Positions 1 through 64,000 of a DNA stretch of 64,000 nucleotides are shown piece by piece. The notes below the pieces were generated by a model. It was not told the DNA's origin and searched no databases. It was given only the letters and a program-made list of their open reading frames with translations. The first letter of the stretch is position 1. Each line of letters begins with the position of its first letter. The stretch covers positions 186,001 to 250,000 of the forward strand of contig NZ_JAGSYC010000025.1 in NCBI RefSeq assembly GCF_025685545.1. Reading direction: 5' to 3'. This DNA comes from Granulicella paludicola. GTDB lineage: Bacteria; Acidobacteriota; Terriglobia; Terriglobales; Acidobacteriaceae. Both the position numbers and the translations under genes were made by a program.

Positions 1-1
1 A

Positions 2-316
2 TTAGCTGACGTACTCGACACGGCGACGGCGGTAGACGGTGTTGCCGCCGCCTCCCCAGGCGAAGAGCAGGGCGATGACGTGGAGCAGGAACCACAGACC
101 GATGCCCTGATCCTGATAGATCCAGAAGAGGATGAGCAGGCGCGGAACGAGCAGTGCCACGATGACCGGGATGAGACCGACGGCGGGTGGAATATAGGCC
201 GTCATGCTGTGTTGCAGCCACGCCAGCAGGATGCAGATGCGCGGCAGGAAGAGCGAGAGCACCAGGAACCAGAGCGGGATCGCATGGACGGGCAGGGCAA
301 CCGAATATTCGTGCAT
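2..316 (-). CDS. Small three-helix membrane protein, function unknown
   Basis: A 104-residue, strongly hydrophobic protein. Three transmembrane stretches are visible, at about residues 13-34, 46-67 and 72-90, followed by GGGG and an RRRR cluster that should stay in the cytoplasm. The ATG at 314-316 has an AAAGG-type ribosome site just upstream, and the stop lies at 2-4, so the gene is complete although it touches the window edge. It lies 103 bp downstream of the cupredoxin-like lipoprotein on the same strand and may be co-transcribed with it. I do not recognise a family, and no catalytic residues stand out. An accessory role for the neighbouring periplasmic lipoprotein is only a guess. Confidence 0.6.
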   Translation of the reverse strand: MHEYSVALPVHAIPLWFLVLSLFLPRICILLAWLQHSMTAYIPPAVGLIPVIVALLVPRLLILFWIYQDQGIGLWFLLHVIALLFAWGGGGNTVYRRRRVEYVS

Positions 317-419
317 GGGGGTACCTTTCGACAGCGTCAGTACTTGTATGGAGAGCGTGGGGGGCTGTCGAGTTGTATCGGTGGCCGAGCTTTATCGTTT
401 TTGAGAGCGTCCTACGGCT

Positions 420-1217
420 TTATTTCGCTGCGAAGGTGAAGGCTGCGGGGGCCGTGGCCTTAGCGGGGACGGTGACTTGAATGTCCTGCTCACCGAGGGT
501 TTCGTGCACGGCGGCGACGGTGTAGGTACCCGGGGGCAGGTTCTTCAGCGTGAAGCTGCCGTCGGCGCCGGTGACGGCGAAGTAGGGGTTGGGAGCGACG
601 TTGATGAAGGAGTTCATCCAGGGGTGGTTGTTGCAGCGCACGGGCAGCATGGTCTCGGGCTTGTCGAACTTCTGCGTCTGCGGCGCGCCCATGGGGGACT
701 GCGAGACGTCGACCGAGGCGGTGCCGTCGGTGGGGGTGGTGTGGATGTTGTGCATGGTGGGGTCGGAGTTGTGGAACTCGACCGAACCGCCCTGCTGCAG
801 AGCGATGACGTGCGGAACGTAGCGGCAGCCCTTCTGATCGAGCACGACGGGCGCGGTGCCAGCGGGAGCGGCGGAGGCGGGGATGCCGGACTTGACGTAG
901 ACGTAGACGTTCGCGAGGGCGTGGTTCGCGACGACGATCTGCTCGGAGTTGTTGGGCGTGGCGGACATGGCGCAGGCCGGGTCCATGCTCATGTCAATGG
1001 CGACCGGGGCCGGGGCTTTTCCGTCGAAGTGCACGGTGCCGGAGATGGAGCCAGCGGTGGCGGGATCGACGACGGGAGCAGCAGCAGGGCTGCCCGCTGT
1101 GGAGGTTGTGGGTGCAGCGGCGTGCTTGCAGCCTACCGAGGTCATCGTGACGCCTAGCAGCAGGGCGGTAAGAGCTTGATGACGGAGACGAAGGGCGGTC
1201 GTAGAAAAAGCTCGCAT
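420..1217 (-). CDS. Lipoprotein with cupredoxin-like and carboxypeptidase-regulatory-like domains
   Basis: A 265-residue exported protein. The N-terminus (MRAFSTTALRLRHQ, then LLLGVTMTSVGC) is a lipoprotein signal with the cysteine at about residue 29. The reading frame stays open for 142 more codons upstream, but that part is Arg-rich and non-conserved, so I start at 1217. The middle holds a beta-sandwich with a histidine in the MHNIHT segment and a later RCNNHPWM motif. The His...Cys-x3-His-x2-Met pattern matches a type-1 copper site of the plastocyanin fold. The last 70 residues (DGSFTLKNLPPGTYTV) match the carboxypeptidase-regulatory beta-sandwich. A periplasmic or outer-membrane electron-transfer or copper role is inferred. 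The substrate is unknown. Confidence 0.7.
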   Translation of the reverse strand: MRAFSTTALRLRHQALTALLLGVTMTSVGCKHAAAPTTSTAGSPAAAPVVDPATAGSISGTVHFDGKAPAPVAIDMSMDPACAMSATPNNSEQIVVANHALANVYVYVKSGIPASAAPAGTAPVVLDQKGCRYVPHVIALQQGGSVEFHNSDPTMHNIHTTPTDGTASVDVSQSPMGAPQTQKFDKPETMLPVRCNNHPWMNSFINVAPNPYFAVTGADGSFTLKNLPPGTYTVAAVHETLGEQDIQVTVPAKATAPAAFTFAAK

Positions 1218-1796
1218 AGGCACAAGATCATTGTAAGCGGTTAGGCGGGGGGGCATTCGCAACCCAATCCAATCAGCTTTGGCAGAACGAGGCTCCATGT
1301 GACGGAAAAGTACCAGGCGCTGCAGAGCTCTGCGCTGAAGATGCTGTTTGGTAGGGGCGGCGCCAGCAGCGGTTTCGACATCACTACGTAAGCCGGGCGC
1401 TGCGTCGCAGCGCAACCTGCGAAGGCGAATATAAAAAGGCACGGTTGGACATGCTAAAGCTAGAGCCATGACGTTTGCGCCGTGTCTGTATCCGACGAAA
1501 AATCTGGCTAGTATCTGGCACGGGTTCAAAATGACAAGATCGTCACTTTGAGTCGCAATCCGACTTCTGCGGGCCAGCGTTCCCACTACACGCGAGCACG
1601 GCCGGCACCTAGCAAAGGTGTTCTCCGGCTGAAGATCGGGCAAACCCGCCTATAGCTTCTGTGCGATACGTACGCCATACCGAGTCCATTTGCAGTTACC
1701 GCCTCATGCGTGCAGCCACCTAGCGTGGTCGTGCGAAATCCCAGTGCTGTTCGCAATTTTGCGCCCAAACCATACACCGTACGATGGAGGTTTTTC
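1218..1796. other. 579-bp divergent intergenic region
   Basis: This region separates the start codons of the cupredoxin-like lipoprotein (minus) and the ferritin-like lipoprotein (plus). No open frame here has coding character; the short frames are Arg-rich or extensions of the flanking genes. It must hold the promoters of both genes. The one structured part is 1569-1649, listed separately. No consensus sigma-70 promoter could be placed with confidence. Confidence 0.5.
1569..1649 (+). promoter_or_regulatory. Possible structured leader RNA upstream of the ferritin-like gene
   Basis: GCGGG at 1569-1573 can pair with CCCGC at 1645-1649. The enclosed sequence contains GCCGG (1601-1605) paired with CCGGC (1625-1629) and CACC (1606-1609) paired with GGTG (1617-1620), with a TAGCAAA loop. 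A local GGGCAAACCC hairpin (1638-1647) would compete with the closing stem, so the region could switch between two folds. It lies about 150 nt upstream of the start codon at 1797. The class is unknown and chance pairing in GC-rich DNA is possible. Confidence 0.25.
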
Positions 1797-2789
1797 ATGG
1801 CATTGCCAGAGGTCACTCAGCAGGAAATCGAAAACATCACGAACCGCCGTTCCTTCCTAGTAGGGGCAGGCATGTTTGGCCTTGGCGCTGCGGCCTCCGC
1901 ACTAGTCATCGGTTGCTCGAACAATGCGACTTCTACGCCGACGCCTGTTTCCGCCGCCACCACTGCGGACACCGCCACGCAGATTCTTACGGCGGCGTTA
2001 ATCGCCGAGACCCTCGCGATCACCACGTACTACACCGCCCTGAACACCAGTGCTGTGATCACGGACCCCAACCTTGCTGGAAGCGGTGGAACCGCTACCA
2101 GCGTCAGCGCGAGTGGCAGTCAGATCAACGTTGCCTATCTACAGGGAGCCTTGCTAGAAGAGGTCGCGCATGCGCAACTGCTGCGTTCTCTCCTCGGCCT
2201 GCCTACGAACGGCTCCGGCGATGCAGCTGCCGGTGTACCGCAAACCTTCTACTACCCAACCGGCACCTTCTCCTCGCTGATGGGATTTGTGCCTGTGCTG
2301 CTTGCTCTGGAGACTGCGTTCATCGGTGCCTATATGACCGCTGTCGAAGAGTTCTCGTCGATGGCCGCAGCCTACAACGGCTTCAGCGCCACGCAAAAAG
2401 ATCCGTCGTCGACAACCGGCGGTACTCTGAGCCAAGCCACGCTGATCCTCTATGCCAAGGTGGCTTCGGCTATCCTCGGGGTTGAGTCGGAGCACCGCGC
2501 TCTCGTTCGCGGCATCCCATCCGTCACCCTGGGCTCACCGAGCTACGCGGGCCTAAACCTCATCCCTGCGAACAACTTGAACTATGAGATCACCGACGGC
2601 CTTACCGGCCTGCTGGTCAGCGTCAGCGGCAGCACGACGACCACCGCTGGCGCGGCACTCACTCCGTTCATCGCGGCGGGCACCAACCCTGTGTCGGTGG
2701 CAAGCGCTGCCAACATGGCGAGCTTCTCGTCGGTCGTCAACGCCTCGGTCATGGCGAACGTCACCGGCTCGATCCCCACAGCTGAATAA
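1797..2789 (+). CDS. Tat-exported ferritin-like domain lipoprotein
   Basis: A 330-residue protein. The ATG at 1797 follows an ATGGAGG ribosome site. The N-terminus has a twin-arginine motif (NRRSFLVG), a hydrophobic stretch, and a lipobox ending GC at about residue 41, so it should be exported folded and lipid-anchored. The rest is helical with paired acidic and histidine residues typical of a four-helix ferritin-like bundle: E in LIAETLAITTYYT, EEVAHAQLL, LETAFIGAY, and VESEHRALVRG. This matches the ferritin-like/desiccation-related (Pfam Ferritin_2) family, often 250-330 residues in Acidobacteria. Redox or metal protection in the periplasm is inferred; the metal and substrate are unknown. 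A strong terminator follows at 2805-2836. Confidence 0.8.
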   Translation: MALPEVTQQEIENITNRRSFLVGAGMFGLGAAASALVIGCSNNATSTPTPVSAATTADTATQILTAALIAETLAITTYYTALNTSAVITDPNLAGSGGTATSVSASGSQINVAYLQGALLEEVAHAQLLRSLLGLPTNGSGDAAAGVPQTFYYPTGTFSSLMGFVPVLLALETAFIGAYMTAVEEFSSMAAAYNGFSATQKDPSSTTGGTLSQATLILYAKVASAILGVESEHRALVRGIPSVTLGSPSYAGLNLIPANNLNYEITDGLTGLLVSVSGSTTTTAGAALTPFIAAGTNPVSVASAANMASFSSVVNASVMANVTGSIPTAE

Positions 2790-2804
2790 CTTGGAGCAAG
2801 GGAT

Positions 2805-2836
2805 AAGGCCACGGCATTCGAGCCGTGGCCTTTTTC
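2805..2836 (+). terminator. Rho-independent terminator after the ferritin-like gene
   Basis: AAGGCCACGGC pairs perfectly with GCCGTGGCCTT around an ATTCGA loop and runs into a T-rich tail (TTTTTCTTTTTC). It sits 16 bp after the stop codon, between convergent genes. Confidence 0.9.
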
Positions 2837-2854
2837 TTTTTCGACAGGAACTCT

Positions 2855-3874
2855 TTAGAGCGCGGCGATGACGGCTTCGGTGAAGGCCTTGGTGCCGGAG
2901 TTGCCGCCGACGTCGCGGGTGAGGGTCTTGCCGTCGGCGTAGACCTTTTCGATGGCTGCCTGGACCTTGTTCGCGGTTTCGGTCTCGTTGAGGTGGTGGA
3001 GCATGAGGACGGCTGACTGGAGCAGGGCGGTGGGATTGGCTTTGTCCTGTCCGGCGATGTCCGGAGCGGAGCCGTGGACGGCTTCGAAGATGGCACAATC
3101 GGCACCGAGGTTGGCTCCGGGGACGAGACCGAGACCGCCGATGAGGCCGGAGCAGAGGTCGGAGAGGATGTCGCCGTAGAGGTTTTCGGTGAGGATGACG
3201 TCGTACTGCCAGGGGTTCATGACGAGCTGCATGCAGGTGTTGTCGACGATGTGCTCGGCGTAGGTGATTTCCGGGTACTCGGCGGCGACGGCCTTGCAGC
3301 ACTCGAGGAATAGGCCGTCGGACTTCTTCATGATGTTCGCCTTGTGGATGGCGTGTACCTTCTTGCGACCGTGCTTGCGGGCGAACTCGAAGGCGGAGCG
3401 AGCGATGCGGGTCGAGCCTTTGCGGGTGATAATTTTCAGCGACTGCGCGATGTCGGGATTGATCATGACTTCGAGCCCCGCGTAGAGGTCTTCCGTGTTC
3501 TCGCGGAAGATGATCATGTCGATGTTGGGGAACTTCGTTTCGAGGCCGGGGAGGCTTTTGACGGGGCGAAAGTTGGAGTAGAGGTCGAACTTCTTGCGCA
3601 TGGCCACGTTGATGGACGAGAAGCCGCCACCGATGGGGGTCGCGGTGGGTCCCTTGATGGCGACCTTGTTCTGTTCGATGGAGTCGAGGGCGGCCTTGGG
3701 CAGGATGTCGCCATTCTTCTCGTAGGCTTCGGCACCGCACTCGAAGGGATGCCACTCGAAGCTGGCTCCGGTCTGCTTGCCTGCGGCTTCGACGACGGCA
3801 ACCATGGCGGCTGCGACTTCGGGACCGATGCCGTCTCCGGCGATCAACGTAATCTTGTGCGTGCGCGTCGACAT
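2855..3874 (-). CDS. NAD-dependent isocitrate dehydrogenase (isocitrate/isopropylmalate family)
   Basis: A 339-residue beta-decarboxylating dehydrogenase. It starts MSTRTHKITLIAGDGIGPEV, the standard family N-terminus; the open frame extends far upstream but without conservation. Substrate-binding elements are visible: SSINVAMRKKFDLYSNFRPVKS, the RENTEDLYAG loop with its Arg/Tyr, the HKANIMKKSDG lysine helix, and the metal-binding aspartates in YGDILSDL. The 339-residue length and the ENTEDLYAG loop fit the short NAD-type isocitrate or homoisocitrate subgroup better than the 410-residue NADP enzyme. It probably makes 2-oxoglutarate in the TCA cycle. Isopropylmalate dehydrogenase is less likely because the loop differs. 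An AAGGA ribosome site lies about 12 nt from the ATG. Confidence 0.88.
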   Translation of the reverse strand: MSTRTHKITLIAGDGIGPEVAAAMVAVVEAAGKQTGASFEWHPFECGAEAYEKNGDILPKAALDSIEQNKVAIKGPTATPIGGGFSSINVAMRKKFDLYSNFRPVKSLPGLETKFPNIDMIIFRENTEDLYAGLEVMINPDIAQSLKIITRKGSTRIARSAFEFARKHGRKKVHAIHKANIMKKSDGLFLECCKAVAAEYPEITYAEHIVDNTCMQLVMNPWQYDVILTENLYGDILSDLCSGLIGGLGLVPGANLGADCAIFEAVHGSAPDIAGQDKANPTALLQSAVLMLHHLNETETANKVQAAIEKVYADGKTLTRDVGGNSGTKAFTEAVIAAL

Positions 3875-4071
3875 ACGGTGGATGTTTCCTTCTGGGAGAG
3901 ATGTCTCCCGCTGATGCAATTGGAGTTGGAACGCGTGCGAAAGTGTGGGTTCGCGGCGTCCGTCACGATTCATTGTAAGGCGTGGGTGCTTTGGGTGTGG
4001 AAGAAGCGCAACCTGATCGGATATCGGAACATCGAATGCACACCACCGAAGTAGAAATTGAGGCTCGTGAG

Positions 4072-5433
4072 ATGGTTCGTACGTCAGGCAAGTGTTTGTG
4101 GGAAAGAACCATTCTGAGGGGCTGTGGTGGGCTGCTGTTGTTACTGGCGCTGATGGCTGTGACGCAACGAGCGGCAGCGCAGGTCGGTTCAGGTGAGCCG
4201 GATGCTTCGGCGAGGTCGCAGCGGGACCGCGAGGCTCGAGAGGATGCGGACAAGCAGGGCAAGGCGGCGGTGCCACCGAAGTATCCGGGGCAGGCGCTCG
4301 ATGTGGATGCGCGCGTACTGGCCAAGGTGCCGACCGATCCGCTGGTCGATGACGATACGCTGCATCGCACGCTGAAGCCTGCGGAACGTGCGCTCGATAC
4401 GCTTAAAGGGACGGACAACATCAGCTTTTCGGCATCATATACGCTGCTGAATCAGTATGCGACGGCTACTCCGGCGGGGGCACGGCACAATGTTGGCGGT
4501 GGACGATTCGATCTGGTGGGGGGATGGAAGCTTTACGACCATGAGACGAACGCGGGCACGCTGAGCGTCCTGGTGCGTTCGGGGACAAATATCGGGGTGA
4601 GCGAGCAGTACAACCTGAGCAATGCGCTGGGGTCGGCGTTGGTATTGAACTGCCTGCAGGGTGGCGGGAAGCAGGACACGATCTCGTTGAACATTTTGTA
4701 TTACCGGCAGGACTTCTGGCAGAAGAAGGTGGCGTTCTATGTGGGCAAGATCCATCCGAACGAGTACATCAGCCTGAGCCTGTACAACAACGACGAGCGC
4801 AGCCAGTTTTTGAATGGCGAGAACGATGGGAACCTGACGATTCCTTCGGACGGAACGTATGCGGGCGGAGCGGCGCTGGAGTACCAGATGTCGAAGCACG
4901 TTTATGTGCATGCGGTGACGGTCGATACGGAGGGCTCGGAGACGAGCAACCTGAAGACGCTGGTCGATAAGAAATACATGAATGCGATCGAGTTCGGATG
5001 GAAGGAAGGCTCGCCCACGCAGCAGGAGCACCTGTTTCGCTTCGCGTTGTGGCGGGACGATACGAAGTCGCTGGGCAGCGGCGCGGGCGCGGGCTTCGGT
5101 GCGGACTATGAGCTGAAGAGCGGTTGGGTGCCGTTCGGTCGGTTGGGAGTCGCAACGGATACGGGCAATAACATCAAGCGCGTCTTCGATGCAGGGATTG
5201 CGAACATCCGCCCATTCGGGCGACGCGGCGATATGTTCGGTTTTGCGCTGAACATCACTGACCCGAGCCATACGGCGCTGCATCACGAGTCGCAGTTCGA
5301 GACGTTCTACCGGGTGCGGATGACGCACAGCGTGGAGTTCGGACCGGACCTTGAGGTGGATATTCATCCGACCAATGCACAGAAGGCTTATACGACGACG
5401 CTGCTGGGGCTGCGGGCGAAGATCGTGCTGTAG
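4072..5433 (+). CDS. Outer-membrane porin, OprB-like carbohydrate-selective
   Basis: A 453-residue protein from the ATG at 4072, which has a TGAGG ribosome site 8 nt upstream; an alternative ATG lies at 4036. A signal peptide (hydrophobic GGLLLLLALMAV, ending AAAQ) is followed by an acidic/basic linker and then a long run of alternating aromatic/polar beta strands (TISLNILYYRQDFWQKKVAFYVGK). The chain ends ...LRAKIVL, as expected for a beta barrel. KIHPNEYISLSLYNND and the overall pattern resemble the OprB carbohydrate porin family. It should admit sugars across the outer membrane. The next genes are a beta-propeller protein and a glycosidase, which supports a carbohydrate role. Substrate specificity cannot be read. 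Confidence 0.72.
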   Translation: MVRTSGKCLWERTILRGCGGLLLLLALMAVTQRAAAQVGSGEPDASARSQRDREAREDADKQGKAAVPPKYPGQALDVDARVLAKVPTDPLVDDDTLHRTLKPAERALDTLKGTDNISFSASYTLLNQYATATPAGARHNVGGGRFDLVGGWKLYDHETNAGTLSVLVRSGTNIGVSEQYNLSNALGSALVLNCLQGGGKQDTISLNILYYRQDFWQKKVAFYVGKIHPNEYISLSLYNNDERSQFLNGENDGNLTIPSDGTYAGGAALEYQMSKHVYVHAVTVDTEGSETSNLKTLVDKKYMNAIEFGWKEGSPTQQEHLFRFALWRDDTKSLGSGAGAGFGADYELKSGWVPFGRLGVATDTGNNIKRVFDAGIANIRPFGRRGDMFGFALNITDPSHTALHHESQFETFYRVRMTHSVEFGPDLEVDIHPTNAQKAYTTTLLGLRAKIVL

Positions 5434-5468
5434 AGCGAAGTCGCGTGGCTGGAGTATGCTTTTGTGCC

Positions 5469-6476
5469 ATGCAAAAGATATCGGTTCTTTCGGCTCTGTG
5501 TGTGGGTGTGTGCGCGATGGCGCTGTCTTCGGCAACGATGGAGGCCCAGTCGTTGCTGGTGGTGAACCAGGGGGATGCTACGGTCAGCGTCGTCGATCCG
5601 GTGACACAGCAGAAGGTGGCTGTGATCGAGGAGAAGACGGGCAACGTGCATGGGCACGAGATCACGGTTTCGCCGGATGGCAAGACGGCGTATCTGCCGA
5701 TCTACGGCAGCACGGGCGTGGGCAAGCCGGGGATCGATGGGCATGAGATGTTCTTCATCGATGTGCCTTCGCGGACGATTACAAGCAGGCTCGATTTTGG
5801 GCATGGGATACGGCCGCATCTGCCGGTGCTGGATCCGGTGAGCGGGTTGCTGTACGTGACGACCGAGCTGGACAAGACGGTGACGGTGATCGATCCGAAG
5901 ACGCGGAAGATTGTGGGTACGGTGCCGACGGGGCAGGAGCAGTCGCACATGCTGGTGCTGTCGCACGACGGCAAGCTGGGGTATACGGCGAATGTGGGGC
6001 CGGGCACGGTGTCGGTGCTGGATCTGAAGGAGCGCAAGACGCTGGCGGTCATTCCGGTGGCGGGCGAGGTGCAGCGCATTTCGATTTCAAACGACGACAA
6101 GCTGGTGTTCACTTCGGACTATACGAAGCCGCAGCTGGTGGTGATCGATACGGCGACGCGCAAGGTGAAGCAGACGATTGCGCTGCCGAACCTTGGCTAT
6201 GGATCGGCGTCGACGAAGGATGGTAAGTGGCTGCTGATCGCGGTGCCGCAAGCGAAGCAAGTGGCGGTGATCGATTTGAAGGCGATGAAGGTTGCCCGCA
6301 CGATTGATGTGCCCGCGCTGCCGCAGGAGGTGCTGATCCGGCCTGACGATAAGGTGGCGTATGTGTCGTGCAACGAGAGCGGGCAGGTGGCGGCGATCAA
6401 CCTGGGGACGTGGGCAGTGCAGAAGATCATATCGACGAGTCCGCTAGCGGATGGCCTGGGCTGGGCGAAGCGTTAG
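5469..6476 (+). CDS. Secreted YncE-like beta-propeller protein
   Basis: A 335-residue protein with a signal peptide (MQKISVLSALCVGVCAMALS, cleaved near EAQS). About seven repeats of roughly 40 residues follow, of the type LLVVNQGDATVSVVDP...VIDPKTRKIVGTV...VAVIDLKAMKVARTI. This is the YVTN/YncE seven-bladed propeller pattern. The ATG at 5469 is preferred because the signal peptide begins there; a GTG at 5445 is possible. Such proteins bind DNA, metals or partner proteins in the periplasm and have no universal enzymatic role. It lies 35 bp after the porin on the same strand, so co-transcription is likely. It has HExxH-free, non-catalytic sequence. Confidence 0.8.
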   Translation: MQKISVLSALCVGVCAMALSSATMEAQSLLVVNQGDATVSVVDPVTQQKVAVIEEKTGNVHGHEITVSPDGKTAYLPIYGSTGVGKPGIDGHEMFFIDVPSRTITSRLDFGHGIRPHLPVLDPVSGLLYVTTELDKTVTVIDPKTRKIVGTVPTGQEQSHMLVLSHDGKLGYTANVGPGTVSVLDLKERKTLAVIPVAGEVQRISISNDDKLVFTSDYTKPQLVVIDTATRKVKQTIALPNLGYGSASTKDGKWLLIAVPQAKQVAVIDLKAMKVARTIDVPALPQEVLIRPDDKVAYVSCNESGQVAAINLGTWAVQKIISTSPLADGLGWAKR

Positions 6477-6574
6477 CGAGGAAGTTCGAAATACCTGTTG
6501 CCATCGTTCACGGAGCGAGCGTATATAGGTACGGCCAACTGGTACGAGGTTCAAACTAAATGCGGAGAGACGCG

Positions 6575-8143
6575 ATGCAGAAGCGGTTGATGCGGAAGAT
6601 TTCTGTAGCACTTATGGTTGCTGGCGTCGCGGTGCCGCTATCGGCGCAGGTATCTGCGCTGAATCCCGCGATGATGAAAAAGATCGCGACGGTGGATGAG
6701 CGCTACCAGTCCTACAACATCGAGATGCTGGAGGTGACGGGGGGCGACTTCTGGAAGCCGTACAGTTCGATCGGGCCGTCGAAGCTGGATAGCGGCAATC
6801 ATCCGGTGGGCATGGACCCGAACATGTATGAGTATCGAGCGCCTCTCGATCTGTCGTCTGCGCGGCTGCGCAAGCTGGCTGCAGCACTGGGACCGGCGTA
6901 TGTGCGGGTGAGCGGAACGTGGGCGAACTCGACGTATTTTCAGGACTCGGATGCGCCGGCACCGAAGACGCCGCCAGCGGGATTCAAGGGGACGCTGACG
7001 CGGAGTGAGTGGAAGGGCGTCATCGATTTTTCGAAGGCAGCGAACGCGAAGATCGTGACCTCGTTTGCGACGAGTGGAGGAACGCGCGATGCGGCAGGTG
7101 TGTGGACGCCAAAGGAGGCTGACAAGTTCGTAGCTTTCACGAAGGCGGCGGGTGGAGAGATTGCGGCGGCGGAGTATATGAATGAGCCGACCATTGCAGC
7201 TATGGGTGGCGCTCCGGCGGGTTACGATGCGTCCAGCTATGGGAAGGATGTAGCGGTTTTCCACCCGTGGTTGAGGCAGCATTCGCCTCACACCGTTTTC
7301 CTGGGTCCGGGTGGGGCGGCGGAGGGAGGACAGCTTGACGTGCCGTTTCCGAATCTTCTGCCGAGTGAAAAGCTGATGGTATCCACTGGGCCCGTCTATG
7401 ACGTCTTTTCTTACCATTACTACGGCGGCATCTCGGAGCGTTGTTCGAAAATGATGCCTTCCGGTGGCACCACCGTCGCCGATGCGTTAAGTGAGAACTG
7501 GCTTGAAAAAACCAACAAGGTCGAAGTGTTTTACGCGCAGATGCGCGACAAGTTTGAGCCTGGTAAACCGCTGTGGGTGACGGAGACGGGAGAGACTGCG
7601 TGTGGCGGCGATCCGTGGGCGAAGACGTACCTGGATAGCTTCCGCTATTTGAATCAGCTGGGCACGCTGGCGCAGAAGGGTGTGAAAGTAGTGATGCATA
7701 ACACGCTGGACGCGAGCGATTATGCGCTGCTGGATGAGCACACCTACGAGCCGCGACCGAACTACTGGGCCGCGCTGCTATGGCGGAAGATGATGGGGAC
7801 GACGGTGCTTGATCCGGGAGTGTCGCCAGGGCCGAACGTGTATGTGTACGCGCAGTGTCTGCGGGGCGTAAAGGGCGGCGTGGCGGTGCTGGCGATCAAT
7901 GCAGATAAGAACTCGCCCGCGACGATGAGTCTCCCGAAGGCGGCGGAGCGCTATACGCTGTCGGCGACCGAGCTGCAGAGCGCGCATGTTGAGTTGAACG
8001 GAGTGGAGTTGCGACTGGGTGAAGGGGATGCGCTGCCTGCGTTGCGTGGCGCGACGGTGGCAGCAGGAGAGGTGACGCTGGCCCCGGCGACGATCACGTT
8101 CTTTGGCATCAGCGGAGCGGAGAATGCGGCCTGCAGAGAGTAA
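6575..8143 (+). CDS. Secreted clan-A glycoside hydrolase, probably GH79 (beta-glucuronidase/heparanase-like)
   Basis: A 522-residue protein starting at the ATG at 6575, which has GGAGAG 5 nt upstream; an ATG at 6560 is also in frame. A signal peptide (ISVALMVAGVAVPLSAQ) is followed by a TIM-barrel domain and a C-terminal beta domain. In clan GH-A logic, E204 in AEYMNEPTI is the acid/base (the NEP motif) and E337 in LWVTETGE is the nucleophile. YHYYGG and the order of motifs are those of GH79, the family of the characterised Acidobacterium capsulatum beta-glucuronidase. It would release uronic acid from plant or microbial polysaccharide, feeding the kdu/kdg genes at 41-45 kb. GH39- or GH30-type activity is not excluded. 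Confidence 0.68.
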   Translation: MQKRLMRKISVALMVAGVAVPLSAQVSALNPAMMKKIATVDERYQSYNIEMLEVTGGDFWKPYSSIGPSKLDSGNHPVGMDPNMYEYRAPLDLSSARLRKLAAALGPAYVRVSGTWANSTYFQDSDAPAPKTPPAGFKGTLTRSEWKGVIDFSKAANAKIVTSFATSGGTRDAAGVWTPKEADKFVAFTKAAGGEIAAAEYMNEPTIAAMGGAPAGYDASSYGKDVAVFHPWLRQHSPHTVFLGPGGAAEGGQLDVPFPNLLPSEKLMVSTGPVYDVFSYHYYGGISERCSKMMPSGGTTVADALSENWLEKTNKVEVFYAQMRDKFEPGKPLWVTETGETACGGDPWAKTYLDSFRYLNQLGTLAQKGVKVVMHNTLDASDYALLDEHTYEPRPNYWAALLWRKMMGTTVLDPGVSPGPNVYVYAQCLRGVKGGVAVLAINADKNSPATMSLPKAAERYTLSATELQSAHVELNGVELRLGEGDALPALRGATVAAGEVTLAPATITFFGISGAENAACRE

Positions 8144-8154
8144 GTGTGGCTCTA

Positions 8155-9159
8155 CTACCAGAGGGGCGCGACCGGTTGTTCGATCCACTGGACAGCCTTG
8201 CCGCCGGAGGCTGCCAGGATAGCCGCTAAGTAGGGCTTCGCAGCAGGATCGTAAATCACGGTGATGGAGCCAGGAGAGCCGTCGTGGCCTGCCAGGCCAT
8301 CATGGCCAGCAAGGCCATCGGAGCCAGACATGCCGCTGGGTGTGCCGATGCCGCCAGAGCCGCCACGGCCTGCGCGGCCGCCGGTGCCACCCCGCCCCCC
8401 GGAGCCTCCGCTGGATCGCAGCGTGAGGGAGCCTCCCTGCGGGTCAATCAGGTAGTAGCGTGTTTTTGCATTGGAGGCCGTTACCTCGGCCTCAAGCAGA
8501 ACTGGAGTTCCGACAAGCACGGTTACCTTCGCCTGCACGACTGGGCCATCGCTTCCATCTCCGCCATTGCCGCCATCGGTACCGTTGCCACCGCTGGAGC
8601 CGTTGCCACCCGCTGAAGGATTGTTGGGGTCGATGGAACCGGTGGAACCATCTGTTCCGTCGGTGCCTGCCTGTCCGTCGCTGCCGTTGTTGCCATTGGC
8701 ACCGCTGTAGCTGGCAGAGAAGGGATAGACATACGTGAGCGGTATGTCGAGCGTGGCGTGCAGATCAGGATGACTCGGCACCGCGACGTCTATGTGTCCG
8801 ATTTTGCCTTGGCTGAGCCGGGGATCGTGTGGGAGCGAAAGAACACCCTTCTTATAACCGACGACAGTCGGCGTGACCACGAGGTCAGACCAAAGGATCT
8901 TGCCCTTGCCTTTGCCTTCGGTGGTCCATACTTTGCCTGTCGTGTCAGTGAAGGTGGCGACGAGCGGCGTCTTCTCTCCCGGAGCGACAGCCGGACCGTT
9001 CGGCAAGGTGACTTCCATGTTGGTGACGGGTAGCTTGGCGAGGTACACCTTTGCGCCGACGAAGACCTGGATGCGGTTGCAGCCGCTGAGCGCGAGCGTG
9101 CTTATCAGCATCAAGCTGCCTGCAAACCTGGCAACGACCGACGAGGAGATGCGACCCAT
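8155..9159 (-). CDS. Collagen-like Gly-rich lipoprotein
   Basis: A 334-residue protein with a lipoprotein signal (MLISTLALSGC, cysteine at about residue 27) and GGAG 6 nt before the ATG. The first 150 residues look like an Ig/beta-sandwich (VTNMEVTLPNGPAVAPGEKT...). Two Gly-rich tracts follow: about residues 153-207 (GSDGQAGTDGTDGSTGS and GGNGTDGGNGGDGSDG) and about 251-302 (GGRGGTGGRAGRGGSGG, then a GLAGHD duplication). They are separated by a beta-rich segment. Much of both tracts follows the Gly-X-Y pattern of bacterial collagen-like proteins. It is convergent with the GH79-like gene, with 11 bp between stops. A surface spacer, adhesin or assembly role is inferred. Confidence 0.72.
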   Translation of the reverse strand: MGRISSSVVARFAGSLMLISTLALSGCNRIQVFVGAKVYLAKLPVTNMEVTLPNGPAVAPGEKTPLVATFTDTTGKVWTTEGKGKGKILWSDLVVTPTVVGYKKGVLSLPHDPRLSQGKIGHIDVAVPSHPDLHATLDIPLTYVYPFSASYSGANGNNGSDGQAGTDGTDGSTGSIDPNNPSAGGNGSSGGNGTDGGNGGDGSDGPVVQAKVTVLVGTPVLLEAEVTASNAKTRYYLIDPQGGSLTLRSSGGSGGRGGTGGRAGRGGSGGIGTPSGMSGSDGLAGHDGLAGHDGSPGSITVIYDPAAKPYLAAILAASGGKAVQWIEQPVAPLW

Positions 9160-9252
9160 GGAGGACTCCGTTCCTAAGGCTGAAGCCTGACCGCTGAGGG
9201 TGCAGACACAGCCTTGCGTTGGAAGTTTCGGGTCGCGACAGATTGTTGCACC

Positions 9253-9738
9253 TTAGCGGGGGTTGGCCTTGCGAGAGCGCGAGTTGTGATTCGAGAGCAG
9301 GCCCTCGAGTTCTTCCTTGAACTCGTTGACGTCCTTGAAGTCGCGGTAGACGCTGGCGAAGCGGATGTAGGCGACGGTGTCGATCTCTTTGAGGCGCGCC
9401 ATGATCAGCTCGCCGACCGAGGCGGTGGAGCGCTCGCGTTCGGCGCTGTCGACGACGAAGGCTTCGACGGCGTCGACGATCTCCTGCATCTGCGTGACGG
9501 AGACCTTGCGCTTCTGGCAGGAGTGGAGCAAGCCGGAGAGGACCTTCTGGCGATCGAAGTTCTCACGGCGGCCGTCCTTCTTGACGACCATGTAGGGAAT
9601 TTCATCAAGGCGTTCGTAGGTGGTGAAGCGCTTGTTGCAGCGCTCACACTCGCGGCGGCGGCGGATGGACTCGGCCTCCTTGCTTTCGCGACTATCGATG
9701 ACCTTGTCCTGGGTGAAACCGCAGTACGGACATTTCAT
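9253..9738 (-). CDS. nrdR: Transcriptional repressor NrdR
   Basis: A 161-residue protein, the usual NrdR length. The N-terminal zinc ribbon has Cys3, Cys6, Cys31 and Cys34 (MKCPYCG...CERC), followed by the RRRRxCxxCxxRFTTYE signature and an ATP-cone domain (VVKKDGRRENFDRQKVLSGL). NrdR senses ATP/dATP and represses ribonucleotide reductase genes by binding NrdR boxes. No ribonucleotide reductase gene is in the window and I see no NrdR-box pair here. An AAGG ribosome site lies 7 nt from the ATG. The C-terminal tail (NSRSRKANPR) is slightly longer and more basic than in Escherichia coli. Confidence 0.97.
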   Translation of the reverse strand: MKCPYCGFTQDKVIDSRESKEAESIRRRRECERCNKRFTTYERLDEIPYMVVKKDGRRENFDRQKVLSGLLHSCQKRKVSVTQMQEIVDAVEAFVVDSAERERSTASVGELIMARLKEIDTVAYIRFASVYRDFKDVNEFKEELEGLLSNHNSRSRKANPR

Positions 9739-9828
9739 TAGGCCTTCATTCTAGCAAGCAGCGACGATAGCTGGCTTTGCGTGCGGATACACTGGTGGGG
9801 TTCTTGATAGCAGACGGGGAGTTTCGCG

Positions 9829-10296
9829 GTGAAGAGTCTTCACGCAATGTTGCTGGTGGCGGGGATCGCATTGGGGACGGCAGGTGTCCAGCACCCTGCT
9901 GTCGCGCAGAGTACGGGTGTGACGGCGACGCTGAAAAGCGATCTGCAAGCTGCGCTGACAACAACACAGAGCTTCGATGCGCTGCGGATGAAGGCTGCGA
10001 AGACGGCTACTGGTCTGTGGGTAATGACCGTTGCGCCGGAGGGTATTGGCTGGGGTGCAGGTACGAAGGATGGGACGCAGCACTCCGAGGCGACGGTGGC
10101 GGTGGGCTGGTACGACGCTGACGGCAAGCTGATGGGGAACCTGGCGCAGGAGCAGATATTCAAGCGGGTGATTGTCGATGGGGATGCTGTGTACTCGATG
10201 AGAGTGCAGGTGCCGCCGGGGGCGGTGCGGCTGCGCTTTGTGGTGCGCGATGCTTTGAACGGTCACATGGGGACGGTGGACCTGACGACGTTCTGA
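9829..10296 (+). CDS. Small secreted protein, similar to the C-terminal domain of acidobacterial VWFA-related proteins
   Basis: A 155-residue protein with a GTG start (GGGGAG 7 nt upstream) and a clear signal peptide ending HPAVAQS. The mature part is a beta-rich domain with the pattern VGWYDADGKLMG...VQVPPGAVRLRFVVRDALNGHMGTVDL. The PGAxRLRxVVRD...G.MGTxDL ending recalls the tail that follows the VWA domain in acidobacterial VWFA-related proteins, but no VWA domain is present. That relation is from memory, not a search. Its 3' end overlaps the convergent membrane-protein gene by 34 bp. Function unknown. Confidence 0.6.
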   Translation: MKSLHAMLLVAGIALGTAGVQHPAVAQSTGVTATLKSDLQAALTTTQSFDALRMKAAKTATGLWVMTVAPEGIGWGAGTKDGTQHSEATVAVGWYDADGKLMGNLAQEQIFKRVIVDGDAVYSMRVQVPPGAVRLRFVVRDALNGHMGTVDLTTF

Positions 10297-11339
10297 GTGG
10301 GGCGCGTCATCTCGCGTAGGCTGATGCCTTGCAGGTATGCGGTGAGCAGGCCGATGGGGACGACGGTGAGATTGTTGACGCAGAAGATCACGGTCGCGCA
10401 GGCGGTGGCTGTCTCGACCGGCACGGCGAAGAGGGTGTGCATGGCGGTGGCGAAGAGGGCGATCTGTGTGAACCAGCCGATGATCGGTAGCTGAACGATG
10501 CCGCCGCCAATACCGGTGGCGAGAATCAGCATGGTGGCGGAGAAGCTGAAGGTGGCGAGTTGCGGGGTGGCGCGAAAGGCGGTGGCGCCGAGCAGATAGC
10601 AGCTGGCGATGCCCAGCCACATCGAGAGTGAGAGCGACATGGCGGCGGCGAACTCGCCGAAGGTGGTAATGGCGCGAAAGCCCTGCTGTAGATCGAGCAT
10701 CCGGGCTGCGAGGGCGGGAGCGAGTTTGGGAGCGATAGGGCGGAGTAAGCGCTCGGCGAGGACTGCCAGCCGTGCACCGGCGACGCGGATGGAGATGGCA
10801 GCCGCAGCCAGGACGACGGTGGCAGCCAGCGACAGGACGCCGGTATGGGCGAAGGCTTCATGGTGCGGCATGGAGGAAGGTGCGAAGGCCAGCGCGGCGG
10901 AGAAGAGCGTGGCTGCGGCGGCGAGGTCGAAGGTGCGCTCCATCGAATAGACGGCGATCTGGGTGGTGACGGCGGTATGGGTGCGGCGCGCGATCATATA
11001 GGGACGAGCGAGGTCGGCCACGCGGCCGAAGATGGCGACGGCGGTGAAGCCGATGATCTGCGCGGGCAGCATCTGCAGGGTGGTGGTCTTGCGGGTGGGA
11101 CTGAGGAGCACCGCCCAGCGTGCGGCTCGAAGCACATAGCAGAGGTTAATGACGACGACAGCGAGGACGATGCGTGTCCAGGAGACGGCCCATAGCTGCG
11201 TGTGCAGAGGATGCCATGAGGCTGCGATGCGGTCGCGGGTGAGCCAGAGAGCGACAGATGCCGTTAGCAGAAAGAGCAGCAGAATGGCAACGCGTCGGGT
11301 CTGATTTTTTACGGGGAGGTTCGCGGTATCCGTCGTCAT
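10263..11339 (-). CDS. Flippase-like integral membrane protein (LPG synthase transmembrane/UPF0104 family)
   Basis: A 358-residue polytopic protein with about eight helices. Family features are VINLCYVLRAARWAVLL near residues 65-80 (the conserved RAxRWxxLL element), FGRVADLARPYMIARR, YSMERTFDL, and GIGGGIVQLPIIGWFTQ. This corresponds to the lysylphosphatidylglycerol synthetase TM-region/UPF0104 family, proposed to move lipids or lipid-linked precursors across the inner membrane. No aminoacyl-transferase domain is attached, so it is not a full MprF. The gene lies 18 bp downstream of the lytic transglycosylase on the same strand, which suggests an envelope role. Its 3' end overlaps the convergent secreted-protein gene by 34 bp. 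Confidence 0.8.
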   Translation of the reverse strand: MTTDTANLPVKNQTRRVAILLLFLLTASVALWLTRDRIAASWHPLHTQLWAVSWTRIVLAVVVINLCYVLRAARWAVLLSPTRKTTTLQMLPAQIIGFTAVAIFGRVADLARPYMIARRTHTAVTTQIAVYSMERTFDLAAAATLFSAALAFAPSSMPHHEAFAHTGVLSLAATVVLAAAAISIRVAGARLAVLAERLLRPIAPKLAPALAARMLDLQQGFRAITTFGEFAAAMSLSLSMWLGIASCYLLGATAFRATPQLATFSFSATMLILATGIGGGIVQLPIIGWFTQIALFATAMHTLFAVPVETATACATVIFCVNNLTVVPIGLLTAYLQGISLREMTRPTQNVVRSTVPM

Positions 11340-11357
11340 GGCTTAGATGACGATACG

Positions 11358-12128
11358 CTACGGCAGAACGGCCGAGGCCATCGCTGTGCCGGGAGATGTT
11401 GCGTGGGCGGCGGCGAGCTGAGCGGAGTGTTTGGCAGCTTGTCTGGCGGCTTCGGTGCGGCGGATGAATTCCCTTTCGACGCGGGCGACATAGGCGCGCG
11501 TCTCGCGGTAGGGAGGGATGCCGTGATAGCGAGCCACGGCTGCCGGACCTGCGTTGTAGGCGGCGAGAGCGAGCGAGAGGTTGTTTTTGTACTGCGTGAG
11601 CAGCGCGTCGAGATACTTTGCGCCGCCGTTGATGTTCTGGTCAGGCTTGAAGGCGTCATCCACACCGAGATCGCGCGCCGTACCCGGCATCAGCTGCATG
11701 AGGCCACGGGCTCCGGTGCGTGAGACAGCGCGGGCGTTGCCGCCGCTCTCGGCCTTGACGACGCTGGCGAGAAGTTCGACATCGATATTGTGCTGCTCGC
11801 CGGCGTGGGTGAGGATCTCACGCATATCTGGCGCGGCGGAGGCAGGCAAAACAACGGCAACTGCCACTGGCTTTGGAGGGTCGGGTAGCGTTTCAACGCT
11901 GACTATTTTGTCTGCGGGAATGAGAATGAAGTTGTTGCTGGTCTCAGTGGCATCGGCGGAGTAGAGATAGAGCCGCACGTGGCCTGCATCTTCTGATTCA
12001 TGGCGTGTGCAGTCATAGGAGAAGCCGGTGGTCAGATTTACGCGCTCGAGCGCATGGGCCGCAGGAGTGGCGCAAAGCGCACACACGGCTGCCATCAGCG
12101 GAAGGCGATTTGGAGAGCGACGAAGCAC
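11358..12128 (-). CDS. Secreted lytic transglycosylase (SLT domain)
   Basis: A 256-residue protein with a GTG start and a signal peptide (LMAAVCALCATPAAHA). An N-terminal beta segment with one cysteine (residues 28-85) and a Pro/Ala linker precede the SLT domain from about residue 100. The catalytic glutamate is E127 in VVKAESGGN. The other family motifs are GARGLMQLMPGTARDLG, DQNINGGAKYLDALL and ALAAYNAGPAAV. It cleaves peptidoglycan with formation of 1,6-anhydromuramic acid and acts in the periplasm. The Ala-rich C-terminus is not conserved. It probably shares a transcript with the downstream flippase-like gene (18-bp gap). Confidence 0.9.
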   Translation of the reverse strand: MLRRSPNRLPLMAAVCALCATPAAHALERVNLTTGFSYDCTRHESEDAGHVRLYLYSADATETSNNFILIPADKIVSVETLPDPPKPVAVAVVLPASAAPDMREILTHAGEQHNIDVELLASVVKAESGGNARAVSRTGARGLMQLMPGTARDLGVDDAFKPDQNINGGAKYLDALLTQYKNNLSLALAAYNAGPAAVARYHGIPPYRETRAYVARVEREFIRRTEAARQAAKHSAQLAAAHATSPGTAMASAVLP

Positions 12129-12173
12129 TATCTATGAGACTAGCATCGCCGGCCTGGGGTTAGCACCCGAAAG

Positions 12174-13097
12174 CTAGGAACCGAGCGGTACAAGCGCGTC
12201 CTGGAGGGCGCTTTCGATAGCGTCGGCGACGCCGTCCTCATCGTTCGGCGCCGTGATGGCCCAGCCGTTGCGGCGGGCGAGTTGCTTAAGGTCCTCGGGC
12301 GCGTTGGCCATCAGCACGGCCGAGCCTGCGAGCTTCAGCATCGGCAGGTCGTTCCAGTTGTCGCCGATAGCGAGGATGTCGTGGGTGGAGATGCCGCGGA
12401 GCGCGGCGAGCTGGGTAAGGGCAGAGGCCTTCGAACAGCCCGCGGGCAGAATGTCGACGATGGAGAGATCGCGCTCGGGGTAGCTGGTGCGGTGCAAGGT
12501 AATTTCTGTGTCTGGTCGAGTATCGCTGCCGACGGCACTGATTCGCGGGTCTTCGAGCAGGCGGGCCTCGGCGCGGGCCATGTGCTCGATGGTGCCACAG
12601 AGCATCATCTGGATGGGAGCGTCACCTTGCAGAGAGTCTTCGATATGGTTGACACGCAGAATGTAGGGCTCGTTGCTGCGCATCCACTGACCGATGCTGG
12701 CGTGAAGCTCATCGAGTTCTTCGCAGACGAGAGCGCCTCGGGAGTCTTCACCGGTGGGACCTACGGTGTCGAAGGTGAGCACGAGCGTATTGCGGAACTC
12801 GGAGAGATGTTCGCAGAGCTTGAGCGCGCTCTCGTTCGACATCTGCGAGCGGTGCAGAAGTGCGGAGCCAATGGTCCGGATGACGGTGCCGTTCGAGCTT
12901 ACCAGTGCGCTTGCGGGATTGAGGTGCAGGTCGCGCAGGACGCGCATGGCGTAGCAGTGGCGGCGACCGGTAGCGATGACGACCTCTATGCCTTCCTGTT
13001 CGGCGACGCGCAAAGCGGCGTGATTGCGCGGGCTTACGCGGCCATCGGAGTTCAGCAACGTACCGTCCATGTCGATCGCGATCAGGCGAGGGGGCAT
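12174..13097 (-). CDS. Cof-type HAD-IIB family phosphatase
   Basis: A 307-residue protein starting MPPRLIAIDMDGTLLNS; the nucleophile Asp9 and acid Asp11 form the DxDGT motif I. Motif II is VSSNG, and motifs III/IV are the SKASAL lysine region and the GDNWNDLPML acidic motif. The large insert between motifs II and III is the type-IIB cap. Cof-like enzymes dephosphorylate sugar phosphates or cofactors such as FMN or HMP-PP; the substrate cannot be told from sequence. The frame is open another 91 codons upstream, but the DMDGT context fixes the start. It is divergent from thrC. Confidence 0.9.
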   Translation of the reverse strand: MPPRLIAIDMDGTLLNSDGRVSPRNHAALRVAEQEGIEVVIATGRRHCYAMRVLRDLHLNPASALVSSNGTVIRTIGSALLHRSQMSNESALKLCEHLSEFRNTLVLTFDTVGPTGEDSRGALVCEELDELHASIGQWMRSNEPYILRVNHIEDSLQGDAPIQMMLCGTIEHMARAEARLLEDPRISAVGSDTRPDTEITLHRTSYPERDLSIVDILPAGCSKASALTQLAALRGISTHDILAIGDNWNDLPMLKLAGSAVLMANAPEDLKQLARRNGWAITAPNDEDGVADAIESALQDALVPLGS

Positions 13098-13219
13098 TGA
13101 TTTAGGGTAGGACAAAAGCGGACATTGGGTTTGAGTACGTTTGTTACCGCCATAGTTTCCGTGGATTCTTGTGTCCTGACGGAAGAAACATGGCGATAGG
13201 CGACAGCTAAAATGGAGGT

Positions 13220-14488
13220 ATGCCGAAGATCGCTTACCTCGAATGCTCCCGTTGCCACCACAAAGTTTCCGCCGACACCCCCCAGACACTCTGCCCGATC
13301 GATGCAGGTTCGCTGTATGTGCGCTATGACATGGAGGCGGTGAAGAAGACCGCGCGGCGCGAGCGGCCATCAGAGATTGCCGCGGCTGCGAATGCGGAAG
13401 GAAAAACCGCTGCAGGCATGTGGCGTTATGCCGATGTGCTGCCCGAGGTGACGCCCGTGACGTTGGGCGAAGGCTGGACGCCGATGTTGAAGAGCCGTCG
13501 TTATGAGGGTCTCTTCGTGAAGGAAGAAGGAGCGAACCCGACGGGCACCTTCAAGGCGCGTGGGCTCGGGCTTGCGGTGACGATGGCGAAGCACTATGGT
13601 TTGCGTCATCTTGCGGTGCCATCTGCGGGAAACGCTGCGGGTGCGCTGGCTGCGTATGCGGCTGCGGGGCAGATCGCCGCGCATATTTTTATGCCGCAGG
13701 ATGTGCCGTTCGCGAACTATCTGGAAGGCGTCATCTATGGAGCGGATGTGACCATGGTCGATGGCTTGATCTCCGATTGCGCTCGCATGGTCGGCGAGCG
13801 GATTAAGGCGCAGAAGGAGGCTGGCACTGCGGCGGAGGATGTGTGGTTCGACATCTCGACGCTGAAGGAACCGTTCCGCGTCGAGGGCAAGAAGACGATG
13901 GGTTACGAACTCGTGGAGCAGCTGGGATGGGAGTATCCCGACGCGGTGTTCTATCCGACAGGTGGAGGCGTTGGCCTGATCGGGATGTGGAAGGCGTTTG
14001 ATGAGATGGAGCAGCTGGGGTGGGTTTCAGGCAAGCGTCCGCGCATGTACGCGCTGCAGGCTGCGGGTTGCGCGCCGGTGACGAAGGCGTATGACGAAGG
14101 CAAGGACGCGAGCGAGTTCTTCCAGAACGCTGCCACCTTTGCTGCCGGTCTCCGTGTGCCGAAGCCCTATGGCGACAGCATCATCCTGGAGATTCTGCGG
14201 GCGTCGGGCGGCAAGGCTGTGTCTGCCGATGATGCGGCGATCCTGGCTTCGATCCTTGACTGGGCGAAGGAAGAGGGGATCTTCCTCTCGCCCGAGGGGG
14301 CAGCTGCGACGGCTGCGTATGATTCACTACGCGCGAGTGGGGAGATCAAGGCTGGCGAGCGGGTTGTGTTGTTCAACACGGGCGCTGGCTTGAAGTACAC
14401 CGACATGACTGCGGAAGCGATGCATCTGAAGCGGCCAGGATCGCTGCCGACTTCGCTGCCGGTGGGCGGAATCATCACTCCTGTTTAA
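13220..14488 (+). CDS. thrC: Threonine synthase
   Basis: A 422-residue PLP enzyme of the fold-II family. The N-terminus carries a CxxC...C segment (LECSRCHHKVSADTPQTLC), a rubredoxin-like knuckle common in archaeal-type and acidobacterial threonine synthases. The PLP lysine is K112 in NPTGTFKARG. Phosphate-binding PSAGNAAGALAAYAA and the glycine loop PTGGGVGLIGMW follow. It converts O-phospho-L-homoserine to threonine in the cytoplasm. The ATG sits directly after TGGAGG. No thrA or thrB is adjacent. Its stop overlaps the convergent FUSC gene by 4 bp. Confidence 0.92.
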   Translation: MPKIAYLECSRCHHKVSADTPQTLCPIDAGSLYVRYDMEAVKKTARRERPSEIAAAANAEGKTAAGMWRYADVLPEVTPVTLGEGWTPMLKSRRYEGLFVKEEGANPTGTFKARGLGLAVTMAKHYGLRHLAVPSAGNAAGALAAYAAAGQIAAHIFMPQDVPFANYLEGVIYGADVTMVDGLISDCARMVGERIKAQKEAGTAAEDVWFDISTLKEPFRVEGKKTMGYELVEQLGWEYPDAVFYPTGGGVGLIGMWKAFDEMEQLGWVSGKRPRMYALQAAGCAPVTKAYDEGKDASEFFQNAATFAAGLRVPKPYGDSIILEILRASGGKAVSADDAAILASILDWAKEEGIFLSPEGAAATAAYDSLRASGEIKAGERVVLFNTGAGLKYTDMTAEAMHLKRPGSLPTSLPVGGIITPV

Positions 14489-16617
14489 AGCGTGGAGAGC
14501 TCCGCTGCAGTGCGTTCGAGCACAGAGACCTGGCGCTCGATGCGGCGGAGTTGTTCGCTGGGGAGAACTGTCGATTTCAACGCGTCGTTGTTGCCTGTGG
14601 GCGAGAAGGTCTCGTTCGTCGCCAGAGCCTGGGAGACGTTCTTCAAACGCACGCTGTATGAACTGAGCAGATCACAGGTAGCCTGATCGGCGCGACCGAT
14701 GGCAGCGATGGTGGTGATTGTCTGCGTGAGCCGACGAAGGTAGGTGGTGAAGGTGAGGGCTGCGGCGTTGAGTCGAGATGTGCGGTCGTGGCTTGGGTTC
14801 AGCGGCAGGGAACCTTCGAGCAGGGCACGATCGAGGGTCTCCTCGGCTTCGTTTGCTGCAAGACCGCAGAGGCGGCGCGCGGGAGCCAGGTGGGTACGTT
14901 CGGCCTCGATGCGGGCTGCAGAAGCAAGACCTCCGGCTTGCTGCCAGAAGCGCAATACGGCTTCCAGGTAGGCGGCGTCGGCGCTGGATCCTCGACTGAG
15001 CAGGCGCGGCAATTGCAGGCTTTCGCGTTCAGGCCAGAGCAGCAGCATCGCGAGCACGGAGATCAGCGCGCCGAGGAAGGTCATGCTGACGCGGACGGCG
15101 GCGAATCGCCAGTCGTGCAGATGAGGCAAGGTCATCAGCACGATGGTGGGTGTGAGGAAGAAGCTGTACCAGGCGTAGTCGACGGCGTAGAAGGCGACAG
15201 CAGCGCCTGCGCCGAGGCTGATGAGCGCGATGAGACCCCACTCGCCGGGGATGGCGGCGGCGAGCAACGCGGCGATGACGGCGCCTGCAATGGTCCCACC
15301 GACACGCTGCGTAGACTTGCGGACCGTCTCGCCCGTGTAAGGTTGCAGCACGATCAGCGAGGTCATGGCGAGCCAGTAACCGTGCGTGACCTGGGTTCCG
15401 CGAATGTGGACGAAGTGGGTGATGAACTCGTCGAGCGCAACGACCGCACCCAGGCGAAGAGCATGACGGAAGCGCAGGGAGCCGCGCGTCAGGTTAGCCC
15501 GCAACGTGTCCAAGACGGGCAGGCTCAGGAAGAGTGGCGCTGGCGATTGAGGTGCGGATGGGGATGCCTTCGTCGGGCGATGCGGCTCATAGCCGGTCCA
15601 GATGGCGCGGATGGATTCGTAGAGGACCTGCAGGGTGAAGAGGGTGTCTTCGAGCGCGGCGTTGAGGTGAGGTGCGTCCGGGAGCGTGGCGGCGATGGGC
15701 TGCAGTGTGCGGCGCAGGTCGATCCAGAGCGAGCCTTCGTGGTCAAAGGCAACGGCGCGGTCGTATGGCTCGTTGCGTAACGCGGGTTCAATGGGCTCGA
15801 TAGCGCGGAGTAACCATTGGACGATGGCGCTGCGTTGCTGCGCGGCCTCTTCGCCAGTAAGTTCATCGAGGCGAAGCAGACGTGCCATCAGCAGGTCGGC
15901 GCTCTCGGTGATGACGCTGAGATTGCGAGCTCGAACGGTGCGCGAGGGCATGCGCGCGGGTGAGGCAGCGAGGGTCTGCTGTGCGAGTTCGAGGCGCAGG
16001 CGAAGATGTGCGAGGGCTTCGTTGTAGGTGGCCACGTCTTCGGCGTCGCGAGTTGCCGGAAGCTGTTGGATGAGTTGCGCGAGAGCGGCATAGACATCAG
16101 CGATGGCGAGGCGAGCAGGGCGGAACGGATCGGTAGGCCAGAGAACGAGCGAGAGCAGACCTGCCCAGAGTGCTCCGAGCGTGAAGTAAGCCATGCTGCT
16201 GAAGGCGTGCTCGGCGGTATGTGTGGTTCCGCCGACGGCGACGACATAGCAAATGAGGATGTTGACGCTGGAAGCGGCGAGGGGCTGCGAGACGACGCGG
16301 GCGAGGGTCGCGGCAAAGCAGAAGGCGAAGGTGACGAGGATCTCGACTGGCAGATTGATGCCTGCGAAGACGCCGATGAGAACGGCAAGCGAGCCGCCGA
16401 GCAGCATGGTGACGATGTTGGCAAGGCGCGATCGGTAAGGGCCACCGTTATCGACAAGATTGACGTAGAGGCCTCCGAGGGCTGCCCAGCCAGAGGGTTT
16501 GCCGAAGAGATGGCACACGCTGATCGCGACGCCGACGGCCAGGACCGTGCGCAGACCGCGCGTCCATTGCAGGGAGCGCACGGCGGAGCGGCGGTTTGGG
16601 TTGGGCAGAAGGCGCAT
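14485..16617 (-). CDS. FUSC-family inner-membrane exporter (YccS/AaeB-like)
   Basis: A 710-residue protein in two homologous halves. Each half starts with a cluster of five or six helices (about residues 20-170 and 370-500) followed by a long helical cytoplasmic region. The second cluster begins ALRLGAVVALDEFITHF and has TQVTHGYWLAMTSLIVLQPYTGETVRKSTQRVGGT, the conserved FUSC signature. The family exports aromatic carboxylic acids or drugs. I start at the ATG at 16617 (MRLLPNPNRRSAV), where membrane topology begins; the 97 codons upstream are Pro/Ser-rich and unlikely. No partner HlyD or outer-membrane factor is adjacent. The substrate is unknown. Confidence 0.85.
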   Translation of the reverse strand: MRLLPNPNRRSAVRSLQWTRGLRTVLAVGVAISVCHLFGKPSGWAALGGLYVNLVDNGGPYRSRLANIVTMLLGGSLAVLIGVFAGINLPVEILVTFAFCFAATLARVVSQPLAASSVNILICYVVAVGGTTHTAEHAFSSMAYFTLGALWAGLLSLVLWPTDPFRPARLAIADVYAALAQLIQQLPATRDAEDVATYNEALAHLRLRLELAQQTLAASPARMPSRTVRARNLSVITESADLLMARLLRLDELTGEEAAQQRSAIVQWLLRAIEPIEPALRNEPYDRAVAFDHEGSLWIDLRRTLQPIAATLPDAPHLNAALEDTLFTLQVLYESIRAIWTGYEPHRPTKASPSAPQSPAPLFLSLPVLDTLRANLTRGSLRFRHALRLGAVVALDEFITHFVHIRGTQVTHGYWLAMTSLIVLQPYTGETVRKSTQRVGGTIAGAVIAALLAAAIPGEWGLIALISLGAGAAVAFYAVDYAWYSFFLTPTIVLMTLPHLHDWRFAAVRVSMTFLGALISVLAMLLLWPERESLQLPRLLSRGSSADAAYLEAVLRFWQQAGGLASAARIEAERTHLAPARRLCGLAANEAEETLDRALLEGSLPLNPSHDRTSRLNAAALTFTTYLRRLTQTITTIAAIGRADQATCDLLSSYSVRLKNVSQALATNETFSPTGNNDALKSTVLPSEQLRRIERQVSVLERTAAELSTL

Positions 16618-16659
16618 CGGGTCTCTTCGAGTGTAGATGCGGGGCGAGAGCGGAAAGAA

Positions 16660-16690
16660 AACAGGCAATCCCTGTAAGGGATTGCCTGTT
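16660..16690 (-). terminator. Terminator of the DUF3761 gene
   Basis: A perfect 14-bp stem, AACAGGCAATCCCT with AGGGATTGCCTGTT, around a 3-nt loop. On the minus strand it is followed by TTCTTTCC. It lies 24 bp after the stop of the gene at 16715-17242 and 43 bp before the FUSC start. Confidence 0.85.
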
Positions 16691-16714
16691 GGTGTTGCGA
16701 GCTTCGAAGTTAGG

Positions 16715-17242
16715 TTAGAAGCACTTTTTGCCTGCGTCGGCTTTATCGCCCTCGCCGATGGCTGCTGATTCCGAGAGGTACTTGCCGGACTTTGTCTTGC
16801 CGTAGTAGCGGTCGGTGGGGCAATGGTAGACATGGCTGGAGAGGTTGACCCAGACGAGGCCAGGACCGCCGCCGGCTGCAGCGGTCGCGGGCAGGGCGTG
16901 CGAGCCACTTGTGGCGGGCTTGGACGAGGCTGCCGGTGCGGGTGCAGGAGTCGGAGCCGGCGTGGGAGCTGGCTTCATCGCTGCGGCCGGTGCGGGTGCA
17001 GGAGCCGGTGTTGCGGCAGGAGCGGGCTTCGCAGCGGGCGTTGCAACTGCGGGGCCATACCAGGCGGCTACGCCCTTGTGACCGGAGCAGGCGCCAGCCT
17101 TGGTGGCGTTCATGCTGTAGGTGCCGTCTTTGCAGGTGCCGTTGGCGCCGGCGGGAGCGCCTGCGGGCTTCTGCGCGAGCGCTGCGGCGGAACAGAGGAT
17201 GGCGGCTGCGAGGGTTGGGAGTACGAGTCGTGCTTGGATCAT
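16715..17242 (-). CDS. Secreted DUF3761 protein with a Pro/Ala linker and a C-terminal YHCP...YGKTK domain
   Basis: A 175-residue protein with GGAG 8 nt before the ATG and a signal peptide ending LAQK. Residues 35-65 (NGTCKDGTYSMNA...ACSGHKGVAAWYG) match DUF3761. A linker of about 60 residues consists almost only of A, P, K and T. The C-terminal 45 residues (WVNLSSHVYHCPTDRYYGKT...GKYLSESAA...KKCF) look like a second small domain with two cysteines. I remember this type from Acidobacteria as widespread and uncharacterised. The open frame upstream of the ATG is non-conserved. Periplasmic or extracellular location is inferred; function unknown. Confidence 0.75.
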   Translation of the reverse strand: MIQARLVLPTLAAAILCSAAALAQKPAGAPAGANGTCKDGTYSMNATKAGACSGHKGVAAWYGPAVATPAAKPAPAATPAPAPAPAAAMKPAPTPAPTPAPAPAASSKPATSGSHALPATAAAGGGPGLVWVNLSSHVYHCPTDRYYGKTKSGKYLSESAAIGEGDKADAGKKCF

Positions 17243-17334
17243 GAGTGTTCTCCGATAGAAATGTGCGACGTGTGGGAATGAGTCAGAATTACCCGAGGAT
17301 GGTAGCAGCTTTTGCGGAGGATACAGGTGAATCT

Positions 17335-18264
17335 TTAGGTTTCGGCGAGGATGGCTTCGGCGAGTTCCTGTTGTTTGCCGCGGGTTGTGAGGGTGATGGC
17401 GGCGGCGAGGATGAGGGCTCCGCCGAGCCACGCGAGTCCACCGAGATGCTCGTGGAGGATGAAGACGCCGAGCAGCGAGCCGATGAGCGGCTCCATGTTG
17501 AGGAGGATTCCGGCCTGCGAGGCAGGGACCTGCGTAAGACCGAAGTTCCACAGCAGCGTGGTCGTCGCGGTGCAGAGCAGACCGCTGGCGGCGAGGGCGG
17601 CCCAGGCTTTGAGCGAGACGCTGTGCATCGGCGGAAGGCCCCAGGTGAGCGGGACCCAGACGCTGAGCATCGCGGTGCCAAGCAGTGTGCCGTAGACGCT
17701 GACGGCGATGTGGTCGTTAGTCTTCATGAGGCGCTGGTTGATGAGGATCCAGAAGAGCGCGATGAAGAGGGAGACGACGACGAGGAGATCTCCGGCGAGC
17801 GTAGGGCCACTGGCGGAGGTGCTGTGATTGGCGCCGAGGGCGATGAGAGCGGCACCGAGAGTGGAAGCGACGAGGGCAATCCAGCCGATGACGTCGAGGC
17901 GTTCGTGGGCGAAGACCGCGGCTCCGAGAGCAAGCACGACGGGAAGCGTTCCGACCATCAGCGACGCGTGCGAGACGGTGGTCAGCGAGAGGCCGCGGAA
18001 CTGGAGCAGGAACTGCAGCGGAATGCCGAGGCAGGCAGCGAGAGCGAGGGTTCGCCAGGCGCTAGGTGAGAACTTCGGGCGATGCGTAAGCGCCAGCGGG
18101 AGCAGACCGACGCAGGCGAAGAGGAAGCGGAAGAGGACCATCGAACCGACGTTCATTTCTTCCAGTGCGATCTTGCCGAAGAAGAAGCCACAGCCCCAGA
18201 GGGCTCCGGCGAGAGCGCAGCTGAGGAAGCCGATGGTACGGTTTTTGGGTCGAGCCTGATCCAT
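17335..18264 (-). CDS. EamA-family (DMT superfamily) transporter
   Basis: A 309-residue protein of ten predicted helices in two EamA repeats (first about 12-145, second about 160-295). Typical family segments are ALAGALWGCGFFFGKIALEEM, TTVSHASLMVGTLPVVLALGA, and the second-repeat motif VPASQAGILLNMEPLIGSLLGVFILHE. It exports metabolites or takes up small molecules; the substrate cannot be assigned. The start codon lies 13 bp from the C-rich edge of a dispersed element, which reads as a G-run on the minus strand, so the element makes up this gene's upstream region. Confidence 0.9.
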   Translation of the reverse strand: MDQARPKNRTIGFLSCALAGALWGCGFFFGKIALEEMNVGSMVLFRFLFACVGLLPLALTHRPKFSPSAWRTLALAACLGIPLQFLLQFRGLSLTTVSHASLMVGTLPVVLALGAAVFAHERLDVIGWIALVASTLGAALIALGANHSTSASGPTLAGDLLVVVSLFIALFWILINQRLMKTNDHIAVSVYGTLLGTAMLSVWVPLTWGLPPMHSVSLKAWAALAASGLLCTATTTLLWNFGLTQVPASQAGILLNMEPLIGSLLGVFILHEHLGGLAWLGGALILAAAITLTTRGKQQELAEAILAET

Positions 18265-18277
18265 GCTTCGGCGGGTA

Positions 18278-18530
18278 CCCCCTCCCCCCCCCCCCTGAGT
18301 TTTGGTTTCAAAGTCTTGATATGGCGTTGGTTAAGTCTGGGCTTCCGGTGTTTTACGACCGTCTGAGACGACGAAAGCCGCCAAGGTCGGCGGCTTCTTC
18401 CTGTCTCTTATATTCAGTATATCAAGCGTAGAAGGGTAAACATGCAAAAAGTTTTGGTGCGAAAAGGTGCGTGTTTGTTGGGGTTTCGCGCTGAGAGGCG
18501 TGAATGGGTATTGACACGGATTCTGGGGGA
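18278..18530 (+). repeat. Dispersed intergenic element, copy A
   Basis: It begins with a C-rich tract (a 12-C run at 18284-18295), then TCAAAGTCTTGATATG (18308-18323), a GCCGCC/GGCGGC hairpin (18375-18396), TTTGGTGCGAAAAGG (from 18453), and TTGACA (18511). The same blocks occur in the same order at 52725-53070. The distance from TTTGGTGCG to TTGACA is 58 bp in both copies. It codes for nothing visible and lies between the EamA and M13 genes. Confidence 0.7.
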
Positions 18531-18594
18531 GCAGGTGGCGCGGAGTTGAGGTGGGAGATTGGTTCGACTTTTCGGGGAGCCGGGGTGTATCGGG

Positions 18595-18634
18595 GTTCTT
18601 CGACTGCGGCTCTTCGGGCCTCGCTCAGAATGAC
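18595..18634. repeat. Short dispersed element (CTTCG...CTCAGAATGAC type)
   Basis: GGTTCTTCGACTGCGG followed by TCTTCGGGCCTCGCTCAGAATGAC. It is related to the element at 18731-18762 and to those at 22.6, 23.2, 24.6 and 25.2 kb through the terminal CTCAG(A/G)ATGAC. Confidence 0.55.
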
Positions 18635-18677
18635 GAAGAGGGGCGGCGGGGGAACCCAGGAGAACAGGCGAAGTGGA

Positions 18678-18711
18678 GATACCCGAGTCCGAGAGTCCGG
18701 ACCCGGGTATC
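18678..18711. repeat. Inverted repeat in the intergenic region
   Basis: GATACCCG-A-GTCC (18678-18690) pairs with GGAC-C-CGGGTATC (18699-18711) across an 8-nt loop, with one mismatch. No T-tract follows on either strand, so a terminator is unlikely. Confidence 0.55.
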
Positions 18712-18730
18712 CGATGCTGTGGCGTCCCGA

Positions 18731-18762
18731 GAAGCAGGTCCTTCGCTGCGCTCAGGATGACA
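18731..18762. repeat. Short dispersed element (GCAGGTCC...GGATGACA type)
   Basis: GAAGCAGGTCCTTCGCTGCG followed by CTCAGGATGACA. Close relatives occur at 23262-23308 (with an internal insertion) and, more diverged, at 22614-22664 and 23195-23247. Confidence 0.65.
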
Positions 18763-18785
18763 AGCTAAAAGCCAAAAGCCAAAAC

Positions 18786-18820
18786 TAAGAGCTAAGAGCT
18801 AAGAGCTAAGAGCTAAGAGC
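18786..18820. repeat. Five tandem copies of the 7-mer TAAGAGC
   Basis: Five perfect head-to-tail copies of TAAGAGC, flanked by degenerate units (AAAGCCAAAAGCC upstream and CAACAAGC downstream). The array ends 17 bp before the M13 peptidase stop codon at 18838. Confidence 0.9.
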
Positions 18821-18837
18821 CAACAAGCTACAAGCGA

Positions 18838-20913
18838 CTACCAGACGCGGCAGGAGTCGGCTGGGGTCATGGGGGAGTTCTTCTTGCAGCTGAAGGCTGC
18901 GGAGAAGCCGGGCTGGTTGACGATCGCTCCGTTGGCGCGGAAGTGGTCGGGGGAGTGGGGGTCGGTGAGCACCTGCTGGCGGACGGCTTCGGGGCGGGAG
19001 TTTTCGCACCAGTTCTGCGCGAAGGCGATGTAGAAGCGCTGGATGCCGGTGTAGCCATCTGTCTTGCTGGTGACGTTGACGCCCTCCTTCTTCGCGCGGG
19101 CGAGGTAGGCCATGTAGGCGAGGACGAGGCCGCCGTTGTCGGCGGTGTTTTCGCCGAGGGTGAGCTTGCCGTTGACCTTGACGGCATCCTTGCCCTCACC
19201 GACTGCGGTGAAGTTGCCGTACTGGTTCACGAGGCAGCTGGTCTTGACTTCGAACTGCTTCTTGTCCTCGGCAGACCACCAGTCGGAGAGATTGCCCTTG
19301 CCGTCGAACTTGGCGCCTTCGTCGTCGAAGCCGTGGGTCAGTTCGTGGCCGATGACGGCTCCGGCGTGGCCGTAGTTCACGGCGAGGTCAGCCTTGGGGT
19401 CGAAGAAGGCGGGTTGCAGGATGCCAGCGGGGAAGTTGATGTCGTTCATGCTGGGGTTGTAGTAGGCGTTGACGGTCGGGGGCGACATGCCCCACTCGAG
19501 CTTGTCGACGGGCTTGCCGATCTTGGCGAGTTGGCGATCGTTCTCGAAGGCGGTGCCGCGTTCGGCATTGCCGAGAGCGTCGGTTGGAGAGACTTCAAAC
19601 TTAGAGTAGTCGCGCCAGTGGTCTGGGTAGCCGATCTTATCGGCGACGCCGTGGAGCTTTTCCTTGGCGCGGACGCGGGTGGCGGGGCTCATCCAGGTGA
19701 GGGTGTCGATGTCGGCGTCCATCGCGGACTCGATGTCGTGGACCATCTCGAGGGTCTTGTCCTTGCTGGAGGCGGGGAAGTACTGCTGCACGTAGACCTG
19801 ACCGAGGGCTTCGCCGAGGAAGGTATCAACGCCGGAGGAGCAGATCTTCCAGCGGGGGCGATCCTGGGGCTGGCCTTCGAGTTCGGTGCCGAAGAAGTGG
19901 AAGTTCTCGTCGGTGAAGCGCTTGGGGAGATTGTGCGGATAGGTATCGAGCAGGCGGAGCTTCATGTACGCGCGCAGGGTCTGGATGTCGGCAGAGCGGA
20001 CGGCGGCGACCATGGCGGGGAAGAAGCTCGGATTAGCGTTGACGATTGAGTCTGGACCTAGCGGGCCGGGGAGCGCGGCGGGCGCGTGGATGGCCTCAAG
20101 GAACGGCTTGAAGTTGACGGGCTTGATGGAGGCTTCGAAGTCGGCAAGAGTCTGGGGGTGGTAGATCTTATCGGGATCGCGGCGCTCGGTGTTGGTCATG
20201 GAGGCGACGGCGAGTTTGGTCTCGAAGGCGAGGATGTTTTTAGCGTCTGTGGCGGCCTGCGCAGGGGTTTCACCGGCGAGGGTGAGCATGTTGGTGATGT
20301 GGGTGACGTACTCGTCACGGACCTTCTTGTCGGCGTCGCCGGTGCGGGTGTAGTAGTCACGCTCGGGCAGGCCGAGACCGCCCTGATCGAGCTGGGCGAC
20401 CTGTTTCGTGGCGTCCTTGAAGTCCTGTCCCTGGCCGAAGCCGAAGAAGAGATTGACGCCATAGCGCTGGAGCTCACCGGTGAGGTAGGGGAGGCCGGAG
20501 ACGGAGACCTTATCGATCTCGGTGAGCAGTGGCTGGATGGGAGCGAGGCCCTTCTGCTCGATGATGTCGGTGTTCATGCAGGCGGCGTAGTAGTCGCCGA
20601 TCTTCTGCTCGTTGGGGGAGTGCTGGTCGGCCTTGGCGGCGTAGGTCTTGAGGATGCCGTTGAGATTCTGGGTGTTGACGTTGTAGAGGAGGTAGAACTG
20701 GTCGACGGCGGTCTGGTCGTTGGGGATGGGGTGCTGGGCGGCGAAGTTGCCGCAGGCGAACTTGTAGAAGTCGGTGCAGGGATCGGCCTTGGTGTCGATG
20801 GCGGCGGTGTCGAAGGACGAGGCCGGGGTGTAATGGGCTTCCGGCGTCTGGGCGCAGAGGGCTGCGGGAGTGGTGAGGGCTGTGGCGAGGGCCAGCAGAG
20901 AGAGGCGGTTCAT
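18838..20913 (-). CDS. Secreted M13-family zinc metallopeptidase (neprilysin/PepO-like)
   Basis: A 691-residue protein, full length for M13. CAGGAG lies 6 nt before the ATG, and the signal peptide ends ALCAQTPE. The mature N-terminus has DPCTDFYKFACGNF, the M13_N hallmark. The zinc site is H523-E524-x-x-H527 in IGHELTHGFDDEGAKFDG with the third ligand E588 in ENTADNGG; NAYYNPSMNDINFPAGILQ is the substrate-binding NAxYxP motif. The C-terminus ends CRVW, the family's conserved end. It cleaves short peptides in the periplasm or outside the cell. Downstream DNA is repeat-rich without an obvious terminator. Confidence 0.95.
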   Translation of the reverse strand: MNRLSLLALATALTTPAALCAQTPEAHYTPASSFDTAAIDTKADPCTDFYKFACGNFAAQHPIPNDQTAVDQFYLLYNVNTQNLNGILKTYAAKADQHSPNEQKIGDYYAACMNTDIIEQKGLAPIQPLLTEIDKVSVSGLPYLTGELQRYGVNLFFGFGQGQDFKDATKQVAQLDQGGLGLPERDYYTRTGDADKKVRDEYVTHITNMLTLAGETPAQAATDAKNILAFETKLAVASMTNTERRDPDKIYHPQTLADFEASIKPVNFKPFLEAIHAPAALPGPLGPDSIVNANPSFFPAMVAAVRSADIQTLRAYMKLRLLDTYPHNLPKRFTDENFHFFGTELEGQPQDRPRWKICSSGVDTFLGEALGQVYVQQYFPASSKDKTLEMVHDIESAMDADIDTLTWMSPATRVRAKEKLHGVADKIGYPDHWRDYSKFEVSPTDALGNAERGTAFENDRQLAKIGKPVDKLEWGMSPPTVNAYYNPSMNDINFPAGILQPAFFDPKADLAVNYGHAGAVIGHELTHGFDDEGAKFDGKGNLSDWWSAEDKKQFEVKTSCLVNQYGNFTAVGEGKDAVKVNGKLTLGENTADNGGLVLAYMAYLARAKKEGVNVTSKTDGYTGIQRFYIAFAQNWCENSRPEAVRQQVLTDPHSPDHFRANGAIVNQPGFSAAFSCKKNSPMTPADSCRVW

Positions 20914-21006
20914 GTGGGCTCCTGAAAACGAGTGTGCGAAGGGAGATGGCCGGGGGCTGGCTCCAGTGAGGGCGTCTGTGAAAGAGTACTGTACGCGGGG
21001 TTGAGA

Positions 21007-22596
21007 ATGCTGGTTCCATGGCGAAGGTCGCGAGAGCGGACTGCGATAAGCAGCCTATGCGGGTGCGTGGCTGCGGCGATGCTCCTTGCAGCCGGAAATG
21101 GCACTGCCTTCGCGGCGGAGAAGAATGGGCCTGCGATGAAGTTATCGCTGGAGTCGCTGGGGATTCCGGGGATATCCACGAGCTTTCTGGATGCGGGCAC
21201 GTCGATGCTGACGATCCACCTGCTGGATGATTCGCACCTGCTGGTGACGTTCAGCAAGCGAGGTTTGCTGCCGCGGCTGGAGGGTGATCCGAAGGACGAT
21301 GACGACCGCGTGGTGGTGGCCGAGGTGCTCGAGCTGCCGACGGGTAAGGTGATGGCGCAGACCGAGTGGCGGATGCATGACCACTCGCGGTATCTGTGGA
21401 GCCTGGGACAGGGACGGTTCCTGTTGCGAATCGGGAGTGGATTTTCGACGTTTGCGCCGCTGGCGAAGCTGGGGGAGAAGGAGCCGTTTGCGCGGACATC
21501 GTTTCCGTGGCGGCATGGGCTGGCGAGCGCGGTCTTTGTGTCAGAGGACGGCGGGATGTTGACGCTGATGGCGCAGGTGGCGGCGCCGAATGCGCGGCCG
21601 CAGATCGATGTGGGGGACACGGTCGAGGTGCATCAGGACCTGACGACCGTGATGGAGTTTTATCGGCTGAAGGGTACGGGAGCTGAGGGCTCGCCGGTGG
21701 AGGTGACCTCAGCGGGAAGTCTGCGGTCGCCGGTGCCGTTCTATCTGCCTCTGGATTCGCGCGGGTACCTATGGCCGACGGAGGTGGGGAACAACATGTG
21801 GTCGGTGATGTTCGACGACATGCAGGGCAAGACGGCCCCGATGGGACAGCTGCAGAGCAGTTGCACGCCGAGACTGGAGATGGTGAGCCATAGCGAGTAC
21901 CTGGCGCTGACGTGCCGCGGGGCGGATGACCGGGTGCGGATGGCGAGCTACGGGCTGGATGCGCAGGAGACGTGGCAGGAGGACTTTGGGGACTTCGGGC
22001 CGCCGGTGTTCCAGGCTGCTCCAGCGGCGGGGCGGTTTGCGATGAGCCGGAAGGTGGAGGCGCCGGTGGTGCTGCCGACAGCGCTGGGCGGACCTCCGAT
22101 GATGAACAATGATGCTGCGTCGACTGCGGACCGGCAGGAGGTGCGGGTGTATCAGACGGCGAGCGGGAGCCTGCTGCTGAAGACTGATGCGTCGCCTGCA
22201 ATCAAGACGGCTGAGAATTTTTCGCTGAGCGAGGATGGGACGGAGCTTGCTGTGGTGCGCGAGGGAGCGATCGAGGTGTTCAAGCTGCCGGGGCTGACGG
22301 CGAGGGACAAGGACGATGTGGCGGAGGTGGCGAAGTTTGCTCCGCCGGAGGATACCGGGCCGGTGCTGCTGGGTCTGCTGACGGGCAGGCCGAAGGCCAG
22401 GGAGACGGTAAAGGCGGCCGCGATGGCGGAACCGCAGCCAGCAGCGCTGGCGGATGTGTCGGCGGCGGTGGATGCTCCCGGAAATGCGAAGGTGGCGGGA
22501 CCGGCGGTGCCGAAGCGGAAGCCTCCGACGCTGCTGAAGCCGGGGGAGAAGGCGCAGTTTGGGGGGAGCAAGGGTGCGGAGGCGGCGCCGCAATGA
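21007..22596 (+). CDS. Secreted protein of unknown function with an Ala/Pro-rich tail
   Basis: A 529-residue protein. The ATG at 21007 gives a good signal peptide (SSLCGCVAAAMLLAAGNGTAFAAE); the frame opens earlier at 20932. The body is beta-rich and looks propeller-like: HLLDDSHLLVTFSKRGLL, EVLELPTGKVMAQTEWRM, YLWSLGQGRFLLRIG and LSEDGTELAVVREGAIEVFKLP are spaced like blades. The last 90 residues are A/P/K-rich and probably disordered. No known family is recognised. It is divergent from the M13 peptidase (93 bp between starts), so the two could share a control region. Confidence 0.65.
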   Translation: MLVPWRRSRERTAISSLCGCVAAAMLLAAGNGTAFAAEKNGPAMKLSLESLGIPGISTSFLDAGTSMLTIHLLDDSHLLVTFSKRGLLPRLEGDPKDDDDRVVVAEVLELPTGKVMAQTEWRMHDHSRYLWSLGQGRFLLRIGSGFSTFAPLAKLGEKEPFARTSFPWRHGLASAVFVSEDGGMLTLMAQVAAPNARPQIDVGDTVEVHQDLTTVMEFYRLKGTGAEGSPVEVTSAGSLRSPVPFYLPLDSRGYLWPTEVGNNMWSVMFDDMQGKTAPMGQLQSSCTPRLEMVSHSEYLALTCRGADDRVRMASYGLDAQETWQEDFGDFGPPVFQAAPAAGRFAMSRKVEAPVVLPTALGGPPMMNNDAASTADRQEVRVYQTASGSLLLKTDASPAIKTAENFSLSEDGTELAVVREGAIEVFKLPGLTARDKDDVAEVAKFAPPEDTGPVLLGLLTGRPKARETVKAAAMAEPQPAALADVSAAVDAPGNAKVAGPAVPKRKPPTLLKPGEKAQFGGSKGAEAAPQ

Positions 22597-22613
22597 GAAT
22601 GGGGGCGGAGCTA

Positions 22614-22664
22614 GAAGCAGGTCTCTCCGCTACGGCGATGAGACCGCCTTCGGTCGAGATGACA
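22614..22664. repeat. Short dispersed element (GCAGGTCTCTCCGCT...GAGATGACA type)
   Basis: GAAGCAGGTCTCTCCGCT, then a GGCG/CGCC-centred core and CTTCGGTCGAGATGACA. It is nearly the same as 23195-23247, and lies 17 bp after the stop of the 529-residue protein. Confidence 0.7.
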
Positions 22665-22683
22665 CTTCAGGGATTATGAATGA

Positions 22684-22714
22684 AAGAGGCCGGGAGAAAG
22701 TCTCCCGGCCTCTT
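22684..22714 (-). terminator. Terminator of rpsT
   Basis: AAGAGGCCGGGAG pairs perfectly over 13 bp with CTCCCGGCCTCTT around a 5-nt loop. On the minus strand TTTCATTC follows. It lies 21 bp beyond the rpsT stop. It may serve both strands. Confidence 0.8.
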
Positions 22715-22735
22715 CGTGATGCATGCTGCGGATGC

Positions 22736-23008
22736 TTAAGCCTTGGTGACGACGGCCTTGACGCGGGCGTTGAGACGGCCCTTGTAGCGGCTGGCGGTGT
22801 TCTTGTGCAGGACACCCTTCTGGACAGCCTTGTCGAGGACGGAGACGGTGGCGCGGTAGACTTCTGCGACCTTGGTCTTGTCGCCGGCGGCGAGGGACTC
22901 GCGCATGAGGCGGAGCGAGCCGCGGAGCTTGGACTTGTTGGCGCGGTTGATGGCCGTCTTGGTGACGGTCTGACGGGCGCGCTTGAGGGAGGATACGTGA
23001 TTTGCCAT
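22736..23008 (-). CDS. rpsT: 30S ribosomal protein S20
   Basis: A 90-residue, very basic protein. [52 protein letters not shown] and the length are those of bacterial S20, which binds 16S rRNA early in 30S assembly. It is a single-gene unit with its own terminator. The neighbouring phoH-ybeY-era run, on the other strand, is also linked to ribosome biogenesis. No leader autoregulatory structure is obvious. Confidence 0.97.
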
Positions 23009-23194
23009 GGTGATTGATTCTTTCTATGTCGCCCGCCTGCGCGGGGAATTTTGAGGGATGCACTCGGAGGCTGATGCGCTGTGTTGGTACACGTAGTGCA
23101 GCGGATCCGGTACGAGGTTAATTTTAGCGGAAATTAGGGGTTGGGGCAATGTTTGGCAGGGGATAGGTGTGGGGGACCAGGCGCGATGCAGGCT

Positions 23195-23247
23195 GAAGAG
23201 CAGGTCTCTCCGCTCCGGCGGTGAAGCCGCCTCCGGTCGAGATGACA
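23195..23247. repeat. Short dispersed element, second copy of the 22614 type
   Basis: GAAGAGCAGGTCTCTCCGCT, then a GGCGGTGAAGCCGCC core hairpin and TCCGGTCGAGATGACA. It matches 22614-22664 at both ends; the core can form GGCGG...CCGCC. Confidence 0.7.
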
Positions 23248-23261
23248 CATCTCAGGTGGTT

Positions 23262-23308
23262 CAGAAAGCAGGTCCTTCGCTTGCACCCCGCCTGCGCTCA
23301 GGATGACA
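23262..23308. repeat. Short dispersed element, second copy of the 18731 type
   Basis: CAGAAAGCAGGTCCTTCGCT, an insertion of TGCACCCCGCC relative to 18731-18762, then TGCGCTCAGGATGACA. It is 14 bp from the preceding element, so two family members sit in tandem. Confidence 0.7.
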
Positions 23309-23546
23309 CTGCCAAAAGGATATGCACCGAGATTGGTTCAAGATTTACACAGGGGCGGTTGACGCCGGGTTGGGGGTGGCGTTACTTTCTGAGCAACATC
23401 GATACTCTATTGGTTCCTACAGCCAATCCGGGGCAGGCGAGGCAGGCGGCGAAGGTCGCTGGGTCTGGCGTCTGGTTCGGAGGTCTCGATCGCCATCCCC
23501 TGCATCCTAACCCTGTGTACTCTCCTGACGGAGGTCAGGCACCAAC

Positions 23547-24572
23547 TTGGTAAAAAAATCGCTGCAACTCACTCCCGGAATTGAGCCGCTGTATGGCACA
23601 CGCGACGAGAATCTTCGTCTGATGGAAGATGGGCTGGACGTTCAGATCGACCTACGATCGGACAGTATTCAGTTGATGGGGGACGCCACGGCGGTCGCCC
23701 GGGTTGAAGGGATTTTTACGGACTTTGAGTACCTGCGGAAGATAGGGATTCATCCTCACAACGGCGAGCTGAATGCCTTGCTGAAGATGGTGGTTTCGGA
23801 CCCGACAGTGACGCTGCGTGGGCTGGTGGAGAGTGGCAAGCAGCGCAATGCGGGCGTAAAGCGGATGGTGCAGCCGCGGAGCCCGAATCAGCGGAAGTAT
23901 GTCGAGGCGATCGAGAACCACGACATGACATTCGGCATCGGACCGGCGGGTACAGGTAAGACGTACCTTGCGGTGGCGATGGCGGTCAGTGCGCTGCTGG
24001 CGAAGAAGGTGTCGCGGATCATCCTGGTGCGGCCGGCGGTGGAGGCGGGCGAGCGGCTGGGGTTCCTGCCGGGATCGCTACAGGAGAAGGTCGATCCATA
24101 CATGCGACCGCTGTATGACGCGCTGTATGACCTGCTCGATCCGATCAAGGTCGACAAGATGCTGGAGACGAATGTGATCGAGATCGCTCCGCTGGCGTTT
24201 ATGCGTGGGCGGACATTGAACGATGCGTTCATCATCATGGATGAGGCTCAGAATACGACGAACGAGCAGATGAAGATGTTCCTAACGCGCCTGGGCAACG
24301 GCGCGAAGGCGATCATCACGGGCGACCTGACGCAGACGGATTTGCCGAATCCGAAGAAGAGTGGACTGCTGGAGGCCCTGCATGTGCTCGATGGCGTAGA
24401 TGGGATTAAGTTCTGCCACTTTGAAGACGTGGACGTGGTGCGGCACCAGCTGGTGCAGCGGATCGTGCGCGCTTACGACGGATACAAGGCGGTGGAGCAG
24501 CTTCCGCTGGCGATGGAGATTCCGGGGAGTGCACCGACGGAGCCGGTGAAGCGGACGGTGCATACGCAGTGA
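23547..24572 (+). CDS. phoH: PhoH-family ATPase/nuclease-like protein
   Basis: A 341-residue protein. The start is a TTG with GGAGGT 11 nt upstream. An N-terminal KH-like segment ([20 protein letters not shown]) precedes the PhoH domain. Walker A is [10 protein letters not shown] (residues 130-139), and Walker B is [44 protein letters not shown] is the PhoH signature. PhoH-like proteins are ATPases linked to RNA handling and almost always sit beside ybeY, as here. Its terminator (24601-24630) lies before ybeY, so read-through or a separate promoter would be needed for co-expression. Confidence 0.93.
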
Positions 24573-24600
24573 AGCGGGGAATAGGGAGTAGGGAGTCAAG

Positions 24601-24630
24601 CAAAGGGGCCGACTGATGTCGGCCCCTTTG
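24601..24630 (+). terminator. Terminator after phoH
   Basis: CAAAGGGGCCGAC pairs perfectly over 13 bp with GTCGGCCCCTTTG around a TGAT tetraloop, 28 bp after the phoH stop. The tail is weak in T, so termination may be partial. Confidence 0.7.
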
Positions 24631-24651
24631 GCTGTTTGGGTAGCCGCGGGA

Positions 24652-24685
24652 GATGCAGATTCCTCCGCTGCACTTCGGAATGACA
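24652..24685. repeat. Short dispersed element (GCAGATTCC...GGAATGACA type)
   Basis: GATGCAGATTCCTCCGCTGC followed by ACTTCGGAATGACA. A shorter relative lies inside the 3' end of ybeY (25224-25246). It sits in the phoH-ybeY gap and supplies an ATG in the ybeY frame at 24653. Confidence 0.65.
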
Positions 24686-24724
24686 AGGAGAGAGGGGATC
24701 GACTGCGGTAGCATCAAAGGACGC

Positions 24725-25273
24725 ATGATGACTTTGGAGCCTCCTCGAAAGATGGGTACGGACTGGCGGGAGCTTGGGCTCTCCCAGGCGGGACTGACGC
24801 GGTTTGTTGGCGTGGCGCAGCGGGCGGTGGGACTGCGCGGCGAGGTTGAAGTGCTGTTGACCGACGACAAGACCCTGCGGCGGCTGAATCGCGAGTGGCG
24901 CGGCAAGGACAAGGCGACGGATGTGCTGAGCTTTCCGGCTTCTGAGGAGTTGGAAGGGATTGCTGCCGGGGACCTGGCGGTATCGCTGGAGACGGCGGCG
25001 AAGCAGGCGGCGGAGCAGGGGCATACGCTGCGGGATGAGGTGCGGGTGTTGCTGCTGCACGGGATGCTGCATCTCGCGGGGATGGACCATGAGGTGGATG
25101 GTGGGGAGATGGCTGCTCGTGAGGCGGAGCTGCGGAAGCAGCTGCGGTTGAAGAGCGGGTTGATTGCTCGGGTGACAGGGGTTCGGGGACGGGGAGTGGG
25201 GATTAGGAAGAGCAAAGGCAACAGCAGATTCCCTGCGGGAATGACAAAACGTGGACGGGTGGTGGTGGCGTGA
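24725..25273 (+). CDS. ybeY: Endoribonuclease YbeY (16S rRNA maturation)
   Basis: A 182-residue protein starting at ATGATG (24725); an in-frame ATG at 24653 lies inside a dispersed repeat and is rejected. The zinc motif is H112-x3-H116-x5-H122 in HGMLHLAGMDHE. NREWRGKDKATDVLSFP is the other YbeY signature. It processes rRNA 3' ends with the 30S subunit. The last 30 residues (from about VRGRGVGIRKSKG) go beyond the normal C-terminus and are encoded partly by a dispersed repeat (25224-25246). Its TGA overlaps the ATG of the CorC-like gene, so they are translationally coupled. Confidence 0.93.
   Translation: MMTLEPPRKMGTDWRELGLSQAGLTRFVGVAQRAVGLRGEVEVLLTDDKTLRRLNREWRGKDKATDVLSFPASEELEGIAAGDLAVSLETAAKQAAEQGHTLRDEVRVLLLHGMLHLAGMDHEVDGGEMAAREAELRKQLRLKSGLIARVTGVRGRGVGIRKSKGNSRFPAGMTKRGRVVVA
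25224..25246. repeat. Dispersed element fragment inside the ybeY 3' end
   Basis: GCAGATT-CCCTGCGGG-AATGACA. It has the same ends as 24652-24685. It is translated in frame as part of the C-terminal extension of YbeY (residues SRFPAGMT). Confidence 0.65.
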
Positions 25274-26628
25274 TGACTGGATCGAGTCTTGCGGTGCTGT
25301 TGCTGCTTTGCCTGCTCGCGCTGGTGGCTTATGTTGACCGGATTTATTTTGAGATGGGCAAGTTTCTCTCGCGGGAGTACACCGAGAACATCGAGGTGTG
25401 GGAGGAACGGGTCGAGCCGAAGCTGCGGCTGAGCCGTGAGTCGGCGGCGATGTCTGCTAGCGTGCTGCGACAGATGTCGCTGATCGCGTTAACGTTTCTG
25501 CTGGCGATCCGGCTGCAGGGAAAACTCGGTCACAGCCTGGAGGAGATTGCGCGGACGGTGTTCGAACTGCTGCTGGTGCTGGTGGTGTTTGACCGGCTGC
25601 TTCCGCAGATTTTTTTCACGAAGACGAAGGGTGAGTGGATCGCGCGGATCATTCCGCTGCTGCAGTGCTTGTTCTACATCGTGCTGCCGGTAACGCTGGC
25701 GATTGGACTGTTGCTGTCGATTGCAGGACTGGCGGAGCCGGAGATTACGACGCCTGAGCATTCGGGTGAGGCGATGGATGCTCTGCTGGAGGCTGGCGAA
25801 GAAGAAGGCGTACTCGACCAGGAAGATCGCGAGCTGGTGCGGAGCGTGGTGGAGTTTGGCGACAAGGTTGTGCGCGAGGTGATGACGCCGCGTCCCGAGA
25901 TGTTTGCGGTTGCTGGCGCAACGACGCTGGAGCAGTTCACGACCGAGGTGAACGCGCACCAGTTTTCGCGTGTGCCGGTGTACGGCGAAAGCATGGATGA
26001 AGTGACAGGTATTGCGTTCGCTCGCGACCTGCTGGGTGTGAAGGACACGGAGGCTGCGAGGCGGACGGTGGCGGAGCTGCAGCGGCCGGCGGTGTATATC
26101 CCGGAGACGAAGAAGGTGAACGAGCTGCTGCGCGAGATGCAGCGGCAGAAACAGCACATGTCGATCGTGATCGACGAGTATGGCAGCGTGGCGGGGCTGG
26201 TGACGATTGAAGACCTGTTGGAGGCGATTGTCGGCAATATCGAGGACGAGCACGATACGGAGACCGATGACGACGCTGCGACTGCCGAGCCGGAGGGGAC
26301 GTGGCTGCTGCCTGGAAGCTACGACGTAAGCCGCCTGCGAGAGCTATTTGAGACAGCGCGAACGTTGGGCGCGGAGGAAGAAACCTCAGAGGAGGAAGGC
26401 GACGAAAACCGTGCAGAGGAAGATGAGCAACGGCTGTCTCAGCTAGTGAGTGGGTATGAAGCGACTACGGTGGGTGGGCTGGTAAGCGAGATCGCCGGGC
26501 ATATTCCGCTGCCGGGTGAGGTGGTGGAGGATGGACCTCTGCGGCTGGAGGTTGTGGCTTCGACGGACCGGCGGGTCGAGCGGGTGCGGGTGGGGCTGAA
26601 GGCGATGTCGGCTAGCGAGCCGGAGTAA
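25273..26628 (+). CDS. CorC/HlyC-family CBS-domain membrane protein
   Basis: A 451-residue protein. The N-terminal half has three or four helices (about residues 6-22, 60-80, 88-108, 125-155), a divergent CNNM/DUF21-like membrane region. Two CBS motifs follow (about 195-320): EVMTPRPEMFAV...RVPVYGESMDEVTGI and VNELLREMQRQKQHMSIVIDEYGSVAGLVTIEDLLEAIVG. An acidic insert (EEETSEEEGDENRAEEDEQ) precedes the C-terminal CorC_HlyC domain (GLVSEIAGHIPLPGEVV). The family is linked to magnesium/cobalt efflux. It lies between ybeY and era, the conserved arrangement. The start could also be the GTG at 25270. Confidence 0.88.
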   Translation: MTGSSLAVLLLLCLLALVAYVDRIYFEMGKFLSREYTENIEVWEERVEPKLRLSRESAAMSASVLRQMSLIALTFLLAIRLQGKLGHSLEEIARTVFELLLVLVVFDRLLPQIFFTKTKGEWIARIIPLLQCLFYIVLPVTLAIGLLLSIAGLAEPEITTPEHSGEAMDALLEAGEEEGVLDQEDRELVRSVVEFGDKVVREVMTPRPEMFAVAGATTLEQFTTEVNAHQFSRVPVYGESMDEVTGIAFARDLLGVKDTEAARRTVAELQRPAVYIPETKKVNELLREMQRQKQHMSIVIDEYGSVAGLVTIEDLLEAIVGNIEDEHDTETDDDAATAEPEGTWLLPGSYDVSRLRELFETARTLGAEEETSEEEGDENRAEEDEQRLSQLVSGYEATTVGGLVSEIAGHIPLPGEVVEDGPLRLEVVASTDRRVERVRVGLKAMSASEPE

Positions 26629-26637
26629 GGAAAAGCA

Positions 26638-26671
26638 GGGAATAGGGAGTGGGGAGCAGGGAATAGTGGGG
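26638..26671 (+). repeat. G-quadruplex-type G-run array before era
   Basis: Five G-runs, GGG-AATA-GGG-AGT-GGGG-AGCA-GGG-AATAGT-GGGG, fit the canonical G3+N1-7 pattern on the coding strand. They lie 22 bp upstream of the era start. A related GGGAATAGGGAGT string occurs before ybeY near 24577-24595. Confidence 0.6.
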
Positions 26672-26693
26672 CCGAAGGTGTCATCATAGAGGG

Positions 26694-27824
26694 ATGGCAT
26701 TGCGGAGTGGATTTGTATCGATCGTTGGGCGTCCTAATGCAGGTAAGTCGACGCTTTTGAACGCCCTGCTGGGGCAGAAGCTGGCGATTGTGACGCATAA
26801 GCCGCAGACGACGCGGACGCGCATCCAGGGCGTGCTGGAACTGCCCGTGCGTAAGAAGGTCAAGGGCGATCCGGGACGGCCTGCGGCGCAGGTGGTGCTG
26901 GTGGATACTCCTGGTGTGCATAAGCCGGAGACACAGCTGGACAAGCGGATGATGCAGGAGGTCCATGACGCGCTGGAGACGCGCGATGTGGTGCTGTTTA
27001 TTGTCGACGTGACGCACCGTCTGCCCGAGGCGAAGAAACCTCAGACGAGTGAAGAGTTTGCCGAGGCGCGCAAGGTGCGGACGCTGGGGCAGCATCGGCG
27101 GCAGTTGAGCAAGGCTGAGGACGACTTCGCGCTGCAGTTGGTGAAGAAGCTCGATTGTCCGGTGGTGCTGGTGCTGAACAAGATCGATGCGCTGCCGAAG
27201 ACGACGCTGCTGCCGCTGATCGCGCACTGGACGGCGCTGCATACGTTTGCGGATGTGATCCCGATATCGGCGAAGAAGAAGGACAACCTTGAACTGTTGC
27301 TGGACAAGGTGGTGGCGCAGCTGCCCGAGGGACAGCGGTATTTCCCGAAGGACCAGCTGACGGATCAGCCGGAGCGGTTTCTGGCGGCGGAGATCATTCG
27401 CGAGAAGATCCTGCTGTTGACGGGTGAGGAAGTGCCGTACGCAACGGCGGTGGTGATCGAGAAGTTCGAAGAGCCTGCGAGCCTGAAGAAGGGCAAGGAC
27501 GGCAAGCTGCCGATGACGAAGATTACGGCGGCGATATTCTGCGAGCGGCAAGGGCAGAAGGGCATCCTGATCGGTAAGCAGGGTGAGATGCTGAAAAAGA
27601 TTGGAACGACGGCACGGAAGGACCTCGAGGGGCTGCTGGGAACGAGGGTGTTTCTGGAGCTGTTTGTGAAGGTGCAGGACGAATGGCGGGCGTCGCGTGG
27701 ATTTGTGGAGGAGCTGGACTGGCGGCGTCAGCTGGAACAGATGGCAGAAGTGCAGCAGCGGAACAGCAGCCTGGCGAAGCAGCGAGGTGGCGCTGCTCCG
27801 GATGACGATGAGGGTGCTGAGTAG
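26694..27824 (+). CDS. era: GTPase Era
   Basis: A 376-residue protein. G1 is GRPNAGKS (residues 12-19), the G2 region is KPQTTRTRIQG, G3 is DTPGVH, and G4 is NKID. The C-terminal KH domain carries the family ending, FCERQGQKGILIGKQGEMLKKIGTTARKDLEGLLG. Era binds the 3' end of 16S rRNA and helps 30S assembly. It is about 70 residues longer than E. coli Era. The extra length is in an insert in the G domain (about residues 105-140, KKPQTSEEFAEARKVRTLGQ...) and a disordered tail (about 350-376). It follows ybeY and the CorC-like gene on the same strand. Confidence 0.96.
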   Translation: MALRSGFVSIVGRPNAGKSTLLNALLGQKLAIVTHKPQTTRTRIQGVLELPVRKKVKGDPGRPAAQVVLVDTPGVHKPETQLDKRMMQEVHDALETRDVVLFIVDVTHRLPEAKKPQTSEEFAEARKVRTLGQHRRQLSKAEDDFALQLVKKLDCPVVLVLNKIDALPKTTLLPLIAHWTALHTFADVIPISAKKKDNLELLLDKVVAQLPEGQRYFPKDQLTDQPERFLAAEIIREKILLLTGEEVPYATAVVIEKFEEPASLKKGKDGKLPMTKITAAIFCERQGQKGILIGKQGEMLKKIGTTARKDLEGLLGTRVFLELFVKVQDEWRASRGFVEELDWRRQLEQMAEVQQRNSSLAKQRGGAAPDDDEGAE

Positions 27825-27826
27825 TG

Positions 27827-28393
27827 ATGGGGTTGCGCCAGTGGGCGGAGTCTCTGACTCAGCCTAAGGGCTGCGCAGACCTGCGTGTGGGGAATCTGCG
27901 GATGGTGGCGATTACGCCGGAGATGCTGGCGGCGGAGACAGCTCAGGACATGGCTCGGCTGGGCGAGCTGCTGCATGCGAAGATGACGGGCGAGTGGCCT
28001 CCGGTGGAGTGGGAGCCGCATGTATACGCGTTCATCGCGAAGCAGTATGAGGAGCATCCGCAGACGATGGGATGGCATCGGTATGTGGTGCTGTGCGATG
28101 GACTGGGGATGATGCGTACGCTGGTGGGTGCGGTGGGGGCGTTTCCCAAGGGCGATGGCGATGCGGAGATCGGGTACTCAACGCTGCCGCAGTTTCAGCG
28201 GCGAGGGTATGCGACGGCGACGGCGAAGACGCTGGTGGAGTGGCTGCTGACGCGGGACGGCGTGACGAGTGTGAGTGCGTGCACGTTTCCGAGGCTGCCG
28301 GAGTCGATCAAGGTGATGGAGCGGTGCGGGATGACGTATGTGGGGCTGGGGGATGAGCCCGGGACGGTGCGGTATCAAAGGTGCAGGGATTAG
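27827..28393 (+). CDS. GNAT-family N-acetyltransferase (RimJ/RimL type)
   Basis: A 188-residue protein. The acetyl-CoA-binding motif is visible as EIGYSTLPQFQRRGYATATAKTLVEWLL, and SVSACTFPRLPESIKVMERCGM is the RimJ/RimL-type motif ending in the conserved N/S-x-VxxxxGM pattern. It transfers an acetyl group to an amine, commonly a protein N-terminus or small molecule; the substrate is not readable. It starts 2 bp after the era stop (a GTG at 27824 overlaps it), so it is the last gene of the ybeY-corC-era unit. A long hairpin follows. Confidence 0.87.
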   Translation: MGLRQWAESLTQPKGCADLRVGNLRMVAITPEMLAAETAQDMARLGELLHAKMTGEWPPVEWEPHVYAFIAKQYEEHPQTMGWHRYVVLCDGLGMMRTLVGAVGAFPKGDGDAEIGYSTLPQFQRRGYATATAKTLVEWLLTRDGVTSVSACTFPRLPESIKVMERCGMTYVGLGDEPGTVRYQRCRD

Positions 28394-28415
28394 GGATTTG
28401 AAAGGGCTGAGACTC

Positions 28416-28457
28416 TTCGAACACCAGCGTCTCAGGATCGAGACGTTGGTGTTCGAA
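28416..28457. terminator. 18-bp hairpin between convergent genes
   Basis: TTCGAACACCAGCGTCTC faces GAGACGTTGGTGTTCGAA across a 6-nt loop, with one G-T mismatch. It sits in the 75-bp gap between the GNAT gene and the M20 gene. Neither side has a clear T-tract, so it may be a terminator or an mRNA 3'-end stabiliser for both. Confidence 0.6.
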
Positions 28458-28468
28458 CGGGGGCAAGC

Positions 28469-29791
28469 TTATTGCAGGAGTGAGGTGGCGACGGCGGTCA
28501 TCGCGGTGACGCCGGTGCGTAGAGTGGGTTCGGGCAGGGGTTCGAACTTATTGGTGTGGGGGCCAGGGAGTGCCTTACCTGCGGCGGTGGCGGCGGCGAA
28601 CTTTGCAGGGTCCATCGCGCCGAGCCAGAGGAAGGCTACGGGTATCTTGTGGCCTTCGAGTCCGAAGACGCCGACATCTTCCGAGCCCATTACGCGCTGC
28701 TCCTGCTCGACGTTCGCTGCGCCGAGGGTGGCGATGAGAGTCTTGCTGACGGCGGTCATCAGCTTGGGATCGTTGTAGAGGACAGGGGTGGATTCGTTGT
28801 CGAGGACGGTGACCTTCGCGGCCTTGTCGGCGGGCAGGTTGAAGGAGGTGGTGAGACCTGCAGCCATCTGGGTGAGGCCGTCGATGATGGTCTGGCGGCT
28901 CTTGTCGGTGAAGGAGCGCGTGGTGAGCTCGAGCTTGACCTCGTCGGGGATGATGTTGCGCTTGGTGCCACCGTGGATGTCGCCGACGGTGACGACGGAG
29001 GGGTCCTGCGGATCTTCTTCACGGCTGACGATGGTCTGCAGCTGCGTGATGTAGAGCGCGGCCATGGCGATGGGATCGCGACCGAGGTTGGGCGCGGAGC
29101 CGTGGCCGCCGATGCCCTTGATGACGACGTCGATAGAGGTGGAGGAAGCGAGTGTGGGGCCGAGGACGAAGCCGACCCTGCCTGCGGGGAGGGCGTTGGT
29201 GTCGTGCAGGCCGATGATCTTGTCGGGCGTGCCGAAGCGCTCGTAGAGGTGGTCGGCGAGCATGGCTTTTGCGCCGTCGATGGTTTCTTCAGAGGGCTGC
29301 GCGACAAGCATGAGCGTGCCATGCCACTTGGATTTGCTTTCGGCGAGCGCCTTGGCCGTGCCGATCAGGACGGTGGTGTGTACGTCGTGTCCGCAGGCGT
29401 GCATGACGCCGACGTCCTGCCCGGCGGGGTTCTTGGTCATGACATGCGAGGCGTAGGGGACGCCGGTCTCTTCGATGATGGGCAGGGCGTCCATGTCGGC
29501 GCGGACGAGCAGCGTGGGACCTGCGCCGTTTTTGAGAATGCCGACAACGCCGAAGGCCTGCGAGCCGTCAGGATATTTGCCGACGTGCTCTGTGACGGTG
29601 TAGCCGTCAGCGCGGAGAGCCTTGGCAACGATGGAGGAGGTGCGCTCTTCGTGATGGGAGAGCTCGGGGTGGGAGTGGAGATCTTTGTAGACGTCGACGA
29701 GGCCGTTGATGTCCTGCGCGCGGGCGACAAAAGGAAGAGCGAGGGCGGCGCAGAAGACGGCGCGGCTGAGGTGCTTGGGGTCTATCGACAA
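28469..29791 (-). CDS. Secreted M20-family amidohydrolase/peptidase
   Basis: A 440-residue protein. The start is a TTG with GGAGG 8 nt upstream; the signal peptide is AVFCAALALPFVARAQ. The M20D metal site is visible in RADMDALPI, MHACGHDVHTT (the Cys-Gly-His and His ligands), SEETIDGAKAM and the later H in LPGPHTNKF. The dimerisation domain starts near IDVVIKGIGGHGSAP. Homologues remove acyl groups from amino acids or hippurate-like substrates. The signal peptide puts it in the periplasm, unusual for N-acyl-amino-acid hydrolases but common in Acidobacteria. Confidence 0.9.
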   Translation of the reverse strand: MSIDPKHLSRAVFCAALALPFVARAQDINGLVDVYKDLHSHPELSHHEERTSSIVAKALRADGYTVTEHVGKYPDGSQAFGVVGILKNGAGPTLLVRADMDALPIIEETGVPYASHVMTKNPAGQDVGVMHACGHDVHTTVLIGTAKALAESKSKWHGTLMLVAQPSEETIDGAKAMLADHLYERFGTPDKIIGLHDTNALPAGRVGFVLGPTLASSTSIDVVIKGIGGHGSAPNLGRDPIAMAALYITQLQTIVSREEDPQDPSVVTVGDIHGGTKRNIIPDEVKLELTTRSFTDKSRQTIIDGLTQMAAGLTTSFNLPADKAAKVTVLDNESTPVLYNDPKLMTAVSKTLIATLGAANVEQEQRVMGSEDVGVFGLEGHKIPVAFLWLGAMDPAKFAAATAAGKALPGPHTNKFEPLPEPTLRTGVTAMTAVATSLLQ

Positions 29792-29856
29792 GAGGGTGCC
29801 TCCAAAATTGCGGGTGTGTTCGCAGTATAGCGGAGGAGGACGGGGTGAGATGGAGA

Positions 29857-30462
29857 TCAGGGTTTTGCGCGCAGACCGTGGAGAAGGAAGGCCATGAGGA
29901 ACTGGGTGTCGTCTGCGGCTTGATGGTGTTCGGAGAAGGCACGGCGTTCGTTGACGCCCCGGATGGCGTCCATGGCGGCCCAGGCTGCAGAGAGGAAGTC
30001 CTGCTGGGGGATTTCGCCCGCGGCGGCGGCTTCTTCGTAGAGGCCTTTGAGGTAGAGCACCGCCTCCTGCAGCCAGGCGAAGGTTCGTTTGCGGTGCTGG
30101 GACTGGCGGTTGATGGTGAGGATGATGCGGTATAGCTGCTGGTGCTCATCCCAGAAAGCGATGCGGACGGCGATGAAAGCGGCGAGCTTGCGGGTGAAGT
30201 CTGTTTCGCGGCGGACGTGCTCGTCGGTAAGTGCTGCGAGCTGGTGAAGAGCCTGTCCGACGGTGGCCTGATAGACGGCGTCCTTGGAGTCAAAGTAGCG
30301 ATAGAGTGTGCCTTTGGCGAGTTTGGCGGCCTTGGCGATTTCGGCCATCTTAGCGGCTTCAAAGCCCTTGTTTGCAAAGACTTTTGTGGCGGCGACGAGG
30401 ATTTCGGAGCGGCGGAATTCGGCGACGAGTTGCTGTTTGCGGTCGGCAGCGGAGCGCGGCAT
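29857..30462 (-). CDS. TetR/AcrR-family regulator
   Basis: A 201-residue protein. The ATG at 30462 has GAAGGA 8 nt upstream; the open frame extends to 30522 but would cover the operator. The HTH is residues 15-60 (ILVAATKVFANKGFEAAKMAEIAKAAKLAKGTLYRYFDSKDAVY). The helical C-terminal domain would bind a ligand. It is divergent from a DHA2 drug exporter with a 16-bp palindrome between the genes. The simplest model is that it represses both itself and the exporter until a toxic compound binds. Confidence 0.92.
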   Translation of the reverse strand: MPRSAADRKQQLVAEFRRSEILVAATKVFANKGFEAAKMAEIAKAAKLAKGTLYRYFDSKDAVYQATVGQALHQLAALTDEHVRRETDFTRKLAAFIAVRIAFWDEHQQLYRIILTINRQSQHRKRTFAWLQEAVLYLKGLYEEAAAAGEIPQQDFLSAAWAAMDAIRGVNERRAFSEHHQAADDTQFLMAFLLHGLRAKP

Positions 30463-30506
30463 GGGAGGTCCTTCAAAGCTGAAATAGAGTATAAGTGTGC
30501 GACGAA

Positions 30507-30522
30507 ATGACCCGTGGGTCAT
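30507..30522. promoter_or_regulatory. Palindromic operator for the TetR regulator
   Basis: ATGACCC-GT-GGGTCAT: perfect 7-bp arms with a 2-bp centre. It lies in the 84-bp gap between the divergent TetR and MFS start codons, downstream of a TATAAG (30490-30495) that could be the MFS -10 box. Binding there would block both promoters. Confidence 0.7.
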
Positions 30523-30546
30523 CTAAAGGTACAGAGAGTCTAATCT

Positions 30547-32190
30547 ATGGTTTTGGAAGAACAAGAAGCGGGGATAAACGGGGCGGAATTGGCGCTGGCC
30601 GAAGGCGCACCCGTGTTCGATAACGAGCGCACACCGGAGGCACGGCTGTTCAATCCGTGGATCGTGGCGCTGGTGGTGACGATCGGTACGTTTATGGAGG
30701 TGCTGGACACCTCGATCGCGAACGTGGCGCTGCCGCATATTGCGGGCGGTTTGTCGGCGTCGCTCGATGAGGGTGCGTGGGTGCTGACAAGTTACCTCGT
30801 GGCGAACGCGGTGGTGCTGCCGATGAGCGGGTGGCTCTCGTCGGTGATGGGACGCAAGAACTACTATCTGATTTCGGTGGCATTCTTTACGCTGTTTTCT
30901 GCGTTGTGCGGCATGGCACCGACGCTCGGCATGCTGGTGGTGTTTCGCGTGGGGCAGGGACTTGCTGGCGGCGGATTGCAGCCTTCGGTGCAGGCGATTC
31001 TGGCGGACAGCTTTCCGGCAGAGAAGCGCGGCATGGCGATGGCGCTGTATACGGTGGCGATCCTGGTGGCTCCGGTGCTTGGACCTACGGCGGGTGGATG
31101 GATCACGGACAACTATTCGTGGCGCTGGATCTTCTACATCAACATTCCGATCGGCGCTGCGTGCATCTTCCTGACGCGTATCGTGCTGGAAGATCCTGCG
31201 TACATGAAGGAGATGAAGGCGAAGGCCCGCAAGCTGTCCGTTGATTGGACGGGGCTGGGGTTGATCTCTATAGGACTGGCGTCGCTCGAGATCATTCTCG
31301 ACAAGGGACAGGAGCTTGACTGGTTCGGTTCGAACTTCATCGTGTTCTTTGCGTCGCTCTCGGCAATTGCGCTGGTCTGTGCGGTGATCTGGGAGTTGAA
31401 GCGCGAGAACCCGGTGGTGAACCTGCGACTGTTGAAGGAGCGGAACTTCCTGTTCTGCTGCCTGATTATTCTGGGGTTGTACGCCGCGCTGTATGCGGCT
31501 ACCTATCTTCTGCCGCTCTACATGCAGGAGATGATGGGCTATACCGCGACGATCTCGGGCTTTGCTCTTTCACCTGCCGGGCTGTTTACGATGCTTGAGG
31601 TGCCACTAGTTGGATACATGCTGACCAAAGGGTACGACCCACGAAAGATGGCGCTCTGCGGCATCCTTGTGGTGGCTACGTCGTTCTTCTGGATGAGTTC
31701 GCTGGACCTGGAGATCTCCGAGCGCAACCTGATCCTGCCGCGCATTCTGCAGGTGCTGGGAGTGGGTATCATCACGGTACCGATCAGCACGGTGGTATTT
31801 CGCTTCCTTCCGAAGACGGAGAGTTCGCAGGCTGCGGGCATCTTCGCGCTGATGCGTAACGAGGGTGGCAGCCTGGGCATTGCGCTGGTGAGCACGATGC
31901 TGCAACGTCGCGAGCAGGTCCACCAGGCGATGCTGGGGCAGCACATCACGGCGACAAGCCCGATGGTGCAGAGATACATGAATGGAGTCGCGGCGAGGGC
32001 GGGGAATGCTGCGGATGTTCACTATTCGGGCATGGCGCAGTTGTATGGCGCGCTGCAGCGGCAGGCTTCGCTGCTGTCGTATATGGACCAGTTTTCGATG
32101 CTGTGCGGGCTGATGCTGCTGATGGTGCCTTTGGTGTTCTTTCTAAAGAAGCCGCCGGTGCTGAAGCATATCGAGCTGGAAGCGCATTGA
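30547..32190 (+). CDS. DHA2-family (EmrB/QacA) MFS drug exporter
   Basis: A 547-residue protein with 14 predicted helices. The N-terminus has the family motif LDTSIANVALPHIAGGL, with the conserved Asp of helix 1. Motif A is GWLSSVMGRKNYY, and motif C is VAPVLGPTAGGWITDNYSWRWIFYINIPIG. The substrate is probably a hydrophobic drug or toxin, driven by the proton gradient. It has no EmrA partner next to it. It is divergent from the TetR regulator that probably controls it, and a long hairpin terminates it. Confidence 0.94.
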   Translation: MVLEEQEAGINGAELALAEGAPVFDNERTPEARLFNPWIVALVVTIGTFMEVLDTSIANVALPHIAGGLSASLDEGAWVLTSYLVANAVVLPMSGWLSSVMGRKNYYLISVAFFTLFSALCGMAPTLGMLVVFRVGQGLAGGGLQPSVQAILADSFPAEKRGMAMALYTVAILVAPVLGPTAGGWITDNYSWRWIFYINIPIGAACIFLTRIVLEDPAYMKEMKAKARKLSVDWTGLGLISIGLASLEIILDKGQELDWFGSNFIVFFASLSAIALVCAVIWELKRENPVVNLRLLKERNFLFCCLIILGLYAALYAATYLLPLYMQEMMGYTATISGFALSPAGLFTMLEVPLVGYMLTKGYDPRKMALCGILVVATSFFWMSSLDLEISERNLILPRILQVLGVGIITVPISTVVFRFLPKTESSQAAGIFALMRNEGGSLGIALVSTMLQRREQVHQAMLGQHITATSPMVQRYMNGVAARAGNAADVHYSGMAQLYGALQRQASLLSYMDQFSMLCGLMLLMVPLVFFLKKPPVLKHIELEAH

Positions 32191-32203
32191 GGTTGCTTCC
32201 TGA

Positions 32204-32246
32204 AGACAACGCAGCCGCATGATCAGGACATGCGGCGGCGTTGTCT
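32204..32246 (+). terminator. Hairpin between the MFS exporter and the NtrX-like gene
   Basis: AGACAACGC-A-GCCGCATG (32204-32221) pairs with CATGCGGC-G-GCGTTGTCT (32229-32246), 17 bp with one A-G mismatch and a 7-nt loop. It lies between convergent genes and has no strong T-tract. Confidence 0.65.
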
Positions 32247-32256
32247 GGTGTACGCA

Positions 32257-33645
32257 TTATTCGCGGGTGGTGATGCCGAGGGTTTTCATCTTGCGATAGA
32301 GGTGGGAGCGTTCGAGGCCGAGGGATTCGGCGGCTCGGGAGACGTTGCCCATGGAGCGGTCGAGCTCTTTCAGGATGTAGTCGCGCTCATAGGCTTCGCG
32401 GGCCTGTTGCAATGTGGTGAACTCTTCTCGGTTGCCTGTGCGAGGGGCTGAGCCGTCGGTGCGCTGCACGAGCATGGGCAGGTGCTTGGCTTCGATGCGC
32501 TGGACCTTGGGGTTGAGGATGAGGACGCGCTCCATGACGTTGCGCAGCTCGCGGACGTTGCCAGGCCAGTGGTACTGCTTGAGCGCGGTGAGGGCGGAGT
32601 CAGCGATTTCAACGTGGGGGCGGCCATACTGCTGGCCGAACTCGGAGAGAAACTCGCGCGAGAGCAGAGGGATATCTTCCTTGCGGTCGCGCAGCGGTGG
32701 AGTGAAAAATGGGATGACGTTGAGGCGGTAGAAGAGGTCTTCGCGGAAGTTGCCGCGGGCGATCTCTTCTTCGAGGTCCTTGTTGGTGGCGGCGATGACG
32801 CGGGCGTCGATGTGGACGGGCGTGCTGGCGCCGACGGGATAGAAACGCTGTTCGTCTAACGCGCGCAGAACCTTGGCCTGCGTTTTGAGGCTCATGTCGC
32901 CGACCTCGTCGAGGAAGAGGGTGCCGCCGTCGGCGCGTTCGAAGGTGCCGCGTTTTTGCGACGGCTGGTTGGGACCGCCGGGGCCTGCGCCGTGGCGGTA
33001 GCCGAAGAGTTCGGCCTCGATGTAGTCCTCGGGAATGGCGGCGCAGTTGAGCTCGACGAAGACGCGGTCGCGACGCAGGGACTCGGTGTGGATGGCGCGG
33101 GCGATGAGCTCTTTGCCGGTGCCGGATTCGCCGAAGATGAGCACGCGGCCGTTGGTGGGGGCCATCAGCTTGATCTGCTGGCGAAGCGCTTTGACGGAGA
33201 TGGATTCGCCGGTGATGGAGCTGCGGTTCTGCTGGCGCGAGAACTCGTGATTGTCCTGGCGGAGACGATGGGCGTTGACGGCGTTGCGCAGAACGAGCAG
33301 CGTGCGGTCGAGCGAGAGCGGCTTTTCGAGGAAGTCGTAGGCTCCGAGCTTGGTCGCACGTACGGCGGATTCGATGGTGCCGTGGCCGGAGATCATGATG
33401 ACCTCGGGCGCGTTGGCGGGAGGCTCACTGGGCTGTGTGCTGCGAATTTGTGAGAGGACATCGAGGCCGTCGCCGTCGGGCAGCCAGATGTCGAGCAGGA
33501 CGGCCTGATAGTCGGCGTCGCGGAGGAGTTCGAGGGCTTCGGCTGCGGTGGCGGCCGTGGTGACGATGTAGTCCTCCTCGCGGAGGATGGCCTCGAGGGA
33601 GTCGCGGATGCCCGGTTCGTCGTCGACGATAAGAACGTGATTCAT
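32257..33645 (-). CDS. NtrX-like response regulator with AAA+ and Fis domains, GAFTGA-less
   Basis: A 462-residue protein. The receiver domain spans residues 3-120 with D8/D9, phospho-acceptor D52 and K108. The AAA+ domain has Walker A GESGTGKE (172-179) and Walker B GGTLFLDE (240-247). The Fis-type HTH closes the chain (GNVSRAAESLGLERSHLYRKMKTLG). At the sigma-54 contact loop (218-238), where NtrC has GAFTGA, the sequence is HGAGPGGPNQPSQKRGTF, so the sigma-54 interaction motif is missing. Together with the NtrY-like kinase upstream this suggests the NtrX type, which can act without sigma-54. Confidence 0.88.
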   Translation of the reverse strand: MNHVLIVDDEPGIRDSLEAILREEDYIVTTAATAAEALELLRDADYQAVLLDIWLPDGDGLDVLSQIRSTQPSEPPANAPEVIMISGHGTIESAVRATKLGAYDFLEKPLSLDRTLLVLRNAVNAHRLRQDNHEFSRQQNRSSITGESISVKALRQQIKLMAPTNGRVLIFGESGTGKELIARAIHTESLRRDRVFVELNCAAIPEDYIEAELFGYRHGAGPGGPNQPSQKRGTFERADGGTLFLDEVGDMSLKTQAKVLRALDEQRFYPVGASTPVHIDARVIAATNKDLEEEIARGNFREDLFYRLNVIPFFTPPLRDRKEDIPLLSREFLSEFGQQYGRPHVEIADSALTALKQYHWPGNVRELRNVMERVLILNPKVQRIEAKHLPMLVQRTDGSAPRTGNREEFTTLQQAREAYERDYILKELDRSMGNVSRAAESLGLERSHLYRKMKTLGITTRE

Positions 33646-33691
33646 AGGGAAAGGGAGAAGACAGGAGTGGGGAGACAGGAGTGAAAGGTGG

Positions 33692-36085
33692 TCATGCGGA
33701 GATCCTCTCGTTGATCGGAAGAGTATCTGAGGTTTCCGACTCGGTTGTGGAGGCGGTGCGGAGTTCGAGGATGAAGACGGCGCCAGCAGGGAGGTTCTTC
33801 TCAGCGCGGATGGTGCCTTGGTGTTCCTGCACGATTTTAGCGGCGATGGAGAGGCCCAGGCCGGTGCCGCGCTGCTTAGTGGAGAAGTAAGGGAGGAAGA
33901 GGCGTTCGCGCATCTCGTCGGTGAGGCCGGGTCCAGTGTCGGCGACGGTGAGCTCGACGGTCGTGGAAGAAAGGGAGCGTGTGGTGATGTGAAGCTCTCG
34001 GAGCAGCGAGTTCTGCATAGCCTCCGCAGCGTTGTCGATGAGATTGGTAAGAGCGCGCTTGAGGGCTTCGGGGTCGGCCAGGATGAGAGGCAGGTTGGGC
34101 GCGAGGCTCTGTTTTAGGTTGATGTTGCGAAGGCGGCCGGCGAAGAGTGCGAGGGCGCTGTCCACGATAGTGTTGAGGTCTGCGGGCCGCGGGCGCGAGG
34201 TAGGGAACTCGGCGAGTGAAGAGAACTGATCGACCAGCGCGCGCATGGTTTCGACCGAGGCAGAGATGACCTCGACGGAGCGCTGCATGGTGGCGATGGA
34301 GGGCGATTGCAGCAAGTTGTCAGCGAGCAGTGTGTTGAGTCGTGGGATATGGCGCGCGATGAGTTCGGCGTTGAGGCCGATGGGGGTAAGGGGATTCTTG
34401 ATCTCGTGCGCAACGCGACGGGCGACCTCCTTCCAGGCACTCTGCTTCTGCGCGTGGAGCAACTCGGTGGCGTCTTCGATGACGATGACGTAGCCGACGT
34501 GGGCGCGGTCACCACTGGAGCCGAGTTCAAGCAGCGCGGCAGTGGCAGAGATGTGGAGCGTGCCGGAGGGTGAGGGCATTTCAATTTCGCCCGAAGCAGA
34601 GCCCATGCGGTGGGCTCGGCGGAGGAGAAGATCGAGAGCGTCGGTGAGTTCGACGGGGAGCACGGAGGAGATAGGGAGGCCGATGAAGATCTTCTGGCCG
34701 CCGGGGTCGAGCATCTCGGAGAAGGCGCGATTGCTTAGGACGATCTCGCGGGTGGCAGAGAGCGTGACGACGCCGTTGGGGATCGTTTCGATGATGGTCT
34801 CGAGCTCGGAGGTGCGCTGCTCGAGGGTGTAGTTGAGTTCGGAGAGCTTGAGGGTAGAGCGGGCGGCGGTCTCGTGGGCAGATTCGAGATCGTTGGCCAT
34901 GGCGTTGAAGCGGTCGACAAGTTCGCCTAGTTCTTCGGTGGCGAATTCTCCGACTCGATAGGCGTAGTCGCCCATGGCGATGGCTTCCATAGCGTCGGCG
35001 AGTGATTCGATGGGGCGTGTGACCTGCTTGCTGAGGTTGAGCGCGAGCCAGCAGATGGCGAAGACGGCCAGGCCGGTGACGAGCAGCAGGATCACCATGT
35101 AAAGGTTGCGGATCTTGCGGCGTTCGCGGTAGAGGAGCCAATAGGCGTCCGCAGATTTACGCAGGCGCAAGGAGGTGTCGGTGATGCCTGCGGGGATGGG
35201 CAAGCCGACGACGACAATACCGCCCTGCTGAAGGCCGGCAGTGGCAAGGGTGTAGTCGTTGCCAGCAATGGTGTAGAAGGGATCGTCGCCACCGCGCTGG
35301 GCCGCCTGCAGGATGGCGTGCTGCACGGGGCCGCGCAGCGAGACGGCGCCGTGGAGTACGCGCGACGGAGAGGCGGGACCCGTTGCTTCTTCGTCCGGGG
35401 TGCGTTCGTCGGCTTCGCTGGGCGGCTGTAGACTCTTGATCTCCCCGTTTGGAGAGTCCTGCGGAACGTTCAGCGAGGCGATGGCGGCGCCGTTGCGATA
35501 GAGCAGGACGAATCCACCCTGCAGGCTAAGTTCATGCTCCTGCAGTACGCGCTGCGCCTGGGCTGAGATGCCTGCTGTGGGATTGTTCGGGGCGAAGAGT
35601 GGCAGGTCGGCGAGTTGCGCGGTGATGGTGCCGGCTTCGGCTCGGGAGTTAGTGGCGGCGTAGCGGAAGAGTTCGGTAGCCATGCGGTCGGCATCGTCGC
35701 GCATCTCGGTGACGGGCTGCGAAAACCAGCGATCGACGGCACGATTCATCAGCATGTAGCTGAAGGCGAACATGAAGGCGAGCGGGACGAGCGAGACGAG
35801 CGCTGCTCCCCACAACATGCGGGTGCGCAGACGGGTGCCGAGAACGCGGCTGCGCTGATCGGCGTAGAGCTTGAGGACGTTGCGCACGAGCAGCACAAGC
35901 ACGCCAACGAAGAGAAGGAAGGCCAGCACCGAAAGAGCGATGAAGACCAGCGTCTGGATGGGCGAGACAGGATTGAGGAAGTTGAGACGAAAGGCGTTGA
36001 GCGTGGAGAAGATGAGCAGCAGCACGAGGGTCGTGATCCCGAGAAGGATGACGAGGTTTCCGCGGCGGCTGGAGGCGGGTGCCAT
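33692..36085 (-). CDS. NtrY-like sensor histidine kinase
   Basis: A 797-residue kinase. Helices at about 8-28, 42-68 and 92-114 are followed by an extracytoplasmic domain (about 115-335), a further helix (336-358), HAMP (about 358-412), PAS (about 430-540), and HisKA/HATPase domains. The phospho-acceptor is H560 in EVARRVAHEIKNPLTPIGLN, which is diagnostic of NtrY. The N box is NLIDNAAEAM, and the G boxes are DTGPGLTDEM and GTGLGLSIA. Its response regulator follows 46 bp downstream, making a canonical pair. In proteobacteria NtrYX responds to nitrogen or redox conditions; the signal here is unknown. Confidence 0.93.
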   Translation of the reverse strand: MAPASSRRGNLVILLGITTLVLLLIFSTLNAFRLNFLNPVSPIQTLVFIALSVLAFLLFVGVLVLLVRNVLKLYADQRSRVLGTRLRTRMLWGAALVSLVPLAFMFAFSYMLMNRAVDRWFSQPVTEMRDDADRMATELFRYAATNSRAEAGTITAQLADLPLFAPNNPTAGISAQAQRVLQEHELSLQGGFVLLYRNGAAIASLNVPQDSPNGEIKSLQPPSEADERTPDEEATGPASPSRVLHGAVSLRGPVQHAILQAAQRGGDDPFYTIAGNDYTLATAGLQQGGIVVVGLPIPAGITDTSLRLRKSADAYWLLYRERRKIRNLYMVILLLVTGLAVFAICWLALNLSKQVTRPIESLADAMEAIAMGDYAYRVGEFATEELGELVDRFNAMANDLESAHETAARSTLKLSELNYTLEQRTSELETIIETIPNGVVTLSATREIVLSNRAFSEMLDPGGQKIFIGLPISSVLPVELTDALDLLLRRAHRMGSASGEIEMPSPSGTLHISATAALLELGSSGDRAHVGYVIVIEDATELLHAQKQSAWKEVARRVAHEIKNPLTPIGLNAELIARHIPRLNTLLADNLLQSPSIATMQRSVEVISASVETMRALVDQFSSLAEFPTSRPRPADLNTIVDSALALFAGRLRNINLKQSLAPNLPLILADPEALKRALTNLIDNAAEAMQNSLLRELHITTRSLSSTTVELTVADTGPGLTDEMRERLFLPYFSTKQRGTGLGLSIAAKIVQEHQGTIRAEKNLPAGAVFILELRTASTTESETSDTLPINERISA

Positions 36086-36125
36086 GGGGAAAGTTTACGC
36101 GCTTGCAGGGGGTATCAGACGGCAA

Positions 36126-36151
36126 AAGGGCAGAACCGAAGCTCTGCCCTT
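36126..36151 (-). terminator. Terminator of ald
   Basis: AAGGGCAGA and TCTGCCCTT form a perfect 9-bp stem around an 8-nt loop. On the minus strand TTGCC follows. It lies 21 bp after the ald stop. Confidence 0.7.
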
Positions 36152-36172
36152 GCTTGCGCTGCTGGATTGGAC

Positions 36173-37294
36173 TCAGGGATGGACCTGGCTGATGGCCTTG
36201 TACTCGCGGTTCTGGGCCTGGGCAACGGCCTTGTAGGTGAGGAAGCCGTTGAAGGTGTTGACGCCTTCGGCGATGCCGGCATCCTCGCGGATGGCAACGT
36301 TTGCGCCGAGCCTGGCGAGCTTCATCACATAAGGAAAGGTCGCGTTGGTGAGCGCCAGCGTGCTCGTGTTGGGTACGGCCGCGGGCATGTTGGTTACGCA
36401 GTAGTGGACAACGCCGTTGACCTCGTAGGTGGGGTCGGTGTGCGTGGTCGGATGAGCGGTTTCGATACAGCCACCCTGATCGATAGCAACGTCGACGATG
36501 ACCGCGCCCTTTTTCATCTTGGCGACCATCGCCTTGGTGACGAGCTTGGGAGCTGCAGCGCCGGGGATAAGGACGCCGCCGATAAGCAGGTCGGCTTCCA
36601 TCGCTGCCTTCTCGATGTTGTAGGCGTTCGAATAAAGGGTATGAACGCGGCCACCGAAGATGTCGTCGATTTCGCGAAGGCGATTCAGGTTGAGGTCAAT
36701 CATGGTGACCTTTGCGCCGGTGCCGAGAGCGATCTTGGCTGCGTTGGTGCCGACGATACCGCCGCCGATGATGCAGACATTGCCGGGAGGCACGCCGGGT
36801 ACGCCGCCGAGCAGAACACCACGACCACCGCGCTCCTTCTCAAGGCAGGTAGCTCCGACCTGAACGGAGAGACGCCCAGCAACCTCGGACATGGGAGTGA
36901 GGAGTGGCAGACCACCGACGCGATCGCGAACGGTCTCATAGGCGATGCCTGTGACCTTTTTTTCGAGCAGGGCGTCGGTGAGTTCACGCAGTGGAGCGAG
37001 ATGCAGATAGGTGAAGAGAAGGAGGTCCTTGCGGAAGTGGTAGTACTCCGACGGGATGGGCTCTTTGACCTTGACGATCATGTTGGCGTTCGACCAGACG
37101 TGGTAGGCCTCGCCGACGATCTCAGCACCGACGGCCTGGTATTCGTCGTCGGGGAAGGAGGACAATGCACCGGCATCTTTTTCGATGAGGACTTTGTGGC
37201 CCGCCTCGACGAGGGCGCGAGCGCCTGCTGGAGTAATGCCTACGCGGCTTTCGTGGTCTTTGAGCTCTTTGGGAACGCCAATAATCATAACCAC
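36173..37294 (-). CDS. ald: Alanine dehydrogenase
   Basis: A 373-residue protein, the usual Ald length. It begins [23 protein letters not shown]; the start could be the next ATG two codons later. The catalytic lysine region is VKVKEP, the histidine lies in LFTYLHLAP, and the NAD site is [49 protein letters not shown] is the Ald/Pnt signature. It interconverts L-alanine with pyruvate and ammonia. Its start codon is only 21 bp from the divergent membrane-protein start, so the two promoters must overlap or lie within coding DNA. Confidence 0.97.
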
Positions 37295-37315
37295 TTGAGT
37301 GTATCTTAGAGCCTA

Positions 37316-39181
37316 GTGAATCCGCTATTGAGCAAGCGTTTGGAGCCGGAGACCAAGCCGCGCAGAAGGCTGGAGCGCCGGTTGGCGTGGGTGCTGGCTG
37401 CGTTCATTGGTCTGGTCTTTGTGCTCCCGCATCTGGTGCGGATCGCTACCCTGGGCAGTTATACGGCGTACACGCCGTTTACCGCGCACTCGCGTAGCGC
37501 GATGGTCTTCGACGAGACGTTTTTGTACGCAGCCGAGGCGAACCACATGCTGACGCGCGGTGGGGCGATGGCGTACGACGATACGTGGGAGCATCGCGAC
37601 GCGGTATATCCATACTCCGTGGTGCCGACTGCGGTGGAGGCAACACTTGCGGCGGTGGTGCGCAGTCTGAAGCTGGCCCATATGATGCTGGCCTTTGTGT
37701 GCACAGCCCTAAGCGGTTTCCTGCTGATGGCGTTGTTTCGCAAGGTGGGTGCAGAGGTGTGGCTGGCTGCTCTGCTGGCGATGGCCGTGCTGGTGGGGGC
37801 GTTTTCGCCGATGACGTTGAAGCTGGATGTGCTGGCGTTCCTGCACCATGCGAAAGGCGCGCGAGTGGTGGATTCACTGCAGGCCTCGCGAATGCCGAAT
37901 CCAGCGATGACTTTTCTGCAGTCTGCGGCGGCGTTGCTGTTGCTGGCGAACTGCGTGCGTGGTGACGAGCGACCGAGTAACGTGTTGAAGTGGGCCGCAG
38001 GTGCGGGTTTGCTGGGTGGACTACTCTTCTTCAGCTATATCTACTACGCCATTACCTGGGCTGCGCTGCTATGTCTGCTGGCGGTAGCCTCGCTGTTGTG
38101 GCGGCGGTGGATTCCGTACACGGTGTGGATGCCACTAGGGATCACCGGGATGTTGGCCGTGATCTTCATGGCGTGGAAGCATGTCTCGATCATGCAGGGA
38201 AACTATGAGCTGCGCGCAGCTCGCATCGGCTTGTACCACTCTCATGCATGGGACCCACCGTCGTTGGAGGTGACGCGGTTCTGGGGGCTGCAGGCGCTGG
38301 CGTGCGCTCTCGTATGGCTGTGGCTGCGTCGCCGACGCAGGGCGGGCAGCGAGGCCTGGCACTATGCGGACGCCCTGATGCCGGTGCTGCTCGCAGCGAT
38401 GATGAGCGGGCTTGTCGGTTTGAACATGCAGGTGATTACCGGGTTCAATCTGCAGCAGGCGCAGCATTATCCGCACATGATTCTGCAGCCGGTGGGTTGC
38501 ATGATGATCGGCGTGCTGGTGGCGCTGCTGGTGCCGCAAGGACGAATCTGGAAGATCGTGGCGGGCGCCGGTTTTGTCCTGGTGCTGGGTCTTTCGGCCA
38601 TGGCGCAGATAGAGGCAGGCCGCGACACGGCGGAGGTGCATCGTTTGCCTGCCGCCGAGCAAACGCTGTTTGCGTGGCTCAATGCCAACACGCCGGTGGG
38701 ATCGGTGGTGGCGACCAATGATCTTGCCTTGTCCATTGTGCTTCCGGTGCAGACGCATAATAGTGTGCTCTTCGCGGATGGGAGCCGGTCAAGCGCGACG
38801 GATGATGAGTTGATGGAGCGGTTTCTGCTGGCATCGCGGCTGTTGGGGTCGCCGCCAGCGATCGTCGCGACAAAGCTTGAGGGCGAGGCACCGGCAAGTG
38901 AGGACGTGCAGGCGGCGGACTACTCGCTGTACCTATTCGAGTTTTCGGAGAAGTATCAGCGCATCCGGGCCGAACGCCGCGTAGCTCCTGACCGGATCGA
39001 CGGTGTGGTTCGTTGGTATACGTCGATGGACGTACCGCAGGAGCTAGAGCGGTTTCGGGTGGATTACGTGTGGAGGAAGGGTGATGGCGCTCCGACAGCA
39101 GTCGTTGGCTGGCGGTTCGTGCAGGTTCTGCAGACGAACGAGGGGCGGCTCTGGCACCTGATCCGGGAGCCGATTTCCTAG
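37316..39181 (+). CDS. Polytopic membrane protein of unknown function (GT-C-like topology)
   Basis: A 621-residue protein with a GTG start and a basic N-terminus. About ten helices occupy residues 25-440, with a large external loop after the first (about 45-100, containing FDETFLYAAEANHMLTRGG). A soluble domain follows (about 445-621). An acidic FDE just after helix 1 and a soluble C-terminal domain recall GT-C glycosyltransferases, but the GT-C DxD or ExD motif is not clear, so this is only a resemblance. It is divergent from ald and 122 bp upstream of mreB. A weak start context makes the exact start uncertain (a TTG at 37382 is the alternative). Confidence 0.6.
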   Translation: MNPLLSKRLEPETKPRRRLERRLAWVLAAFIGLVFVLPHLVRIATLGSYTAYTPFTAHSRSAMVFDETFLYAAEANHMLTRGGAMAYDDTWEHRDAVYPYSVVPTAVEATLAAVVRSLKLAHMMLAFVCTALSGFLLMALFRKVGAEVWLAALLAMAVLVGAFSPMTLKLDVLAFLHHAKGARVVDSLQASRMPNPAMTFLQSAAALLLLANCVRGDERPSNVLKWAAGAGLLGGLLFFSYIYYAITWAALLCLLAVASLLWRRWIPYTVWMPLGITGMLAVIFMAWKHVSIMQGNYELRAARIGLYHSHAWDPPSLEVTRFWGLQALACALVWLWLRRRRRAGSEAWHYADALMPVLLAAMMSGLVGLNMQVITGFNLQQAQHYPHMILQPVGCMMIGVLVALLVPQGRIWKIVAGAGFVLVLGLSAMAQIEAGRDTAEVHRLPAAEQTLFAWLNANTPVGSVVATNDLALSIVLPVQTHNSVLFADGSRSSATDDELMERFLLASRLLGSPPAIVATKLEGEAPASEDVQAADYSLYLFEFSEKYQRIRAERRVAPDRIDGVVRWYTSMDVPQELERFRVDYVWRKGDGAPTAVVGWRFVQVLQTNEGRLWHLIREPIS

Positions 39182-39303
39182 CAGGATTTTCGGGAAAAGG
39201 GAACCGTTTATAACAACTTCCATGCGGCCGATAAAGCCGTACAATGAACGGGAAGGGCTCCGCGAAGCCCAATTCCCCACCATTTTAGGAACTGACCGGT
39301 CTC

Positions 39304-40368
39304 ATGTCTTCAAAAAACTTCCAGATGCGTACATCGCGTGTCAGCAACATGCGGTCCATCTTTTCGCTGTTTTCGAGCGACCTTGCCATCGACCTTGGCA
39401 CGGCTAACACCCTTGTGTACGCCCATGGCAAGGGCATTATCGTCAATGAGCCTTCGATCATCGCGGTAAATCGAGTGACCGGCGAGGTGGAAGCCGTCGG
39501 AAAAGAGGCCAAGGATATGCTTGGCCGTACGCCGGGCAACATCATCGCCATCAAGCCGATGAAGGACGGTGTGATCGCCGACTTCAAGCAGACGGAGAAG
39601 ATGCTGAATTACTTCATCCAGAAGGCGCACAACCGCAAGATGATGGTGCATCCGCGCATCGTGATCGGCGTACCTTCTGAAATTACGCAGGTGGAAAAGC
39701 GCGCGGTTATGGACTCTGCGTATCGCGCGAAGGCATCTGAGGTTCACCTGGTTGAACAGGCGATGGTGGCGGCTATCGGTGCAGGTCTGCCGATTACGGA
39801 GCCGGGCGGCAACATGGTGGTCGACATCGGCGGCGGAACGACGGACATTGCTGTGATCTCGCTGGCGGGTATCGTGTATTCGCGTTCGGTGCGCATGGCC
39901 GGCAACCAGATGGACGAGGCTGTGGCGACGTACCTGAAGCGCAAGTACAACCTGCTGGTGGGTGAGCGCACGGCGGAGCAGATCAAGATCGAAATTGGAT
40001 CGGCCTTCCCGCTGGAGAAGCCGCTGCAGATGGAGATCAAGGGCCGCAACCTGATTGAAGGTGTACCGAAGACGATCACAATCGAAGACTCGGAGATCCG
40101 CGAAGCCCTTGGCGAGTGCATCGCGACCATCATGAACGCGATTCGCGTGGCCCTGGAGCGGACACCGCCTGAGCTTTCAGCAGACATCAGTGACCGCGGC
40201 ATCGTGCTGACGGGTGGCGGCGCGCTGATCAAGAACCTCGATAAGCGCATTCGCGAAGAGACGGGCCTGCCAGTATCGATTGCGGATGATCCTCTCGCAA
40301 GCGTGGTGTTGGGCACGGGCAAGATGCTGAGCGACTTCCGCCTGCTGCGGAAGATCTCGATCGACTAA
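39304..40368 (+). CDS. mreB: Rod shape-determining protein MreB
   Basis: A 354-residue actin homologue. Phosphate-1 is DLAIDLGTANTLVY, phosphate-2 is MVVDIGGGTTDIAVISL, and the adenosine motif is IVLTGGGALIKNLDKR. MreB filaments direct peptidoglycan synthesis along the cell side wall. MreC, MreD, PBP2 and RodA are not seen next to it; the next gene is an acyltransferase. The N-terminus before LAIDLGTAN is about 15 residues longer than usual, and MRSIFSLFSSD (ATG at 39349) is an alternative start. A clean terminator follows. Confidence 0.97.
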   Translation: MSSKNFQMRTSRVSNMRSIFSLFSSDLAIDLGTANTLVYAHGKGIIVNEPSIIAVNRVTGEVEAVGKEAKDMLGRTPGNIIAIKPMKDGVIADFKQTEKMLNYFIQKAHNRKMMVHPRIVIGVPSEITQVEKRAVMDSAYRAKASEVHLVEQAMVAAIGAGLPITEPGGNMVVDIGGGTTDIAVISLAGIVYSRSVRMAGNQMDEAVATYLKRKYNLLVGERTAEQIKIEIGSAFPLEKPLQMEIKGRNLIEGVPKTITIEDSEIREALGECIATIMNAIRVALERTPPELSADISDRGIVLTGGGALIKNLDKRIREETGLPVSIADDPLASVVLGTGKMLSDFRLLRKISID

Positions 40369-40389
40369 GTAATCGATTGTCTAAAGGTA

Positions 40390-40417
40390 AAAAGGCTGCC
40401 CGCAGGGGCAGCCTTTT
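40390..40417 (+). terminator. Terminator of mreB
   Basis: AAAAGGCTGCCC pairs over 12 bp with GGGCAGCCTTTT around GCAG, ending in a T-run. It lies 21 bp after the mreB stop. Confidence 0.92.
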
Positions 40418-40450
40418 CTATCGCGGTCAGGGTATGATGGTCGCCAACTT

Positions 40451-41587
40451 ATGAGCACCTCTTCTGTAGCACTGGAACCCAAGCGGCATTATCCGATCCT
40501 TGACGGTCTGCGTGGCGTGGCGTCCGTCATCGTTATCATCTTTCACACGTTCGAGGTGTACAGCGGCGGCGATCCTAAGAAGCAGATACTGAATCACGGT
40601 TATCTTGCGGTCGACTTCTTCTTCCTGCTTTCAGGCTTTGTTGTGGCGTATGCATACGACGACCGCTGGACGCGCATGAACTTTCTGGACTTTGCGAAAC
40701 GGCGACTGATTCGTCTGCAGCCGATGGTAGTGATGGGATCGATCATCGGCGCGGCGCTCTTCTACTTCCAGGGCGGATCGACCTTCCCCCTGGTCGCGGT
40801 GACGCCTGTCTGGAAGATGCTGCTGATTATGCTCATCGGCTGCACACTGATTCCCATCCCTGTCTCCTGGGATATTCGCGGCTGGCAGGAGATGCATCCG
40901 CTGGACGGGCCGGGATGGTCACTGTTCTTTGAGTATGTTGCGAACATCCTGTATGCGCTTGTGCTGAGACGGCTGGCGAACCGCTGGCTCGCGGTCCTGA
41001 CTTTTGTGGCTGGCGTGTTTCTGCTGCACATGGCCATCACCTCGCACGGTGGCGACGTGATCGGGGGCTGGAGCATCACGTCGTTACAGCTGCATATCGG
41101 CTTTGCGCGGCTGCTCTATCCGTTCATGGCGGGCATCCTGCTGATGCGGGTCGGCAAGTTGATTACTGTGCCTGCTGGTTTTGCGACTGCCAGCTTGCTG
41201 TTGATCGCTGCGCTTTGCATCCCGCGCATCGGGTCACCGAACCACGTGTGGCAGAACGGCCTGTATGACGCTCTGTGCATCCTGATTGTCTTCCCTATCA
41301 TCGTAGCGATCGGTGCGGGCAGCTCGGAGTCGGACGGGAAGATGCAGCGGCTGAGCAAGTTCCTCGGCGACCTCTCATTTCCGCTGTACATCACGCACTA
41401 TCCGCTGATCTACATCCAGACGGCGTGGGTGATGCAATCTCACCCGCCGCTATGGAAGAGCATCGTGGTCGGGGTATTGCTGTTTGTGACAGCGATCACG
41501 ATTGCGTATGCGAGTCTGAAGTTGTATGACGAGCCGGTGCGAAAGTGGCTCAGCGCAAGATATCTGCACCTGCGAAAGCCGGTGTAG
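40451..41587 (+). CDS. Acyltransferase-3 family membrane protein (OafA/YrhL-like)
   Basis: A 378-residue protein with ten or eleven helices. The family start is ILDGLRGVASVIVIIFHTFEVY, with the conserved Arg and the catalytic His of helix 1. HGYLAVDFFFLLSGFVVAYAYDDR follows, and the C-terminal helix carries LGDLSFPLYITHYPLI. Members move acetyl or other acyl groups to sugars of lipopolysaccharide, exopolysaccharide or small molecules. It is a lone gene bounded by the mreB terminator and its own hairpin, so its acceptor is not indicated by context. Confidence 0.92.
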   Translation: MSTSSVALEPKRHYPILDGLRGVASVIVIIFHTFEVYSGGDPKKQILNHGYLAVDFFFLLSGFVVAYAYDDRWTRMNFLDFAKRRLIRLQPMVVMGSIIGAALFYFQGGSTFPLVAVTPVWKMLLIMLIGCTLIPIPVSWDIRGWQEMHPLDGPGWSLFFEYVANILYALVLRRLANRWLAVLTFVAGVFLLHMAITSHGGDVIGGWSITSLQLHIGFARLLYPFMAGILLMRVGKLITVPAGFATASLLLIAALCIPRIGSPNHVWQNGLYDALCILIVFPIIVAIGAGSSESDGKMQRLSKFLGDLSFPLYITHYPLIYIQTAWVMQSHPPLWKSIVVGVLLFVTAITIAYASLKLYDEPVRKWLSARYLHLRKPV

Positions 41588-41590
41588 GAA

Positions 41591-41622
41591 CAGAGAAGGC
41601 CGCCCGAGGGCGGCCTTCTCTG
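41591..41622. terminator. Bidirectional terminator between acyltransferase and kduD
   Basis: CAGAGAAGGCCGCCC pairs perfectly over 15 bp with GGGCGGCCTTCTCTG around a 2-nt loop; the terminal G-C pairs open to a larger loop in practice. It lies between convergent stops (41587 and 41639). Confidence 0.85.
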
Positions 41623-41638
41623 TTGGATATGTGGGGAA

Positions 41639-42424
41639 TTAGCGGCCCATCCAGCCGCCGTCTACCGTGATGACGCTGCCGGTGGTGTAGTCGCTGGCGG
41701 GGGCACTCAGGTAGAGTGCGGCGCCGGCGAGGTCCTGCGGCTGGCCCCAGCGGCCTGCGGGGATGCGCTCGAGGATCTGGCGGTTACGTGTCTCGTCTGC
41801 CTGCAGCGCTTCAGTGTTGGTGGTGGCGAAGTAGCCGGGAGCGATCGCGTTGACCTGGATGTGCTTCGGCGCCCACTCGTTCGCGAGCGCCTTGGTGAGC
41901 TGGGCGACTCCACCTTTGCTGGAGGCGTAGGCAGGGACGCGAATACCTCCCTGGAAGCTGAGGAGTGAGGCAATGTTCACGATTTTTCCTCCGACAGGCT
42001 TGCCTTCGGGGCCTGACACCTCGCGAGCGATGACCTCGCGCGCGAAGAGCTGCGAGAGCTGAAAGACACCGGTAAGGTTGACCTGCAGAACCTGCTGCCA
42101 GCTTTCGAGCGTAGTGTCGACTGCGGCATCGCGGTGGATGGTGCCTGCATTGTTGACAAGAATGTCGACCTTGCCGAAGTGCTTATGTACCGCCCCGAAG
42201 AGAGTCTCTGCGCCGGTGGTGCTGGATAGGTCGGCCTGGAAGGCTGCGGCGGTGCCGCCGATGCTCTCCGCGGTTTCGGTGGCGGCGCGACGGTTGCCGT
42301 GGACGGCGACGGTGGCACCGGCCTCAGCGAGGGCCGTGGCGATGGCTGCGCCGAGGCCGCTGGCGGCTCCGGTGACGAGGGCGACTTTGCCGTCGAGACG
42401 AAAGAGATCGAGGATGCTGGACAT
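41639..42424 (-). CDS. kduD: 2-dehydro-3-deoxy-D-gluconate 5-dehydrogenase (KduD)
   Basis: A 261-residue SDR enzyme. TGAASGLGAAIA is the NAD-binding glycine motif, NNAG is the structural motif, and SLLSFQGGIRVPAYASSKGG contains the catalytic Ser and YxxxK. SILDLFRLDGKVALVTG and AIAPGYFATTNTEALQADETRNRQILERIPAGRWG are close to KduD. It interconverts 2,5-diketo-3-deoxygluconate and KDG, the step after KduI in pectin uronate breakdown. It forms a minus-strand pair with the cupin gene, divergent from kduI. KduI, KdgK and the aldolase in this cluster complete the route. Confidence 0.9.
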   Translation of the reverse strand: MSSILDLFRLDGKVALVTGAASGLGAAIATALAEAGATVAVHGNRRAATETAESIGGTAAAFQADLSSTTGAETLFGAVHKHFGKVDILVNNAGTIHRDAAVDTTLESWQQVLQVNLTGVFQLSQLFAREVIAREVSGPEGKPVGGKIVNIASLLSFQGGIRVPAYASSKGGVAQLTKALANEWAPKHIQVNAIAPGYFATTNTEALQADETRNRQILERIPAGRWGQPQDLAGAALYLSAPASDYTTGSVITVDGGWMGR

Positions 42425-42437
42425 AGGTTCAGTCTAC

Positions 42438-42962
42438 CTATGCGGGCGTGTTGCCGGTGGTGGAGATGAGGTAGAAGGTGACACTGGTCTCGGTGGTGCG
42501 CTTGTGCGGGGTGCCGCGCGGGATGACGAGCATGTCGCCCTTCTTGAGGTGCAGCTTCGTTGCTCCTTCGGAGGTGGGGGCGAGCCATTCGCTGGGCTTG
42601 GTGTTACGACCGTTTTGGGGTGTGCCGCCAACGTCGTAGAGAGTTTCACCGTCCAGAATTTGAACGATGTGGTCACGTCCTTCGTGCCATTCGAACTCCT
42701 TCGCGGCCTTCTTGTCTTCGGTGGTGAGGACGATGGTGAAGGGCAGCGATGCGGGTTGGAAGAGGTTGTCGTTGCCCGGAGTGGTGTGCAGCTTTGCTGT
42801 GGACTCGGCAATCTTCTCGGCCGAAAAAAGCTGGAAAGGCACAGGAGCGGCGATCTGCGCGGGAGCTTCTGCGAAGAGGGCTTTATCGGTAAGGGGCAGG
42901 GCGGCAGCGGCGGCGAGAGGCACCGTCTGCAGGAAGACGCGGCGAGAAGGACGTTTGACCAT
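42438..42962 (-). CDS. Tat-exported cupin-domain protein
   Basis: A 174-residue protein. From the ATG at 42962 the N-terminus is MVKRPSRRVFLQTVPLAAAAAL, a typical twin-arginine signal; an alternative ATG lies at 42977. One cupin barrel follows: EWHEGRDHIVQILDGETLYDVGG is motif 1 (with His/Glu/His-like ligands), and KLHLKKGDMLVIPRGTPHKRTTE is motif 2. It probably binds a metal and a small sugar acid or phenolic in the periplasm. It is 13 bp from kduD and therefore likely co-transcribed. Its presence in a uronate cluster is common in Acidobacteria from memory; its function is unknown. Confidence 0.78.
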   Translation of the reverse strand: MVKRPSRRVFLQTVPLAAAAALPLTDKALFAEAPAQIAAPVPFQLFSAEKIAESTAKLHTTPGNDNLFQPASLPFTIVLTTEDKKAAKEFEWHEGRDHIVQILDGETLYDVGGTPQNGRNTKPSEWLAPTSEGATKLHLKKGDMLVIPRGTPHKRTTETSVTFYLISTTGNTPA

Positions 42963-43055
42963 GCAGAAGTGAAACATATTCCATAGAGGTTTTCCAAGCG
43001 GGCCGGAGTTGCGTGGCGATGTCTATACTTAGGGGGCAGGATTTTGGGAGAACCT
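42963..43055. promoter_or_regulatory. Divergent control region of the cupin/kduD and kduI/kdgK/aldolase operons
   Basis: A 93-bp spacer that must carry both promoters. TATACT at 43024-43029 is a good -10 box for kduI, but no convincing -35 is seen. GGGAG lies 5 nt before the kduI ATG. No regulator gene (KdgR type) is adjacent, and no clear palindrome was found in the spacer. Confidence 0.45.
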
Positions 43056-43892
43056 ATGAAGCTGCTGCAAATGGCTGATGCTGTGCGCTATCCACGCATG
43101 ACGACCGCGGAGTTGCGCGAGACGTTTCTGCTGGAGGGCGCGTTTGTGCCAGGCGAGATTTCGCTGGCGTATGTTGATCTGGACCGCACGGTGCTGGGTG
43201 GGGCGGTACCGACGGGAGCTCCGCTAACGCTGGAGACGTATCCTGAGCTGCGCTCGGATTTCTTCTGCGAGCGGCGCGAGCTGGGCGTGCTGAACGTCGG
43301 TGGCGCAGGTACGGTAACTGTGGATGGAGCCGTGTTTGAACTGGGCAAGCTCGATTGCCTGTATGTGTCGCGTGGCAGCAAGAGTGTGGTCTTTGCGAGC
43401 GACGAAGGGGCTGCGCCTGCAGCATTCTACCTGCTGAGCTATCCGGCGCACACCGAGCATCCGACGCGCATGGTGACCTTCAAGGAGCTTGAGGCTGGTG
43501 CTGTGCATCTGGGTAGCGAAGAGACCTGCAACAAGCGCTCGATCTATAAAGCGATCTTCCTCGACGGCATTCGCAGCTGCCAGCTCGTGATGGGCTTTAC
43601 GCTGCTGGCTCCGGGATCGAACTGGAACACGATGCCTCCGCATACGCATATGCGACGCAGCGAGGTGTATTTCTACTTCGACGTGGACTCGTCGCAGAAG
43701 GTCGTTCATTTGATGGGACCAGCCGATGAGACGCGGCATTTGATTATGAGCGACCGCGATATCGTAGTCAGCCCGGGCTGGAGCATTCACGCGGGCGTTG
43801 GCACGAAGAGCTACGGTTTCTGCTGGGGCATGGGTGGCGAGAACCAGCGCTATGACGATATGGACGCGGTCGCCATCGCCGATCTGAAGTAA
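43056..43892 (+). CDS. kduI: 5-keto-4-deoxyuronate isomerase (KduI)
   Basis: A 278-residue protein, the same length as E. coli KduI. The zinc ligands fall at exactly the E. coli positions: H196 and H198 in PPHTHMRRSE, E203, and H245 in SPGWSIHAGVGTKSYGF. It converts 5-keto-4-deoxyuronate (DKI), the product of unsaturated uronate released by pectate or glucuronan breakdown, to 2,5-diketo-3-deoxygluconate. A cytoplasmic enzyme. The ATG at 43056 is fixed by GGGAG 5 nt upstream; a TTG at 43044 is rejected. It heads kduI-kdgK-aldolase. Confidence 0.97.
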   Translation: MKLLQMADAVRYPRMTTAELRETFLLEGAFVPGEISLAYVDLDRTVLGGAVPTGAPLTLETYPELRSDFFCERRELGVLNVGGAGTVTVDGAVFELGKLDCLYVSRGSKSVVFASDEGAAPAAFYLLSYPAHTEHPTRMVTFKELEAGAVHLGSEETCNKRSIYKAIFLDGIRSCQLVMGFTLLAPGSNWNTMPPHTHMRRSEVYFYFDVDSSQKVVHLMGPADETRHLIMSDRDIVVSPGWSIHAGVGTKSYGFCWGMGGENQRYDDMDAVAIADLK

Positions 43893-43907
43893 GAAGACGA
43901 GGTTTGC

Positions 43908-45017
43908 GTGCATAAGAGTACGACGACGAAGTTGACGATTCGGGCAGCGAGGGCCTGCAAGTGGGACCTCGTGTCGCTGGGTGAAGTGATGTTGCGCTTC
44001 GATCCGGGCGAGGGTCGGATCGTGGGCTCGCGCAGCTTCAACGTATGGGAGGGTGGCGGCGAGTACAACGTCGCTCGCGGCCTGCGGCGCTGCTTTCAGC
44101 AGCGGTCGGCGATTGTGACGGCGCTGGTCGATAACCCGGTGGGACGGCTGGTGGAAGACCTGATGCTGCAGGGTGGTGTGGGGCTGGACTACCTGCAGTG
44201 GCGCGAGTTCGACGGCGTGGGTCGCAAGGCCCGCAACGGCGTGTACTTCCTTGAACGGGGCTTTGGCGTGCGCGGCGGTCTGGGTATGATGGACCGCGGC
44301 AATACGGCCATCTCGCAGTTGAAGCCAGGCGATGTGGATTGGAACAAAATCTTCTCGCCCAAAGGTGACGGAGTGCGTTGGTTTCATACCGGCGGCGTGA
44401 TGGCGGCGTTGAGTGAGAACTCGACGGCGGTCGTGCGCGAAGCGATGACGGCAGCGAAGAAGCATGGCACGTTGGTCAGCTTCGATTGCAACTATCGACC
44501 GTCGCTCTGGAAGACGCGTGGCGGTCGCAAGGGTTCTGTGAAGGTGAACCGAGAACTGATGCCGCTGGTAGATGTACTGTTCGGACACGAGGGCGATGTA
44601 GCTGAGGTGTTGACCGAAGCCGCGCATGGGCCGGTGTGGCATACGCTCGAAAGCTTTGCTCCGATGGCCGAGCGAGTGGTGAGCGAGTTCCCAAATCTGA
44701 AGGTGATCGCGAGCACTGTGCGCAAGCCGATTACGGCGAACCGCAACGGCTGGAGCGCCTTTGGATATATGGGTGGCAAATCCTACGAGGCGCTGAAGTT
44801 CGACGATCTGGAGATTCTGGACCGTGTGGGCGGTGGAGATTCCTTTGCGTCGGGGCTGATCTATGGGCTGTTGAATGGCAAGGGGATGAAGTGGTCGCTC
44901 GACTGCGGCGTGGCGCATGGAGCGTTGGCGATGACGACGGCTGGGGATTCGTCGATGGCGAGCCTGGCTGAGGTTGAGCGGTTGATGGCTGGCGGCAGCG
45001 CAGGTACGGTTCGGTAG
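43908..45017 (+). CDS. kdgK: 2-keto-3-deoxygluconate kinase (KdgK, PfkB family)
   Basis: A 369-residue PfkB kinase. It starts at a GTG with GAGG 6 nt upstream. WDLVSLGEVMLRFDPGEGR is the sugar-kinase start, WEGGGEYNVARGL is the substrate loop, and the catalytic base is D311 in VGGGDSFASGL. RRSAIV and NRNGWSAFG fit KDG kinases. It phosphorylates KDG to KDPG, the substrate of the aldolase that follows 24 bp downstream. It is somewhat longer than the usual 310-340 residues, with an extra N-terminal basic segment. An aminoimidazole-riboside kinase-like role is unlikely from context. Confidence 0.9.
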   Translation: MHKSTTTKLTIRAARACKWDLVSLGEVMLRFDPGEGRIVGSRSFNVWEGGGEYNVARGLRRCFQQRSAIVTALVDNPVGRLVEDLMLQGGVGLDYLQWREFDGVGRKARNGVYFLERGFGVRGGLGMMDRGNTAISQLKPGDVDWNKIFSPKGDGVRWFHTGGVMAALSENSTAVVREAMTAAKKHGTLVSFDCNYRPSLWKTRGGRKGSVKVNRELMPLVDVLFGHEGDVAEVLTEAAHGPVWHTLESFAPMAERVVSEFPNLKVIASTVRKPITANRNGWSAFGYMGGKSYEALKFDDLEILDRVGGGDSFASGLIYGLLNGKGMKWSLDCGVAHGALAMTTAGDSSMASLAEVERLMAGGSAGTVR

Positions 45018-45041
45018 TTGATCGAGAGATAAGAGGTTGTG

Positions 45042-45695
45042 ATGACGAAGCAGGAAGTGCTGTCAGGAATCAAAAACATCGGCTTGGTGCCGGTGCTGCG
45101 TGCGGAGAGTGAAGAGCAGGCGTTTGCCCTGGCTGTGGCAATCGCCGATGGCGGCGTGACGTGTCTCGAGGTGACGATGACCGTGCCCGGCGCGGTGAGA
45201 GTGATTGCGCGGCTTGCGAAGGAGCGGCCGGAGATTCTGCTGGGTGCAGGTACAGTGCTCGACGTCGAAAGCGCGAAGGCCTGCATCGGCGAGGGCGCGA
45301 CGTTCATCGTGAGCCCTGCATTCGATGAGAAGACTGTGGAGCACTGCCGAAAGAATGAGATCGCTGTACTGCCTGGCGCGCTGACGCCGACAGAGGTGCT
45401 GCGGGCATGGAACGCGGGCGCGGATGTGGTGAAGATCTTTCCGGCGAGCGCGATGGGCGGGGCGAAGTATTTGAAGAGCCTGAAGGCCCCGCTGCCGCAG
45501 ATCCAGATGATTCCGACGGGCGGCGTATCGCAGGCGACGGCGCATGAGTTCCTGGAGGCCGGTGCGTTTGCTCTGGGTGTGGGCGCGGATCTGGTGGATA
45601 CGAAGGCGATCAAGAACGGTCATCCTGAGACGGTGACGGCGGATGCGAAAAAGTACCTTGAGATTGTGAAGGCGTTTCAGGCGCGCAGTCTCTAA
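45042..45695 (+). CDS. eda: KDPG aldolase (2-dehydro-3-deoxyphosphogluconate aldolase)
   Basis: A 217-residue class-I aldolase. The Schiff-base lysine is K131 in DVVKIFPAS, the assisting E43 lies in CLEVTM, and the phosphate/substrate loop is MIPTGGVS with T159. GAGTVLDVESAKACIGEGATFIVSP matches KDPG/KHG aldolases. It splits KDPG into pyruvate and glyceraldehyde-3-phosphate, ending the uronate pathway and serving Entner-Doudoroff flux. The ATG at 45042 has AGAGG 5 nt upstream. It is the last gene of the operon, closed by an 18-bp hairpin. Confidence 0.95.
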   Translation: MTKQEVLSGIKNIGLVPVLRAESEEQAFALAVAIADGGVTCLEVTMTVPGAVRVIARLAKERPEILLGAGTVLDVESAKACIGEGATFIVSPAFDEKTVEHCRKNEIAVLPGALTPTEVLRAWNAGADVVKIFPASAMGGAKYLKSLKAPLPQIQMIPTGGVSQATAHEFLEAGAFALGVGADLVDTKAIKNGHPETVTADAKKYLEIVKAFQARSL

Positions 45696-45709
45696 GACAT
45701 TTGTCCACG

Positions 45710-45750
45710 CAAACAAGAACGGCTCCCGATGAGGGAGCCGTTCTTGTTTG
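45710..45750. terminator. 18-bp perfect hairpin between the KDPG aldolase and the efflux operon
   Basis: CAAACAAGAACGGCTCCC pairs perfectly with GGGAGCCGTTCTTGTTTG around GATGA. The A/T-rich outer part (AAACAAGAA/TTCTTGTTT) supplies T-tracts on both strands. It terminates the kdu operon and the RND operon (stop at 45759). Confidence 0.9.
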
Positions 45751-45758
45751 TTGCATAC

Positions 45759-47255
45759 CTACTGCTTTGGGAGTTGCGTGCGATCCCAGCCTCCGCCAAG
45801 CGCGAGAATCAGGTTGACGGTCGAGTCCATGCGGCGGCGCAGGATGTCGATGTCGTTGACCTCGTTGTTGAGTGCTGTGGTCTGCGCGGTGATGACCTGC
45901 AGGTAGTTGTCCACGCCGCCAACGTAGCGGTTATTGAAGATGCGCTCGGACTCGAGGGCAGCGGCGGTGGCGCTGTGCTGTTCGTCGGCCTCGTCTGTGA
46001 GGGTATGCAGGGAAGCGAGGTTGTCCTCGACCTGCTGGAAGCCCACGAGTACTGACTGCTTGTAGGCTGCAGAGTTGCGGTCGAAGAGAGCGATCGCCTC
46101 TTCCTTGATGCCCTTGCGTCGGCCGCCGTCAAAGATCGTGAAAGCGAGGCCGGGACCGAGCGAGTAGACAACATTGGAAGGGTTGAAGACCGTCGCGAGG
46201 GACGCAGTGCTCTGATAGCCAAGCGCACCACTCAGCAGCACGGTCGGATAATAAGCTGCCTGCGCGATGCCGATGGCCTCGTTGCCTTCATTGGCACGAC
46301 GTTCTGCAGCTGCGATGTCAGGGCGACGTTCGAGAAGCTCCGAAGGCAGTCCTGCCGGGATGATGGGTGGAACGGTAGTCTCAGGCAAAGGCGAAAAGGG
46401 AATGTCCAGCATCGCAGGTGGCTTGCCGATCAGCACCGCGATCGCATGCTCATAGTTCGCTCGCTGCACGGCGACGTCGGTGGCGCGAACACGAGCGGCA
46501 TCAAGCTGGGTCTCTGCCTGTGTGACATCCGACTTTGGTGCGATACCGCCGTTGAAGCGATTCGTAGTGATGCGTACAGCATCCTGGTACTGCTTGACGG
46601 TATCGTTGAGCAGACGCTGCAGGCGATCAGCCGTGCGCAGCTCGAAGTAATCCATCGCCAACGTGGCCTGCAGTGAGAGCAGGATATTTTCGCGATCAGC
46701 TGCGGAGGCCTGAATCTCCTCTTTGCCTGCGGCGATATTCTTACGCACCGTGCCCCAAAGGTCGGCCTCGTAGTTGATCTCCACCGGATACTGCGTGCTG
46801 GTGCCTGTGTTGCCTACGAAGTTCGGCGCGGCGTTGAAGTAGGGCGAGCCGTTGTAGCGGCCGGCGGTGCTTGTGGGATCTATGCCAAGCGTGGGGAAGC
46901 GATCTGCTTTACGGATACGAACTTCGGCCTCTGCCGCGCGAATGTTGGCATCGGCCTGTCGCAGTGTCTGGTTGGCGGTCTCCACCTGTGGCTCCAGCTC
47001 GTTGAGCTGCGTGTCGTTGAAGATCGTCCACCAGGCGCCGCGCGGGAGGCTGTCTGCCGGTTGCCCGGGCTTCCAGCCTGAGTTGGACTGGCCGTTACCG
47101 TTCGGCTGCGCTTCCTTATAAGCAGGAGGGGCAGGCGTTACAGGGACCTTATAGGCCGGACCGACGCGGCAGCCCGCCAGAAGCGCGGAGGCTGCGAAGA
47201 ACCACGGCAGGCGTAGATGCCGCGAGGCGCGTGGCGTTTGAGGTTGTTCGGTCAT
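45759..47255 (-). CDS. Outer-membrane efflux lipoprotein (TolC/NodT family)
   Basis: A 498-residue protein. A lipoprotein signal (FFAASALLAGC, cysteine near residue 29) is followed by VGPAYKVPVTPAPPAY, the OprM/NodT N-terminus. Two OEP domains follow, with the coiled-coil motifs LRQADANIRAAEAEVRIRKADRFP and the IAVLIGKPPA/ERRPDIAAAERRANEGNEAIGIAQAAYYPT signatures. It forms the trimeric outer-membrane exit duct for the RND pump encoded just upstream. Its ATG overlaps the stop of the adaptor gene by 4 bp (ATGA), so translation is coupled. Confidence 0.95.
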   Translation of the reverse strand: MTEQPQTPRASRHLRLPWFFAASALLAGCRVGPAYKVPVTPAPPAYKEAQPNGNGQSNSGWKPGQPADSLPRGAWWTIFNDTQLNELEPQVETANQTLRQADANIRAAEAEVRIRKADRFPTLGIDPTSTAGRYNGSPYFNAAPNFVGNTGTSTQYPVEINYEADLWGTVRKNIAAGKEEIQASAADRENILLSLQATLAMDYFELRTADRLQRLLNDTVKQYQDAVRITTNRFNGGIAPKSDVTQAETQLDAARVRATDVAVQRANYEHAIAVLIGKPPAMLDIPFSPLPETTVPPIIPAGLPSELLERRPDIAAAERRANEGNEAIGIAQAAYYPTVLLSGALGYQSTASLATVFNPSNVVYSLGPGLAFTIFDGGRRKGIKEEAIALFDRNSAAYKQSVLVGFQQVEDNLASLHTLTDEADEQHSATAAALESERIFNNRYVGGVDNYLQVITAQTTALNNEVNDIDILRRRMDSTVNLILALGGGWDRTQLPKQ

Positions 47256-48487
47256 TTTGCCCCCGCTGCGGATGTCTTGATCTGTACCGGCGCGCCTTCC
47301 GCGATGGAGTCGGACGGGTCGACGATGATCGTATCGCTGGCCTGAACGCCTGAGGCGATCTCGAGTGTCTTGCCATTGTCCTTGCCGATGGTGACGTGCT
47401 GCAGGTGAACCTTGCCGTCCTTCACGACCGCGACCTGCATGCCCTGCGAGCGGAAGAGCACCGCGTTTGCGGGGATGGAAAGCAGCTGGGCCTGCGTCGG
47501 GATCTTGAAGTGGACGAAGACGTAGGCGCCGGGGAGCAGTTTGCCGCTCTTGTTGTCGATATCCACTTCGACGTTCAGCGTGCGGGTGCCGGAGTCGATG
47601 GTGCCCGAGTTCCGGGTGACGGTACCGACGAAGCCCTGGCCGGGATACTCATCGAGCGTGAGCGTCGCCTTGTCGCCGTTGTGGATGTCCGGGGCGTAGA
47701 ACTCAGGGATAGCGACGAAGACACGCAACTGGTTGGTAGAAGCTACACGGAAGAGCTCCTTCGCAGTGTTGCTGCTCGCGGATGAGCCGGAGTCGATGAG
47801 ATCGCCAATGTCGGTGTTACGTACAGTCACGACGCCGGTGTAGGGTGCATAGATCTTCTCAAACGACTGCAATTGAGCGAGGCGGCGAACGTTGGCCTCC
47901 GCGGCCTCGACTGCGGCCCGCTTAGCCGATGCCCCCGAGACCGCGACGTCGGTCTCCTGCTTCGACACGGAGTCAGATTTCAGCAGGTTCTGGTAGCGCT
48001 CAGAGGTCGTGTTGGCGAGGTTGAGATCGGCCTGCGCGCTCTTGAGGTCTGCGCGAGCCACCTGTAGCTGTTCGTCAAGCTCGGGGGTTTCGATGGTTGC
48101 CATGAGCTGTCCCTTGGTGACGTGCGCGCCGATGTCGAAGTACCAGCTCTTCAGGTAGCCGCTGGTCCGCGCATAGATCGGTGTATCGACGAAGGCCTGC
48201 GTGTTTCCGGGCAGCTCCAACTCATTCGTGCTGCCGCTAGCGGTTGGCTTGATCACGCTGACCGTCGGCACGGAGTTATCGATGGTCACCTGCTTGAGGT
48301 TGCGCTCGTCGGCGAAGTGGCCTACCAGGCGATAGCCGACGCCGAGCAGGATCAGTACGGCCGCGATAATGACGATAGCGCGCGCCGCTGGCGGAATGCC
48401 AGGAGCGTGGTGATCGCCGTCGCGGGCAGGGTAGGTGGTGTCTTCGTTCATGTGGGCGTTCTGGTCGTTGATGCCGTTGGGGGACAT
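47252..48487 (-). CDS. RND efflux periplasmic adaptor (MFP)
   Basis: A 411-residue protein with one N-terminal helix (about residues 36-55, ARAIVIIAAVLILLGVGYRLV). Lipoyl/barrel halves lie around ELELPGNTQAFVDTPIYARTSGYLKSWYFDIGAHVTKGQLMATIETPELDEQL and YAPYTGVVTVRNTDIGDLIDSG, separated by an alpha-hairpin (about 130-190). A C-terminal membrane-proximal domain follows. It links pump and exit duct. The start has GGAG about 9 nt upstream; a second ATG lies at 48451. It lies 21 bp after the pump gene. Confidence 0.95.
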   Translation of the reverse strand: MSPNGINDQNAHMNEDTTYPARDGDHHAPGIPPAARAIVIIAAVLILLGVGYRLVGHFADERNLKQVTIDNSVPTVSVIKPTASGSTNELELPGNTQAFVDTPIYARTSGYLKSWYFDIGAHVTKGQLMATIETPELDEQLQVARADLKSAQADLNLANTTSERYQNLLKSDSVSKQETDVAVSGASAKRAAVEAAEANVRRLAQLQSFEKIYAPYTGVVTVRNTDIGDLIDSGSSASSNTAKELFRVASTNQLRVFVAIPEFYAPDIHNGDKATLTLDEYPGQGFVGTVTRNSGTIDSGTRTLNVEVDIDNKSGKLLPGAYVFVHFKIPTQAQLLSIPANAVLFRSQGMQVAVVKDGKVHLQHVTIGKDNGKTLEIASGVQASDTIIVDPSDSIAEGAPVQIKTSAAGAK

Positions 48488-48508
48488 GGTCGAGTCTCCG
48501 GTGTTCTG

Positions 48509-51500
48509 TTAGTGCGAAGCAGTTGCTGGATCGGAATCGGGCGTCTTCTCTTCAAAAGGCTTGCTGCCACTGTGCAGCAGAGCGAAGACCGCAGGGACGA
48601 AGATGAGGGTGGCGAGGGTTGCGAAGCTCAGGCCGCCGATAACGGCGCGGCCGAGCGGTGCATTCTGCTCCCCGCCGTCGCCGGCTCCAAGGGCCATGGG
48701 AATCATGCCGATGATCATAGCCAGCGCAGTCATACAGACAGGACGGAAACGGGTGGCGCCCGCTTCGAGAGCCGCCTTGATCGAATCGCCGTGGGCAGAG
48801 AGTCGTTCCTTTGCGAACGAGACCACCAGGATCGAGTTGGCAGTGGCGACGCCCATACACATGATCGAACCCATCAGCGCAGGCACCGACAGCGTGGTGT
48901 GCGTCAACATGAGGAAGAGCACGATGCCGGCGATAGCGGCAGGTAGAGCCGTGATGATGATGAATGGATCGAGCCATGACTGGAAGTTGACCACGATGAG
49001 CAGGTAGACCAGCAGGATCGAAAAGACGAGACCGAAGAGGAGTCCGGTGTAGGACGCCTTCATCGTATCTACCTGGCCGCGCACGCTGAGGAAGTTTCCG
49101 CGTGAGAGCTTTGGCTTGTACTTGTCCACCACCTTCTGCACGTCATTTGCCACCGAGCCGAGGTCACGATCCTGCACGTTGGCATAGATGTCCAGCGTGC
49201 GGCGGATGTTGTAATGCGAGACGATCGGCACCTCGGAGCCAGGCGTGATCGTTGCAACGTCGGCGAGAATTTCAGGCGTCTTCGCTGTGGGCGAATTCAC
49301 GGGTATGTTCTGCAGATCCTGCATCGTTTCGATCTGATACTGAGGAGTCTGCGCCACGATGTTGTAGGTGATGCCGTTCTTGGTATTGAGGTAGAACTGC
49401 GGTGACAACTGCGTGGAACCGGAGAGGATGTTCAGCGCGGAGGTGCCGATATCGCGTTGCGTATAGCCACCCTGCGATGCCTTCGTACGATCGACCGCGA
49501 CGTTGAGCACGGGGTAATCGTTGGGCTGCTGAAGGCGAAGATCGACGAGGCCGGGAATGCGGCGCAACTCGGTGAGCATCTGTCCGGCGACGTTGCGGTT
49601 GCCGGTCTGGTCGTTGCCGTCGATCTGGATGTCGATCGGAGCAGGTAGGCCGAAGTTCAGGATTTGCGTGACGATATCCGATGGCAGGAAGTAGAACGTG
49701 ACGCCGGGGAACTGACGCGGGAGTTTCTGGCGCAGCGTGCGGACGTAGTCAGCGGTGGGGCCGTGGTTCTCTTTGAGCGACACGAGAATATCGCCGTCGC
49801 CTGCTCCGAAGAGACCGCTGGTGGCGTGCTGCGTGTTCAGCGTCGAGTAAGGCAGACCGATGTTATCGAGGATGTTGTCCATCTGGTCGGCTGGAATCAC
49901 CGAGCGGATGCTTTGTTCGACGAGATCACAGGTCTTGGCCGTCTCTTCGATGCGGGTACCGGTCTTGACGCGAACGTGCAGGATGAAGGATCCGTTGTCG
50001 GTGTTGGGGAAGAAGTTCTGGCCAAGGACCGGAACCAACAGCAGAGCGACGACGCAGAGGATGAGCCAGATGGGGATGAAGATCTTGCGCAACTCGACGA
50101 GTCTGCCGAGCATGGCGACATACGCTGTGCGGACACTCTCGAAGATCTTTTCAAAGCCGCGCTGGAAGCGAGCAAGCGGGTTATTGGAAGGCGTCGCGTG
50201 ATGATCGTGAGCCTTCAGGAGATACATCGCCAGCGTCGGTACCAGGGTACGAGACAGGATGTACGAGGCAAGCATGGCGAAGACAACGGCTTCAGCCAGG
50301 GGGACAAAGAGGAAGCGCGCAACGCCCGCCAGGAAGAACATGGGCAGGAACACGATACAGATCGACAACGTCGAGACGAGTGCCGGAACCGAGATCTGCG
50401 AGGCGCCTTCGAGAATGGCTTCGTGCAGCTCATGGCCTTCTTCGAGGTAGCGCTCAATGTTTTCGATGGTTACGGTCGCGTCGTCGACAAGGATGCCGAC
50501 GGCGAGTGCGAGACCGCCGAGGGTCATGATGTTGATGGTCTGACCGAGTAGCGAAAGGATAATGATGGAGCTGAGAATCGAGAGCGGGATCGAGACGGCG
50601 ATGATCAGCGTCGAGCGCCATGATCCGAGGAACAGGAGGATCATCAGGCCGGTAAGGGCGGCGGCGATGATGGCTTCTCGCACCACGCCGCTGACCGAAG
50701 ATCGAACGAAGATCGATTGATCGCCAATGAGCGTGATCTTCAGATTCGGCTGATTGACGATCGCCTTGATGCGCGGCAGCATGTCCTTGATACCCTGCAC
50801 GACCGACAGCGTGGAAGCTGAGCCAGACTTGAGGGCCACAATCAGAACGCCACGACGACCGTCCTGGCGAACGATATTGGTTTGAGGAATCGATCCGTCG
50901 GTGACGTCTGCGACGTCCTTAAGGTAGATCGTTGCGCCGTTGAGTTGCTTGATGGGGAGGTTGCCAAGTCCAGCGACGGTGGTCGGCGTGCTGTTGAAGC
51001 GGACGTCGTACTCAGCTGTGCCGATCTTGGCGGTTCCGCCGGGCTGTACGACGTTCTGCGCGGCCAAGGCGTTGATGATGTCTGTGGGGGAAAGGGACTC
51101 AGCCTGCAGGCGCTTTGGGTCGAGGTTGACCATGATCGAACGCTGTTTGCCGCCATAAACGTTCGGGATCACGGCGCCGGGAACGGTTACGAGTTGCGGA
51201 CGGATGTAGTTGAGTCCGATGTCATTGAGCTGCTGCTCGTCAAGACCCTCACCTGAAAGTCCGAGCTGTACGATGGGCACGCTCGATGCTGAGAAGTTGA
51301 TGATCTGCGGAGGCAGAAGGCCTGGAGGAAGGGAACGGAGTTCGAACTCGGAGGCGGCAGAGACTTGAGCGTTGGCCGTGTCGAGTGACGCGCCGGGCTG
51401 GAGGTACACCTTGATGATGACCTGACCGTTGATCGTCGTCGATTCGATATGCTGCACGTTATCAACGAGGGTAGTCAGCACCTTCTCGTATGGAGTCGTG

Positions 51501-51688
51501 AGGCGACCTTCAAGATCTTCGGGATCCAGGCCGGTGTACTGCCAGGCGATCGAGACCACCGGAATATCGATGTTCGGAAAGATGTCCGTAGGCGTACGGA
51601 CGATGATGACCGGGGCCGCGATCAAAATAAGGATCGCAAGAACGATGAACGTATAGGGCCGGTTGAGCGCCAGCCGAACAATTCCCAT
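48509..51688 (-). CDS. RND-family efflux pump (AcrB/MexF-type)
   Basis: A 1059-residue inner-membrane pump, close to the typical 1040. Twelve helices are expected, two sets of six around two large periplasmic loops. The proton-relay segment is LAVGILVDDATVTIENIERYLEEG with the conserved adjacent aspartates, and MGVATANSILVVSFAKERL is the second-half signature. It starts MGIVRLALNRPYTFIVLAILILIA with GGAG 9 nt upstream. It heads the operon pump-adaptor-exit duct and is divergent from a LysR regulator. Heavy-metal (CusA) type is unlikely because the TM4 motif and length fit the drug/solvent branch. Confidence 0.96.
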   Translation of the reverse strand: MGIVRLALNRPYTFIVLAILILIAAPVIIVRTPTDIFPNIDIPVVSIAWQYTGLDPEDLEGRLTTPYEKVLTTLVDNVQHIESTTINGQVIIKVYLQPGASLDTANAQVSAASEFELRSLPPGLLPPQIINFSASSVPIVQLGLSGEGLDEQQLNDIGLNYIRPQLVTVPGAVIPNVYGGKQRSIMVNLDPKRLQAESLSPTDIINALAAQNVVQPGGTAKIGTAEYDVRFNSTPTTVAGLGNLPIKQLNGATIYLKDVADVTDGSIPQTNIVRQDGRRGVLIVALKSGSASTLSVVQGIKDMLPRIKAIVNQPNLKITLIGDQSIFVRSSVSGVVREAIIAAALTGLMILLFLGSWRSTLIIAVSIPLSILSSIIILSLLGQTINIMTLGGLALAVGILVDDATVTIENIERYLEEGHELHEAILEGASQISVPALVSTLSICIVFLPMFFLAGVARFLFVPLAEAVVFAMLASYILSRTLVPTLAMYLLKAHDHHATPSNNPLARFQRGFEKIFESVRTAYVAMLGRLVELRKIFIPIWLILCVVALLLVPVLGQNFFPNTDNGSFILHVRVKTGTRIEETAKTCDLVEQSIRSVIPADQMDNILDNIGLPYSTLNTQHATSGLFGAGDGDILVSLKENHGPTADYVRTLRQKLPRQFPGVTFYFLPSDIVTQILNFGLPAPIDIQIDGNDQTGNRNVAGQMLTELRRIPGLVDLRLQQPNDYPVLNVAVDRTKASQGGYTQRDIGTSALNILSGSTQLSPQFYLNTKNGITYNIVAQTPQYQIETMQDLQNIPVNSPTAKTPEILADVATITPGSEVPIVSHYNIRRTLDIYANVQDRDLGSVANDVQKVVDKYKPKLSRGNFLSVRGQVDTMKASYTGLLFGLVFSILLVYLLIVVNFQSWLDPFIIITALPAAIAGIVLFLMLTHTTLSVPALMGSIMCMGVATANSILVVSFAKERLSAHGDSIKAALEAGATRFRPVCMTALAMIIGMIPMALGAGDGGEQNAPLGRAVIGGLSFATLATLIFVPAVFALLHSGSKPFEEKTPDSDPATASH

Positions 51689-51790
51689 GAGGCTTACTCC
51701 GTAACAAGCCGTGATCTAAATTCGCACGAGCCTTTTATTATTAGAGCGCCAAACGTCGATAAGGACTAACACTTCTTTCCGGGTCGAACC

Positions 51791-51805
51791 ATCGGTTTTA
51801 CCGAT
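51791..51805. promoter_or_regulatory. LysR-type operator in the RND/LysR spacer
   Basis: ATCGGT-TTT-ACCGAT, perfect 6-bp arms, contains a T-N11-A LysR box. It lies 12 bp before the LysR start codon and 103 bp upstream of the pump gene, placed for autoregulation and control of the efflux operon. Confidence 0.6.
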
Positions 51806-51816
51806 AGGATAGCTTT

Positions 51817-52725
51817 ATGGAATTACGACACCTTCGCTATTTTCGCGCAGTGGCGGATTATGGGAGCGTAACTGCGGCTGCCAAGCGTTTACATGTCTCG
51901 CAGTCCGCGATTAGCGAGCAGATTCACGATCTCGAAGCGGAGCTTGGAGGGCGCCTTCTGGACCGTACGGCGCGCAAGATACGGCTGACAGCGCAGGGAC
52001 AGGTGTTTCTGGAAGAGGCTCGCAAGACGCTCGAAGCCGCGGAACGCGCGATCGACCTGACTAGGCAGTCTTTGCAGGGCGAAGTTGGGACGCTCTCTAT
52101 CGGTTTCTTCCTGTGGGGCGCGGGCGGCTTCTTTCCGCGGATCATTCGCGAGTTCCGGCGGCGGCGACCTGGAATACGGCTCTCTCTGATCGATATGCAG
52201 GCGCATGAGCAACTGGTCGCGCTTGAAGATGGGCGGATCGATGTAGGTCTTACGCGGCCGCTGGAGCCGCCGTTCGATCGTATGCTGCAGTCAGAGTTGC
52301 TATATCGCGATCCGGTTGTCGTTGCGGTAAGGCCGGATCATCGGTTTGCGAAGCGCACGGTGCGCGTGTCGGAGCTGGCGGAGGAACGCGTCGTGGTTTG
52401 CGACCAGAAGGCTTCGCCGATCCTGTTCGACAACTTCATTCAACTGTGCGCGGAAGAAGGATTTGCGCCGGAGATCGTCAATTCGTCTCCGACCTGGTCG
52501 GGAGTTTTGACGCTGGTGGAAGCTGGCGAAGGCGTCGCGATTGTGCCTTCTGGTGTGAGGCATTTGAGAACGCGAGGGTTATCGTTCAGCTCTCTCGATC
52601 CGGATCGGCTGTCGCTTGGGCTTTCGGTTGTTTGGAACCGGAACAATCAGGGCGTTGCGTTGGAAGATTTTCTGACGCTGCTGCGGGAGAACAAGGGCCG
52701 GATTCAGAAGAGCGACGGGAACTGA
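51817..52725 (+). CDS. LysR-family transcriptional regulator
   Basis: A 302-residue protein. The N-terminal wHTH is MELRHLRYFRAVADYGSVTAAAKRLHVSQSAISEQIHDLEAELGGRLLDRTARKIRLTAQG (residues 1-62), the classic LTTR motif. The effector domain (about 90-295) follows, with ALEDGRIDVGLTRP and EAGEGVAIVPSGVRHLR. It probably binds an aromatic or drug-like co-inducer and controls the divergent RND operon and itself through the palindrome at 51791. Its stop codon abuts dispersed element copy B, so the element provides its 3' flank. Confidence 0.95.
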   Translation: MELRHLRYFRAVADYGSVTAAAKRLHVSQSAISEQIHDLEAELGGRLLDRTARKIRLTAQGQVFLEEARKTLEAAERAIDLTRQSLQGEVGTLSIGFFLWGAGGFFPRIIREFRRRRPGIRLSLIDMQAHEQLVALEDGRIDVGLTRPLEPPFDRMLQSELLYRDPVVVAVRPDHRFAKRTVRVSELAEERVVVCDQKASPILFDNFIQLCAEEGFAPEIVNSSPTWSGVLTLVEAGEGVAIVPSGVRHLRTRGLSFSSLDPDRLSLGLSVVWNRNNQGVALEDFLTLLRENKGRIQKSDGN

Positions 52726-53070
52726 CCCCCTCTCCCCCCCTACTTTTGGCGTCAAAGTCTTGATATGAAAACGGTTGAGTCCGGACTTCGATGCAGACAA
52801 GTCTCTCAGCAGCTGAAGCCGCGCTCTTTGAGCCGGACTTGTTGTCATGGCTGAAGCCAAGACCTGCCGTTTGGTGGCGCTTACCAAAATGAGAGGTTGT
52901 CTGAAGAATGCGAGAGCCGCCAGTGATGGCGGCCTTTTTTCTTGTTCCTATTTCTATTATAGAAGGTTGAAGCAAGGGAACATCCATTTTTCTTTGGTGC
53001 GAAAAGGCGCGTGGATGTTGGGGATTTCGTTTTTGGAGGAGTGGAGGGGCTTGACAGGAATTGTGGCTGG
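52725..53070 (+). repeat. Dispersed intergenic element, copy B
   Basis: It starts at the last base of the LysR stop with ACCCCCTCTCCCCCCC, then TCAAAGTCTTGATATG (52752-52767, identical to copy A over 16 nt), a hairpin GCCGCCA-GTGA-TGGCGGC plus T6 (52916-52940), TTTGGTGCGAAAAGG (from 52993) and TTGACA (53051). It is longer than copy A by about 95 bp, all between the first block and the hairpin. No gene is visible in it. Confidence 0.7.
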
Positions 53071-53077
53071 CAAAGGA

Positions 53078-53109
53078 AAAGCCCCAGCACCTGAGAGTGC
53101 CGGGGCTTT
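53078..53109 (-). terminator. Terminator of the TonB-dependent receptor gene
   Basis: AAAGCCCC-A-GCAC pairs with GTGC-C-GGGGCTTT, one mismatch, 6-nt loop. Read on the minus strand it ends in TTTTCCTTTG. It lies 15 bp after the stop at 53124. Confidence 0.8.
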
Positions 53110-53123
53110 GGTTGGGTGAGGCG

Positions 53124-56100
53124 TTAGAAGAGGAACTGCAGGGACATCTGCACCTGGCGGGGGCTGCCAATGGTGTGGGTGACCTTGCCTAGACCGCTCG
53201 GGCAGCTGTAGAAGCTGCCTGCGATTGAGCCGTTTCCGTTCGCGTCACAGGTGCCCGGCAGGATGGGGGTGCCTGTCTGCGGGAAGCCGTTGTATCCCGC
53301 GTTCTGGGAGACCTCGTTTCCGGGAACGTCGAAGCTGGCGGTGTTGGTGAGGTTGTAAACGTCGAAGGTGTACTTGAGAGAGTAGCGGTCGGTGAACTTC
53401 GTCGCTTTGACGAGAGAGGCATCGGCGCGCTTCTGGAAAGCCTGGCGGAAGATATTGCGCTGGCCGCTGGTGAAGCCGGTCTCATAGGGATCGGTACCGG
53501 GGATTGCGCCGTTGAAGCTGCCGGAAGGGCCAGCATTGAGCAGCGGAATGCCAAAGCAGGAAGCCTTGAGAGCGGTGTCTCCGAAGGCTCCAGAGAGGTG
53601 GGTGAGAGCCGTCTTGGCGGTGCAACCGTTGGCGAGAGGAACGATGGGGTTGGTGATGCCATCGGAGACGCCGTAGTAGATGCTGCCGACGGCACCAGAG
53701 AAGTCGATGATCGAGTAAGGCTGACCGCTCTGGAGAACGGTCAGGCCTACGAGCGACCAGCCGTTGACGAAGTAACTGACGGCATTCTTCTCGTGGATGA
53801 GATCGGGAGCGCGGAAGATGTAGTTGAAGTTGAGGACGTGGGTACGGTCGAAGTCGGAGGAGCCGTAGCCGCTGCGAAGGTTGAGGGCGTTGTTGCCGTT
53901 GTAGAAAAGGCCGAGCCCGGACTGCTCGTCTGTGGCGTGAGAGTAGGTGTAGGAGGCGGCGATCTGAATGCCATGGCTCATCCGCTTTTCGATATGAGCC
54001 TGGAGAGCGTTGTAAGCGTCGACGCCTGCAGCCTTGTAGTCGATGGACTCGGCGGCGTAGCCGATGTAGGGAACTCGGAGATCGACGTTACCGCCTTCGG
54101 CTGTGGCGAGGTAGCTGGTGCCGTCCGGTAGGTTCTGCCCACCGACGTTGTAGCCATAGCTATACTTTTGCTGGTAGTTGCCACCGGCGAGAACGGGATT
54201 CCCTGTGGTGGGGTTGGTGATCATCGGCTGGTTGAAAGGAACCGGGATCACTTGATGACGACCCAGGTTGCCGACGTAACCGAGGTCGATGGCGATGTCG
54301 TTGCGTGGCTGCCACTGGATATCGAGCGTGTAGTTCATGGTGTACGGCAGCTTGTTGGCGCGGTCGTAGACGCCGAGCGAGATCGGCACGCCGTTGTTGA
54401 TGGTGGCGCCAGCGTTGTAGTTGACGATGCTGGCGGCGTTGGGCAGGAAGTTCTTCAGATCCGATGCCTTCGGATTGTTGGGCGCAGCATATTGCAACGT
54501 CTGGCCGTAGGGGTTGCCGAGGTCACCGGTTGCATCGGTCGGGGGTCCTGTTGGAGGACCGAAGCCGCCGTTTCCGCCGCAGGTAGGGATGTAGTACTCG
54601 TAGAGCGACTGCGAGGCAACGGGGCAGCTGGAGGCGTTGACGAAGGGAAGTTGCTGGTTCACGCCAAAGGGACCGCCGGTCACGGTACCTAGTGCGTAGC
54701 CGGGCGAGAAGTAGCTGAAGAGTTCGCCGCGATCGTAGTACATGCCAAAGCCGGAACGAACGACGACCTTGTTCTTGAACATCTCTGGCTGCCAGGCGGC
54801 ACCAATGCGAGGGCCGATGCCCCACTGGCGACCTGTTAACGTGGTGTTGCTGACGCCGGTGCTGCCATTGGCATTGTTGCCAGCGATGATGAAGCCGGGG
54901 TTGACGATCTGATCGGCGGTTGCGTTGTAGCTGTAGAGGGAAGGGTCGAAGTTGAAGAGGCGACCGTATTTTTCGGTCAGGCCTCCATCCCAGTCGTAAC
55001 GAATGCCAGCGGTGAGGGAGATGCTGGGCGTGACCTGGAACTTGTCCTGCACGTAGGTCCCGAGTTGATTGGCGCGGTAGTAGCGGCTGGCGTTGCCCTG
55101 CAGAAACGACGTGACGTAGAAGCCGGTGGAGGAACTACCGGGGGTGACAAAGCCTTGAGCAAACTGGCTGAAGTCGTCGGTGGCTACGGTGCCTGTACCA
55201 GCGCGCTTATCGATGGTGTTCAGCTGCGTGAGGCTGTAGATGGCGCCGAAGCTGACGGTGTGCTTGCCGAGGGTCCAGATGGCGTTGCCGGAAGGCGAGA
55301 TACGGTTCTGGAAGACGCCAGTGTTGGAGGCCTGACCTTCAGCGTTGGGGCCGATATTCAGGACTGCGGACGAAGTGCCGGAGGGCTGGTTGTTACCCAG
55401 AACGTTATAGATGGAGACACCGGGGAAGTAGGTAGAGCCGAAGGTGTTGATGCAGGGGCTGGAGCAGCCGGGAACGTTCTCCGGAGTGAATGGCTGCTCA
55501 TTATCGGCGTAGTTCTTCTCGCGTACGAAGCCGATAGTTTCGGTGGTGCTGAGGTTGGACTTGACGAGGTAGGTATTGGTGATGGAGAAGACCTGGGCAC
55601 CGGAGTCGAGGTGTTCGGTGAAGCCGGGGACGCTGGAATAGGCGTAAGGAGCGAGCGTGGGATCGTGCTGATAGAAGTACTTCAGCGCGAGGGTGTCCTT
55701 GCTGGTGATGTTGTAGTCGAGATCGGCGACGATGGAGTCGTTCTTGAAGCGTCCGGTGCCGGGGAGGAACGTGTTATCGAGATGAGCAGCTGTGGGGGCG
55801 ACGCCGTTGAGACCATCGTTCGGTATGAGGTATTTGCCGGGCTCACCGGGCAGCGCCGGAATGTTGAAGAGAGCTTGTGCTGTGGAGTTGATGTCTGTTC
55901 CGGCGAGCGTGGTGCCGAAGTTGTTGTTGGTAAGCGCGGCTAGACCGGCGGCGGAGCGGTCGTTGGTGAGACCGACGGGAACGTCGAGTAGCGAGTCGCC
56001 GATGGCCTGATCCGAAACATGCAGGTGCTGGTAGGCGATGAAGGCGAAGAGCTTGTCTTTGATGATGGGACCGCCGAAGGTACCGCCGAGGAGGTAGCGG

Positions 56101-57116
56101 TGGAGCTGCGGATTCTTATCATTGGCCGGAATGGAGCCGTCCTGCTTGAAGAAGAAGGGAGCTGAATTGATCCAGTTGGTGCCGCGGTGGGCGTAGAGGG
56201 TGCCGTGGTACTGGTTGGTGCCGGAGGCGGTGCTGAGGTCGATGTGCGCGCCGGAGGTTGATCCCTGTGAGGCATCGTACATGGAGGCGTTTACTTTCAC
56301 TTCAGCGAGCGTCTCGGGCGCTGGGGTGGGCAGGGCGTTACCGATGGAGAGATAGACCGAGGCGGCGGAGACGATGATGCCGCCAGCGCTGCCGCCGGAG
56401 GAGCCGGTGCTGTTGATGACGCGGCCCGAGGCGACGGCGGAGGTGGACTTGCCGTTGAAGAGGTTGGAGCTGTCGACGCCGTTGAGGGAGAAGCTGTTGG
56501 AGGTGTCGCGCTGACCATTGGCCCAGATGGGCTGGTTGCCGAGACCGTCGTTGGCACCGGTGCCTGAGGGGAGCTCGGCGTTGACGCCGGGGGAGAGGAT
56601 GGCGACGCCGGTGAAGCTGCCGGTGGGCAGAGGGATGGACTGGATTTGTTCCTTGTCGAGGACGTAGCCGTTGGTGGTGTCGACGGCATTGAGCAGGGGA
56701 TTGAAGTCGACGGTGACGGAGTCGGTGGCGGCGCCGATGGCGAGCTGGACGGGCAGGGTGTCGGTGCGGTCGGCCTGGACGAGGATGCCGGGGAACTTGA
56801 CGGCGGAGAAGCCCTGCATGGTGACGGTGACGGTGTACTTGCCGATGGGGAGGTCGTTGAGGGAGTAGGTGCCCTGGCCGTTGCTGGTGGCGGAGCGGGA
56901 GAGCTTGGTGTCGTCGGAGATGACGGTGACGTTCGCGCCGGGGATGGCGGAGCCCTGGGGGTCGACGACGGTGCCGGTGATGCCACCGAGGGTTTGCTGG
57001 GCCAGGGCAGAGCTGGCAGCCAGCAGGGATGCAAGGCAGAGAGAGGCAAAGAGCCGGGACGCCGATTTGAAGGCGGAGAGATTGAAGGCGGGGGATTTGA
57101 ACTTGTTATGCACCAC
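53124..57116 (-). CDS. TonB-dependent receptor with N-terminal carboxypeptidase-regulatory domain (Oar-like)
   Basis: A 1330-residue outer-membrane protein. The start is a GTG (at 57116) with AGGAGG 8 nt upstream, which excludes the 152-codon longer frame. A signal peptide (LFASLCLASLLAASSALAQ) is followed by a beta-sandwich (GGITGTVVDPQGSAIPGANVTV...GTYSLNDLPIGKYTVTV, residues 35-118), then a plug (SIPLPTGSFTGVAILSPGV...) and a long barrel rich in aromatic strands ending QVQMSLQFLF, with a C-terminal Phe. This architecture is typical of acidobacterial Oar/SusC-like receptors of 1000-1300 residues. The ligand is unknown; carbohydrates or peptides are the usual suggestion. It is divergent from the giant repeat protein. 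Confidence 0.92.
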   Translation of the reverse strand: MVHNKFKSPAFNLSAFKSASRLFASLCLASLLAASSALAQQTLGGITGTVVDPQGSAIPGANVTVISDDTKLSRSATSNGQGTYSLNDLPIGKYTVTVTMQGFSAVKFPGILVQADRTDTLPVQLAIGAATDSVTVDFNPLLNAVDTTNGYVLDKEQIQSIPLPTGSFTGVAILSPGVNAELPSGTGANDGLGNQPIWANGQRDTSNSFSLNGVDSSNLFNGKSTSAVASGRVINSTGSSGGSAGGIIVSAASVYLSIGNALPTPAPETLAEVKVNASMYDASQGSTSGAHIDLSTASGTNQYHGTLYAHRGTNWINSAPFFFKQDGSIPANDKNPQLHRYLLGGTFGGPIIKDKLFAFIAYQHLHVSDQAIGDSLLDVPVGLTNDRSAAGLAALTNNNFGTTLAGTDINSTAQALFNIPALPGEPGKYLIPNDGLNGVAPTAAHLDNTFLPGTGRFKNDSIVADLDYNITSKDTLALKYFYQHDPTLAPYAYSSVPGFTEHLDSGAQVFSITNTYLVKSNLSTTETIGFVREKNYADNEQPFTPENVPGCSSPCINTFGSTYFPGVSIYNVLGNNQPSGTSSAVLNIGPNAEGQASNTGVFQNRISPSGNAIWTLGKHTVSFGAIYSLTQLNTIDKRAGTGTVATDDFSQFAQGFVTPGSSSTGFYVTSFLQGNASRYYRANQLGTYVQDKFQVTPSISLTAGIRYDWDGGLTEKYGRLFNFDPSLYSYNATADQIVNPGFIIAGNNANGSTGVSNTTLTGRQWGIGPRIGAAWQPEMFKNKVVVRSGFGMYYDRGELFSYFSPGYALGTVTGGPFGVNQQLPFVNASSCPVASQSLYEYYIPTCGGNGGFGPPTGPPTDATGDLGNPYGQTLQYAAPNNPKASDLKNFLPNAASIVNYNAGATINNGVPISLGVYDRANKLPYTMNYTLDIQWQPRNDIAIDLGYVGNLGRHQVIPVPFNQPMITNPTTGNPVLAGGNYQQKYSYGYNVGGQNLPDGTSYLATAEGGNVDLRVPYIGYAAESIDYKAAGVDAYNALQAHIEKRMSHGIQIAASYTYSHATDEQSGLGLFYNGNNALNLRSGYGSSDFDRTHVLNFNYIFRAPDLIHEKNAVSYFVNGWSLVGLTVLQSGQPYSIIDFSGAVGSIYYGVSDGITNPIVPLANGCTAKTALTHLSGAFGDTALKASCFGIPLLNAGPSGSFNGAIPGTDPYETGFTSGQRNIFRQAFQKRADASLVKATKFTDRYSLKYTFDVYNLTNTASFDVPGNEVSQNAGYNGFPQTGTPILPGTCDANGNGSIAGSFYSCPSGLGKVTHTIGSPRQVQMSLQFLF

Positions 57117-57706
57117 TCGTGTGTCCTCCTGAAGATGACTGCGTTTTGGCTGGGTGGCGGGAGTACGGATGCTCCTGCTGCGGCCGGGTAGAAAGTATGT
57201 CGTGTAAGGGTGGAACGGGTTGAATACGGTGTGAGAGACGGCTGCCGAGAGCTCCGGATAGGTAAGGCAATAGGTTCGTATACAGAGCTTTGAAGAGATC
57301 GCAGGTGTGTTTGCGAGGCGCAGCGCTGCAGACGGAACTTGCCGAACGGCAGGGGTGGCTGCGGGACTGGCTATGAGGCTAGAGACGTCGTGGTCGTTTG
57401 GGAAAGCATAACGCAATCGACGGCGGTCTGAAAGAGTTTGTGCGTGGGGGACGGTATTGGCTGTGCGGGTAGGTCGTTTGAGCGGGATGGATGAGGAGTT
57501 TGATCCACTGAAAAGGATCGGTTTTGGAACGGCCGCGGCGGGTCGCGAGATTATTTTGGCTATCGGGTTCAATTTGGGCTAAACCCATTGAGAGACGGGG
57601 GTTCGGGCTATAGACGACAGAGCGGGCGCGGGTAAGGGGCAGGGCGGGGGAGTGTCCTAATGTGTGACAGAGCTTTGAAACGTGTGGGTTAAGGCATTGT
57701 TTTCTC

Positions 57707-57735
57707 TTGACTTGTGCCTCTGGATATTGCATCTT
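57707..57735 (+). promoter_or_regulatory. Candidate sigma-70 promoter of the giant repeat protein
   Basis: TTGACT (57707-57712), 17 bp, CATCTT (57730-57735), in a locally A/T-rich stretch. The -10 is weak (3 of 6). If correct, the leader would be about 195 nt and would contain the structured element at 57795-57864. Confidence 0.35.
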
Positions 57736-57794
57736 TCGAATACTGAATCTTTTGAATTTGTTTGTTTTGTCAGCTTTCTGACTTGCACGTTTCA

Positions 57795-57864
57795 GTCGGG
57801 ACCAGCCACTTTGGTAACCCTGGGTGTAGACCCAACGGTAGCCATGGCGTGTTGGCTAACCGAC
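57795..57864 (+). ncRNA. Candidate cis-regulatory RNA (three-hairpin junction) in the leader of the giant repeat protein
   Basis: GTCGG (57795-57799) pairs with CCGAC (57860-57864) and encloses three hairpins: ACCA/TGGT (57801-57815), TGGGT/ACCCA (57821-57834) and TAGCCA/TGGCTA (57839-57858). The loop of the first contains GCCA and the loop of the third contains TGGC, which could form a 4-bp kissing contact. An alternative helix uses GGTAGCCA with TGGCTAACC and would break the closing stem, giving a possible switch. It lies 72 nt upstream of the start codon. It does not match the consensus of c-di-GMP-I, cobalamin, THF or fluoride riboswitches as I know them. Confidence 0.45.
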
Positions 57865-57936
57865 GCTTATGAGAACAAAACCTATTGCGTTAGCTGAACG
57901 ATTTCACCTGCCGGTTCCACTCGGAGAGAACACACC

Positions 57937-60900
57937 ATGCGTTACAAGCACTTTTTTGCGCCCGTTGCCAGCCCTTCCATTCGCCCCGTATCCGCAGCCC
58001 TGAAGGGACATGCAAGGAAGCTCTTGTCGACGACGATCGCACTGACGGCTATGGCCCTGTCGGGGTCTGCAGCGAAGGCGCAGACTCTGTCGGTGAATGG
58101 TGTCACCGATTTGTACAGTTCGGGGTATTCGAACTTTGCGGCGACGCAGGTGGGTCAGAGCGTCACTCAGAATGTGCCGCTGCTGGTGAGCGGAGGCACG
58201 GTGACAATCACCAGCTTCTCGATTCCGGCGCCGGCGACTCTCGCCAGCGGCGCGGCCGCGCGTACGCAGCAGTTTAAGACCGGAGCCTTGACGGGCTGCA
58301 CCGTAGGAACGGCAGCAGCAGCGAACGCGGTCTGCAATATCTCAGTGACGTTTACGCCGGCCTATGTCGGCTATCAGACATCGCCGCTGACGGTGGTCAC
58401 GAACCGCGGCACGTTCCAGTTTGGCCTGAATGGCGTGGGTGTGGGCCCGCAGGCGGTGCTGATGCCTGGCATTCTGAGTTCGATCGCAGGCGACGGCACA
58501 GCTTCGGCGCTGGCCGGATCGACCGCGGGTACGGGCACGACCTACACCGGCGACGGCGGGCAGGCGACGGCGGCCCAGGTGAACTCGCACGGCTTCTCCT
58601 TCGATGCCCTTGGCAACCTGTATGAGGCTGAGTTTTCGGCGCTTGCGGTGCGCAAGATTACGGCTGCCGGTGTGATCTCCACGGTGGCTGGCGCTTCGGG
58701 CCGCGGCTCGTGCGCGACGACGACCGGCGCCTGCGGTGACGGTGCTGCCGCTACAGCAGCAACTTTCAGCAAGAACCTGCCGGACGTAGCCTTCGATTCA
58801 GCGGGCAATATGTACATCGCCGATCTTGGCAATAACCGTGTACGCCGTGTGGACGCGGTCAGCGGCAATATCACGACCATCGCGGGAACCGGCACACAGA
58901 GCGAGACCGGCGACGGCAAGGCTGCTACCGCAGCCACGCTGAATACGCCTGAGGCTGTGGTCGTCGATTCGCAGGACAACCTCTACATTCTGGACTCGAA
59001 CGCTTCGGTTCCGACCGGCGGCACGACGACGCCGGGAGCGACGGTGCGTTTCATCGCGCACGACACAGGCTTCATCTCCACGATCGCAGGCGTAACAGCG
59101 ACTCCGTGCGCGGCGGGTACAGGACAGACGTGCGGCGATGGTGGTCCTGCCACGGCGGCCAACATCGGCGTAGCGGCTTCGTTCTATGTCGACCAGGTCA
59201 CCGGCAATTACTGGATCGTGGACAAGACGGCGAACCGCATTCGCTATGTTTCGGGCTCGACGGTGGGCAGTGTTGCGAAGGGAACGATCACGACGGTGGC
59301 CGGTACGGGAGCCCAGGGATATACGGGCGACGGCGGCGCAGCGACGGCAGCGACCTTCAATCAGCCGCATGGCATCTGGGTTGATCCTGCCGGCGATCTC
59401 TATATCTCCGATCGCGGCAATAATGTCGTTCGGTTCGTGTCCTCGGCTTCCGGCGTTGTAACGACCATGGCGGGTGGTGGGGCTACCTGCACGGCGAGTG
59501 GCAACGGCAGCTGCGGCGACGGTACGCCTGCGAACAGCGCAACCGCAAACCTGACTCCGGACGACGTGCGTCTGGACAGCTTCGGCAATCTATATATTGC
59601 GGACCAGACGAACTTCGCGATCCGCAAGATCACCCAAAATCCGATTACGCTGACCTTCCCGACGGTGCCGGTAGGCAATACCGCTGGTCCTCTCACCGCG
59701 TCGCTGGTGGATATTGGCAGCAGCACGCTGACGTACACGACCCCGGCCAGCGGCAGCAACGCGGCGGTGACCTCAGCCGACCCGGATGGCAGCACGACTG
59801 CGGCGTTTGCCCAGGCGAATACGACGACCTGCGGTCCGATCTACTCCACCTCGACCTCCGGTAACACGCTGGGTGCTGGCGCGACGTGCAACTTTGTGGT
59901 GACGTTCACGCCCAAGACGACTGCGGGCAACTACACCGGTACGCTGATCGAGACGGACGACTCGTTCAATGCAGGCGCCACCGGCAATACGGTGTACCCC
60001 ACGGCAGCGACCCAACTGGTGAGCCTGGTAGGAGCGGCGACGCAGGCAACCGCTACGGTGGGCCTGGCGACAAACCCGAATCCCTCGACTTACAACCAGA
60101 GCGTGGCGCTCACCTCCACGGTGACGGGAGCTGGTACGTTGCCGACCGGCACGGTGACCTTCACCTATACGCCTACGGGTTCGACGACCGCGGTGACGAT
60201 CGGGACAGCGACGATCAGCACGACCTCGGGCTCGTCGGTCGCAACCCTGAATACGTCGAACCTGCCCGTGGGCACGGACACGATCCTTGCTACCTATAAC
60301 GGTGACGGCACGTATGTCGCCGGCACGAAGTCGGGCACGGTGGCGCAGGTGGTGAATCTGGCGCCGGTTTCTGCCGATACGCTGACGGTTTCACCGAGCC
60401 CGGCCACAACCGGACAGACGGTGACGATTTCGTTTACGGTCCCGACCGCGACTGGGAATACAGCTCCCTCGGCAGCGACCTCGGTGACGTTTACGTATAC
60501 GCCTCCCGGCTCGACGACGCCGATCACGATCACTGCGGCGGTGAAGGGAACCACGGCGAACGGCGTGACAACCTACACCACGACGACGGCGCTGCTGCCG
60601 ATCGGCACGGACACGATCATCGCGAACTTTACGGGTGACGCGAACTACGCAACGGGTTCTCTGAGCACACCGGAGACGGTGAACGCCATTGGTCCGGTCG
60701 GGCAGGCTGTGACGGTAGCTACGAACCCAACTACGGTTGGTTCGGCTGACACGATCACATACAGCATTCCTGTTGTGATTGGTTCGCAGGTGCCGACTGG
60801 CTCTGTGTCCTTCGTGAGCGGATCGACCACGCTTGGTTCGGCGACCTTCCCCGCAACTCCGACGGCGGTAACCTGCCCGGTTGGTACGGGTAACTGCTAC

Positions 60901-63900
60901 ACCGTTTCGATCTCCACGACGGCGCTGCCGCTGACGGTCTCCCCGGCGACGAGCACCCCGGTAACTGGCACGTATACGGCGGGCGGGACTTCGGGTTATT
61001 CGTCGGGTACGGCGAACACGACGGTTGTGGTGAACCAGGTCTCCAGCGCCGCGGACGCGGTAACGGCGGCGAACAAGACGACTACGGTCGGCACGGCCGA
61101 TCCTCTTACCTACAGCATCCCGGTGGTGACGGGAGTCCCCGCTCCTGCAGGCACGGTGACCTTTGCCAGCGGTTCGACGAATCTCGGTTCGGCGACATGG
61201 CCGGCGACGCCGACGACGGGCACCTGCCCGAGCGGCAGCGGCACCTGCTACCTGCTGGCTGACGCGCCTTCGCCGACGAACATTCCGCTGACGACTGCCC
61301 CGGCGACGAGCACGCCGATTACGGCGACCTACACAGCGACAGCGGCTTCGGGTTACGCCTCGGGCGCACCGACGACGACGGTGGTGGTGAACCCGGCCGG
61401 CGGCTCGGGCGACACGCTGACGGTGGCGACGAACCCGACAACGTTTGGAGCTTCGGACACACTTACCTTCAGCATCCCTGTGACCTCGGGCGCTCCGGCT
61501 CCCGCGGGTTCTGTGGTGTTCACGGTCGGTTCGACCTCGCTGGGTACGGCAACGTGGCCGGCGAGCCCGACGGCTTCGGGTGGGTATTACACGCTGTCGC
61601 TGACGACGTCTGCGCTCCCGGTCGGATCTCCGACGACGGTGGTAGGCACGTACACGGCGACGGCAGCTTCGGGCTACGGCTCGGCGGCTCCGCAGGCGAC
61701 GGTGACAGTGAACTCTGTCCCTCTGTCGAATGATGGCATCTCGGCTACGCCGAGCGCGACGACCTCGGGTAACACGGTGACGATCGTGTTCTCGGTGCCG
61801 ACGGTGAACGGTACGGCTCCGGCGACGACGTCTTCGGTGACGTTCACGTATGTTCCGAGCGGTTCGACGACGCCGGTTACGATTGCATCCGCAGTCAAGG
61901 GTGTGACGTCGAACGGCACAACGACGTATACGACGACGAGTTCGACACTGCCTGTGGGCACTGATACGGTGACGGGCACCTTTACCGGTGACACGAACTA
62001 TGCTGGCGGCGCGCTTTCGACGCCGGTGGCCATCTCTTCGAACTCGACCACGGACACGGTGACGGCGACCCCGGCAACGAACACGGTGGGTTCGACGGAG
62101 ACGATCACGTTCAGCATTCCGGTGGTAACCGGAGCGAGTGTGCCGACGGGTTCGGTGGCGTTTACCAGCGGCAGCACGAGCCTCGGCAACGCGACCTGGA
62201 ATAACCCCACGCCTGTGGCTTGCGGAACGGGCACCTGCTACACGATTTCGATTACGACGACGGCGTTGCCGTTGACGGTGGCTCCGAGCACGAGCACACC
62301 GGTGCTGGCGACGTATTCCTCCGGTACGGGTTCGGGCTATTCTTCGGCGACCGCGACGACGACCGTGGTGATCAACCAGGTTGCAGGCGGCGGCGATACG
62401 GTGGTTGCTGCCAGCGGGACGATCTCCGTGGGCAGCCCGGATGCTTTGACCTTCTATGTGCCTGTAGTTTCTGGCGCTCCTGTACCTTCGGGAACCGTGG
62501 CGTTCACCAGCGGATCGACGAACCTAGGTTCGGCGACCTGGCCAGCGAGCCCGGTGACGGGTAGCTGCGCTGCTGGCACCTGCTACATTCTGGCCGACTC
62601 GCCCACGCCGACGAACATTCCTCTGACGGTAGCTCCGGCGACGAGCTCGCCGGTGACGGCGACGTACACGGCGGGCTCGGGTTCGGGCTACGCTTCGACG
62701 ACGGCGACGACCTCGGTGGTTGTGACTCCGGCCTCTGGCACGGGCGACACGCTGACGGCTGCGCCGACGACGATTACCTATGGCGCTTCCGACACGCTGA
62801 CGTTCAGCATCCCCGTGGTCTCAGGAGCTCCGGCGCCGACCGGTACGGTGACGTACAGCGTAGGTACCACCACCCTGGGCACGGCTACATGGCCTGCGAA
62901 TCCGACGGCAACCGGCGGCGTGTATAGCCTGCCGTTTGCGACGACGAACCTGCCAGTTGGCAGTCCGACGACGGTTTCGGCGGCGTTTACTCCGTCCTCT
63001 GGCTCGGGTTACGGCACAGGAACGGCGACGACGACGGTGACAGTGAACCCTGTCCCTCTGTCGAATGATGGCATCTCGGCTACGCCGAGCGCGACGACCT
63101 CGGGCAACACGGTGACGATCGTGTTCTCGGTGCCGACGGTGAACGGTACGGCTCCGGCGACGACGTCCTCGGTGACGTTCACGTATGTTCCGAGCGGTTC
63201 GACAACGCCGGTCACGATTACATCCGCTGTCAAGGGTGTGACGGCGAACGGCACAACGACGTATACGACGACGAGCTCGACACTGCCTGTGGGCACTGAT
63301 ACGGTGACGGGAACGTTCACCGGCGACACGAACTATGCTGGCGGCGCGCTCTCGACGCCGGTGGCTATCTCTTCGAATTCCACGACGGACACGGTGACGG
63401 CGACCCCGGCGACGAACACGGTGGGATCGACGGAGACGATCACGTTCAGCATTCCGGTGGTAACCGGAGCGAGCGTGCCGACGGGTTCGGTGGCGTTTAC
63501 CAGCGGCAGCACGAGCCTTGGCAACGCGACCTGGGCTCTTCCGACGCCGGTAGCTTGCGGAACGGGCACCTGCTACACGATTTCGATTACGACGACGGCG
63601 TTGCCGTTGACGGTGGCTCCGAGCACGAGCACACCGGTGCTGGCGACGTATTCCTCCGGTACGGGTTCGGGCTATTCTTCGGCGACCGCGACGACGACCG
63701 TGGTGATCAACCAGGTTGCAGGCACGAGCGATGCGGTGACAGCGGCGAACAGCACGACAACGGTCGGCAGTGCCGATCCGCTGACGTTCAGCATTCCGGT
63801 GGTGAGCGGCGCTCCAGCCCCGACGGGTTCGGTCTCCTTCACCAGTGGGTCAACGAACCTTGGTTCGGCGACGTGGCCCGCGACGCCCACGACGGGAACC

Positions 63901-64000
63901 TGCCCCAACGGCACGGGTACCTGCTATCTGCTGGCGGATAACCCATCCCCGACGAACATTCCTCTGACGGTGGCACCGGCGACGAGCACCCCGGTGACGG
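57937..64000 (+). CDS. Giant secreted NHL-propeller and Ig-like repeat protein, incomplete at the window end
   Basis: An open frame of at least 2021 codons from the ATG at 57937 (GGAGAG upstream), with no stop before the window ends. The signal peptide ends AAKAQ at about residue 48. A choice-of-anchor-D/ASH-like domain (about 60-175) and six NHL-type units (about 178-568, each with (S/T)TxAG and GDGxxATAA) follow. A second ASH-like domain covers about 566-700. From about residue 705 there are twelve Ig-like (Big_3_5-type) domains of 105-118 residues. Several carry a paired-cysteine loop such as CPSGSGTCY, suggesting disulfides. It is probably cell-surface or secreted and adhesive. The C-terminus is not in the window. 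Confidence 0.85.
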   Translation, partial: MRYKHFFAPVASPSIRPVSAALKGHARKLLSTTIALTAMALSGSAAKAQTLSVNGVTDLYSSGYSNFAATQVGQSVTQNVPLLVSGGTVTITSFSIPAPATLASGAAARTQQFKTGALTGCTVGTAAAANAVCNISVTFTPAYVGYQTSPLTVVTNRGTFQFGLNGVGVGPQAVLMPGILSSIAGDGTASALAGSTAGTGTTYTGDGGQATAAQVNSHGFSFDALGNLYEAEFSALAVRKITAAGVISTVAGASGRGSCATTTGACGDGAAATAATFSKNLPDVAFDSAGNMYIADLGNNRVRRVDAVSGNITTIAGTGTQSETGDGKAATAATLNTPEAVVVDSQDNLYILDSNASVPTGGTTTPGATVRFIAHDTGFISTIAGVTATPCAAGTGQTCGDGGPATAANIGVAASFYVDQVTGNYWIVDKTANRIRYVSGSTVGSVAKGTITTVAGTGAQGYTGDGGAATAATFNQPHGIWVDPAGDLYISDRGNNVVRFVSSASGVVTTMAGGGATCTASGNGSCGDGTPANSATANLTPDDVRLDSFGNLYIADQTNFAIRKITQNPITLTFPTVPVGNTAGPLTASLVDIGSSTLTYTTPASGSNAAVTSADPDGSTTAAFAQANTTTCGPIYSTSTSGNTLGAGATCNFVVTFTPKTTAGNYTGTLIETDDSFNAGATGNTVYPTAATQLVSLVGAATQATATVGLATNPNPSTYNQSVALTSTVTGAGTLPTGTVTFTYTPTGSTTAVTIGTATISTTSGSSVATLNTSNLPVGTDTILATYNGDGTYVAGTKSGTVAQVVNLAPVSADTLTVSPSPATTGQTVTISFTVPTATGNTAPSAATSVTFTYTPPGSTTPITITAAVKGTTANGVTTYTTTTALLPIGTDTIIANFTGDANYATGSLSTPETVNAIGPVGQAVTVATNPTTVGSADTITYSIPVVIGSQVPTGSVSFVSGSTTLGSATFPATPTAVTCPVGTGNCYTVSISTTALPLTVSPATSTPVTGTYTAGGTSGYSSGTANTTVVVNQVSSAADAVTAANKTTTVGTADPLTYSIPVVTGVPAPAGTVTFASGSTNLGSATWPATPTTGTCPSGSGTCYLLADAPSPTNIPLTTAPATSTPITATYTATAASGYASGAPTTTVVVNPAGGSGDTLTVATNPTTFGASDTLTFSIPVTSGAPAPAGSVVFTVGSTSLGTATWPASPTASGGYYTLSLTTSALPVGSPTTVVGTYTATAASGYGSAAPQATVTVNSVPLSNDGISATPSATTSGNTVTIVFSVPTVNGTAPATTSSVTFTYVPSGSTTPVTIASAVKGVTSNGTTTYTTTSSTLPVGTDTVTGTFTGDTNYAGGALSTPVAISSNSTTDTVTATPATNTVGSTETITFSIPVVTGASVPTGSVAFTSGSTSLGNATWNNPTPVACGTGTCYTISITTTALPLTVAPSTSTPVLATYSSGTGSGYSSATATTTVVINQVAGGGDTVVAASGTISVGSPDALTFYVPVVSGAPVPSGTVAFTSGSTNLGSATWPASPVTGSCAAGTCYILADSPTPTNIPLTVAPATSSPVTATYTAGSGSGYASTTATTSVVVTPASGTGDTLTAAPTTITYGASDTLTFSIPVVSGAPAPTGTVTYSVGTTTLGTATWPANPTATGGVYSLPFATTNLPVGSPTTVSAAFTPSSGSGYGTGTATTTVTVNPVPLSNDGISATPSATTSGNTVTIVFSVPTVNGTAPATTSSVTFTYVPSGSTTPVTITSAVKGVTANGTTTYTTTSSTLPVGTDTVTGTFTGDTNYAGGALSTPVAISSNSTTDTVTATPATNTVGSTETITFSIPVVTGASVPTGSVAFTSGSTSLGNATWALPTPVACGTGTCYTISITTTALPLTVAPSTSTPVLATYSSGTGSGYSSATATTTVVINQVAGTSDAVTAANSTTTVGSADPLTFSIPVVSGAPAPTGSVSFTSGSTNLGSATWPATPTTGTCPNGTGTCYLLADNPSPTNIPLTVAPATSTPVT
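60358..64000 (+). repeat. Four-domain super-repeat in the giant protein
   Basis: Ig-like domains follow a B-C-D-E order three times: 60358-61716 (B, C, D, E), 61717-63051 (F, G, H, I) and 63052-64000 (J, K and partial L, then the window ends). F, G, H resemble B, C, D and recur as J, K, L. The period is 1335 bp (445 codons) between the second and third copies. F-G versus J-K differ by about 30 bases in about 660, mostly at third positions. Confidence 0.88.
62218..62388 (+). repeat. Exact 171-bp direct repeat, first copy (second at 63553-63723)
   Basis: I read identical bases at 62218-62388 and 63553-63723, from GCTTGCGGAACGGGC to AGGTTGCAGGC, exactly 1335 bp apart. It codes for the second half of an Ig-like domain (VACGTGTCYTIS... 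to ...VVINQVAG). The upstream half of the same domain pair has scattered silent differences, so identity is local. Confidence 0.9.

Follow-up and report, generated by a model that had tools for sequence, protein, structure and literature searches.

Results

Near the end of the window (the whole 64,000-nucleotide stretch of Granulicella paludicola DNA analysed here) lies a forward-strand giant gene, of 3686 codons, whose product carries a long array of Ig-like domains. Its reading frame is open from 57937 to 64000 and, as the sequence-only reading had held, continues past the window end; rather than meeting a stop codon directly past 64000, it ends 4,997 bases further on, at window-equivalent 68997. 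The features referred to below are as follows.

53124..57572, minus strand: divergent neighbour, an OMP_b-brl_4 / CarboxypepD_reg outer-membrane protein, kept beside the ortholog (76% amino-acid identity)
57937..58083, plus strand: putative N-terminal signal peptide, aa 1-49, ending ...AKA/Q, read by eye from the sequence
58084..60036, plus strand: head, with two weak ASH/HYDIN-like beta domains either side of an NHL beta-propeller
60052..60372, plus strand: Ig-like domain A (Big_3_5 at aa 711-806)
60373..61728, plus strand: block 1, with B1 60373-60699, C1 60700-61050, D1 61051-61407 and E1 61408-61728
61729..63063, plus strand: block 2, with B2 61729-62049, C2 62050-62391, D2 62392-62742 and E2 62743-63063
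63064..64000, plus strand: block 3, cut by the window end, with B3 63064-63384 and C3 63385-63726
63727..64413, plus strand: rest of block 3, with D3 63727-64083 and E3 64084-64413 (part beyond the window, L006:12002-12414)
61715..62389, plus strand: homogenised tract copy 1 (B2 and C2 with linker), 95.6% identical to copy 2
63050..63724, plus strand: homogenised tract copy 2 (B3 and C3 with linker), from the run test on polymorphic sites
62218..62388, plus strand: 171-bp exact repeat copy 1 (C2 end)
63553..63723, plus strand: 171-bp exact repeat copy 2 (C3 end)

Domain architecture of the giant protein

Read to its end, the protein has the order NHL propeller, A-[BCDE]x3-B4-[FG]x4-five further Ig-like domains, and a C-terminal lipo-invert anchor, with 27 Ig-like domains in total by a profile built from these domains. 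Twelve fall within the window, as had been counted before, the last of them (D3) cut by its end. The additional BCDE blocks that had been thought possible past the window did not appear: block 3 is completed there and B recurs once more (B4), after which a two-domain F-G repeat takes over.

Evaluating the head against Pfam, we found TEN_NHL (86.4 bits) and NHL (52.3 bits) matches between about aa 201 and 585, while ASH and HYDIN matches stayed below their cut-offs; no adhesive domain was found there by Pfam, only NHL/propeller models and the weak ASH/HYDIN-type models. Among eight single Ig-like domains, B1 and E2 lie above the Big_3_5 (PF16640) gathering score and C1, D1, E1, B2, C2 and D2 below it, and both gene pieces taken whole pass it strongly. 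An AlphaFold2 model of E1-B2-C2-D2 is almost entirely beta (mean pLDDT 87.6), and the four-domain unit, searched against PDB sequences, had 0 matches at E <= 0.1. We interpret the giant protein as probably exported and surface-exposed, with the Ig-like array as its putative stalk.

A four-domain super-repeat of uneven age

The recurring B-C-D-E order described in the sequence-only reading is real: mean lag-4 domain identity over B1..B4 was 71.6% versus 46.2% when shuffled, a value reached in 0 of 5000 shuffles. Its 1335-bp (445-codon) period holds exactly from B2 to B3 but is not constant, the B1-to-B2 spacing being 1356 bp and the B3-to-B4 spacing 1350 bp, and a 1335-bp diagonal spans E1 through into D2. 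Adjacent single domains are 28-65% identical, the similar copies lying four or two domains apart.

Comparing the three blocks, we found blocks 2 and 3 to be nearest overall, as claimed before (81.7% nucleotide identity versus 67.5 and 68.2% against block 1), but this closeness is owed to B and C only. For B+C, blocks 2 and 3 are 95.2% identical versus 64.9 and 65.3% against block 1, whereas D+E are equidistant (70.1% for blocks 1/2, 70.9% for 1/3 and 68.5% for 2/3), such that the equal divergence named beforehand as the sign against recent growth holds for half of the block and not for the other. Synonymous divergence repeats this split, with dS of 0.18 for B2/B3 and 0.10 for C2/C3 and of 0.81-2.13 for all other compared B, C, D and E pairs. 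With D2/D3 at 0.93 and E2/E3 at 2.13, the proposed recent duplication of entire four-domain units is not borne out. The D and E pairs, at dS 0.81-2.13, are about as diverged as orthologs compared across two species (0.84-1.71), and we interpret the four-domain duplications as old. As E1 and E2 cluster together (bootstrap 98), E-B-C-D seems the better register for the younger duplication, a borderline preference given that the alternative E2+E3 grouping of the sequence-only reading yields AU p = 0.0502 and SH p = 0.04. The D-domain tree grouping is supported by the second half of D only.

Surveying 12 large ORFs, we found five with six or more Ig domains, enough for the lag test. A clear super-repeat was present in the giant gene and its same-genome paralog (74% at lag 2 versus 47% at lag 1); the ortholog G025 has a weak signal, at lags 1 and 2, and G002 and L217 have no clear one, so that a super-repeat, clear in only two of the five, is not established as a general trait of such giants. 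Across all 12, the giant gene alone has an exact repeat of at least 150 bp, and one other has one of at least 40 bp.

Homogenised tracts within the array

The recent layer is a 675-bp B-C tract whose two copies differ at 30 sites (23 of them third codon positions), with sharp edges and ungapped flanks only 68% identical; within it lies the exact 171-bp repeat between blocks 2 and 3 that the sequence-only reading had picked out. The F-G x4 repeat has its own exact repeat (176 bp), and F1G1/F2G2 carry a second homogenised tract that does not follow domain edges. Runs as extreme arose in 0 of 5000 permutations of polymorphic sites for blocks 2/3, and likewise in 0 of 5000 for FG1/FG2. D3 looks like a mosaic whose partner changes inside the domain (p = 0.0006, for one triple out of 11), suggesting that it was probably partly overwritten by conversion. 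Taken together, duplication or conversion of whole units, as first proposed, resolves into two separate layers, namely multi-domain duplication and later conversion, the recent layer being the B-C tract, which fits gene conversion over old duplications.

A shorter stalk in a second species

Searching 28 genus genomes and 398 family genomes, the latter a sample of a larger family, we found a single true ortholog, the syntenic G025 of a second species, whose gene has the same neighbours (LysR 82%, OMP_b-brl_4 76%, barrel 70%, PLP enzyme 87%). G314 and G373 were set aside as only distantly related in the head, the stalk profile matching 2 times in the former and 0 times in the latter. The ortholog has 15 Ig domains in the order A-B-C-D-E-B4-F-G-F-G-h23..27, such that the giant gene and G025 differ in BCDE blocks (3 versus 1) and FG units (4 versus 2), with one genome per species. 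As unit count differs between the two species, unit number probably sets the distance of the propeller from the cell. Trees rooted with outgroup domain types are weak and partly favour duplications older than the divergence of the two species, followed by loss in G025.

The C-terminal anchor and its neighbouring barrel

The C-terminus matches NF058595, 'lipo-invert putative C-terminal anchoring domain', scoring 60.6 bits where the cut-off is 37. Members above the cut-off occur in 28 of 28 genus genomes and in 0 of 14 controls (weaker matches in 5 of 14), and all 13 aligned tails share an invariant G-C. The anchor model places strands within 2-70, helices at 87-108 and 113-129, and strands at 144-167, with pLDDT of 49-69 in the helix part and weak fold matches. 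On this model, a two-helix membrane hairpin, closing in a lipobox-like stretch ahead of the conserved G-C, seems to interrupt the final Ig-like domain and would leave that domain's last two strands beyond the cysteine. A search of 5.39 million papers by name and accession yielded no mention of the lipo-invert anchor or NF058595, and to our knowledge the anchor is known from the database model alone.

Directly downstream, a gene encodes a 204-aa outer-membrane barrel that scores 22.7 bits against OMP_b-brl (PF13505), below the 28.7 gathering score; 17 of 27 aligned members of its family match PF13505 at E <= 0.01, and we regard it as a putative divergent OMP_b-brl relative. Of the 55 places where its relatives occur in the genus, 43 have them directly after a lipo-invert gene (other side, 1 of 55), all 43 paired starts lying -4 to +84 bp from the lipo-invert stop, and the pair recurs at several loci, the same-genome paralog of the giant gene included. 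Counted from the anchor, five genomes have 100 lipo-invert matches, of which 11 adjoin a strong barrel match (13 counting two weaker), and among weaker barrel matches 1 of 26 follows a lipo-invert match. NHL content as a rule for barrel pairing gave a mixed, not exclusive, picture. Literature searches returned no description of the anchor-barrel gene pair, nor, among the matches listed, anything on such proteins. The barrel is likely the giant's partner in anchoring or surface display.

Discussion

We favour, with reasonable confidence, a joint reading of an exported propeller-stalk-anchor protein whose patchwork stalk arose by old duplication and later conversion and which has a likely barrel partner. 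Old tandem duplications would have produced a four-domain unit, probably in the register E-B-C-D, and a two-domain F-G unit, with recombination between repeats fixing domain number. Later conversion between copies would have overwritten short stretches, namely B2C2 with B3C3, the F1/G1 junction with F2/G2 and probably part of D3. The lipo-invert anchor would tether the stalk to the membrane, and the adjoining barrel may help to anchor or display the giant.

Several other histories could yield so similar a pair of blocks. That BCDE as a whole was recently duplicated in tandem, as the overall closeness of blocks 2 and 3 and the diagonal from E1 into D2 would suggest, is very improbable given the old dS of D2/D3 and E2/E3 beside that of the B and C pairs, and given D+E equidistant across all three blocks. 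Insertion of the B-C pair as a two-domain copy, or via double unequal crossing-over, draws on the tract edges, which lie no more than about 14 bp from the domain boundaries set here; we judge it unlikely, as the B-C-D-E order is intact and D3 and E3, both old, keep their positions, the F-G tract ignores domain edges, and D3 switches partner inside one domain. To strong sequence constraint we give almost no credence, for although dN of B2/B3 is merely 0.01, synonymous sites are alike too, which argues for copying, and dS of C1/C2 and B1/B2 is near 1.1. An assembly artefact, in repeat number or B-C identity, here or in G025, is conceivable in that both assemblies are multi-contig (26 and about 210 contigs), but seems highly unlikely: the tract copies are set apart by their 30 mostly third-position differences, the giant gene is interior to a 931-kb contig, and the copies here are about 70% identical, a level at which repeats seldom collapse during assembly.

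The conversion reading leaves two further matters to weigh. That the ancestor was longer and two BCDE and two FG units have since disappeared from G025, with no gain in this genome, is a prospect only a little short of even: the outgroup tree places xC by C1, xD by D1 and xE by E3, as expected from one D-to-E recombination removing eight domains, but these placements are poorly supported (54 nt / 42 aa for the split setting C1 and xC apart, 64 / 45 for xD with D1, 76 / 31 for xE with E3), and the tree of B domains tends towards gain (77; alternative AU p 0.18). That the barrel is an unrelated neighbour, the giant being simply secreted or helix-held, carries some weight from the few lipo-invert matches with an adjoining barrel and the single weaker barrel match following one, yet is on the unlikely side set against the 43 of 55 relatives in tight, one-sided arrangement and the recurrence of the pair at several loci. 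More speculatively, and in our view doubtful, the two genes may form a display system in which the giant ends in an Ig-like domain split by the hairpin with its lipobox, a lipid-anchored strand pair clamps the stalk non-covalently once processing has occurred, and a dedicated barrel, translated straight after the giant, carries or holds the clamp in the outer membrane, with stalk length left free to vary through super-repeat recombination and conversion.

On the joint reading, two processes can be told apart, with old four-domain duplication setting stalk length and later conversion keeping some domain pairs alike. With similar copies four or two domains apart and neighbours less alike, the giant gene may keep long recombination tracts without placing misfolding-prone twins side by side. 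The recurring lipo-invert/barrel pair offers a testable partner for this anchor, a pairing absent from the one-line description of NF058595.

Fibrillar adhesins, as outlined in the available text of PMC8286594, share with the giant an N-terminal functional domain, an Ig-like stalk (here 27 domains, with Big_3_5 matches and the four-domain model at pLDDT 87.6) and a C-terminal anchor. They have a known adhesive domain, whereas the giant has a propeller of unassigned ligand and none recognised, and lipo-invert is not among the anchors named in that text. Since its head has no known adhesive domain, we class the giant as a putative adhesin-like stalk protein and not an adhesin. A further parallel is the giant adhesin of Mobiluncus mulieris and M. 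curtisii (PMC10619420), another giant Ig-like stalk differing between two species, there by a 21-domain insertion attributed to recombination; the part of that account drawn on here describes covalently cross-linked Ig-like domains and no super-repeat, unlike the giant.

Repeat growth of this sort is already known. Bjorklund 2006 (PMC1553488), in the sections used here, describes domain repeats expanding several domains at once and mid-array, with a unit of seven in nebulin, and mentions bacterial Ig-like repeats; compared with its cases, the giant is prokaryotic, combines periods of 4 and 2 within a single gene and shows signs of later conversion, and that text makes no mention of gene conversion. 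Periscope Proteins, as presented in the excerpts of PMC8201768 and PMC9704523, are single-chain surface proteins with tandem folded repeats varying in number, for which intragenic recombination is the proposed cause and repeat number is thought to set projection length. Their trait is variation between close strains, and the giant's is known from two species only. Their adjacent domains are highly identical, in contrast to the giant's neighbours at 28-65%, and the search for them required tandem repeats longer than 50 residues that are 80% or more identical; neighbouring single domains of the giant stay below this level, and two adjacent 445-residue E-B-C-D units are 84.0% identical. The N-terminal NHL propeller, Ig-like array and C-terminal anchor, as placed by profiles, may correspond to the Periscope layout of a monomeric rod with a distal functional domain, and what the giant has in common with these proteins is one chain of tandem folded repeats whose number varies, here between two species.

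Architecture of the giant gene and its super-repeats

The reading frame that opens at 57937 has no stop up to the end of the window, and following it along the same contig placed its end at contig position 254997 (window-equivalent 68997, the same numbering continued), giving 3686 codons and no early stop just past 64000. The product of this giant gene has an N-terminus that looks signal-peptide-like by eye, a head with an NHL propeller between two weak ASH/HYDIN-like domains, a stalk of 27 Ig-like domains, and a C-terminal module that passes NCBIfam NF058595, the 'lipo-invert putative C-terminal anchoring domain' (60.6 bits, cut-off 37). The Ig-like domains are relatives of Big_3_5, which has 89 matches in this genome; of eight domains tested singly, B1 and E2 exceeded the Pfam cut-off and the remaining 6 fell under it. 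An AlphaFold2 model of E1-B2-C2-D2 is almost entirely beta (mean pLDDT 87.6).

Along the stalk, domain types run A, B1 C1 D1 E1, B2 C2 D2 E2, B3 C3 D3 E3, B4, four FG units and five single domains. The four-domain B-C-D-E super-repeat proposed by the sequence-only reading was borne out, with lag-4 identity from B1 to B4 of 71.6% versus a mean of 46.2% under domain-order shuffling, a value equalled in 0 of 5000 shuffles. Its proposed 1335-bp period fits the B2-to-B3 step but not the other B-to-B steps (1356 and 1350 bp), and where further blocks had been thought possible past the window, the array closes with what remains of block 3 followed by B4, with no fourth block. The FG array forms a second super-repeat (lag-2 identity 78.1% versus 60.3% after domain-order shuffling, p 0.0044) and carries, within the F1G1/F2G2 run, a 176-bp stretch repeated exactly (window-equivalent 64924 and 65509).

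L006:12721-15057 (locus stretch of the same genome): FG super-repeat, second in the giant, four copies of ~585 bp each
L039:2943-12524, minus strand (another such stretch): paralog of 3193 aa, 23 Ig domains, two-domain period, own barrel neighbour

Of the 12 large ORFs compared, none but this giant repeats 150 bp or more exactly within itself. Five carried sufficient Ig domains to be tested for a period: the giant, its paralog, its ortholog and two that showed no clear period. The paralog, ~0.65 Mb off on the same contig, reached 74% at lag 2 versus 47% at lag 1, and in the ortholog, from a second species' genome (G025), periodicity was weak (lags 1 and 2). Upstream of the paralog's start, NHL propeller pieces lie in separate short open frames. 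A third giant frame (locus stretch L217; 4041 aa) combines NHL with a tail that resembles lipo-invert but scores below cut-off (33.4 bits), and stops ~390 bp short of a contig end.

Old duplications with proposed later conversion

We read the block array as the product of old duplications of several units, later overwritten in part by gene conversion, the latter being judged from the pattern. Whole-block nucleotide identity is 81.7% for blocks 2/3 and 67.5 and 68.2% for the block 1 pairs, so that blocks 2 and 3 are indeed closest overall, but this is because of B and C alone: B+C identity is 95.2% for blocks 2/3 and 64.9 and 65.3% for block 1 pairs, whereas D+E is equidistant among the three blocks (70.1, 70.9, 68.5%). 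Nei-Gojobori dS is likewise low for B2/B3 (0.18) and C2/C3 (0.10), and 0.81 to 2.13 for every other B, C, D or E comparison made. The near-identity occupies a sharp-ended tract (61715-62389 versus 63050-63724; 675 bp with 30 differences), flanked by E1/E2 and the first part of D2/D3 at 68% identity. We therefore reject a recent duplication of whole BCDE blocks; of the earlier proposal of recent duplication or conversion of whole units, duplication is supported but is old, and conversion is supported for the B-C tract rather than for whole units.

GENECONV-style permutation on polymorphic sites supported the blocks 2/3 run and the F1G1/F2G2 run (0/5000 each); of the 21 pairs tested, FG3/FG4, block 1/2, block 3/ortholog and FG2/FG4 gave weaker runs, at uncorrected p values of 0.002 to 0.03. 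D3 is nearer D1 in its first part and D2 in its last (permutation p 0.0006, 1 of 11 triples tested), half-domain trees being decisive in the second half only. The exact 171-bp stretch noted as common to blocks 2 and 3 lies inside the tract and is longer than expected there (p 0.004; 0.0195 with third positions alone), so a second, younger copying event within the tract is possible.

Because trees group B2+B3 (support 99), C2+C3 (100), D2+D3 (92) and split E1+E2 from E3 and the ortholog's E (98), we find E-B-C-D a better fit to the duplicated unit than B-C-D-E, as a preference rather than proof, since the alternative E2+E3 grouping gives AU p 0.0502 and SH p 0.04.

The ortholog and the direction of change

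Head matches at E <= 1e-20 occur in 18 of 28 genus genomes, own included, and beyond the own genome G025 alone matches the head over most of its length (61% identity). Across 398 sampled family genomes, 4 match the head at E <= 1e-50, among them G000 and G025, the only two to match a C1-D1-E1 query at E <= 1e-30. The G025 gene is syntenic, with the barrel (70%), a PLP enzyme (87%) and the following neighbours retained:

51817-52725, plus strand: LysR regulator, place kept beside the ortholog, 82% identical
53124-57572, minus strand: divergent OMP_b-brl_4 outer-membrane protein, adjoining the ortholog too, 76% identical

The latter two are better kept than the giant's head.

The ortholog has 15 Ig-like domains in the order A B C D E B4 F G F G h23-h27, which makes it shorter than the giant by exactly two BCDE and two FG units. 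Single-copy domains give an ortholog dS of 0.84-1.71, which overlaps the between-block range, and the block duplications would therefore be about as old as the species split. Loss of these units in G025 is weakly favoured by outgroup-type trees placing the ortholog's C by C1, D by D1 and E by E3 (support 54, 64 and 76 in nucleotides), although the same placements in amino acids fall to 42, 45 and 31; the B tree instead leans to gain in the giant's lineage (support 77). As the G025 assembly is in ~210 contigs, there is a small chance that repeats collapsed there.

The C-terminal anchor and its barrel neighbour

Across an alignment of 13 tails, G-C is the sole invariant, and the stretch ahead of this cysteine presumably resembles a lipobox. 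The AlphaFold2 tail model places strands within residues 2-70, helices at 87-108 and 113-129, and strands at 144-167, with blocks scoring 84-95 in strand parts and 49-69 in helices. Foldseek matches were weak (3 at E <= 0.001, query TM ~0.45, ~165 columns including gaps); 4lba, a 106-residue lipoprotein, gave target TM 0.67 over 171 columns (E 0.013), and many lower-ranked matches were antibody Ig domains, the output not indicating which target part aligns. Model and fold matches suggest, short of proof, that a membrane hairpin interrupts a single Ig-like domain, with a putative lipobox-like stretch before the cysteine.

NF058595 exceeds its cut-off in 28/28 genus genomes and in 0/14 control genomes, 5/14 of which have weaker matches; lipo-invert-tailed proteins form a large family and are probably exported. 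The own 5-Mb genome has 21 matches (E <= 0.001) and one genus member up to 34.

L006:16999-17613 (window-equivalent 68998-69612): 204-aa outer-membrane barrel gene that begins at the stop of the giant

This barrel scores 22.7 bits against PF13505, under the cut-off of 28.7, and has 55 matching places in 23/28 genus genomes. By a tail profile built from 13 tails (four from paired genes of these same 55 places), a lipo-invert ORF lies directly upstream in 43/55 and downstream in 1/55. In all 43 pairs, the distance between the upstream stop and the first possible barrel start is -4 to +84 bp, with a median of 12. The 12 unpaired places comprise 8 in ORFs of 434-564 aa (3 of them with upstream sequence outside the fetched stretch, still counted in the 55), two short frames (105 and 109 aa), and two ordinary ones (219 and 280 aa). 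Independently of this profile, in five genomes 11/14 strong barrel matches (E < 1e-20) directly follow an NF058595 match (8 above, 3 below cut-off), as does 1/26 weaker ones; conversely, 11/100 lipo-invert matches have a barrel, or 13 counting two weaker barrel matches. Most lipo-invert matches thus lack a barrel, yet the pairing recurs, marking a recurrent subset, and gene order suggests that some lipo-invert proteins may have the barrel as their partner for anchoring or export.

Proposed working and known systems

Most likely, the long Ig-like stalk would carry the propeller outward while the C-terminal anchor holds the stalk, unequal recombination between like units would lengthen or shorten the stalk by four or two domains at a time, and conversion would keep some domain pairs alike. 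With an Ig domain ~4 nm long, a stalk of 27 domains would span some 100 nm, one of 15 domains ~60 nm.

Our literature searches on lipo-invert, NF058595, inverted lipoprotein or invert_tail found none, and those on an acidobacterial operon of outer membrane beta-barrel, Ig-like domains and lipobox found nothing related. For the repeats, growth by several domains at once is established (PMC1553488), Periscope Proteins have stalks variable in length for which intragenic recombination is proposed (PMC8201768, PMC9704523), and Mobiluncus species differ by many Ig domains (PMC10619420), so that the giant's repeat variation is of an already recognised type.
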